From NCBI GenBank assembly GCA_963681505.1, contig OY811974.1:2496511-2560510 (forward strand): a stretch of 64,000 nt of DNA, given 5' to 3'. The number at the start of each line of letters is the position of its first letter. Positions within the stretch are counted from its first letter, which is position 1. The position numbers were made by a program, and so were the translations under genes. Shown piece by piece: positions 1 to 64,000 of this stretch. The notes below the pieces were generated by a model. That model was not told the origin of the DNA and did not search any database. It saw nothing but the letters and a program-made list of their open reading frames with translations. The DNA comes from Eunapius fragilis. Lineage: Eukaryota; Porifera; Demospongiae; Spongillida; Spongillidae.

Positions 1-1135
1 CGCTTCTACATATCTACCCACGTTTTATCTTTAGAGGTCTGTATGACACATAGGGCAACAGTCGCAACACACAGAAGTGTTTTCTACTTCATTTTCTATT
101 TAGAGAGCTTAATAATGAAGTCTCAAACAAACCTCATCTCCTTTGTTCAAACATGTGATGCTGAAATTATAAACTGTTTTAAGGCTAGCTTATTATGGGC
201 AGGTCCGTTTATTAGACATCGATGGGACATAGAAAGTGCTCAGCTAGTGAAGAAAACATCTCAGTAAAAACTGAATCCACTGAGGCCATGCTCATTTCAG
301 AGGAACCATTGAAGTTAGTTATTTCAGAGGAACCATTGAAGCCGGTAGAAAGTTAGCATGTCCGTGCTGCCGCGTAGCAAGGTTGAAGCATTACGTATTA
401 TTTGTATTTGTTCTTGAAGGTTGACTAAGCAGCAACTGTTCCCTTTTCAGAAAAGCTCAGTGTTAGTGGAATAAAACGAAAGTATGTATTGCGAAGCCCG
501 ACACCATGCACAATAAGTAATACAAAATACTCATTGACAGTCATCAGCAAGGAGATATTGTTATACCCAATTCATTTTTGGGCATAAGTTGTCTTGTCAA
601 CGGTTCAAAATATGTGAAGGATGCGCAATCCAAATTCGTATTTCTATTCCATCTGTGCTTGGTTTTCCCCCAGCATAAAACTTGCAAGTGGTGTACTTCA
701 ACATTTAAAAAATGGTATGTGGCGTCTTCTAATCCTGTAATTACTACCAATGTGTCCATCTTCTCTGCCCAAATAGTTACTACCAAAATTGTCCATTAAC
801 TTCTCTGCACAATGAAACAGATGTTTGAGTACAAACATGCTGATAACAGAATTTGTCATATTCTTAAAGGTTGCTACCACTGTGATGGAGAGGAATACGT
901 AACAGAGGAAAAGAACTCAACAGAGTCACATCTTTGTGTGCAAGTATAGTATGTAGCCCTTGAATTTTTTAACGTTGCTATGCTTTCTTTGTAACTCAGT
1001 GATTGAATTGCGCAGTGCAGAGGTGAGATTCATTGCCCAAGAGTGAAAAACGAACACTTCTTGAACTAGAAAGATGTTTAAAGATGACGTTTAAAATTAA
1101 AATTAATAAATTAATAATAATGGGCGGGGATAGAA

Positions 1136-1197
1136 TCGTACCCAGACCGGTGGCAGCGGTTGAGAGATTACATAACCATCAAAGTCTGGGTACGAAA
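1136..1197. repeat. Short inverted repeat with CGTACCCAGAC ends
   Basis: The stretch begins CGTACCCAGAC and ends with its exact reverse complement GTCTGGGTACG. The same CGTACCCAGACC motif recurs near 26705, 38637 and 60025, so it is likely the end sequence of a dispersed repeat family. Confidence 0.6.
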
Positions 1198-1350
1198 CTA
1201 TCGTATAAAGTAACCATGTTTGTGGTATTTTAGTACACTGCCATCGCTCACATAAGTGGCAAACCATAGCAATTCTTAGTAAAGAATACCAAAATGATGT
1301 AAATTGAAAAAGATACATACCATGGTAAAACACCAATTTTGTAGCATCTG

Positions 1351-1490
1351 CGTCGAATCAATTCTTGATTTTCGATTGATTTATCATTTAAATTCTGGTA
1401 CATAATGTTAACAGTTTGTACCAGGTATTTAAACATTTTGTACCAGAATGTAAGTGACAAATCAAATGAAAATCAAGGATTGATTCGACG
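1351..1490. repeat. MITE-like palindrome, 140 bp
   Basis: Two arms of about 50 nt face each other. The left begins CGTCGAATCAATTCTTGATT and the right ends with the near-perfect reverse complement, TGATTCGACG. Further in, both arms carry CTGGTACA or its complement. It would fold into a long hairpin. No coding sequence is present. Confidence 0.7.
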
Positions 1491-1762
1491 TTTTTTTTTA
1501 CTGTGGCGGTCAAGACTGTCCGCTGCAACACTGCCTCCAGCTCCTAGTGAACTAGTGCCTGCTTTGCATGATATCAAGGCCTGGGGAAAGTAATATCCAT
1601 GGTTTTGAAGAGACTCAAACCTTTGCACCGATAGCCGGTCATTTTGCAGTGGTGATTAGTGTCTATTGACCTGGGTGTCTCCCGTTTGTCTAGCAAGGGC
1701 GCGGGAAAAAAATTGGCAATTAGTCAGTTCAGCATTCCAGTGGCGATTAATAGTTTTGCCTA

Positions 1763-2017
1763 GTTGTACAAGTCCTTATCTGTTAGGGCCGAAGGTTCGA
1801 AACTCTCACGTCTTTGGCTGTCCTTGCAGCAGCAAATTCCAGCCCGCAAACCACCAGATATATGCATGTAACACGCTCCCAGACCCTATTTGAAATGTGC
1901 CGAATAGCGTAATAACCATGGGCCTATTTATAGCTAGGGTTACTGGGCAAGGACTCCACGTTGCTATTTAGAAGATTCTAAAAAGCTTTGGCTTGAACAG
2001 ATAAGGACTTGTACAAC
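1763..2017. repeat. Inverted repeat with 22-bp perfect arms
   Basis: The 22 bases at 1763-1784 reappear exactly as their reverse complement at 1996-2017 (AACAGATAAGGACTTGTACA then AC), with about 210 bp between. This is consistent with a small non-autonomous DNA transposon. I did not find a convincing target-site duplication. Confidence 0.55.
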
Positions 2018-2555
2018 GTGCATGGAGAAAGTATTAAACAATGGAAAGCTGAATTGCCTAATTGCAAACATTGTATTTTCTGTGCCCCTTGGTGGACAAA
2101 CATGCCTCGCAGGGGATACCCAGGTCCATAGACATTAAGAAGGCGGCATAATGTGGGTGTGAAGATTGTTTGTAGCGCAACAAATAGGCTAGGCGAGACT
2201 AAAGCCATAATGGTAAGCAGATAGGATATAATAGCTAGCGCTGTTAAAGCAAAACACGGTTTTGATCCTTTAACAGATGGTGAAAGCATTTTAAACTAAG
2301 GACAGTATAGATAAAATGAAAAAAGTAATGCTATATATATACACACACACCGATACCGAGTAAAATATAAAGCTACAACGTAATACGTCAATACAGTAAC
2401 GATATATATAGAAATTGTGGCCCTTACATTAGCTATGACTAAAGCGGTGCTACTTAAGCCTTCGTATAAGATAGAACAATGGGATCAATTGCATGGAGTA
2501 CATTATATGGGAGATTTGAGTCATTATTCCAAGCAGAAATAGCATCAAATGTTAC

Positions 2556-19708
<17,153 letters not shown>

Positions 19709-20900
19709 TGATATTAGAGCTATTTATTGTGGAGTATGAAACATCATTAATGATAGCATCCACATCCTATGGACATATGTGTTATTGCAAACTTAATATG
19801 CACAACTATAGAATAGAATGCATCACAAATATAAGGCAATTGTATTACAAACTATAAAATATGTGCAGTAAACATCATCACACTCATTCCTGCAACTCAA
19901 GGCAATATGGTAGCCATTTCAGCCATAACCCCCAAACACAAGGGCTGAGCTTTCATCTCCCCCGGGGCAGTATGCATTCTCTAGTTGACTCCAATAATAA
20001 ATTTGCTGTTTTGAATCATGATAAATGTTTTTCTTTTAAAATGTTTATTTCTCTTCAGTTTTTTTTACAATTGATGATGGTTTTTTCCACCCCAATTCCC
20101 TTGTCACTTGATGAGGTTTTTAAACCAATTATTCTCTGTGAGAACCTAGACATTGGAAATTATATGTATAACATTTAGGTCAGGCCTGGCGCCTGGCAAA
20201 CCAGTTTGGGTACTAGCAAACCTGATCTGACTGGTTTTAGGTTATAACTATTTAAGCAGATGTTATGGTGCATGGAGCGATTATTGTGTATCCTTAGAAT
20301 TGTGGAGTGATTCGATCCAGCAGTTGAAACTCTGCGCTGTGCGTGCGACTGACCACTTCCACTATGGGGGTACTACATTCTCAAGTTTTTAGCCCCTGTT
20401 ACTGCTTTCCCATTATCCCTCCTCTATGGGATGTCCAACACTACAAAAACAAAGGTATGAACTTCGTCTAGCTAATTTTTTGGTGTGGATGTAGGACACT
20501 ATTAGTTAAACAAAATCAGGTATGTCCTTCACACCAAGCCTGGAGTAAAGCGGTGTTAGAAAAGAAAAAGAAAAATCGAATACAAGGTACCTAGTTTGTA
20601 GAACTGTGCTTTAAACTTTTAGCCACCAGGAATACATAACCCTTTGTATGCCTGATATATCTATGTGTATTCTTACTGCACTGTAATGCGTGATATTGAA
20701 CATAGTGTCAATCAAATGGTAATTAGCCAAATCATGAATTATAAAATCCTGGTGAGGTGGTACTCCAAAATATGCAATCTGCACATTCAGAACTAACAAT
20801 CACATAGGGTAACTGCTGACATATATGCAGCCATGCACTAAACCAACATTTCACCTCTCCTACACTAAAAATGTGCAAAACCTATGGGAGTGCAGTTATA

Positions 20901-21080
20901 CTGCACACTAATTTGGATTTACAATGTATTTGCTATTAATCAAATGTGGTGCAAATGTGTTAGTAAATATATGACATCAACACTGTCGTAACTATATACT
21001 ATAGGAACATGTCACATATACAATATTTACAACACATTTGATTAATAGTAAATGCAATGTAAATCCAAATTATTATGCAG
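20901..21080. mobile_element. MITE with long terminal inverted repeats, copy 2
   Basis: Same family as 18264-18456. It begins CTGCACACTAATTTGGATTT and ends AAATCCAAATTATTATGCAG, with matching TAATCAAATGTG and CACATTTGATTA internal arms. It is 13 bp shorter than copy 1 and its middle differs. Flanks show no clear target duplication. Confidence 0.85.
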
Positions 21081-22639
21081 TGAGTGTTAACAGTTTGTGA
21101 CAGTGTCATGAGAACAGAGTGTCATGTATATGATTATGCCCTTGGCCTTTAGTGGGTTAAATACAACAATACTACTTTTGAACAGAAACTAAAAATGACT
21201 ACTATTACATGCAAGGAGTTGTATTTTTAATTTTGCTGGAATGCGCGGTAATAAAATTCGGAGTGTATCCACAAGAATAGCGGAGTGAGAGTCACCCAAT
21301 AGCGGAGTGATATCACTCAAGACTGTCACACCATTCCAAACGTTCACTTGTTAGAGTGATATCACACCACTGGTAAATTTTCGCGTGACCGTCACCCGAT
21401 TTTAATTGTCACTCCGAGCTACGAGGGGAGACGATAGATGGCCTTCACACGTTTGTATTTACTGTGAAACACAATGGTTTTGTGTTTTTTTTTTTTTTAA
21501 GATTCGCAAAAACTGTCCAGAAACTACACAGATCTGTCTCACAAATTTTCTTGCAAAGATATGAGCTTCTTCGAGGGTATTTATACCTCCAACTCAGTTT
21601 AGCTTTGCTATGGCAGTGCTGCTTGAAGATGTACAATTTGGATGAATTTCAGTGCTTCTTGGGCTCGCCCCGTACAATGACAGGGAAGCTTGCAGCGGTA
21701 TGTCCCGCACGCACCAATTCCCCTTAATTTTATCTTCGTACGCTTCTGCAGTGAGTACGATAAGATCCGCGACCCGAGATTGGCGGTATCATTCGAGTTT
21801 TTTAAATTACGCGTTTAAAAAAGAATATATAGGATCGTGACAGCGAAAACGAACCTAGTGGTTAGTGCATATTTTTAAAGTGTTCAAATAATTTCATATT
21901 CAAAGAGACACTCATGCCCTCAACAACTTCTTTCTTATAAATGCACTGGATATTAGTCTGTCCATCATGACGTTACTGTGGTTTAATTACGCGAACATTT
22001 TAATTGCACGCGTCAACTTTGATGCTCTTGGGGTTAGCGCTAGGTCCCCATGCACGACCCGATATACTTTTCTCGTGTCAAAAAATATTTTATAATATAT
22101 AACAAACACGCACAGCAATTGCTGTGAAAATGAGAAACTAGTAGTGAAATAGGGATGATGAAGGCAGAATGCTGAATTATGGCGGTGTTCACCTGCCAAG
22201 CTTCCATGGGTAAATATAGAACCACCAATTAAAATTTAAACAGCCGTTTCAGCCACATGCATGGCCGGTTAATATTCTTGTTTCCAAAGCTCCTTTTATA
22301 CGCAAACTTCTCCATTTACTCTAACGCCAAATCTATATAGGTTGAAATGAACACTGTCTCACAACATCAGGATAAGCGGATTATTGATGAAATTTTAGTA
22401 AATCCCTCGGCGCTTTGTGCGCTCCAGGCCCTAAGTACGTCACTACTGCGCACGGAATATTAGACAGGCCACCCTCTTGCAGGCTCTTGCATTGAACCTT
22501 GTGGACCAAGTTAGCGATCGCACCGGAGGTTATTCTACAACAAAGGGTAGTACATTTGCGATTCAATTCTACACGCCAGCCTGTACTACTTATACTGGAG
22601 GCTTTTTCACACGCCCGAAAGTCTTCATGTACGTGCCAT

Positions 22640-23100
22640 AGGTGTCTCTCAACCACAGGTGCGTCCCGGTGTTTATTGTGTCCTTGGTGTGTAGGTGTGT
22701 CTCCAATTCTGTGGGTGTGTCTCTGGTGTGAAGATAGGTCACTGTAATTGTGCAAATGTGTCTCTGATGTACAGATAATAGATATGTCGCTGGTGTATAT
22801 ATATAGGTGTGTCCCCGGCTCTGTAGGTGCATCCCTGGTGTGGAGGTGTGTTCCACACACCAGGCACACACCTACACACCAAGGAAACACCCACAGAACC
22901 GGGGACACACCTACACACCAAGGTGTGTCCGTAGTGTGTAGGGTACAGATGTGTTCCGGCCTGTCCCTGTTGTGCACGTGAGTCCCCAGTTCTGTGTCTA
23001 CTGTACTATCCTGGTGTATGGGTGTGTCGGTTTATACCTGTATCCTTGTTATGTGTAGGTGTACCTTTTTACACACCAGGGACACACTAGTGTTAAGGTG
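22640..23100. repeat. GT-rich minisatellite with internal palindrome
   Basis: Imperfect tandem units built on GGTGTGTC(T/C)C..GGTGTG, roughly 20-40 bp each. Inside it, about 22805-22921 is an inverted repeat: the GT-rich left arm (GGTGTGTCCCCGG) faces an AC-rich right arm (CCGGGGACACACC). The 198-codon minus-strand open frame here reflects this composition. Confidence 0.75.
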
Positions 23101-23623
23101 CAAGCTATGTACACTAGTCATCCATTTCCTTCATTGGAATTTACAACTGATATTACAACAGATGTTCATCAATCCTACTACATAGGACCACATACATGTA
23201 TGGCGAAGAATTCAAGTTACAGCTAATTCGACTCATGCAGATATGTAATTACAGGTCCACGACACTATTGTAAATCCTTAACGCGCGTTTGTCCTGGGAG
23301 TATAACACGTATTTCACAGCTGTGCAATTACTTGGATTTGTCACTTGCCTGCATTTGAACTGACAAGGACGAAGACGTATAAAGATGCACTTGCAGAATT
23401 AATTTCAACGCGAAGATCAACGTATAACTAATGGCGGTTGTATTATTCATAGTGAATTATCCGAAACAGCCAACGAGCAAGAGACATCGGTTTTTAAATG
23501 TCTGAATTTTATGTTGTGTACAGAGCTGACATGCCAACCTTCGACCCCACGCCTTCGGCGGTTTCTACCACGCTCTCACGTTTGAATTTTATATATTTTA
23601 GGCGTGAACATATTCAAACTTAT

Positions 23624-23883
23624 GCACCTATCATTGTTACGTGAGACCCCCCTCCCCTGGGGCGAAGTTGGGATTAGGTGGGGATTTGACGCGTGAATAT
23701 TATTACTGGCCACACATTTGACCATAGTCGGGCACGCGTTTGACCTTTTATCAGATCACGTAGTATAGACATTTGACCGGTTATTAACCCCCAACCAGGG
23801 GCAGTTTGCTTTAATAAAGGTCAAATCCCTCCCAATGCCCCAGGGAGGGGGGGGGGGGGGTCTCACGTAACAATGATAGGCGC
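23624..23883. repeat. Palindromic MITE-like element, 260 bp
   Basis: Starts GCACCTATCATTGTTACGTG and then a C-run with AGACCCCCC. It ends with the reverse complement: GGGGTCTCACGTAACAATGA then TAGGCGC. The interior is unrelated between arms. No coding sequence. Confidence 0.8.
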
Positions 23884-24990
23884 ATTACGGGCAAAAAAAT
23901 GGGTTACTTAATTAATGAACTCAAACGATTGCATGTTACGCATGTCTAATACAGTAAACTATTTAGATACTAGTACCAGTTAAATAAATATATAGACCAC
24001 ATTTGTTTTGATCCCATTGACATACGACATACGTGTGGGGTGAAAAACCCTACACCCCATAAGAAAATTTCCACAGAAACCGTAGCGAAAATTGTACTGA
24101 AACGAAGCCATTTTGGAAAAAGCTGTCATTCCTTGAGTCTAGGTTAATTGTTTGCTTCTAATGAACTTCGCACACTGAACTACGAGCAGTACCATTTTAA
24201 CTCCTAGCTCTGGAGTTCAACTATTTGTATGATGTTCTTAGTGCTTATGTTAGCACTTATTGTGTGATGGAACACTGAGATTTGCACACGCCTAAATTTT
24301 TATGCTAGCAATACCTCATTCAAATGCAGAAGAAGAAAGACTATTTAGTAAGATCAGGAAGCTTTTGAAATCGCCTGTCACTACATGCAATACTTCATCA
24401 GGGTAGATAATATATTATCTCTGTTCCGACAGAGTGATGTGGACGTCCACATTAATATTAGGCCGCATATCCAGCGAACCCTGCACCATACTCCTATACT
24501 AATCTGGAAGACATGTACAACTAGTACCCGCGAGGGTGGGAGAGGCGCGAACATATGAGTGGGGGTGGAAACATTCTGCAGAAAGGAATCATGTTTCGCA
24601 TAGGGACACACCTATACACCTGAGACACACATCAGGGCCATTCCCAAACTCCACAGGGACACAGTTTTTTTACGTACCGAGAGGAGAAAGGTGAAATATG
24701 GAACAGTAAGAGAATGGCCACGGAAATTAATTTTTTTTCTCTAAAAGCGCGTATTTTGTAATATGCAACCAATGTGAATCTCATGTGTCTTCGTTAGATA
24801 GTAAGGATAGGTACTCCGATTCTCATTTGTCCCTCGAGACGCATGTCACGTTATTAATCCATGAGCACATCCTGTACACTGCATCACGATAGAGAGAAAG
24901 AGACTACATCACTTCATCTGTGGACCTCGTCCGTGTATCAAAAATAGGTACATGTAGTGAAGGATCTTTGCATAAGGAGTTATGTCACGG

Positions 24991-25215
24991 CTGATTTTGT
25001 CCTATCCTGAAATGGTCCTAGAACCGTTTCAGGCAGCTTATTTTGGTCTGGCGGACTGAAACAGGCTCTGCCTGAAACGGTCCTAAGACCATTCTAGGCT
25101 GCTTATTTGTTCCCTAGTCTGCTCATTTTGGTCCTATGCCGCCGGACAGCCTGAAATAGACGCATGGGCAGGACCAAAATAGGCTGCCTACACGAGCACG
25201 TTGGTTCGTAAATTG
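24991..25215. repeat. Cluster of imperfect CCTGAAACGGTCCTA-type repeats
   Basis: Several short units in both orientations (CCTGAAATGGTCCTAGAACC, CCTGAAACGGTCCTAAGACC, TTTTGGTCCTATGCC, GGACCAAAATAGGCTGCC). It lies just where the two segmental copies differ, so it may be a transposon inserted in this copy. Confidence 0.55.
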
Positions 25216-25526
25216 GTCCGGTGGGCAGCGGCTTAAAAGCTCGTAGTTATTTCCACGGTCCTATATAATAGTCCAAGATATATTAATGAACATGTCAAGC
25301 TTTAAATGGTTTAAAAGTAATCAGTTTTATAAAGAAGTAAGTTAAGATTGATTATAGCTATTCGGATGCAGAATATTACATGACTCAAACTTTCTTTAAA
25401 AAAAAAAAAAAAAAAAAAACAAATACACATACTCCCAAGCACACTTACATACACATGTACAAACGGTTATAATTCTTCAAATATCGAATGCACACACCCA
25501 CACGCACGCATACGCCCCCCACCACA

Positions 25527-25538
25527 TACACACACACG

Positions 25539-25634
<96 letters not shown>
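25527..25634. repeat. (CA)n microsatellite
   Basis: Mostly pure CA dinucleotides with a CG-rich start (CGCGCGCG). Not coding. Confidence 0.95.
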
Positions 25635-25635
<1 letters not shown>

Positions 25636-26583
25636 GCATGCAACCCACCCAATAACACGCGCACGCTCCCGCGGACCCCCCCTCCCCGAACTCTAACACA
25701 GTACGACGCACCACGCGGTGGGTGAACTTTGTTTCCGCAGCCGATATTGTCTGTCATAGAGAAGCGAGTGAAGAGAACATGCATACATGCATTTGCATCT
25801 CTGGCCGGAAGACCCATGACGAATTGCAAATTGATGCAATATGAAGTTTGCCATCCATGGGTCAGTAATAAAATATAAAATTTTAAAAAGCAATCGTATG
25901 TACTTTTCTTAGTATGGGTCTTATCTGGCAGGCTCGAGAATGCTTAAATCTCCCCCATTCAGCTCCAGACGATTGTTTTCTGGCTCCGAATCTCTGGACG
26001 TAGATGGGATCAAAAAGTGACACGAAGGACCGAATCGAGCACTCAATTTCGGTCCGGCCGGACCTTTTCAGACTGCGCGTTTTGGTCCAACCGGACAAAA
26101 TCAGACGCGGACCGAAATATTTGTGACAGTTATCGGAGGAAGTGTTCCATGCACTGATAGATCTATATTTATTAACGAACACATGCATGTAACTCACGCG
26201 TCGATCTCAGTTCTGTACTTGAAATGGCCGGCGGCTGTATTTGAACTGATTGGGAACATGCATGCATTCCAGTAAATAGACTGAATTTGCATGCATGGCA
26301 GGTAAAAATTTTACTTCCTGTGCCAACAGTTAAAAAGAGAACGCGTGCGCGGCACAAATTAATATCACTTCAAAGTTATAGAATCATATACATTTGTCTC
26401 CTAAAGGAGTACAAACATTTCAAAACTGAATCCTATAACGACGGATACTTAAAACCAGTATAAAGAAATCATTATCTATGAGAAAGTTGGTGGCGTATAT
26501 AGGATTGGAAGACAATGGTGGTGTAAAAAGGAAGGAAACACACGAGTCAAACCTAATATACCTACATTGTCATCTGCATTTCA

Positions 26584-26687
<104 letters not shown>

Positions 26688-27763
26688 AATAAAAACATTA
26701 GTCTCGTACCCAGACCCTCTAACCACAGCTGCGGATGCCGATTCTAGTTATATTAGTCTTCTCATGATCATTAGTCTGGGGACCAGACCATATATGAGAA
26801 TAAGGGTTTTGTGCGAGGTGCCTCGCAGTACCGCAGGAATGTTAATTAACGTAATTGTTATTCCTGGCATTCTTTTTGTATGAATCCTTGACGATGTTTT
26901 CCATTAACGTATACATATATTATAATAACTGAAGTAAAGCACATGCAGCATCACAAAGGCAATGACAAGAAGGCTTGCTTCGTGTGTGATTTAGTAACTA
27001 GAATGCTAATTGTAAGAATTTTTTTGGCTGCGTGATGCCCACGTGGATGTAGATTGCGCAAGGGATACCGTATCAAGGAGTGCCACTATAGATGTATGCT
27101 CTCACGTGAAGTGCTTCCAATCCCTCTCTAAATAATCTATGGTTGTAGCACACACCCAACGGATACCAAAAATGGCAACTTTTTTTCTGTGTATCAAGTA
27201 TGCGCTCAAATTTGTCACAGATATGGTTCTGTACAATATATGTGACCACATATTTGTTCCGCGTCTGATTGGCACAGATTCTCTGTATATGGAACAAATA
27301 TGTAATTCATATTTTTTACTGACGATCACATATATGATTCAGTTGTGCTTCGCATATTTGTTCCAAAGCGGAGGGAGGGATCCAAAGGAACAAATACTAC
27401 GTTTTCAGTTAGGACTCAAGGAGGAGCAAATGGCTTATCGTACGTCGTATGCCATATGCTAGTTTGATGATATTGGCCAGGGCTAATTGTAAGAGGAGTC
27501 TTATCTCCAGCAATGGCGGCGTGCATACAAAGGTAGTGGGGTACTGCGCAAGGAGGAAGGTGAATTCGAAGTACTTGCATGTGGTGTGTTGTCTCAAACT
27601 GAAGAGTTGAAACGGCTATTGCATGATAAATACATTTTGTGATTTAAAAAGCAAAATTGTAATTCAGATCCTTTGCCTTGCCACCTATGCTGAAAGCAGG
27701 GGCCTCAAACTGCCATTCATACCATGACCACAAAGGCCACTCTCTTCTAATCATGTTCTGATA

Positions 27764-29922
27764 TAGGGTGTGTAACCGATTTTCAGGTTTTGTAGGTTAA
27801 TCGGTTATTCAGTCGCGATTACCTATTCGGTCGACTATGCGCTTTAATAGTAGAATAACAGGTTACCGATTTCAGAATTTCCTTTATAGTCGAAATAACC
27901 GATTCTGTTTTTCTTAGTCGCGATTAGTCGATATTCGTTTCCTTCATATGCAGAAATCGGTAGCAAATCGATTACTCCTTTTTATATGCCCTTCGCTTTT
28001 CCCTCCTGTGCAAAGGCATACTAACGGGTTAATTAATAGATAAAAAGAACCCATCAGTGCCCTCCCTCAATATACGCACAGTGGGCACGGCAATTTAAAT
28101 ACGTTCGCACTTTCTCTGCAGTATTGTACATGTTCACTCTTTTGCACAGGTGACAGGTGTCCAAATACTTCGATACACTGGTTCTTTTCCAGACGTTCGG
28201 TCATGGAGTTCTGATTATCGTACATGTCTCGATTGGCGGCTTTGTCACTGATATGCGTGACGCGGTGTTCCACCATGAGGCTTCAAGCTGGTACTGCTCA
28301 GTACTTATTGAATTGTATATTGTTGGCTTATAATTGCCAATTGTGGTGGATGGGAATGATTCATCTACGTGTTTTAGGTGACAGGATACCCTCCTGGATT
28401 TTGAAAAAAAAAAATCATACTAGCTGGTAGCCTGAGAGCATCTTAAAGGACCGTATCATTTTGACAGTTATTAGATGAGCAGTAAAAATTGTACAAATAT
28501 TCTAAGAATTAAACTTTATAATTGGTTTGTTGAAAACTGTAGTGCTTAAAAATCACCAAATTAGGAGGATAAATATGAAATAATATCTTCTTTCGTTTGG
28601 TGCATTCGTTTCGAAACGGAGCAGTAGGTTTGTGCCAAAGCTTATACTAACCATCATTTCAGGGTGAACTAATTGGGCTACACATGGATTACTCATGCTG
28701 GGCATTCCAGAACAGCTACTTTATCGTGAATACACGTTCGTCATTACTTAATTGTCCTTTTGGTGCTCGACAACGTTACTATCCTTTTCCGCAAATTTAC
28801 AGCAATTTTTTACAAAGTTACGCATCCCTGGACGCCATATTTGTACCTTGAAATTGAAATTTTATTAATAGATAGATTTTCGGTTTTCGGCTATTTAGAA
28901 AAAAGTAATTTATTTTGAAAACGAGGACAAGATATTTTCCTACACGTACGCTCTTCTTGGTGCTTAGCTCCTATCGTAATAATATGCTGAACACTTGATC
29001 ATAAGGTCTGTTGTCCTGAATGTACAGGAAAAAGAGTTTTTGCCGTTCGTATTTCAAGGTGCTCGTAAAACTAGCGGTGCTAGTGTTTCTGCGCGTTATT
29101 GAAATGCTATCAAGATGGCAGATCATAAACAATAAGTTGGATTCTCTCCGAATTATATACGGTACTTGAACAGAACTACCAATTGTTGATGTCGTATTTT
29201 AATAATTCAGACCTCAAAAATCATGGCGGACTCAAACTGCGCATGCGTGCGCGAATTACAAGATGGCGGATGCCAAATTTTAAGGCATTGCGCTCGGTTA
29301 AATACGTTACTTATCCAAATGATATCAAGGTGGCATATCTTAAACAATAAGGTGGATCTTACCAATTTTTTTCCAAAAAAAACCTCGTTATGGGTACAAC
29401 TACCTTAAGGCATTTTGGCGGCGGGGTGGACAAACTATTCATTTTCTATTTTATCTCAGTAAACCAAAACCTTACTTGTCCCGTACTTAGTACTGAGTGC
29501 GTTGGTAGTGGCGAACAAATAGCCACGTGTTTTTCGGTGAAAAAAAAAATGCTTGGCCATTGAATCATGGGTTTGGTGTAACATTGGCATGCACATCGTT
29601 CCCAGTCCCTGTTGCCTGTGGGTACTATCTATGTTGTCTTAAAGTTGGCGTAAGCAACTGATAAGCACTGAATAAAACTGGCTATGCATATACTTGTATT
29701 AGACTTGAGAAACTGTGATTTATCGTCCCATTATTTAAAAAAAATGACAAACCTGGAAAAACCTTGGTAATCGTTAGCAAATTAATAGTGCATTAATCGC
29801 CAAAATCGGTTTAATGTTTCTAATAACCGATTTGCAAGTTGCTATAAACCTGAAAAATCGATTGGACTTTTTTCATAGTCGAAATAATCGATTTTGATTT
29901 ATAAAAAAGGTTACACACCCTA
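27764..29922. mobile_element. Non-autonomous DNA transposon, hAT-like, 2.16 kb
   Basis: The ends are TAGGGTGTGTAACC and its exact complement GGTTACACACCCTA. The flanks are TTCTGATA on the left and TTCTGATG on the right, a 7-of-8 match and the expected length of a hAT target duplication. Subterminal regions repeat CGATT/AATCG motifs in both orientations (27770-27970 and 29780-29900), typical of transposase-binding subterminal repeats. I see no transposase inside, so it would depend on one encoded elsewhere. Confidence 0.75.
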
Positions 29923-31913
29923 TTCTGATGTGAAGGACAACTACCCCCCGACATCATGTTGGGGAAACCTCCAGGGGTAACTACTTCGGGATGGAACAAG
30001 GAGAAACAAGCAGCTGTATGATCATGAGATAGAATGGAGATAGGGTGTGCTTGCATTGTCCTGCTGTGCTCCAGGGGCATTCTAAGAAGCTTCATGCCTG
30101 TTGGAGAGGGCCATATATAGAGGTCAAAAAGTGCATGCCCAACAAGAGCTGCTACCAGTCTGTGTTTGACTGCTCCTCATGTCGCTCCTGTGTGAGCTAT
30201 AAACCATAATGTATCCATTTTATCTTATATACAGCTACATGAGCATATTGGGTGTATTACCATGACATTTCTCTGGTAAACATGACCATTCGTTTAGTAA
30301 AAGTTTGTTTAATAAATGGGGGTTGATCATGAGATTAGGGCAGCCATCCCCCTGCCTACCTGTACAGGGTGGGCCTGCCAGGCAGTAACTGGTATGATTA
30401 ATGCAGCACCACTTTTGTGGTCCCACATGTATCTGCTTGTGATTCAACTTTTTCAGGCATTGTATTGTTCTTTGGGTGTGAAGCTTACACGGGAGATACA
30501 GCCGGGTATAGATTCAAGCTGTTCAACCTGCATGAGTCTTTTAAAGAGATAACAGCCTCAGTTTTCTGTCTGTGTGCAATTTAAACGAGATGACCTAGCT
30601 CAATGTGTGTACATCGTAAAGGTACAAAACACTTAATTAGTCTCATAAAAACTGCAAGCAACGCTATGGATCTTACACGTAGGGTACCATTTTAAAGTAA
30701 TATGATAACCCAGGGCCTCGGGGATTCTAAATCATGTAGATCCCTCAGTTTCAGTGTTTAACCTATATGTATAAATGATTTGAATCACTGCAATTGAATC
30801 AAGTTACATGCAATTCTGTTCAGTACAAAGGGGTCTGATGTACTCATGTATTGTAAGTGCGAGCAGAGCTGTGCACTAGGCTGCCTACTAGATGAGGAGC
30901 GTTATTAGCTGCTGCAGCATGGAGCTGAAATCAGCATGGATGCATTAGGGGGGACAGTCATCAAAGTGACTCACTGCATCAAGTTTAACAAAGTAGGTAG
31001 ATGGTATGTGTCATAATATATCACGTGTTGTAACATAGATACAGTATGGAATTCTTCACACCTGTTTTATGGAAAGGAGAGTTTGGTGGGCTAATTTGGG
31101 GAAACCATATTGAACGATATAGACTGTCCTCTTCTGACGCTGACCAATAGCTTCTACTTGTACCACCTTCTACCCTGTTTCCATTTGTCACCAGTGCAGC
31201 AGCTCCTGCACCGTGAAAGAACAGTCCAATGGACAGCTTTTTTTTTTTTAAACATGATTGTAGCAATGACCTGTGTGCCTACAGTATGTACTGGATGTCC
31301 AATGATTAATGTGGTTAATTATTCTATTCTCATTATACGACAACAAAAGTATACGCGCGTGCGCTGTAAAAAAAATTAATTAAAAAAAAAAAACAAAGGA
31401 TGACAAGAGTTCTCCTGGGTAAAAGAAGCATGTCCAGAGGTACATAGTCGTGCATGTAGCTGCACTCATCCTGATGACAGAGCTAAAGACAGGAAGCTGG
31501 CCAGGCTGCACGTTGATGGTACAAGGTATAGCAAGGTACAGTTATGATCAATGTGAAGCAATCAGCATCGGTGATCGACAAAGAGGTAGGCACCAGTTAG
31601 CGTATTATTGTTTGTTACTTCCCCGTAGTTTTAGGTTCGACGTTTAAGGTAAGCAGTGTAGAACCAGGCCTACTTATTGAATTGAGCATAATCAACAGGA
31701 TAGCGTATGGACGGAAACAACACCCAGCACACAGACTGTACGTTACCATGTATGCCTTTTGTCTCTCGAAAAGAAAAGGTAAGAGAACCTGTGCCTCTTT
31801 GCCACTGTTTTATATCTTGATTCCTTTTAGTAGCTTTAATTGGAACCTCGTGCTACCTTCTCCATTTGCAAGAGTTCTTTGGATGATTCGTTGAATGGAA
31901 CTACGTGCAGTCT

Positions 31914-31918
31914 ATGTA
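31914..31918. repeat. Target-site duplication ATGTA (left)
   Basis: The 5 bp ATGTA just left of the LTR are repeated at 36361-36365 just right of the other LTR, showing that this is one intact insertion. Confidence 0.9.
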
Positions 31919-32039
31919 TGTAGTATCTAACTATATGTGTGTGTGTATAGATATACTTGTATGCGCATGCGCATGATTCAGATGACGCTCTTTCGTGCTA
32001 GTCATGGCGTCGTTGTGAGAGTCTCTTAAAAACGTAACA
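31919..32039 (+). repeat. 5' LTR of Ty3/gypsy element (121 bp)
   Basis: Begins TG and ends CA. It is identical to the 3' LTR except for one extra GT in a short GT run. It is unusually short for an LTR. The primer-binding site follows after one base: TGGCGACAAGGG from 32041, starting with the TGG that pairs with a tRNA CCA end. Confidence 0.93.
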
Positions 32040-32066
32040 GTGGCGACAAGGGTGTACAACTGCAAA

Positions 32067-33071
32067 ATGGAGTCTTCACGCGGCGTAAAACCTTTTGACC
32101 CGACGTTAGAGCAGATTGATGACTATAAAGAACGATTTGACTATTTTTGCATTGCCCATGGTATAGCCGAAGCGAAACAAAAGGCGCTATTCCTCACAAG
32201 GATCGGGCAGACGATGCATTTGAAGCTAAAGACCGGGGTGAGCCCAAAGAAACTTTCTGACCTCTCCCTTGACGAGATAGTGGTCCAACTGAAAAGTCAG
32301 ACCAGTGCTCAAACGGTTGAAATAGCAGAGCGATATCGTTTCTTTAAGCGGCTTCAAAAAGACGGCGAAGGTGTAGTGGAGTACATGTCTCAGCTGCGCA
32401 GCTTGGCGAAGACCTGTAAGTTTGAGGCATATTTGGATACCGCGCTGAGAGATCAATTTGTCTGTGGTCTGAAGGACCAACGCATTCAACAGGAGCTGCT
32501 ATGCATATGTGATTTGACGCTAACAAAGGCCTTGGACAAGAGTCGTTCAATGGAAGTTGTCCTTAAAGAGACACAGAGTATACGGGAGCTAGAAAAGCCG
32601 ACAGCAGAAGATCAACCTGAGGATGCAGCCGCCCATAGAGTGTTCACCTCCAAGAAGAACAGCTGTTACAGATGTGGGGGGGTGGGCCACTCGGCATCTT
32701 CTTGCTTCCATAAGGATAAAACTTGCAACTCCTGTGGAAAACTGGGTCACTTATCCCGAGTGTGTAGGGGCAAGTTGTCAGCAGGACATCACAAGGGAGA
32801 TACCCATCACCCAACTCGAAAAGCACATTTAGTGGAACCAGATGAGGACCTCAGTGACTGCCGAAGCAGTGATGAGGAGACACCAGTATGTGTGCATAAG
32901 GTTGCCAATAGGAATAGATATCCCAAGCTAACTGCTAAATTGGACATCCATGGGAGTGTAGTGAAATTCGAGGTCGATACAGGAGCAGAAGTATCTACAA
33001 TTCCAGCAAAAACGTACAGACAAAGGCTGAAGCAAATTACCCTGCAACCAACGTCAGTAGTGCTTCGTTAA
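32067..33071 (+). CDS. Gag and aspartic protease of the Ty3/gypsy element
   Basis: Starts at ATG 32067 (MESSRGVKPFDPT), just downstream of the primer-binding site; 334 codons to the TAA at 33069. The gag part forms the particle and binds RNA. Two CCHC zinc knuckles of the form C-x2-C-x4-H-x4-C lie at residues 200-213 (CYRCGGVGHSASSC, 32664-32705) and from residue 220 (CNSCGKLGHLSRVC, 32724-32765). The protease active site FEVDTGAEVSTI has its Asp codon at 32976. Related elements read straight from protease into reverse transcriptase, and the frame here is the same on both sides of the TAA. The stop is therefore probably a nonsense change rather than a designed gag-pol boundary. Programmed readthrough is the alternative. 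Confidence 0.88.
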   Translation: MESSRGVKPFDPTLEQIDDYKERFDYFCIAHGIAEAKQKALFLTRIGQTMHLKLKTGVSPKKLSDLSLDEIVVQLKSQTSAQTVEIAERYRFFKRLQKDGEGVVEYMSQLRSLAKTCKFEAYLDTALRDQFVCGLKDQRIQQELLCICDLTLTKALDKSRSMEVVLKETQSIRELEKPTAEDQPEDAAAHRVFTSKKNSCYRCGGVGHSASSCFHKDKTCNSCGKLGHLSRVCRGKLSAGHHKGDTHHPTRKAHLVEPDEDLSDCRSSDEETPVCVHKVANRNRYPKLTAKLDIHGSVVKFEVDTGAEVSTIPAKTYRQRLKQITLQPTSVVLR

Positions 33072-35606
33072 TACGATGGAACCATCCTTCCTACCTTGGG
33101 GGAGTTGAGAGCAAATGTTTCGATGAAAAACCAGTCAGCAGAAGGTTGTTTCATCGTTGTGGAGAATGCAGACAAGCAACTTCCTTTGCTGGGCCGTGAT
33201 TTGCTGTGTAAGCTTCGTTTGGACTGGTCTAAAATGCTGAGGAGCAATACTGCAGATGATCCCAGGATACACGCCATCCACAGTGTAAACTTGCTGAACG
33301 AGTTCCCAGATGTGATGGATGGAAAGTTGGGATTACTTAAGGGGACCAAGGCTGAAATTCAGCTGAAAGAGAGTACAGTGCCGGTGTTTTGCAAGTATAG
33401 ACCAGTGCCTTTCGCATTAAGGGAGCAAGTGGAAGAGATGATAAGGCAACAAGTCAAGGAAGGAGAACTGGAGCCAGTGGAGCGGAGCGACTGGGCAGCC
33501 CCGATTGTCATTGCAAAGAAGAAGGATGGCAATATTCGAATATGTGCGGATTTCAAAATGACTATTAATCCACATCTCTGCTCTAAGACTTTTCCCTTAC
33601 CTACTGTCGATGAAATGTTTTCCACCTTAGCAGGAGGGGAATCTTTCTCAAAGATTGATCTGGCTCGTGCATATAAACAGATGGAGGTGCTTGAAAGTCA
33701 TAGACCATTTCTCACGATCAACACACATTTGGGTCTGTTTCGCTACTGCCGGTTACCTTTTGGAGTAGCTACAGCTCCTGCCATGTGGCAGAAGGCAATG
33801 GCAGTAGTGTTGCAAGGATGCAAGAAGGTTGTCTACTACATTGACGATATACTAGTGACCGGAAAAACAAGGCAGCAACATGAACAGAATTTGCGAGCGG
33901 TCTTTCAACGTCTTCAGCAGTATGGGTTACGCATGAATCTGCCAAAGTGTCGATTTTTCCAAGACTCACTGGAATTTCTGGGCCACATCATCTCATCAAA
34001 GGGAATTAGGCCAACCAAGGAGAGAGTAGAAGGAATCCAGAATGCTGCCATCCCGCAAAACAAGTCAGAATTAAAGTCCTTTTTGGGGTTGATGACATAT
34101 AATGCAAGATTCTTGCCAGCATTAGCTAGTGTGCTTCACCCTTTATACCAATTGCTCAAGAAGGATGAAAAATGGGCATGGACTTCTAGTCATGAGAAAT
34201 CCTTTCAAGAAGCTAAGAGGTTGGTGTGTGAGGTTGTTACTTTAGTCCATTACGATGTTGACAAACCTGTAAGGGTATACTGTGACGCTTCGTCATATGG
34301 TGTTGGGGCTTGTTTAATGCATGTTATTGGAGGTCAAGAAAAACCGATTGCTTACGCTTCTAGAACATTGTCACAAGCAGAAATGAAGTATGCTCAAATA
34401 GAACGGGAAGCCTTGGCCATTATTTTTGCTGTAAAAAAATTCCATCAGTATGTATATGGCAGAGAGTTTGTGTTGGTTACAGACCATAAACCATTGTGCA
34501 CCATTTTTGGGCATGATAAAGGTATTCCAACACTAGCCACAGCACGAATGCAGAGATGGGCAATAATATTGGGGGCATATCAATATAAAATTGAGTATAT
34601 CCCAGGGGCAGAAAATGTGTGTGCTGACTGCATGTCACGGTTACCAGATCAAACGAAGTTAGCCAAGGGCACTGACATCTTAGCTATAGATATATCTTCT
34701 TTACCAGTTACTGCTACGGATATTTCTAAGGGCACGAGAAAGGACAAAGATTTGTCAATGGTACTCCAATTTGTTCGACATGGTAAATGGCCTTCGTCTT
34801 TAGCAGAAAGTTACAAACCGTATCACAGGAGACAGACTGAGTTGAGCTGTCAAGATGATTGTTTGCTGTGGGGTCAACGGGTGATTATACCCACATCTTT
34901 GCGCCATAAACTGCTTGAAGAATTACATCAAGGTCATGTGGGTATCAGCAGAATGAAAGCACTAGCAAGGAGCTATATTTGGTGGCCTGAGCTAGACAAA
35001 GATATCGAAGACTTGGCTGCTTCTTGTGATCAATGCAAAAGGGTAGCATCGATGCCTGAGTTGGCACCACGTCACCCTTGGCAGTATCCAAGTGCACCAT
35101 GGGACCGTGTTCATGTGGACTTCGGGGAATGGAATAAGAAACAGTTTTTGGTGATGGTAGATGCTTATAGCAAATGGCCTGAAGTTAGAGCCATGTCTTC
35201 AACGACTGCTCAGCATACCACTGAAGTGATGCAGGACATTTTTGCTACACATGGATTGCCTCGAATCCTGGTCTCCGACAATGGTCCACAATTTACATCA
35301 AAAGAATTCTCTGAGTACTTGGCACATAATGGTGTCCTTCACAGACGGTCTGCTCCTTATCATCCAGCTACAAACGGACTAGCCGAGAACATGGTTAAGA
35401 ACGTCAAACAGTGGCTGTCAAAGCAGAGATGTGAAGTACGGGTTGGAGTTGCCTTGTCTGAATTTTTGCGTACATACCGCAATGTCCCTCATTCAACCAC
35501 TGGGAGATCACCTGCTCAAATTCTATTTGGACGTGCTCTTCGTACCCGACTATCCCTTGTCCTACCTTGTATGAGCGAGAGGGTAAAAGAACAGTTACAA
35601 CCATAG
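33072..35606 (+). pseudogene. Reverse transcriptase, RNase H and integrase of the Ty3/gypsy element
   Basis: Open from the codon after the TAA at 33069-33071 to the TAG at 35604-35606. Reverse transcriptase has FPLPTVDEMF, FSKIDLARAYKQ, LPFGVATAPA and the catalytic YIDD (33837-33848). RNase H has YCDASSYGVGACL (Asp codon at 34284) and VTDHKPL. Integrase has an HH-CC zinc-binding region (HQGHVGISRMK to CDQCKR) and a DDE core: Asp at 35118, Asp at 35277 (SDNGPQF) and Glu at 35385, with 35 residues between the last two. Every catalytic residue I can place is present. The product would lack its own start after the upstream stop and lose the integrase C-terminus at the TAG, so I treat it as disabled in this copy. 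Confidence 0.85.
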
Positions 35607-36215
35607 GAAGAACTACCCGTACCACGAGTGTTTAGTCAAGGCGCATGTGTGTGGATCAGAGATTTTAGACCAAATGCTCCCTGAATGTTAATGCCGGGTA
35701 CTGTGCTGTCATCAGTGGGTCCATTGCACTATACAGTCAGCACCCAAGGTGGCTTCCAGAGAAAAGCACATATTGATCATTTACAGAGGCGTTCCGAATC
35801 ACCGCTACCATCAGACTTCATGGATGTATCGCAGGAGAATGAAGAGGTGATAGAACAGTTAGATCCAGGCATATCAAGGAAGCAGCTTGCACCATTGCAA
35901 GGAAAGACTTGGACAAGGCCCCAATTGGAGAAAGATGCAGCATGCTCTCAGACTGAGACAGAAATTATTCACAAGGCAGCAAAACTGGAAATGGCAGATG
36001 TTAGAACAGCCAATACCCCGGGATCAGATACCATGCTGTCTGATCCAGGTCAACAGCCATGCACCAACATAGGGAAGACTGCTGAGCAGCCCAGTGGCGT
36101 GGATAGGTCAGAAACTGGTACCATGGGCACAACTCAAGACAGCCATATGCCACCCCCTAGGAGACACTCTACTAGGCCATCAAAACCTCCACGACGTCTC
36201 ATTGAAGAGCTCTGA
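35607..36215 (+). pseudogene. Integrase C-terminal tail of the Ty3/gypsy element (after the stop)
   Basis: Same frame as the upstream pol. It begins with codons typical of the GPY/F-like end of Ty3 integrases (VWIRDFRPNAP), meets a TGA at 35682-35684, then continues with LPGTV-like, SSVGPLHYTV and RKAHIDHLQRR. After that comes a low-complexity polar tail ending at TGA 36213-36215. The strong match on both sides of each stop shows that TAG 35604 and TGA 35682 interrupt what was one protein. Confidence 0.8.
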
Positions 36216-36227
36216 ATGTCTGAACTT

Positions 36228-36240
36228 AGGGGGGAGGAAA
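36228..36240 (+). promoter_or_regulatory. Polypurine tract of the LTR element
   Basis: AGGGGGGAGGAAA, immediately before the 3' LTR (one base apart). This is the standard position for priming plus-strand DNA synthesis. Confidence 0.85.
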
Positions 36241-36241
36241 C

Positions 36242-36360
36242 TGTAGTATCTAACTATATGTGTGTGTATAGATATACTTGTATGCGCATGCGCATGATTC
36301 AGATGACGCTCTTTCGTGCTAGTCATGGCGTCGTTGTGAGAGTCTCTTAAAAACGTAACA
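36242..36360 (+). repeat. 3' LTR of Ty3/gypsy element (119 bp)
   Basis: Begins TG, ends CA, followed by the ATGTA target duplication. Differs from the 5' LTR only by one GT unit fewer. Since the two LTRs are made identical at insertion, this places the insertion as very recent. Confidence 0.93.
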
Positions 36361-38896
36361 ATGTACATGTACAGTTGTATGCTTTTTTTGAAAAAGGATT
36401 ACATTTGAACAAAAAATTTTACTAGTGTAGAAGCCAGGATAACCATCCGCATGGGGACTGGACACATATTTGATACTAACTCTGGTACACATATGGCATC
36501 GCATGTTTGGTGTGGACTGAGCTCCACATATTTGGCGCAAACATAAAACATATTTCGTCCATTGAATGAAACTCCAGATTCGGCTACTTATATATTTTGT
36601 GCCAACGTATATATATATGGCACATTACTTGATCAAATTTTATGGAGGTTCATTATCTGATGTATGTGTAAGGCTTCACATGCAGGTCTGTGCATGCCTT
36701 GTTAACACCTGGTGTGCACGCTGGTGGAATTAATTACGTTGCTATTTGAGTTACATATACCTGGTGGCTGTGAACGCGCGAGCAGTATCACTCGTATAGC
36801 CTGCGCCGTTGTCGCCGTTATCTGCGACGTGCACTTGACCAATTACTACCGCAACTCTTTTTTCATTGTAAATGCACAGGGTATATATACCCAAACATAC
36901 ACCCATGCCCTTCACCCCACGACTCTATAGTATCAATGTGAAGTTCTTGTACTCATTCAAGTGACCACTGTGACCCTTAACTCCAGTTCAATCGGCATTG
37001 ACGAGTTCACACGTCTGAATGGGAAGCCGGTCTTCCACAGTGGCTAAAATGTAACGTAGGTAAAAGTAATGTATTTTAATGACTGCAATCATTTTCTATA
37101 ATACCTGCACTGATGCGCATCATGCACTTGTTTGAATTTGCATGTGTCGAAAATACATGCATGTGAATCCGACAAGTCCGAAACTCAAAGTGTTCTTTCA
37201 GAACAACCCAGACAGCCTGCAAGTTTCCCAAGGCGTATCTTTGGCGTTACTTTTCAATGATTCTTTGCCCTCAGACTAGGAATGTATATCGGATATTGCA
37301 ATGATGTATGTAATATTTTAACAACACTGAGTTACAACGTTGTTCATCATACTAGCGCTTCGCGCCGGAGCTTCCCCCCTGGTTGGGACTAACAACTTAT
37401 TCAATACAACGCCTACCTTTAGTATCCAGCTGTTGCTGAAATACTTTGTATTCACCCCATCCATTGAACGTGTATGTCTTGCCATCCAAGGTGGTGAAAT
37501 GTGGATCTCCATTATTTTTTCAAGTTTCATATTCTAATAGACACCATGTCAACTACTAATTCTTTCTTATGCACTGGAAATTAGTCTATCCATAAAGGAG
37601 TTACAGTGGTGCGAATTTTTCATTATGCGTGCAGCTAGTTTTATTGTGTATGCATCAACTTTGATGCTCCATTCTGTAATATGCACTATGTTCCTTTTTG
37701 TTACCTCGAAGAGTATTTAGTAAGCCGCTTTTGAAATTGCCCGCAACTACATGCAACACTTTCATCAGTGTACCTGCGAAATTGACAACCCTACAAGCAG
37801 TTACAGGAACCATAAGCTGATAAACGTAATTACTGCGGCGTTCCTAACTTCCTATTCACAATTGTTGCGCATATATTGTGTTATGCCCTCTACACGTGGG
37901 GAGAGGGAGGGGTGGGACAAGAAAGTGAGAGGATGGTGGAAACAAAGGAAGCTCGTTACGCATAGGGACAGAGGCATACCACCTACATAAGGGAAACGAC
38001 TACATCCAGGGACTTATTTCTGCATGACGAGAGGAAGAAGAAGGGGAAGAGAACGACTACCAAGGTGGAAAATTAAACTGCACAAGAAATGGGCACGAGC
38101 TTATATTTGTTCTCGATAAAAGCGCGTATTTTGCGATATGCAACCTATGTGAAACTCATGTGTTCAGCTCCGATTCTCATTTGTCCCTCCTGACGCAAGT
38201 CACGTTTTTTAATCCATGAGTACATTCAGTACACTGCATCACAATAGAGAGAAAGAGGCTACATTACTTCATCTGTGGACCTCGCGCCCGCGTGGTAAAA
38301 ATAGGCAAATGTAGTGAAGGATCTTTGCATAAAGAGTTATCGGAGGAAGAGTTCCATGCACTGATAGTTCTATATTCATTAATGAACATATGCATGCAAC
38401 TCACGCGTCGATCTCAGTTCTGCACTTGAAATGGCCGGCGGCTGTATTTGAACTGATTGGAAACATGCGTGCATTCCAGTAAATAGACTGAATTTGCATG
38501 CATGGCAGGTAAAAATTTTACTTCCTGTGCCAACAGTTAATAAGAGAACAGCATAACGCGTGCGTATTATGAGTGGTTTCAAAGTTACAATCATATACAT
38601 TTGTCCCCTAAATGAGAACAAACAAATATTAGTCTCGTACCCAGACCCTCTAACCGGATGCCGATTTCTAATCTAAAAAGTTATATTAGTCTTCTCATGA
38701 TCAGCACTGTTGTACGTTGTGCGTTAACTGATATATCATAAGTAGATAGCAAATTGATTTCGAATAACTTTGCATGTAAATTCATTCAGTATTCTTATAT
38801 TCACACTTGAAAAATATAAACTATGAACAAAGTTGTAGAGATGTACGATGATCAATGAACGCTATGAATGCTATATATATCACGCAGTATGGATAT
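36361..38896. other. Intergenic region below gene B
   Basis: About 2.5 kb downstream of the gene B stop codon. It contains one orphan exon fragment (37423-37514) and blocks related to other parts of the window: about 37090-37255 matches the gene B intron at 40585-40745; 37560-37670 matches 21935-22030; 37715-38703 matches 24331-26770. No complete gene is seen. I found no canonical AATAAA close to the gene B stop. Confidence 0.6.
37423..37514 (-). pseudogene. Orphan VWD exon fragment
   Basis: 92 bp matching the gene B VWD exon (42623-42714) with only two differences by eye, and the gene A exon (from about 3981) slightly less well. It encodes the [16 protein letters not shown] part on the minus strand. 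It has no splice sites at the homologous places and no neighbouring module exons. Its left neighbour (37090-37255) matches gene B intron sequence at 40585-40745, so this is the scar of a third gene copy with an internal deletion, not a random insertion. Confidence 0.85.
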
Positions 38897-40412
38897 TTAT
38901 AATTTAGTGACATTGCTGTCGGAAGTAACAACTACACTGGCCGTAGATATTACTTCATTGATGGCAAGTCTGGGCTTGACTTCATTGCCAGCGCTAGTAG
39001 TACCGGGAGGATCTTCGTGGAGAACATAAACGTTGGTGATATCGCCATGGTATTCCATTTGAGCGGTCGAAGTGGCAACCACATTGTCAATTACAATGTT
39101 TTCTGATTTTTTCATAACCATTTCGTCTCCCAGGGCTACATCGTACTTGCGGCGACGGTTTCTGCATGCACGCAAGTAGGAATGCAGTTTGATTTTAAAA
39201 TAGTTTTAAAAACAATACATGCATGTTTTACCTGCAGCATAAAATGGACAGTAGAGCCAGAACTGCAACAGTAATTACAGCAGCGGCCACACCACCGATA
39301 ACGATCCCAGCTATTGCCGCTCCGCTCAGTTCTTGAGGCTCGGAGTACGGTCCCACACTCACTACCTTAAAGCCACCCGCACTCAGGATACCACTTCTCT
39401 CCTAATGTGGGGATGCGAAGAAGAGATAGAAAGAAGGGGGGAAAAATACTTACCACTTTTTACTACCACGACTCTGCCTATAATAAAAAAGAACTTACTG
39501 TGAGTACTTGTGTGATCAACGTTGCACTTAGCACAGCGTTGGATGACTGCACTTGCAAAGTGATGACGAGACCGGCAGGGCTGTCTGCTTTGCTCCTGAT
39601 CGTTACCTTGTACTGAGCATTCGACGCTTGTCTATATGGTCACGAAAGCATTGGCACATGCGAATAAACGAATATCGCACTCTTCAAGGATGTACATACC
39701 TTGAACACCTGTTACCGGCACAATAATCGGTGAAGATACCTTCGACAATATTGACGAATCTGGTTTGGTCGCTATCGGTGAACTGCATGTATGTGTAAGA
39801 TTAATACCCGACAGCAAAAACATGCACTGCGAAGTCTGGCCATACCTGAGCTACTTTGTAATTGGCAAGTGTAACCACAACTCTATTTAGCGTATTAGAG
39901 AAAACTGTGGAATTAAATTTTTATTAATTATCCAATGCACCACAACAACAATACATTCTCAAATCAATGCATACGGCTTGATAGCATGCACACTCATAAA
40001 TCAAAGCACATTCAAGACGAAATTTGGAAAATTGGGCGATGTAATGGGTAATACAGTTTTACGCTAAGGCATAGCTCCCAAACTATATATAACAGCAAGG
40101 CAAAATCACCTGTACAAGATTTCATATCCATAGCATTAAGTATTGCCCCAGCTTCACATGAACAGATTGAATTTCCATTTACGTTAGTACAGATATGAGA
40201 GCAGCCACCGTTGTTGATTGCACATTCGTTGGTGATGGCTATGGAATGTTGATTTTTTTAAATGAACAGTTCGATCGTTTTAAACTTACAGGTGCATGTT
40301 TTGCCATCGGTTTTCAGGTAGTTTCCAGAAGTGCAATTACACGTGTAGTTTCCAGCAGTGTTAGTACATAGTTGCGAGCAGCCTCCATTACTGGTAGCAC
40401 ATTCATTTATAT
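38897..40412 (-). CDS. Gene B tail: two EGFs, SEA-like domain, transmembrane helix, cytoplasmic tail (7 exons)
   Basis: EGF exons 40290-40412 and 40110-40238 ([30 protein letters not shown]). Then three small exons, 39846-39904 (59 nt), 39700-39782 (83 nt) and 39499-39631 (133 nt), encode a compact region with [27 protein letters not shown] and [20 protein letters not shown]. This resembles a juxtamembrane SEA fold; I do not see the usual GSxxx cleavage site. Exon 39232-39401 ends with [20 protein letters not shown] then LALLSILCC, one clear membrane helix with a glycine-rich start. The last exon (38897-39161) gives a basic stop-transfer (RNRRRKY) and a tail ending SNVTKL, which fits a class I PDZ-binding C-terminus (x-T-x-L). 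Two tail tyrosines (MEYHG, NVYVLH) could be phosphorylated. No kinase or death domain. Confidence 0.85.
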
Positions 40413-43400
40413 CTGTATGGAAATTGAATCCTTGACATTATCGATATCTTTCCATTAACATATACACATATTAATAACCGAAGTAAAGCGCAGCATCAAA
40501 AAGGCAATGACAAGAAGGCTTGTTTAGTGTGTGATTTAGTAACTAGAATGCAAATTGCAAAATAATAATAAATTAGGCTTCGATTAATACCTGCATACGA
40601 ATCATGCACGTGATTGAAATTGTGTCGAAGGTGAACTTTCATGTGACATGTGAATCCGACAAGTCCGAAACTCAAAGTGTTCTTTCAGAACAACCCAGCC
40701 AGCTTGCAAGTATTGCTTCCCAAGGCGTATCTTTAGCATTACTTTTAATACTAATATCTTTGGCATTGACACCTTCAATACAATGCCTAGTTTTGCCCAG
40801 GTTAAATATCTGACCTTCCGCCGGCTCTGCCGAAGGCCCGAGGGCGTGGATCCCTAAGGATTTAACTTAGACAGTAGCATGCAACTGATTGATTAGATTG
40901 CGCGAATAACATCCACTAACCTGTAACTTGTTACTGGTACATTAATAATTTAATAAAAGCCTACATATTTTGTATCATATACACATTATTTACCAATATC
41001 TACCTAGTAGAATAGTACTTAATGTAAACGTCTACTAATCTGAACAATAATTGTATGCATTAAGAACTATAAGCCATGTGCTTTTATTTCTATGCATCCA
41101 TTCATTTTGATCATGCACTAAATCTAACGTGTTTTTTTTTTTTGAAGGGGTTAAATCTAAATTTGTAATATTTAAAATTCACCTAGGCATTTGTTGTTTG
41201 TGGTAGTATATCCAGTTGGGCAAGTACCGCATGTTGCACCTGTTCCAGGGGCCGGTACATCAGTGCAGCTTACACCAGGGAAGCAAACAAGGTCGAGACA
41301 TCCATCATAGTTCTGTCCACAAAAGGCTCCAGTCCATGCTGAGGTTGGGAAATGAGCGATTGTAATTCAAACAGGGTTTCCATGCACAGTGAGATGCATA
41401 CCTTTGGAGCACTGACAGTTGAGAACAAGTGGATTTTGATTCACATCCAGGATGCCATCCTGTGTGCATATGCCTCCATTGAGGCAACCACAGATCTGTA
41501 GCTGAGGAGTAAGCACAGAAGCAGAACCAAGTGTGTCGTTAGCAAGGAATGTCACTGTAGCATTGTTGGCATTTGTGTAGTTAGTGCTGAAGGAGTAGAG
41601 TCCACCACCATATTTGGTCAGATTGCCCTGGAGGTTGCCAATGACAGTAATATTGAACTGTTGTGTTGCAGTTACAGTAAAGTTGTACACAGCAACCGTG
41701 CCAACGTTGATGAAGAAGACCGGAGGACCAGTTATGTTTGGGGGAAAACTGACTGCAAAACAATGAAAAAACTTTCATTAAATTAAAACTTATGATAATT
41801 ATATGTACTTACATGCAATCATGTTAGACAGTGTGTTTTGTGTAATTGTGGCCAATGTTCCCAGTCCAATAGCTGCATTACCAGTTTGAAAATAGTCAAA
41901 TATGCAAGAAGGATCATTATTGCATGCCGCTGTGATGTTGCTTGAAGCATTGGCTAAAACGTCTTCCAAAAATACAGGATAATATGTTGGGTGAGAATAG
42001 TTTGCAGTAGAATCTCCATTACGGTATGTAAATAGGCTTTCACTTTGAGCAATTTGATCTGGGGAAGAATATAACATTTAACCACCTCCTTCATATAATG
42101 CCATATTGTACGTACATGATAGGCCAAATGAATACAGCTGCTTGTCAGAGGAATTGGATGGTAGTATTGTGCCATTCGGATAAATAAAATCATCATCAGG
42201 ATTTCCATTGTAGTTTCCAAGCATTCCAGTTATGTTATCTGTTGATGTTACTTCTATAGCATATATGGGAAGACCTGTTACTATTGATATAGTGACTGTT
42301 ATGCCACTGTCAAATGTTGTCTGAACAGAATTGTCAGCAACTCTTATAACACTGATGGTCTGTGTAGTATAACTTGAATCCACAGATGTCAAATCATTAG
42401 TTACATTAGAGCCATTAACAAGAATCACAGCAATATTTCCACTAGGGGCTTGTACCTGTGTGTGCAGGATTAAAGAAAGTGTGTAAGTCCGTTTAAATTG
42501 CAGAGTCAATGACTCCCTGACCTCAACATATTCTCCAGTCATCTTTACTCCAAATGCGAAGGCAACAAACTGTGTTGCAGATTGGTTTATGGGTGCAGTT
42601 CTTGCCTGGAGCATGAAATTGGTATCCAGCTGTTGCTGAAATACTTTAAATTCACCCCATCCATTGAACGTGTATGTCTTGCCATCCAAGGTGGTGAAAT
42701 GTGGATCTCCATTACCCAATGCTAATATGCAGTGCGACATGGTCATATAATAAATAAATGTCAACCCACACCCCCACACACCCTCTGATAAAGGGAACAT
42801 ACCTGCTCGTGGTGGTTTATACTCCGCACAGTTATTTGGTACTCTGCGTTCTGTATAGAGGTTGCACAGCCCTGTACCATCACAGCATGCTTGCCTGAAT
42901 GCAATGTCGTACTTCTGGTAATGAGATGGATACCTCTGCGGATGGTATAGCAGAGGTGTACTCTGGTCTACCAACAGGTATCCCACTGAAGGACTAGTGG
43001 TGGAATAAGATGTAATAAAATATATATTTAGTTTACGAATTCATTCACCTGTAACAACAATATCGAACTGGGTACAGTTCTCGTATCCTGGGTGGAACGA
43101 GCTGATAGAAACAGCGATAACGTGTGTTTGTCCTGTCCAATGTAAATTTTGAGTCCTGTAAAACTTGTCGTAGTGTACAGGGACATGCCTGCTTGATATT
43201 ATTGGTAGGAGAAGTGATTCCAAATACATTGATATCATTGGAGTAGCTTGAAATGCAGGTACTTTTTTGCTTCTGCATGTCATTTGAAGTTTTTCCAATG
43301 TTGTACACCACATTGCTCCATGGGTAGGTAGAGTTATTGCAGGCAATGCTGCCAACTTGAGATGATCCCGAAAAGTTGGCATTCGCATAGATTCCATTAG

Positions 43401-46400
43401 CATTGAACCCTACAACTGCATAGTTGAATTCAGACTGAGTCCATTGAAGTAGCTGACAGTTGTATGTGAAGATTGCATAGGACTGAAGACCATCTGTTAT
43501 AACAATGGCTTGATAAGTGTTGGTCTGGAAAATAATAAAATGAAATATGTAATCAAGTCACTAGGATAATGATGCTTACAGCATTAAGAGCAGATGAAGA
43601 TGGGTTACTTCCATGAGGATAGGGATGCACACCATTCCACTGTGCCACTAACATCCATGTTCCACTAAAGTTTGTATTAGTTGTATCTGTGATGAATGCG
43701 CTGGCACTGGTGAGTTGGTCTGATGAGAACTCTTCCACCTGATATGTTACATTGCCAGCTAATGTAAGATCATTATCACTCCAGAATGGGGCAATGACAT
43801 AGGCATTTTTGGTAATGTTGTTTGTTGTTGGAAAGAGCTGAGGAAGTCTTGATGTCCACCCAGCACCAAAGGAGATAATGCCATTGCTACCCACCTGGGA
43901 CAATTGAATTAGAATAAATATGCTATATAAATAAGCTCCTGTTTTTTGCACATACATATGCTATAGCTTGGATGGTTGCTCCAAAAGCGATACCCTGGGT
44001 GACATAAATAGGACTTGAATACCCATCATCTGTGCCATTCAGTAGTTTAGCAGTTGTTTCCAGGACCAGAAATGGCAGGAATCCTAGTGGGGAAAGTAAG
44101 TTTAGATACTGAGTGGTTTACCCTTAGTAGTGCACAAAACTATCAATGACCTTTATGACCTGAAACTAATGAAATGGACATGCTCTGCTGGTCTTTGATC
44201 TACAAATTGTATATTTGTCAGGAACATTAATTTTAATCCTGAAGTCATAAACTGTGTTAGATAAGCTGTATCAAAATGCTAGAAATATCGATGTCATTCA
44301 GTGTCCTTGAAATAGCGGGAAAATCATCAATATATCAACAATATTGATATTACCTGGAATTTAACATTAAACACATATGAATACAAATTGTGTAGCACAA
44401 ATTGATTACAGCTACTAATCCTACATATACTAGGCCTGATATCAATTGCAGTATTCAGTATCCATGTTTCTTTATTTAAAGAAAATCCAGATAGGGATAT
44501 CGATTTGAAGATATTAAAGCATCTCTCAATTGTGTTGCCAAACACTCTCTGCTGCCAAAGCCACTACCATACATTAATAGGCTATTTGATATTAGTTTCA
44601 AGAATGGTCAACTAACATGATGTCAATATCTAGATATTTATCAACACCCAGTGCGTTGCACGGCAACAACAAAATGATCTTACCACCTCATTGAGCATAC
44701 TTATTATTACCTAATTCCTAGCCATGAAACACGTGCTCATGCTTTTAACTATGTGTTTATTTAAATTGAATATACAGTAAATGGTCAGAGAAATAAAATG
44801 TCAGAATATCACTGAAATGGTAGCAATGAAAACAGATTTCATGTTTCTGAAGTAAATACTCCACAGCTGATAGTTAGATATGTGTATAATAACTAATGAA
44901 ATTGAGTTACAATGCAATTAGTTAGGTTATTCAGGTACCACACAAGCAAAGTGACATACTGGTGCAAGTTGTTCTGTCCACACCAAGCTGATACCCTGTC
45001 CTACATGAGCACACAAAGCTTCCATTGGTGTTTGTACAGTTATGGGAGCAACCTGCATTGTTTGTACTGCACTCATTGATATCTGTTTGACAAATAGATT
45101 CACATCAGTGGTATACATGGGATGCTGTGGCCATTGCTTGTCTTACCCCTACAGCCTTTGTTGTCAGAATTTAGTGAATATCCAACTGTACAGGAGCACG
45201 TGTAGCTTCCATTAGTGTTTGTACAGACTTGAGAACATCCTCCATTGCCATTGGAACACTCATTGATGTCTGCAGTAAAAAAAATTGAATCAGAATTAAA
45301 TTTACTTAACCAATGCCAGCTTACCATTACAAGTTCGATTATTGGCATTCAATGAGTAACCAGCCATACATGAGCATACAAAACTTCCATTAGTGTTTGT
45401 GCACTGTTGAGAACACCCTCCAGTGTTGGTCAAGCACTCGTTGATGTCTAAAGTGATGTGTATCATTTTAAAAATACAACCTTGGTTCCAGACCTACCAT
45501 TGCATATACTGCTGCCTGTATAACCAGTCCTGCAGGAACATGTGTAGCTTCCATTGGTGTTTGTGCATACTTGAGAACAACCCCCATTGCTGGTATTGCA
45601 CTCATTGATATCTGTTGAAAGAATCATAAGCTGATCTGTAACTGGCACTCTGGTTTCATGAATTCATGATTGATTGAAAGCACGTATTTAAAATTTGCAA
45701 TGTTATCAAATTCCCATTAATTGTAATAACCCATGGTGCTTGTCAATGATATAGCATTTGCTTGCATAGTACTCTGCACAGATCAACAACATTGTCTAAA
45801 TGAGTGACAACTAGAATGCCATGACACTTCAGTGAGAAAGTGTGTAGATGTTATTTGCATTGTCATACGTACATGAGGGAAGACTTTGTGTTGCACTTAC
45901 CAATGCATGTTTTGTTGTCCAATTGTAAGGAATATCCAACTCTGCATGAGCAGGAATAGCTACCAATTGTATTGGTACAGTTTTGGGAGCAATTTCCATT
46001 ATTGATATTGCATTCATTGACGTCTGAAGAATTCCAAATTACAACAGTATTTCTAACATTAGAGCAGTTTTGTCCTCACCAGTGCATGTCTTATAATCCA
46101 TTCCAAGCTGAAACCCCAACTTGCAAGAACACACAGCTGTTCCATTCACATCATTGCAAATGTCTGAACAGTTTCCATTATTTGTTGCGCATATGCCAAT
46201 AACTGCCAAAATAAGAATTTAAATAATGGACACTCGATCAGAAAAAAATAGCAACTGACTCACAGGTACATGTTTTGTTGTCAGCATTAAGTTTGTAAGT
46301 GGAATTACACGAGCAAATGAAGCTTCCGATGGTATTATTACAGTTTTGTGAACAATTTCCTTTTAGGATATTGCATTCATTGATGTCTAGAAGAAAGATA

Positions 46401-49400
46401 TGATTTAATGATCAGATCCCTGTTTATGTATGTAAGCATACAGCTTGCGTAATTGATACATGTGAGTGGGTCGGGGGAAACGACATGAAACCCCAAGCTT
46501 AGTTTTCTCTATAAATGGCATCAATTTCAAACCCATTGTTCGCCAGATTAATGCTATCGGGATCCTACGACATACCATATCATTTACTATTTGTGAAAAT
46601 ACATTTTGGTGTTCCTCGTAGAAAAAGCTTTTTTTTAATTTTTACTCGTAGTAATAGAGTACGTGCATGTACATCATTTTTGGCCACTAGAAATATGAAG
46701 GAGGAATCCCCTCCTCTAAACTAGCATTTTGGTCTCTTACACATGCGGGTGCCGACGTTACAGGTTCCGATACCCAACTGTCAGGTACGCAGGAGCGTGA
46801 AAATCGCTTCAACGTACATAGAAGGGTCCTTATCTCTATTGATTTGTTCAGTTCGTTAATTCTAACCATAGATTGATTAGGATTTGATAACTTCCATTAT
46901 CAAACTTCAATGCAGTTATTTAAGGAATGAGGATTAGATGCGATTATTCTCATTGCATGAAAAGGTGCTTATCATCCCTTCACACATATGTAATCATAAT
47001 TTTTGGGATCCTGAATATCCATGCACATATGTGGTGATCTTCGTAATTTTAAGGCAAAGAAAATGACTACCTGAAAACATGTGTTGCAACGCTTTCATCG
47101 ACCACTTTTGGCAAACCGGGCCTCTTATATAAGCAAATATGCATGGTCCGGGTAGAACCAATTTTGCAGCGAAAATTAACTTGGGTTCGCCGGACAACTA
47201 AGCCCGGGGATTATAATTCATGTAGATCCTTCTATTCCATTATCTAGCTTATGCACAGACATGCAACTTACTACAGCACTAACCATCGCAGCTTCGGTTA
47301 TCGACGCCTAGCAAAAAACCGTCAAGACATGAGCAAATATAGCTTCCATTGGTGTTTGTACAGAGTTGTGAACATGGGCGACCAGTAGAGCACTCATCAA
47401 TGTCTGTTGAAGTAATGATGTGCATTAGTCATGTCTAACATTCACTTCAAAACAAACCAATGCATGTTCTGTTGTCTGATGATAATAAATATCCAGGCCC
47501 ACATGAGCAAACATAGCTTCCATTGGTGTTTGCACAGAGTTGTGAACATGGGCGACCAGTAGAGCACTCATCAATGTCTGTTGAGTAATGATGTATACTG
47601 GTCATATCTAACATTCACTTGAAAACTAACCAATGCATGATCTGTTGTCTGCTCCTAATAAATATCCAGGCACACATGAGCAAACATAGCTTCCATTGGT
47701 GTTTGCACAGAGTTGAGAACATGGACGACCAGTAGAGCATTCATCAATGTCTGTTGAGTAATGATGTATACTGGTCATATCTAACATTCACTTGAAAACT
47801 AACCAATGCATGTTCTGTTGTCTGCTCCTAATAAATATCCAGGCCCACATGAGCAAACATAGCTTCCATTGGTGTTTGCACAGAGTTGTGAACATGGACG
47901 ACCAGTAGAGCAGTCATCAATGTCTGTTGAATAATGATATATATTGGTCATATCTAACATTCACTTGAAAACTAACCAATGCATGTTCTGTTGTCTGCTC
48001 CTAATAAATATCCAGGCCCACATGAGCAAACATAGCTTCCATTGGTATTTGCACAGAGTTGTGAACATGGGAGACCAGTAGAGCACTCATCAATGTCTGT
48101 TGAGTAATGATGTATACTGGTCATATCTAACATTCACTTGAAAACTAACCAATGCATGTTCTGTTGTCGGCTCCTAATAAATATCCAGACCTACATGAGC
48201 AAACATAGCTTCCATTGGTGTTTGCACAGAGTTGTGAACATGGGCGACTAGTAGAGCACTCATCAATGTCTGTTGAATAATGATATATATTGGTCATATC
48301 TAACATTCACTTGAAAACTAACCAATGCATGTTCTGTTGTCTGCTCCTAATAAATATCCAGGCCCACATGAGCAAACATAGCTTCCATTGGTGTTTGCAC
48401 AGAGTTGTGAACATGGGCGACCAGTAGAGCACTCATCAATGTCTGTTGAATAATGATATATATTGGTCATATCTAACATTCACTTGAAAACTAACCAATG
48501 CATGTTCTGTTGTCTGCTCCTAATAAATATCCAGGCCCACATGAGCAAACATAGCTTCCATTGGTGTTTGCACAGAGTTGTGAACATGGGCGACCAGTAG
48601 AGCACTCATCAATGTCTGTTGAGTAATGATATATATTGGTCATATCTAACATTCACTTGAAAACTAACCAATGCATGTTATGTTGTCTGATCCTAATAAA
48701 TACCCAGGCCTACATAGGCAAACATAGCTTCCATTGGTGTTTGCACAGAGTTGTGAACATGGGCGACCAGTAGAGCACTCATCAATGTCTGTTGAGTAAT
48801 GATATATATTGGTCATATCTAACATTAACTTGAAAACTAACCAATGCATGTTCTGTTGTCTGCTCCTAATAAATATCCAGGCCCACATGAGCAAACATAG
48901 CTTCCATTGGTGTTTGCACAAAGTTGTGAACATGGGCGACCAGTAGAGCACTCATCAATGTCTGTTGAAGTAATGAGATATATTGGTCATATCTAACATT
49001 CACTTGAAAACTAACCAATGCATGTTCTGTTGTCTGCTCCTAATAAATATCCAGGCCCACATGAGCAAACATAGCTTCCATTGGTGTTTGCACAGAGTTG
49101 TGAACATGGACGACCAGTAGAGCACTCATCAATGTCTGTTGAGTAATGATATATATTGGTCATATCTAACATTCACTTGAAAACTAACCAATGCATGTTC
49201 TGTTGTCTGATCCTAATAAATACCCAGACCCACATGAGCAAACATAGCTTCCATTGGTGTTTGCACAAAGTTGTGAACATGGGCGACCAGTAGAGCACTC
49301 ATCAATGTCTGTTGAGTAATGAGATATATTGGTCATATCTAACATTCACTTGAAAACTAACCAATGCATGTTCTGTTGTCTGTTCCTAATAAATATCCAG

Positions 49401-52400
49401 GCCCACATGAGCAAACATAGCTTCCATTGGTGTTTGCACAGAGTTGTGAACATGGGCGACCAGTAGAGCACTCATCAATGTCTGTTGAGTAATGATATAT
49501 ATTGGTCATATCTAACATTCACTTGAAAACTAACCAATGCATGTTCTGTTGTCTGATCCTAATAAATACCCAGGCCCACATGAGCAAACATAGCTTCCAT
49601 TGGTGTTTTCACAGAGTTGTGAACATGGGCGACCAGTAGAGCACTCATCAATGTCTGTTGAGTAATGATATATATTGGTCATATCTAACATTCACTTGAA
49701 AACTAACCAATGCATGTTCTGTTGTCTGCTCCTAATAAATACCCAGGCCCACATGAGCAAACATAGCTTCCATTGGTGTTTGCACAGAGTTGTGAACATG
49801 GGCGACCAGTAGAGCACTCATCAATGTCTGTTGAGTAATGATATATATATTGGTCATATCTAACATTCATTTGAAAACTAACCAATGCATGTTCTGTTGT
49901 CTGCTCCTAATAAATATCCAGGCCCACATGAGCAAACATAGCTTCCATTGGTGTTTGCACAGAGTTGTGAACATGGGCGACCAGTAGAGCACTCATCAAT
50001 GTCTGTTGAGTAATGATATATATTGGTCATATCTAACATTCATTTGAAAACTAACCAATGCATGTTCTGTTGTCTGATCCTAATAAGTATCCAGGCCCAC
50101 ATGAGCAAACATAGCTTCCATTTGTGTTTGTACAGAATTGTGAACATGGGCGACCAATAGAGCATTCATCAATGTCTGTTGAGTAATGATGTATACTGGT
50201 CATATCTAACATTCACTAGAAAACTAACCAATGCATGTTCTGTTGTCTGATTCTAATAAATACCCAGGCCCACAGAGGCAAACATAGCTTCCATTGGTGT
50301 TTGTACAGAATTGTGAACATGGACGACCAGTAGAGCACTCATCAATGTCTGTTGAGTAATGATTTAGATTGGTCATATCTAACATTCACTTGAAAACTAA
50401 CCAATGCATGTTCTGTTGTCTGATCCTAATAAATACCCAGTCCCACAGAGGCAAGCATAGCTTCCATTGGTGTTTGTACAGAATTGTGAACATGGGCGAC
50501 CAGTAGAGCACTCATCAATGTCTGTTGAGTAATGATGTATACTGGTCATATCTAACATTCACTAGAAAACTAACCAATGCATGTTCTGTTGTCTGCTCCT
50601 AACAAATATCCAGGCCCACATGAACAAACATAGCTTCCATTGGTGTTTGCACAGAGTTGTGAACATGGGCGACCAATAGAGCACTCATCAATGTCTATTG
50701 AGCCATGATGTACATTGGTCATATCAAACATTCACTTGAAAACTAACCAATGCATGTTCTGTTGTCTGATCCTAATAAATACCCAGGCCCACAGAGGCAA
50801 GCATAGCTTCCATTGGTGTTTGTACAGAATTGTGAACATGGGCGACCAATAGAGCACTCATCAATGTCTGTTGAGCCATGATGTACATTGGTCATATCTA
50901 ACATTCACTTGAAAACTAACCAATGCATGTTCTGTTGTCTGATCCTAATAAATACCCAGGCCCACATGAGCAAACATAACTTCCATTGGTGTTTTCACAG
51001 AGTTGTGAACATGGGCGACCAGTAGAGCACTCATCAATGTCTGTTGAGTAATGATGGATATTGGTCATATCTAACATTCACTTGAAAACTAACCAATGCA
51101 TGTTCTGTTGTCTGCTCCTAATAAATACCCAGGCCTACATGAGCAAACATAGCTTCCATTGGTGTTTGTACAGAATTGTGAACATGGGCGACCAGTAGAG
51201 CACTCATCAATGTCTGTAGAAGTTATGATGTATATAATATTGGTCATATCTAACTTTCACTTGAAAACTAACCAATGCATGATGTGTTGTCTGATTCTAA
51301 AAGATATCCAGGCCCACATGAGCAAACATAGCTTCCATTGGTGTTTGTACAGAATTTTGGACATGGGCGACCAATAGAGCACTCATCAATGTCTGTTGAG
51401 TAATGATACATATTGGTCATATCTAACACCTTGAAAACTAACCAATGCATGTTCTGTTGTCTGATCCTAATACATATCCAGGCCCACATGAGCAAACATA
51501 GCTTCCATTGGTGTTTGTACAGAATTGTGGACATGGGCGACCAGTAGAGCACTCATCAATGTCTGTTGAGTAATGATGTATATTGGTCATATCTAACATT
51601 CACTTGAAAACTAACCAATGCATGTTCTGTTGTCTGCTCCTAATAAATACCCAGGCCCACATGAGCAAACATAGCTTCCATTGGTGTTTGTACAGAATTG
51701 TGGACATGGGCGACCAGTAGAGCACTCATCAATGTCTGTTGAGTAATGATGTGTATTGGTCATATCTAACATTCACTTGAAAACTAACCAATGCATGTTC
51801 TGTTGTCTGCTCCTAATAAATACCCAGGCCCACATGAGCAAACATAGCTTCCATTGGTGTTTGTACAGAATTGTGGACATGGGCGACCAGTAGAGCACTC
51901 ATCAATGTCTGTTGAGTAATGATGTGTATTGGTCATATCTAACATTCACTTGAAAACTAACCAATGCATGTTCTGTTGTCTGCTCCTAATAAATACCCAG
52001 GCCCACATGAGCAAACATAGCTTCCATTGGTGTTTGTACAGAATTGTGGACATGGGCGACCAGTAGAGCACTCATCAATGTCTGTTGAGTAATGATGTGT
52101 ATTGGTCATATCTAACATTCACTTGAAAACTAACCAATGCATGTTCTGTTGTCTGCTCCTAATAAATACCCAGGCCCACATGAGCAAACATAGCTTCCAT
52201 TGGTGTTTGTACAGAATTGTAAACATGGGCGACCAGTAGAGCACTCATCAATGTCTTTAGAAGTTATGATGTATATAATATTGGTCATATGTAACTTTCA
52301 CTTGAAAACTAACCACTGCATGTTCTGTTGTCTGATCCTAATACATATCCAGGCCCACATGAGCAAACATAGCTTCCATTGGTGTTTGTACAGAATTGTG

Positions 52401-54862
52401 GACATGGGCGACCAGTAGAGCACTCATCAATGTCTGTTGAGTAATGATGTATATTGGTCATATTAACATTCACTTGAAAACTAACCAATGCATGTTCTGT
52501 TGTCTGCTCCTAATAAATACCCAGGCCCACATGAGCAAACATAGCTTTCATTGGTGTTTGTACAGAATTGTGAACATGGGCGACCAGTAGAGCACTCATC
52601 ATCATTGTCTGTTGAGTAATGATGTGTATTGGTCATATCTAACATTCACTTGAAAACTAACCAAGGCATGTTGTGTTGTCGGATCCTAATAAATACCCAG
52701 GCTCACATGAGCAAATATAACTTCCATTGGTGTTTTCACAGAGTTGTAAACATGGGCGACCAGTAGAGCACTCATCAATGTCTGTAGAAGTAATGATGTA
52801 TATTATATTGGTCATATCTAACTTTCACTTGAAAACTAACCAATGCATGTTCTGTTGTCTGATCCTAACACATATCCAGGTCCACATGAGCAAACATAAC
52901 TTCCATTGGTGTTTGAACATAGTTGTGAACAAGCACCATGTCTGTTAGAGCACTCATCAATGTCTGTAGAGGAGAGATGGTAGACATTTCGTCCATTAAA
53001 TAACCATTGCAGGTTCAATTGTCAGCGCTTAGTGCATAACCAGGCTGACATGAGCAAATGTAGCTTAATTAGGCTTAAACCTTTATTAAGTTACCAGTGC
53101 AGATTCTTTTAGTATCATTCTCCTTGTAGCCATCCTTACAATCGATAAAACACATCGATGTATTATCTTTGCATATCGATTCGCAAATAGCCTGTGTGCA
53201 ATTTGAGCCTCCTGTGTTGATCAATGGCAATGATATTTTGCACAGTATATCGCTATTTTTTATTGTACGTTACCATGTGTAATATTCAGGACAGTGTAAT
53301 CATCACAGCAGCAAGTGCAATTAGTGTCCATTTCTGTACAGGTTACTGTGCATCCTGTTTCTCCTGAAATAAAATGAAAGCAATTCCTTGAATTGTGACT
53401 TTTGGGTTGTAAACACTACATAATTGTATTAAAACTAGACTTATTTTATTTCGTATTCTCACATGCATTGTGTATCGCCACACGACTGATACATATTTTC
53501 AACTTGACTTTTATACATGTACATACTACAAATTACTGGTCACACATTGTCAATAAACAATTCCAGTAATAGGACACCTAAGTGGAAATGCTTTGTGCGC
53601 TCCATTTTTTATGTCATAATGGTATAGGACAGGGCTTCAATTTTTAAATATACATCTATCTATTTCATTAACCATTGAACTTCATTTACAATGAAGTTTT
53701 GTTGATTATAATTTTATTTTTGACGATAGGTTGTATGCTTCTTAATATCTAGTCAAGCCATTATGGCCTCGTTCCCAGGCCGTACTTTTTATTAAAGTTA
53801 AATGGGGGTAGCCGTTACCAAGAAACTTGGTAATCGTATACTGTAGTAATTTTGTCTGTACATTTTCCGTATACTACTTTCTCAACGCTAGCTTTTCCTG
53901 ATCTCAGGTCGTCGCGCCTGATGGATTTCACAACAAGCATACCATGTACGTAACTAAGTATAGTTGTGTCATTTTTGTATGCACGTGTGTATTTTGAAAT
54001 GAATCACTATGAAATTCTAGGTAGCTGATTCATGTACAGAAGCTTACTCTATATGAGGTAGCGATCCAAGGGGATACACGCAATAGCTAGCTCGCACGTT
54101 CCCAATAATTATGACTGATCATATTGGTCTCATTACCAGGCCGTATTTTTTTAGATTGGAAACGAAATAAACATATCCCGGCCATTGAAGAGAAGGAAAA
54201 GAGCTTCCTCTTGTTTGGCCTTGAGTGTAAGGTTTAGTTGGTGAACACACGAAAGAGAATCAGCAACCGCTTCTCCACAGAATAAGCCATCACTCGATCA
54301 AACTAATACAACTACATTATAATACATATTTCTTGGTAATGAACTTCTGGAAACTACGGCCTGGGAACGAGGATAGCAACACTTATTATTACGAAAGCGG
54401 CCATTACTACGTAACTTCTCGTGGCGAAGACAGGATGGGAGGGGGGGGGGAGGGGGGGGCAAGCCTGGAAAGCAACGCCTCAAAACAACACGTGGACCTA
54501 ACACGTCATAATACAAAGCGCGAATACAGCCTGTCAGTGAGCTGCATGGTAGTGATCGATTCAACTAGGGTATAGTTTGCCAGTGTTATAGACCTAGAGA
54601 CACGGCAACTACCAGTGGCGGATCCAGGTGGGGGTGGCGGGGGTATACCCCCTCCCGCAAAGTTAGAAATTAAATATTCATAGCTACAAGGGGCTGATGA
54701 TATAAATATATGTCGCGCTGATGATATAAATACAACGAAAACGCGCCGAAGTAACATGATAACAGTAAAAAAGCGGCTGGGGCGAAGCCCCAGACCCCTC
54801 GTACATCTTCCTCTCTTACGCGCAATACTTCGTAGCCACGCCCAAACCATGATTATTAACGC

Positions 54863-54897
<35 letters not shown>

Positions 54898-55774
54898 TTC
54901 TGGATCCGCCCCTGACTACGACCGCGAGACAGGTACGAGCGTTCCTGGTTACACATCCGTCCTAACCCATAGTCCTAGGATACCCGTACAACCTCTCTCC
55001 GAACCTGAGTTAGTGGAACTGAAAATTGCATGCATGCATTCAGCCGGCTTGTATGCATAAATAAAACTTTTAAAGCATGCAGAGCATGTTCTGGCCCACA
55101 GCGGTATATGGAATGTACTTGTATACCCATATGTATAACCTTACGTCCGTTGAAATTTAATACGTTTGATGGCACAACCGCAAAATGAATACTCAGTGGG
55201 TGTGTACCAAAAGCACGTCTGAGGGAGTTAGCCGCGGTTCGACGTACAGATACCGCAGTATGTTACGTACGGTGTATAGCGTTTAGACTAGCAATATGTA
55301 CAGGAAGAGAAGGGGGAAAATGCACCTTGCATGAACATGATATGACGGGAACATAACATGTACATGCCTATCCAACGGTGCGAACGTACTTAATAAACAG
55401 GTCTGTCGCAAACAACGACTGCCATAGATTATTATACTACATACATGCATGCAGCACGCTTAATTCCGATCGCGATCCACAAGAAACCAAATAGCTTTTC
55501 ACAATGGGAATAAACCAGCAGCTGCAGTAAAACTATGAGTAACGCACGCCGCACGCTGCATCGCGCAGTGTTTTCCGTTCCACTCTGCGTGATGCCGCGG
55601 GAAAGCAGCCCTGCTTTATACATTTTTAGTATTTGATCGCCAGACGTCGTGACACGTCAGGATAGGGGGCTTCCGCCAACGTTTGCCCACATAAAAACGT
55701 TTCCACTCACCAGCGCCCCGGATTGCAACAAAGGTCGAGACCAGGAGTAGAAGCGACACCACCGGCGCACCCAT
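38897..55774 (-). CDS. Gene B: giant single-pass EGF(33+7)-NIDO-AMOP-VWD-SEA adhesion receptor
   Basis: A complete minus-strand gene. My model has 59 exons totalling 8454 nt, exactly 2818 codons including the stop, with GT-AG junctions and consistent phases. Order: signal peptide (55711-55774), two Cys-rich exons (53274-53363, 53095-53211), 33 near-identical cbEGF exons (52963-47284), 7 diverged EGFs (46386-44960), NIDO, AMOP, VWD, Ig-like and EGF-like region (44083-41183), 2 EGFs, SEA-like domain, transmembrane helix and an 88-residue tail (40412-38897). Residues about: EGF array 91-1412, EGFs to 1696, NIDO/AMOP to 2066, VWD to 2246, membrane span 2701-2729. A type I surface receptor resembling the MUC4/SNED1 and cnidarian mucin-like families. 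Its role in cell-cell or cell-matrix adhesion is inferred. It is a tandem paralogue of gene A in the same orientation. Confidence 0.9.
41183..44083 (-). CDS. Gene B NIDO, AMOP, VWD and Ig/EGF-like module (9 exons)
   Basis: Exons 43956-44083 (128 nt), 43580-43894 (315), 43049-43524 (476), 42803-42993 (191), 42522-42721 (200), 42116-42455 (340), 41813-42058 (246), 41402-41752 (351), 41183-41338 (156). [93 protein letters not shown] and [14 protein letters not shown]. Next come [20 protein letters not shown] (Ig/cadherin-like) and CGCLNGGIC with C-x-C (EGF-like). NIDO-AMOP-VWD in this order is the mucin-4 type extracellular assembly. The VWD intron 42456-42521 is 66 bp, a multiple of three, without a stop, and has a weak GTCAGG donor, so retention would insert 22 residues in frame. 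Confidence 0.9.
44960..46386 (-). CDS. Gene B: seven diverged EGF exons
   Basis: Exons 46264-46386, 46080-46202, 45901-46023, 45498-45611, 45325-45447, 45147-45269 and 44960-45082, each phase 1-1 and 123 nt except the fourth (114 nt). Most start D-[IV]-N-E-C with C-x-N-T-x-G-S-[YF]. The second ([12 protein letters not shown]) lacks the calcium-binding start. Unlike the adjacent array, these differ clearly from each other and their introns are unrelated. This gives the old, stable part of the EGF stalk against which the recent expansion can be judged. The 44960 exon is closely similar to the gene A exon at 6140-6262, which sits in the same place just before NIDO. Confidence 0.9.
46387..47283 (-). 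other. Gene B intron at the edge of the EGF array
   Basis: About 900 bp between the diverged EGF exons and the homogeneous array. I see no exon, repeat family or hairpin that I can name. It marks a sharp boundary: 173-bp periodicity stops at 47284. Confidence 0.6.
47284..52963 (-). CDS. Gene B homogeneous EGF array: 33 tandem 173-bp exon-intron units
   Basis: Thirty-three phase 1-1 exons; 31 are 120 nt and two are 123 nt (52486-52608, 52841-52963). Left boundaries: 47284, 47458, 47631, 47804, 47977, 48150, 48323, 48496, 48669, 48842, 49016, 49189, 49362, 49535, 49708, 49883, 50056, 50229, 50402, 50575, 50748, 50921, 51094, 51273, 51443, 51616, 51789, 51962, 52135, 52314, 52486, 52662, 52841. 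Typical unit: [32 protein letters not shown], then DNRTC. That is six cysteines, a calcium-binding start and two N-glycosylation sites. Introns are about 53 bp and as conserved as the exons (CATATCTAACATTCACTTGA recurs). I saw no stop, frameshift or lost cysteine in any unit. Adjacent starts are exactly 173 bp apart in most cases, a sign of recent unequal exchange. Confidence 0.93.
53004..53066 (-). pseudogene. Dead half EGF exon in gene B
   Basis: 63 bp encoding the second half of an EGF ([15 protein letters not shown]) followed by a TGA where its relatives have an Arg codon, then TCN and a splice-donor-like GTTATT. The first half is missing, replaced by unrelated AT-rich sequence, so no acceptor precedes it. 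Its sequence is of the gene A 'CATTGCAAG' subtype, not of the gene B array. It is bypassed in my model: exon 53095-53211 joins directly to 52841-52963 in phase 1. Confidence 0.85.
53095..55774 (-). CDS. Gene B head: signal peptide and two Cys-rich exons
   Basis: Exon 1 (55711-55774) starts at ATG 55772-55774 and encodes [20 protein letters not shown], a clear signal peptide. It ends at GTGAGT in phase 1. After a 2.3-kb intron, exon 53274-53363 gives [20 protein letters not shown], seven cysteines in 30 residues. Exon 53095-53211 gives [20 protein letters not shown] and [15 protein letters not shown], an EGF-like or small knottin-like fold of unknown type. Both are phase 1-1, like the EGF exons. 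This head replaces the NIDO head of gene A. I do not recognise a named domain in the first Cys-rich exon. Start choice rests on the signal peptide and the matching donor. Confidence 0.8.
53767..54372. mobile_element. TIR element in gene B intron 1
   Basis: CCTCGTTCCCAGGCCGTA at 53767-53784 is repeated as its exact complement at 54355-54372. A third related motif (CTCATTACCAGGCCGTA) lies at about 54128. About 606 bp, non-coding. I found no clean target duplication. The motif resembles the CGTACCCAGACC family ends found elsewhere in the window. Confidence 0.65.
54613..54914. mobile_element. MITE with CAGTGGCGGATCCAGG terminal repeats, copy 2
   Basis: Begins CAGTGGCGGATCCAGG and ends CTGGATCCGCCCCTG. 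ACTAC lies on both sides, a 5-bp target duplication like AATGT in copy 1 (12853-13081). It has the same G-run near the left end and C-run near the right end, with an interior that differs in length. Located in gene B intron 1. Confidence 0.75.
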
Positions 55775-58700
55775 CGTTCCAAAGCAGGCCCGCAGTATTT
55801 TGTGCGTGGGTAGGAATTGGAACTATAGAGAGAGAGTGTCATTTAAATACCAATCGACATGGATATAGCAATTATCTAATGGTAAAATTTATTATTCGTA
55901 CATTACAATATAAAAGCTATAAAGTCATGAGTGCAATCTCGGTGCTCATCCTGAATCACCCTTTGTATATCACTTGTTGTCACCATAGAGAATAAGTATA
56001 AAATATGAATGAAGTGATGTAGATATTGCGGCCATTATGGTTTTGCATTCATTAGCCATTTGCACCATTACACGCTTGTAAAATAAAAAAAGACGCAGCT
56101 AACTGGATACAAAATGCATCATGCATTCCTGTACCAACAATAACAGATGCATGTGGTTCAAACAGGACGGCCCCTTATAAACATTGCAGATGTTTGAGTC
56201 CCCCCAGATGTAAGCGCTGAGTGCATTCTGCAGATAACCAAGCGAAGCAGCCATCCGGCCTTGCTTTCCCCTTTCCTGCATATTTTCAACTGATCACATG
56301 CAATGTGAATTACAGGTGCATGCATGTTTGCACTCACGTGAACCGTATAAAGGAATATTAAAATTGATCCTTCCTGCTTAACTAATAGGTAGATAAGTAT
56401 GGTATATGATTTGATATACGTATGGTATATTATAAATGCTGAAAATGCGCACCAAGCATACCTCTGCTAAATCAAGCATCCTGTTTGGCTGTGTGGCAGC
56501 CTCCTTTTATTTCAGCTCATAGTAACAGTCCATGAAGTCTGATCTTCTCCCATGTCACGATTCAACATGCAGATAAGTATGAGTTGAGTCGTGGAGCCAA
56601 CACGCAGCTCAGCTATGGATTGAAAAATAGACAATCTAAGTATCATTGTGCGGGTGGTGGGGGAGGGGGAAGTGGTTTATGGGGGGGGGGTGGAATTTCA
56701 GAGTCACATGTTAATTAGTGCTTAGGTAATTGTGCCCATTATTGCTGATCTACTGGTTGCAATTAGTACAAGTGGATGTGCTACATAACAACTTTGCAGG
56801 AGGGTACGTATACTCAGAGTCTCAAAGGAACTCTGAGAATAATACACGAGGGTGACATTAAAGGGGTCAAGTACATGAGACAGGAAGGAATATGGGAAAG
56901 CATTAGTGGATTTGACTAAATATAGCCATGGCACATTAAGCACTTCCCCTCCTCCTCTTATCTGCGCCCTGTGAACTTCACGCATGGGAGGATTCAATGA
57001 TACTGCTGAACTGTGTGAAGCCATGATGCAATTAATACCAGCCACCTTGTGAGAAATGTCTCTTCTACACTCTGTTTGCACAACATGTGGTGAATCCATC
57101 AAAACGTCATTATTCAGAATACAGATTTCGTTCATACCTTAGGTTGGACAGCTTATCCACGAAGCGTGTAGTACAATTGTCACTTTGAGATGATGGGGGG
57201 GGGGGGGGGGGTACCTCCTTCAGGTATTGCATGACATTTTCTTGCATTAGAAAGACAGCAGACAAGAATGGTGTTTTATAAACGAGCTACAGGCCATATT
57301 ATCACGCCCCGCATTATGTAGAGCAACGAGCAGGTATTAAACGAGAGACTGCTACTTCTGTCATTGAATTGTCGGAAGGGAAGAGTCCGGTTATGCTCCA
57401 GGTTCTGCTACAATATAATGGGACGACCCTAATTTTGTGTACGGTATGTTTGTCTATCGTGTGGCTTTTGTTTTTATATCAAGTGTACAATAAATTAAGA
57501 GGACCCCTAGTGGTCCGTAATCCATAGTTTACTGGAAAATATCCTAGTGAACTCACGTGCGTATGAGTGGACCTGTATGGCGTCCGATACTACAGGAGGC
57601 TACATGGGAATGGAAGGATCCGCGGGTTTTTTAATATCCTCAGATACATGCGGCACTTAACTGTCTGCAATGTGGCTTTGTTGTTATCAAGTGTGCTACA
57701 CAAGGTATGCATCCAAATATTCCGCATCCGCTTAGAAAAAGAAGACCCCAGCGGCCCGTTCACCAGGATATACTACCAGTGATCTATAGTTTACTGCCAC
57801 TCAGTTCAGTTAAGGCTGCCTCACAAGAAAAATCATTTTAACATGTTGTCAACATTCATGTTCGTAGTTACATCATTATGACGTTATGTGATTTAATACG
57901 TTTCGGTCTTGATTTAGCGCAAGGACTCTTATTTCAGTATCGTATTATTGCGTTACAGTGATCTACAGCAAAACGTACGCGAAATGGAAACAAACGCACA
58001 ATGGACTAACGAAAAGAGCGTGCAGGTGCCCAACATTACAAATTTGGCGGGTGGTTATATTATAATAACCACTATACTTTGTATGGGTATATCGGAGATT
58101 TAAAACGCGGGGATGAAAACGCAGCTCTCAGGTAAATTTATTCGGCTAGGCAAGCTCCTCTAGGGTTCTAGTTATTCACTGCAACTGGGTGTTTCGATAA
58201 CTGCATAGGGTATCGAAGATGTATTGTATTCCGTACAAGTCGTCGGCCATTTTGACCCTTGTTAACGTTTGTTGTGATAACACCAAGCAAAGAATTTCCA
58301 GCTCCCGGTCGATTTAGTGTGTGAGAGCATAGAGAGATTGTTTGTAGCCAATTAGCTAAACGTATCGCAACATCCCCTCCTACAGCCGTATTTGTTTACA
58401 TAGCCGTTTTCCAAACAGTTCCGTACGATAGGCGTGTTAAAGAGCATACAACATAGCTATTAGAAGTAACAGTATTTAACATACATATTTGCATCAAGTT
58501 TTGAGCAAGTGGATGGTCCTTGCGTGAAATATGACATTTTGTTACTAGCCGCCATTTTGTATGACGTAAAATTGTTTTGGTGACTACCCTGAGCATCTAT
58601 TAGAATACCCTCGTCGCCAATTATGTGTAACTCGACTACCCCCCCCCCCCCCCTCCCGCCCTGTTCAAGTACCAGACGTTTTTCCGTACCCGGGCCCATT

Positions 58701-58827
58701 GGCCATTGGCAAAATAACAAAGCAGTCATGGCCTCGATTACTCGAACAAAGTTGTGAATAGCCTCCTTCTGTACAATGTATTCACGCCCAGTTGAAATCG
58801 TACAAACGTCATCAATTTTGGTTAGCC

Positions 58828-58893
58828 AAAGTTATGTATGGCGTCAGCAGGGCTGCCGCCAAAGTTATGTATGGCGTCAGCAGGGCTGCCGCC
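58828..58893. repeat. Perfect 33-bp tandem duplication
   Basis: AAAGTTATGTATGGCGTCAG followed by CAGGGCTGCCGCC occurs twice head to tail with no difference. 33 bp is a multiple of three, but no coding frame is evident. Confidence 0.9.
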
Positions 58894-58899
58894 ATAGAT

Positions 58900-59260
58900 G
58901 GAAGAATAAAGATACCATGAAGATTCACTGAGCAGAGTGAAACCACTTTGCATAGTGCCTCAAGAACATGCATTTACCCAGCCTGCAGTGTGGTAATAGG
59001 CTCCATCGTTTTTTTTCCGGAGGTTATTCCTTGCTGTGGAGAAAACACTTTCTAAAGGTTCATTGAGTCGACTGAGGCTAGGATTCAGTTTGGCTACATG
59101 AGGGAATTATGGTTCATGCTGTCAGACTCCATGCACCAATCCAACGGATCATCGGTCTCAGCCTCCACCATACGATACCTCTTCAATTCGGTCATGATTA
59201 CTTCACCAGGACATTCATCTTCATATCCAAACAGAATGTCAAATTCTTCTTCCTTTTTTT
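58900..59260 (-). pseudogene. hAT-type transposase C-terminal relic
   Basis: The minus strand reads KKEEEFDILFGYEDECPGE, then VIMTELKRYRMVEAETDDPL, a stop, and after a frame shift LNEPLESVFSTARNNLRKK. The last part matches the hAT dimerisation motif (ERVFS-A-G---R-K). The preceding acidic stretch ending in P-L-WW-type sequence is where hAT proteins have their linker. Stops and frameshifts make it inactive. Family assignment is moderate. Confidence 0.45.
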
Positions 59261-60693
59261 TAGTAACGCGCCGATCTATGTTACGTGCGACCCTCTATAC
59301 GTGGTGATTCGACCTTTATTAATTCAAATGGGTTTATAACCGCGGTCCCGTGCGCGTACGTATACGTGGTGATATAAACGTCAATTGCAAATGCAATGTG
59401 CGGTAATGGATTCACGGGTCAAACCCCGCCAAATTCCGATTTTGCCGCAAAGGTTTGCCCAACGTAACAATGTTGGACTCATAACTGCTGCTTTCTTTGC
59501 CAGAGGCTCGTAACAGCCTCGTCCTCCTCCGCAACGTTCATGAGTAGGCTAATAACGGTTGGCCGTTAGTGCGGTTAACCAAGACAAGCCTTTATGTCCT
59601 AGATGAAACAAACCTATATATGTCCATGCACAGCACCTGATGCCCAGGACGTCTCGATCGCTTTTTTTTTTTTCACCTAAAATGTTACCATGCATTACTC
59701 CTGCGGTCATCGCGTACTCCTTTGCCTACAGCGTGATAGGACATCGGTTGTAATGTCGCTGCCATAAAATGAAAAATTGCAATAAAATAATTAGCATTGA
59801 ATATAAAGCGATATTGGCTATAGACCATATCGCGACAGCACACAGGGGGTCAGTTGAGCTGACGGACACTAACTATAGATGGCTAAAACTAGTCTCGTAC
59901 CCACACCCAAGTACGTCACAGATTTGAAATTCCAGCAGCCCACAAAGAGAAAGAAGACACCTTATACTCGTGCGTTCCATGAATAAGGAGTGTATCATCA
60001 AGTAGTATGGCCTGACCACTCTTTCGTACCCAGACCCATTTTCCACAGCAGTGGCTGGCGGCCTCCACTAGTCATTTCATTGAGAGTGGGATTTTTTTAA
60101 AAATCCTTCACCCAGAAATCTTCTAATGACCTTGCGTGTTTTCGATCACTGTGTAGGCAGATTATGGTTATAGGGGTTATACTGCTTGAATAACTAATCT
60201 ATAACGTATAACCACTTTACTTGATTCAATTATTTGCGTTTATGCCCAAGTTATAATATCTGTCGGCGCCACGCACTTTTCTTCTATCAGCCACGGTCAC
60301 CAAAGTGACAGTACCCAACCATCGACGTCATTGAAGCTCACGTACACGTAGGTTCAATTATTGACATTCCTGTGGCTTTTACAAATGTATCGGTAGCGGT
60401 TGGGGAGGGGTGGGGGGAGATGTACTCTAGACTATCATGCATAGACATCCCCCATATAGGCAGCTATAAAATCTCCCTCGTCCTGCCCCTCAAAATCCAT
60501 ACATTCTGGTTACATACTATACCTATTATTATGTTGATGCACCGTAGATATGTGCTTGGTGACAATAAACTCACTAACTGCAATGACTACCAAAAACACA
60601 TTCAGAGTACTGCATGCATGGCGGATGCTCTAACAGTTCAGTATTGGCTAAGCAGCAATATAGTGAGGAATGTACATATAGATGGGCCAGGAA

Positions 60694-60770
<77 letters not shown>

Positions 60771-60778
60771 CACACACA

Positions 60779-60830
<52 letters not shown>
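60694..60830. repeat. (CA)n microsatellite
   Basis: About 137 bp of CA with two CG interruptions. The Thr-His and Cys-Val open frames over it are artefacts. Confidence 0.95.
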
Positions 60831-60834
<4 letters not shown>

Positions 60835-61327
60835 TGCAAATGCGCATAAGCAAGCAAATACCTACGCTATACACGGCGACATTCGATATACATTGAGCCC
60901 TATTGGTCATCAAGTGTATATCCACCCTATACATGTACATGCATGCTATAAAAATACAATGACGTATACCTATGTTGCGTGACGCACACGGCATTGCATT
61001 TCGAACAGACTGCAGCACAATGCTATATTAGAGCTCGTGTTATGTCATTAGCTGATGAGGTAATGTAGTATGTAATAATACGTGCACATTCAGTAGAACA
61101 TTACTCTAGCCAAAACAACATCTCCAATTACAATGACTCCCAACTGTTTTCTTTCACGGTGTTCTATACTTTACACATGCATGAATTATGCTCTACAGAA
61201 CCTGCGGCCTTTTTTTTTCACGTCAAAAGTTGAGCGATTGTTTGAACTGGAATGAAGTATATACGCATTATACGAATCATCGGTAATGGACATCACAGGC
61301 CAGGGTTCTGTGTGGTTTTTATAATTT

Positions 61328-62039
61328 TTTATTTTTAGGAGGAGGCGGGGGGGGGGGGGGCAAAGAAATCTGTATGGACCCCATCGTCCAATACTGCACA
61401 GCTTGAGAGAGGATTGCGAATCTCCTTTTAAAATAAAAATATGACTTAAGAGAAAAAAGATACGAGGGATTTAAAAACGAGGGTGTATGAAGGTACCACC
61501 CTACGCCCCTTTACATTTTATCGCATTTTCGTATCTTTTTTGTTTCACTTCAGATTTACGTGGGAGTCACACCGATCGATTCCTCGCAGTAAAAGTAACT
61601 CATTAGCACCCAAGTACAATCTGTAGACCCTCGCTAAAACCTAGAGCGATGTAGTTAACATTTTAACCCGCCGTTCCAGAGATACGTGTCGTAGGTTTAA
61701 TTACCGGGTTAAAACATGCTCAAGGTTTTAGCGAGAGTTTACAAGTTGTACTTGGGTCCTAACTAGCTACTTTCACTGCGAGGAATCGATCGGTGTAACA
61801 TAAAATGTAAGGGGCGTAGGGTGGTACCCCTACGCCCACTTTTTAAAAATCCCCCGTATCTTTTTTCTCTTAAGTCCGATTTTTATTTTAAAAGCAGATT
61901 CGTAATTCTCTCTACAAGCTCTACAGAATTGGACGATGGGGTCCATACAGATTTCTTTGCCCTCCCCCCCACCCCCCCACTCCCCCACCCCCCCCCCCCC
62001 CCCACCCCCCTCGGGAAGAGGCTAAATTTTTAAATAAAA
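61328..62039. repeat. Foldback element with arms of about 330 nt
   Basis: The left arm (about 61328-61671) and right arm (about 61704-62039) are reverse complements with scattered differences. Pairs include CAAAGAAATCTGTATGGACC with GGTCCATACAGATTTCTTTG, GGTACCACCCTACGCCCCTT with its complement, ACCGATCGATTCCTCGCAGT with CTGCGAGGAATCGATCGGTG, and TTTTAACCCG with CGGGTTAAAA. The loop is about 32 nt. A G-run at the outer left and a C-run at the outer right also pair. No coding sequence; a transcript would be a long hairpin. Confidence 0.85.
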
Positions 62040-64000
62040 TAATAAAGAATTTAAACATGAATTAAGTACTAATGCATTGCTGAACGGGTGTCCGCAATTG
62101 CAAAGTCAATGGATGGTGCAAAAAGTTGCTGAACTCAATTTCGGTGCAACAAGTTAATCTCTTATGGTTTGCACAAAGGGGCCGGGGGTTTTCGAGATGC
62201 TCTTTGCCGACGGGCGGATGGAGGCGCGCGTGTTCCACGGTGAATGATTTGCTGCGATGCAGAGTAAAGGAAGTGAAGCAGGCTGCCAGCCTAAACACAG
62301 ACAAAGAGCATACCGAAAATCCCCTTTGTGGAGAGCAAAACATGAGAGATTTAACGGGACAGCAGTAGGCCAGCTACTCTAGACCCCTTACCTGCAAAAT
62401 TCTCTCACCATTCCGCTGAACTTGCTAATCAATACTGCGATCAGTTTCAACTAATAGTATACACGCTAGTTAAATGGAAATACAAGTAATGTCCGTGCTT
62501 CATTCATTATGAAACTTACGTCTATAGCTCTCTCGTTCCTTCGCTTCCAGTATCATATCTATTTGGTCATAAATATTCCATATGCGCAGCAGCAGCTCTG
62601 CATTAAGAAGTCCACTGAATATTGCATTTTGACCAATGATACCATCAGGCATATGTCTCGTATTATTATCTAGTACCAAGACTAAGAAAAACGTGATGAA
62701 AGTATTGGTCTAAGCTGAGCAATACTATTCTGGGTGTGTTTAGGTTGATAAATTGAAATTTATTTGAAATCTGAATGACCTTAGAAAATACAAAAAAATT
62801 TGCCTGAATTCGAATTTTATGTTTCATTGCGCTACTATCCAGCAAAATCAAGAGAAAAATTTCATTACCATCGCAGGTAATTACCCTGCAATTAGTGTGC
62901 TAGTTTTCGAACTTTGGAAAGTTTATACTCCTTTTCCGATAATGCATTACCTGCAGCACCTCGGCCACACCGTGCATCAATTAGCGCGTAAAAAATGATA
63001 TGGGTGAGTTCGTACGATTTTGCGGATCCATAAGGTCTAACAAGTAATACTTCAGTGAAGGATGGAAGCGATTTTTTAAATTGAAAGGCATATGAAGAGA
63101 ATCATTAGTTCTATGTTTCCCTCGGGAGCAGACACTAGATTTGACATAATTATAATAGAAGGTGGAATATTGTGACTCGGTGACCTCCCATACATTACAA
63201 TGAACCAACAATTCAATGAAGTGACTTCCAACCTTAAACCCGGGAAGGGGGGGTAGGGGGGAGGGGGGGGGAGAACTTGCGTAAATATCTACTATACTGC
63301 ACACCTCTCGGGAACCTATCTCGTAATCATCTGGTGTGCTTGATAGTGAGCTGATCCATACCTGTCTACGGAAAGATTTAAGGAAATCATATGTGGAACT
63401 GATCCCGCAAGCCCCGAATTAACTCAGATCTCCTGGCTTCGATGACTGCTCATTTCTCCATATGAAAAATTTTAGAACTTAAATTAATGATTCTGGTGCA
63501 TTTTAGAAAACCTAATAGTGCTAAGACAAGGCATCCATATCCATACATACATGCATCACTCCAAGGTAGGTCTGGGCAGGGAAACCCGAAATTAAGGCCA
63601 TTTATATGTGGGGGAAACGGTGCATGGGAAGGCTTGCATGACTGGGCACAGAATCCTTAGATAGCTTTTCCTTCTCTGGCAACACGCTGTATTTGAATTC
63701 CAGAACTGCTGAATTTCCCATATGCACATGCACACCTTTTTCACACACTCATGTTTCCAGCAGCATCGAGGGATGTCATCTATACCGCGTGGGTAAGTTC
63801 GAAGTCATGCGTGCTGACCACTTTTTTTTTCAGTTTTTAATATCAGGTCACATCCACATACAAAGCACACAGGAAAATATGGACATACATGTAGTTCATA
63901 TGACTGTAATGTCCACATTTGGATACAACTTATCATGCAGAATTGATATCTCAATTGAGGACTCCTGTCCCTGCTGCATACTGGATGTGATTTCGCTTTG

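Follow-up and report, generated by a model that had tools for sequence, protein, structure and literature searches.

Exons and introns of tenascin-X are reportedly homogenised together within one gene, and concerted evolution is likewise said to have shaped the EGF-TM7 receptor EMR2, in which few EGFs are homogenised between two genes. According to the available part of one study, tenascin EGFs remained conserved across rodents and primates (PMC2267704). The coding VNTRs LPA KIV-2, DMBT1 and NEB have estimated units of 5104, 4059 and 10,553 bp, respectively, and LPA unit number is polymorphic between people, as stated in the accessible portion of the source (PMC11201333). Membrane mucins of the MUC4 type are described, in the text available from the source, as combining NIDO and VWD domains with a transmembrane end and a repetitive central part (PMC9080433).

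The window analysed here, a stretch of 64,000 nucleotides from Eunapius fragilis chromosome 4, contains a gene (gene A) with a long tandem array of EGF exons (array A; Table 1). Tandem Repeats Finder reported a period of 173 at 47327-52971 (32.5 copies, 94% matches, score 9583), and a DNA anchor at the exon start, which is blind to cysteines, placed 33 exons without internal gap from 52963 down to 47284. Start-to-start steps were exactly 173 bp in 24 of 32 cases, the other eight being 170, 174, 174, 175, 175, 179, 179 and 182 bp, which bears out an earlier sequence-only reading that had described 33 phase 1-1 EGF units mostly 173 bp apart. All 33 exons are open, with six cysteines and zero stops, and measure 120 nt (31 exons) or 123 nt (2 exons); hence the claim that no unit carries a stop, a frameshift or a lost cysteine holds throughout the array as it stands in the present assembly. 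Since both ends of every exon are in phase 1, its length is divisible by three and its intron belongs to the unit, gain or loss of units would be frame-neutral, as had been proposed. All 32 introns are GT..AG (unit 32 with the donor GTTTGT), and their lengths vary by non-triplet changes. Exon structure and unit counts were read from one assembly of one individual. Of the two motifs that mark calcium-binding EGFs, the start [DN]-x-[DN]-[EQ]-C occurs in 32 of the 33 units and the Asx-hydroxylation motif in all of them; the unit is, on this reading, a calcium-binding-type EGF exon with a minimal intron. Every unit also has two N-x-S/T sites, vs 0.57 expected. The tandem array is thus real, although "nearly identical" overstates the likeness of its units, whose mean identity is ~94% with only 2 identical pairs among 496. 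The label "macrosatellite" had to be dropped: macrosatellite units are of kilobase size, whereas 173 bp is satellite scale, and an alpha-satellite monomer is about as short.

Table 1. Features of gene A and of its neighbouring paralogue B, numbered from the first letter of the window.
Feature	Position	Strand	Basis
Candidate N-terminal exons of gene A: two short cysteine-rich open stretches just 5' of array A	53078..53415	(-)	open frames
Array A: 33 phase 1-1 EGF exons of 120 or 123 nt, introns of 50-59 bp between	47284..52963	(-)	repeat finding and exon-start anchoring
Six membrane-proximal EGF exons outside the array, each with one counterpart in paralogue C	44960..46386	(-)	exon comparison
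NIDO domain (PF06119) across two exons, the second continuing into a cysteine-rich stretch	43048..43960	(-)	Pfam
Open stretch carrying VWD domain (PF00094), E 8.3e-12	42081..43040	(-)	Pfam
MUC4-type C8-3 domain (PF23263), E 6.9e-11	41802..42077	(-)	Pfam
Open stretches between C8 domain and last EGFs	41175..41774	(-)	open frames
Two additional EGF exons close to the membrane	40110..40412	(-)	EGF exon search
Hydrophobic segment read as transmembrane, with ~90 aa tail to the stop codon	38897..39401	(-)	read from sequence
Array B, in the neighbouring paralogue: several types of EGF unit, 28 units in all, with a 12-unit higher-order repeat	6323..11150	(-)	repeat finding, EGF exons
Paralogue B, C-terminal anchor: EGF, NIDO, VWD and subsequent exons	2548..6262	(-)	domain and exon comparison

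Apart from the array, gene A encodes a membrane protein that combines NIDO and VWD domains with a MUC4-type C8 domain and ends in a short tail. The NIDO matches had E-values of 1.8e-13 and 3.7e-09; neither the cysteine-rich stretch that follows them nor the open stretches after the C8 domain, the larger of which is conserved in B, C and D, gave a Pfam match. In the tail, no Pfam family, kinase and other signalling domains included, scored above the cut-off (best, below it, CYYR1 at E 0.075), so that the term "receptor" is loose. At the other end, a profile scan of 53078-53269, one of the two candidate N-terminal stretches, returned no Pfam match, and comparison of upstream open frames with the paralogues did not reveal the N-terminal end among the matches listed. 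AMOP (PF03782) had no match between NIDO and VWD of gene A as spliced; it had none genome-wide either, a search that shows little because 14 control genomes also gave none. Up to 53.4 kb, gene A contains no mucin-type Pro/Thr/Ser tandem repeat, the repeat being EGF.

Related arrays occur in paralogous genes. Array B, within the same window, is older than array A and built alike. It is mixed (within-array divergence of exons 0.191, vs 0.057-0.062 in the other arrays) and repeats in blocks: units 12 apart diverge by 0.119, those at any other lag between 1 and 15 by 0.187-0.256. An attempt to join the NIDO domain at 17284-19199 to gene B did not succeed. Paralogue C carries ~55 units near 174 bp (C174) and 38 near 178 bp (C178), both of other types; N-x-S/T sites are without enrichment in C174 (1.13 vs 1.06). 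Another EGF array lies on chromosome 3, where two near-identical inverted copies align without a unit-sized gap; these were considered for comparing copy number between alleles and set aside, since they may be alleles, a palindrome or an assembly fold. The consensus exons of array A differ by 0.375 from those of C174, by 0.325 from C178 and by 0.383 from C3. By comparison, the six membrane-proximal EGF exons of gene A differ from their gene C counterparts at 26 of 729 bases, unevenly (2 of 360 in EGFs 3-5, 19 of 246 in EGFs 1 and 6), and pS between the two anchors is 0.118, a divergence that conversion between paralogues may have reset. The sequences thus indicate that different unit types took over in different paralogues, and that arrays are remade separately in each while selection purges broken units. 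Because the arrays of sister genes consist of different units, the EGF stretch seems to be renewed more quickly than other parts of the protein.

We next compared exons with introns. In a gap-optimised alignment of 32 array A units, divergence was 0.062 in exons and 0.063 in introns, with pS at 0.087; a plainer alignment gave 0.062 and 0.086. This equality supports an origin of array A by copying of whole exon–intron units, in agreement with the sequence-only reading, which had held the introns to be as conserved as the exons and had suggested this very comparison; under the gap-optimised alignment, introns are not clearly more diverged. In C178, intron divergence (0.111) exceeds that of exons (0.062) but stays below pS (0.133), and in the chromosome 3 array introns are far less diverged than synonymous sites (0.010 vs 0.086), a pattern that simple copying leaves unexplained. 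Between unit types, consensus introns differ by 49-61% in nine of the ten pairs compared, so a shared sequence constraint is not what keeps introns alike; the tenth pair, array A and the B_LLGAD type of array B, differs by 3.8%. Neighbouring units are more alike in array A (0/2000 permutations), and the same dependence on position was found in C174 and C178 (0/2000 each) and was absent from array B (1369/2000 permutations as high). Successive differences among array A units 5-8 are 2, 0 and 1 edits. Adjacent units are a median of 8 edits apart (31 values), and turnover is therefore not extreme. These patterns make unequal exchange, as first suggested, plausible, although gene conversion may also have acted.

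Selection on the arrays is visible in the variants they lack. Array A has 61 distinct exon variants, none of which removes a cysteine, and 0 of 5000 simulations were as clean, which statistically supports selection keeping the reading frame; a single "stop" among these variants results from scoring each base change alone, and no unit contains one. One C174 unit has lost a cysteine and another has gained one; stop or lost-cysteine variants there number 3 vs 13.2 expected (0/5000 simulations), in a test that takes in the lost-cysteine unit, the single one inside this array left out by the EGF cysteine-spacing pattern. In arrays A, B and C178 that pattern leaves no internal gap of this kind. Across all five arrays tested pN was lower than pS; the four that belong to genes A, B and C have pN/pS ratios of 0.63, 0.28, 0.37 and 0.33.

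Our preferred reading, to which we assign a probability of roughly 0.75, is that array A is a satellite-like coding stretch in which recombination copies and homogenises units, selection purges broken ones, and the unit types of paralogues are replaced. Recombination between units, by unequal exchange with or without gene conversion, would add, remove and homogenise whole units of one EGF exon and one intron each; purifying selection, consistent with the simulations, would then purge those with stops, frameshifts or lost cysteines, leaving different unit types to prevail in different paralogues. The product would most likely be a long glycosylated EGF rod holding the N-terminal end off a membrane-anchored NIDO-VWD-C8 module, with EGF unit number setting the reach of the rod.

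An old array kept uniform by selection on its EGF exons alone would fit the pN/pS ratios below 1, but we give it almost no credence: introns as alike as exons rule it out for array A, and introns of different unit types are about half different in nearly all pairs. That gene conversion did most of the homogenising while unit number stayed stable is unlikely yet deserves some weight, since no gap the size of a unit interrupts the alignment of the mirrored chromosome 3 copies and array A units match one array B type in the 3' part and intron (6 of 144 alignment columns differ) while being unlike it in the 5' loop (14 of the first 32), which resembles a conversion or exchange tract. Against a stable number, paralogues differ in unit type and in unit number (33 in A, 28 in B, 55 + 38 in C), and numbers therefore do change. 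Somewhat more doubtful is ectopic recombination between paralogues that brought different arrays to one and the same anchor, instead of growth of each array in place; the identity of the A and C anchors is patchy, and array A is related through its introns to neighbouring array B rather than to C, but the six one-to-one EGFs stand in identical order at both anchors.

That collapse or inflation of the assembly produced the unit number of array A is improbable, although several observations point that way. Database protein P0018 equals array A unit 25 minus one base, so a second assembled copy of this unit exists, with either a frameshift or an assembly error; the inverted chromosome 3 pair may represent a retained haplotype or a fold; and the assembly, for which an alternate haplotype is available (GCA_963681495.1), is reported to have 802 gaps and to have needed correction at 212 misjoins or missing joins (PMC12616128). 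However, no N runs occur either in the window or within the 50 kb surrounding gene C, and the mean HiFi read of ~9.8 kb (184.53 Gb in 18.74 million reads; PMC12616128) exceeds the 5.7 kb array. Most units also differ from each other (median nearest-neighbour distance 4 edits), which favours correct assembly. Less probable still is diversifying selection on stalk length or composition as an individual or kin label. Sponges have allorecognition, and array content differs among close paralogues, but pN < pS in the tested arrays argues against it, as does gene A itself, where no recognition domain was found distally up to the candidate N-terminal exons. Among the matches listed, judged by title and start of abstract, none tied sponge EGF proteins to allorecognition.

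If the satellite-like reading is right, recombination of the satellite type is placed inside coding genes with a very short unit. A single genome then offers arrays of differing age, in which turnover, homogenisation and purifying selection can be quantified relative to one another. Should unit number vary among individuals, as the sequence-only reading predicted in proposing stalk length as a basis for graded adhesion or self/non-self difference, it would provide a simple, genotypable length variable of a sponge surface protein, and a role in adhesion or recognition would become directly testable. A bolder and rather doubtful extension is a fast-renewing outer compartment: satellite-type recombination would let every gene, perhaps even every individual, build an EGF rod of its own out of a different unit, and stalk length together with glycan pattern would form a heritable, individual-specific surface feature on a constant membrane-near module.

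Among known systems, LPA KIV-2, DMBT1 and NEB share with array A a unit that holds exons and introns, and their unit number changes protein length; their units, however, are kilobase-sized and not EGF, as far as the available text of the source describes them. Array A, with an exon and an intron per frame-neutral unit, has the make-up of a multi-exon coding VNTR. The PIGSFEAST repeat of Drosophila dumpy, in contrast, is described in the accessible part of its source as a 102-aa, intron-free unit inside one large exon (PMC2930355). Gene A resembles MUC4-type mucins, in the portion of their description available, in its NIDO and VWD (plus MUC4-type C8) domains and transmembrane end, and departs from them in lacking an AMOP match and in carrying a distal EGF array with N-glycosylation sites instead of a Pro/Thr/Ser tract. 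EMR2 is likewise an EGF-bearing membrane protein, but without a long array. Compared with tenascin, as far as its source extract allows, the sponge array stands apart through its 33 units of ~173 bp, its minimal introns and paralogue arrays of different unit types. No earlier report of such an array in a sponge appeared in the titles and abstracts of the matches listed. Concerted exon–intron evolution and multi-exon coding VNTRs are already known from tenascin-X and LPA; what is new here is how small the unit is, how many arrays there are and how the unit type changes from one paralogue to another.

Array A, the run of 33 EGF exon-intron units in gene A, was recovered by Tandem Repeats Finder as a 173-bp period with 32.5 copies and 94% matches at 47327-52971, and the start-to-start spacing of its exons was exactly 173 bp in 24 of 32 steps. 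The coordinates proposed by the sequence-only reading (47284..52963) were exact, and its observation was right, the reality being somewhat larger than stated. Exons were either 120 or 123 nt long and introns 50, 52, 53, 54, 55, or 59 bp, and all 33 exons were stop-free, of a length divisible by three, and carried six cysteines. The further claim that whole exon-intron units had been copied is well supported: when pairwise identities were compared using a gapped alignment, introns were as conserved as exons, with mean divergences of 0.063 and 0.062, respectively, across the 32 units that are followed by an intron (pN 0.054 and pS 0.087 for the same units). A plainer alignment yielded 0.086 for introns vs. 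0.062 for exons. Likeness between units rises with proximity (Mantel r = 0.32, 0/2000 permutations), with units 5–8 separated successively by 2, 0, and 1 edits, adjacent units by a median of 8 edits (n = 31 comparisons), and only 2 of 496 pairs identical. Turnover of array A is recent in evolutionary terms, yet too slow for neighbors to be generally identical.

Features in the window (bare coordinates) and at other loci of the genome (C3, C4, C10, C20, chromosomes)
Feature	Position	Strand	Remarks
Array A, 33 EGF exons	52963 -> 47284	minus	32 introns between, all GT..AG, 50-59 bp
Six diverged EGF exons of gene A	44960-46386		downstream of array in gene sense
Two further EGFs of gene A	40110-40412		after MUC4-type C8 domain
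Retroelement open frames	32040-36215	plus	between the two paralogues
Separate NIDO domain	17284-19199	minus	between the two paralogues; spans two open stretches
Gene C	C4:2.926-2.949 Mb		99 exons by EGF pattern (50 kb examined)
Seven-cysteine unit of C174	C4:2940827-2940949		
Lost-cysteine unit of C174	C4:2945003-2945125		L034
Four more EGF clusters	C4:10.16-10.36 Mb		L023-L027; spacing partly regular, ~175-179 bp; paralogue D adjoins one
Gene D	C4:10.35 Mb		
Chromosome 3 array	C3:9659000-9666999		L037
Inverted copy	C3:9753300-9761299		L038; same EGF array
More EGF exon clusters	C10:5.07-5.18 Mb		L028, L029, L030; mostly diverged, uneven spacing; L030 includes a short stretch of near-identical exons spaced 174 bp apart
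Single match	C20:3299410-3299535		89% identity to exon part of gene C 178-bp unit type

Selection keeps array A units working: none of the 61 distinct variants seen across the 31 exons that are 120 nt long removes a cysteine, and 10.1 stop or cysteine losses were expected, with 0 of 5000 simulations equally clean. Each of the 33 units carries two N-x-S/T sites, vs. 0.57 expected from cysteine-fixed shuffles, together with an Asx-hydroxylation motif, and 32 include a calcium-binding start. The N-x-S/T excess is also clear in array B of the neighboring paralogue (2.29 vs. 1.06 expected), smaller in C178 (2.00 vs. 1.62), and absent in C174 (1.13 vs. 1.06), the latter two being the arrays of ~178-bp and ~174-bp units in gene C.

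In gene sense, array A is followed by the six diverged EGF exons, then by NIDO, VWD, and MUC4-type C8 domains, two EGFs, a hydrophobic segment read as transmembrane, and a tail of ~90 residues. No AMOP or signaling domain matched over the cut-off in the gene A regions scanned, and comparing the paralogues' upstream open frames did not reveal the start of gene A among the matches listed. Three consecutive consensus units matched EGF stretches of solved proteins, e.g., ADGRE5, LRP2, NELL2, and fibrillin. Database matches to the second NIDO exon numbered 17, two proteins from contigs of 43.8 kb and 1.37 Mb at 69% identity and a further 15 at 39–54%, indicating that the anchor, i.e., the membrane-near C-terminal part, has relatives elsewhere. 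The open frames of the retroelement between the two paralogues encode a zinc knuckle, a reverse transcriptase, an RNase H, and an integrase, with a Ty3-like domain order.

A 79-aa database protein encoded on a 747,667-bp ENA contig fits window unit 25 with no mismatch if one base is missing. Since the runner-up units show five or more mismatches, this protein is most likely the product of another assembled copy of array A, in which the missing base would represent either a frameshift on the alternate haplotype or an assembly error. The genome analyzed comprises 218,937,333 bases in 24 contigs, with the window at C4:2496511-2560510; the published description of the Eunapius fragilis assembly gives 218.91 Mb in 23 chromosomes plus mitochondrion (chromosome 4, 14.35 Mb; chromosome 10, 8.87 Mb) and 18.74 million HiFi reads totaling 184.53 Gb, and lists GCA_963681495.1 as the alternate haplotype (PMC12616128).

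Gene B, 36 kb from gene A, carries 28 units of several types (divergence 0.270 for introns and 0.191 for exons; pN/pS 0.28). These include a 12-unit higher-order repeat, with a divergence of 0.119 at lag 12 vs. 0.187–0.256 at other lags from 1 to 15, and no general fall-off of likeness with distance was detected across array B (1369/2000 permutations as high). In gene C, C174 contains 55 units near 174 bp, 54 recognized by EGF pattern and one with a lost cysteine (intron 0.074, exon 0.062), and C178 contains 38 units near 178 bp (intron 0.111, exon 0.062). The chromosome 3 array comprises 20 exons at exact 174-bp steps, with divergences of 0.010 for introns and 0.057 for exons (19 of its 20 exons). 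The exon:intron relation thus varies between arrays. Differences in age would produce such variation among arrays A, B, C174, and C178, whereas the chromosome 3 array does not fit this pattern. Intron divergence in the latter is far below that of synonymous sites (0.086), and 14 of 19 introns are identical. It is present in two inverted copies that share 99.925% identity across 7970 bp, with ~91 kb between arrays; they may represent a palindrome, a haplotype retained in the assembly, or a fold introduced by it.

Arrays differ between paralogues with close anchors. Anchor pS is 0.118 for A–C, 0.175 for B–C, and 0.181 for A–B, gene D being more distant from the others (0.307–0.329), and across their six membrane-proximal EGF exons A and C show only 26 differences in 729 bases. 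The A consensus exon nonetheless differs by 0.375 from C174 and 0.325 from C178, and the consensus intron by 0.510 and 0.547. Unit A instead has its relative in array B, one unit type of which differs from it by 0.117 in the exon and 0.038 in the intron, with differences crowded into the first 32 alignment columns (14/32 vs. 6/144 elsewhere). Because identity is patchy along the A–C anchor, conversion between paralogues may have lowered the apparent age of the anchor, and one anchor may possibly have been joined to different arrays.

The unit-number polymorphism between individuals anticipated by the sequence-only reading is a fair prediction, and the self/non-self role it raised is speculation. 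No report of such arrays in sponges was found by title or abstract among the matches listed, in a search whose coverage left out most subscription journals. Compared with known kinds, the sponge case is distinguished by its small unit, by how many arrays one genome carries, and by the different unit types found in closely related paralogues.
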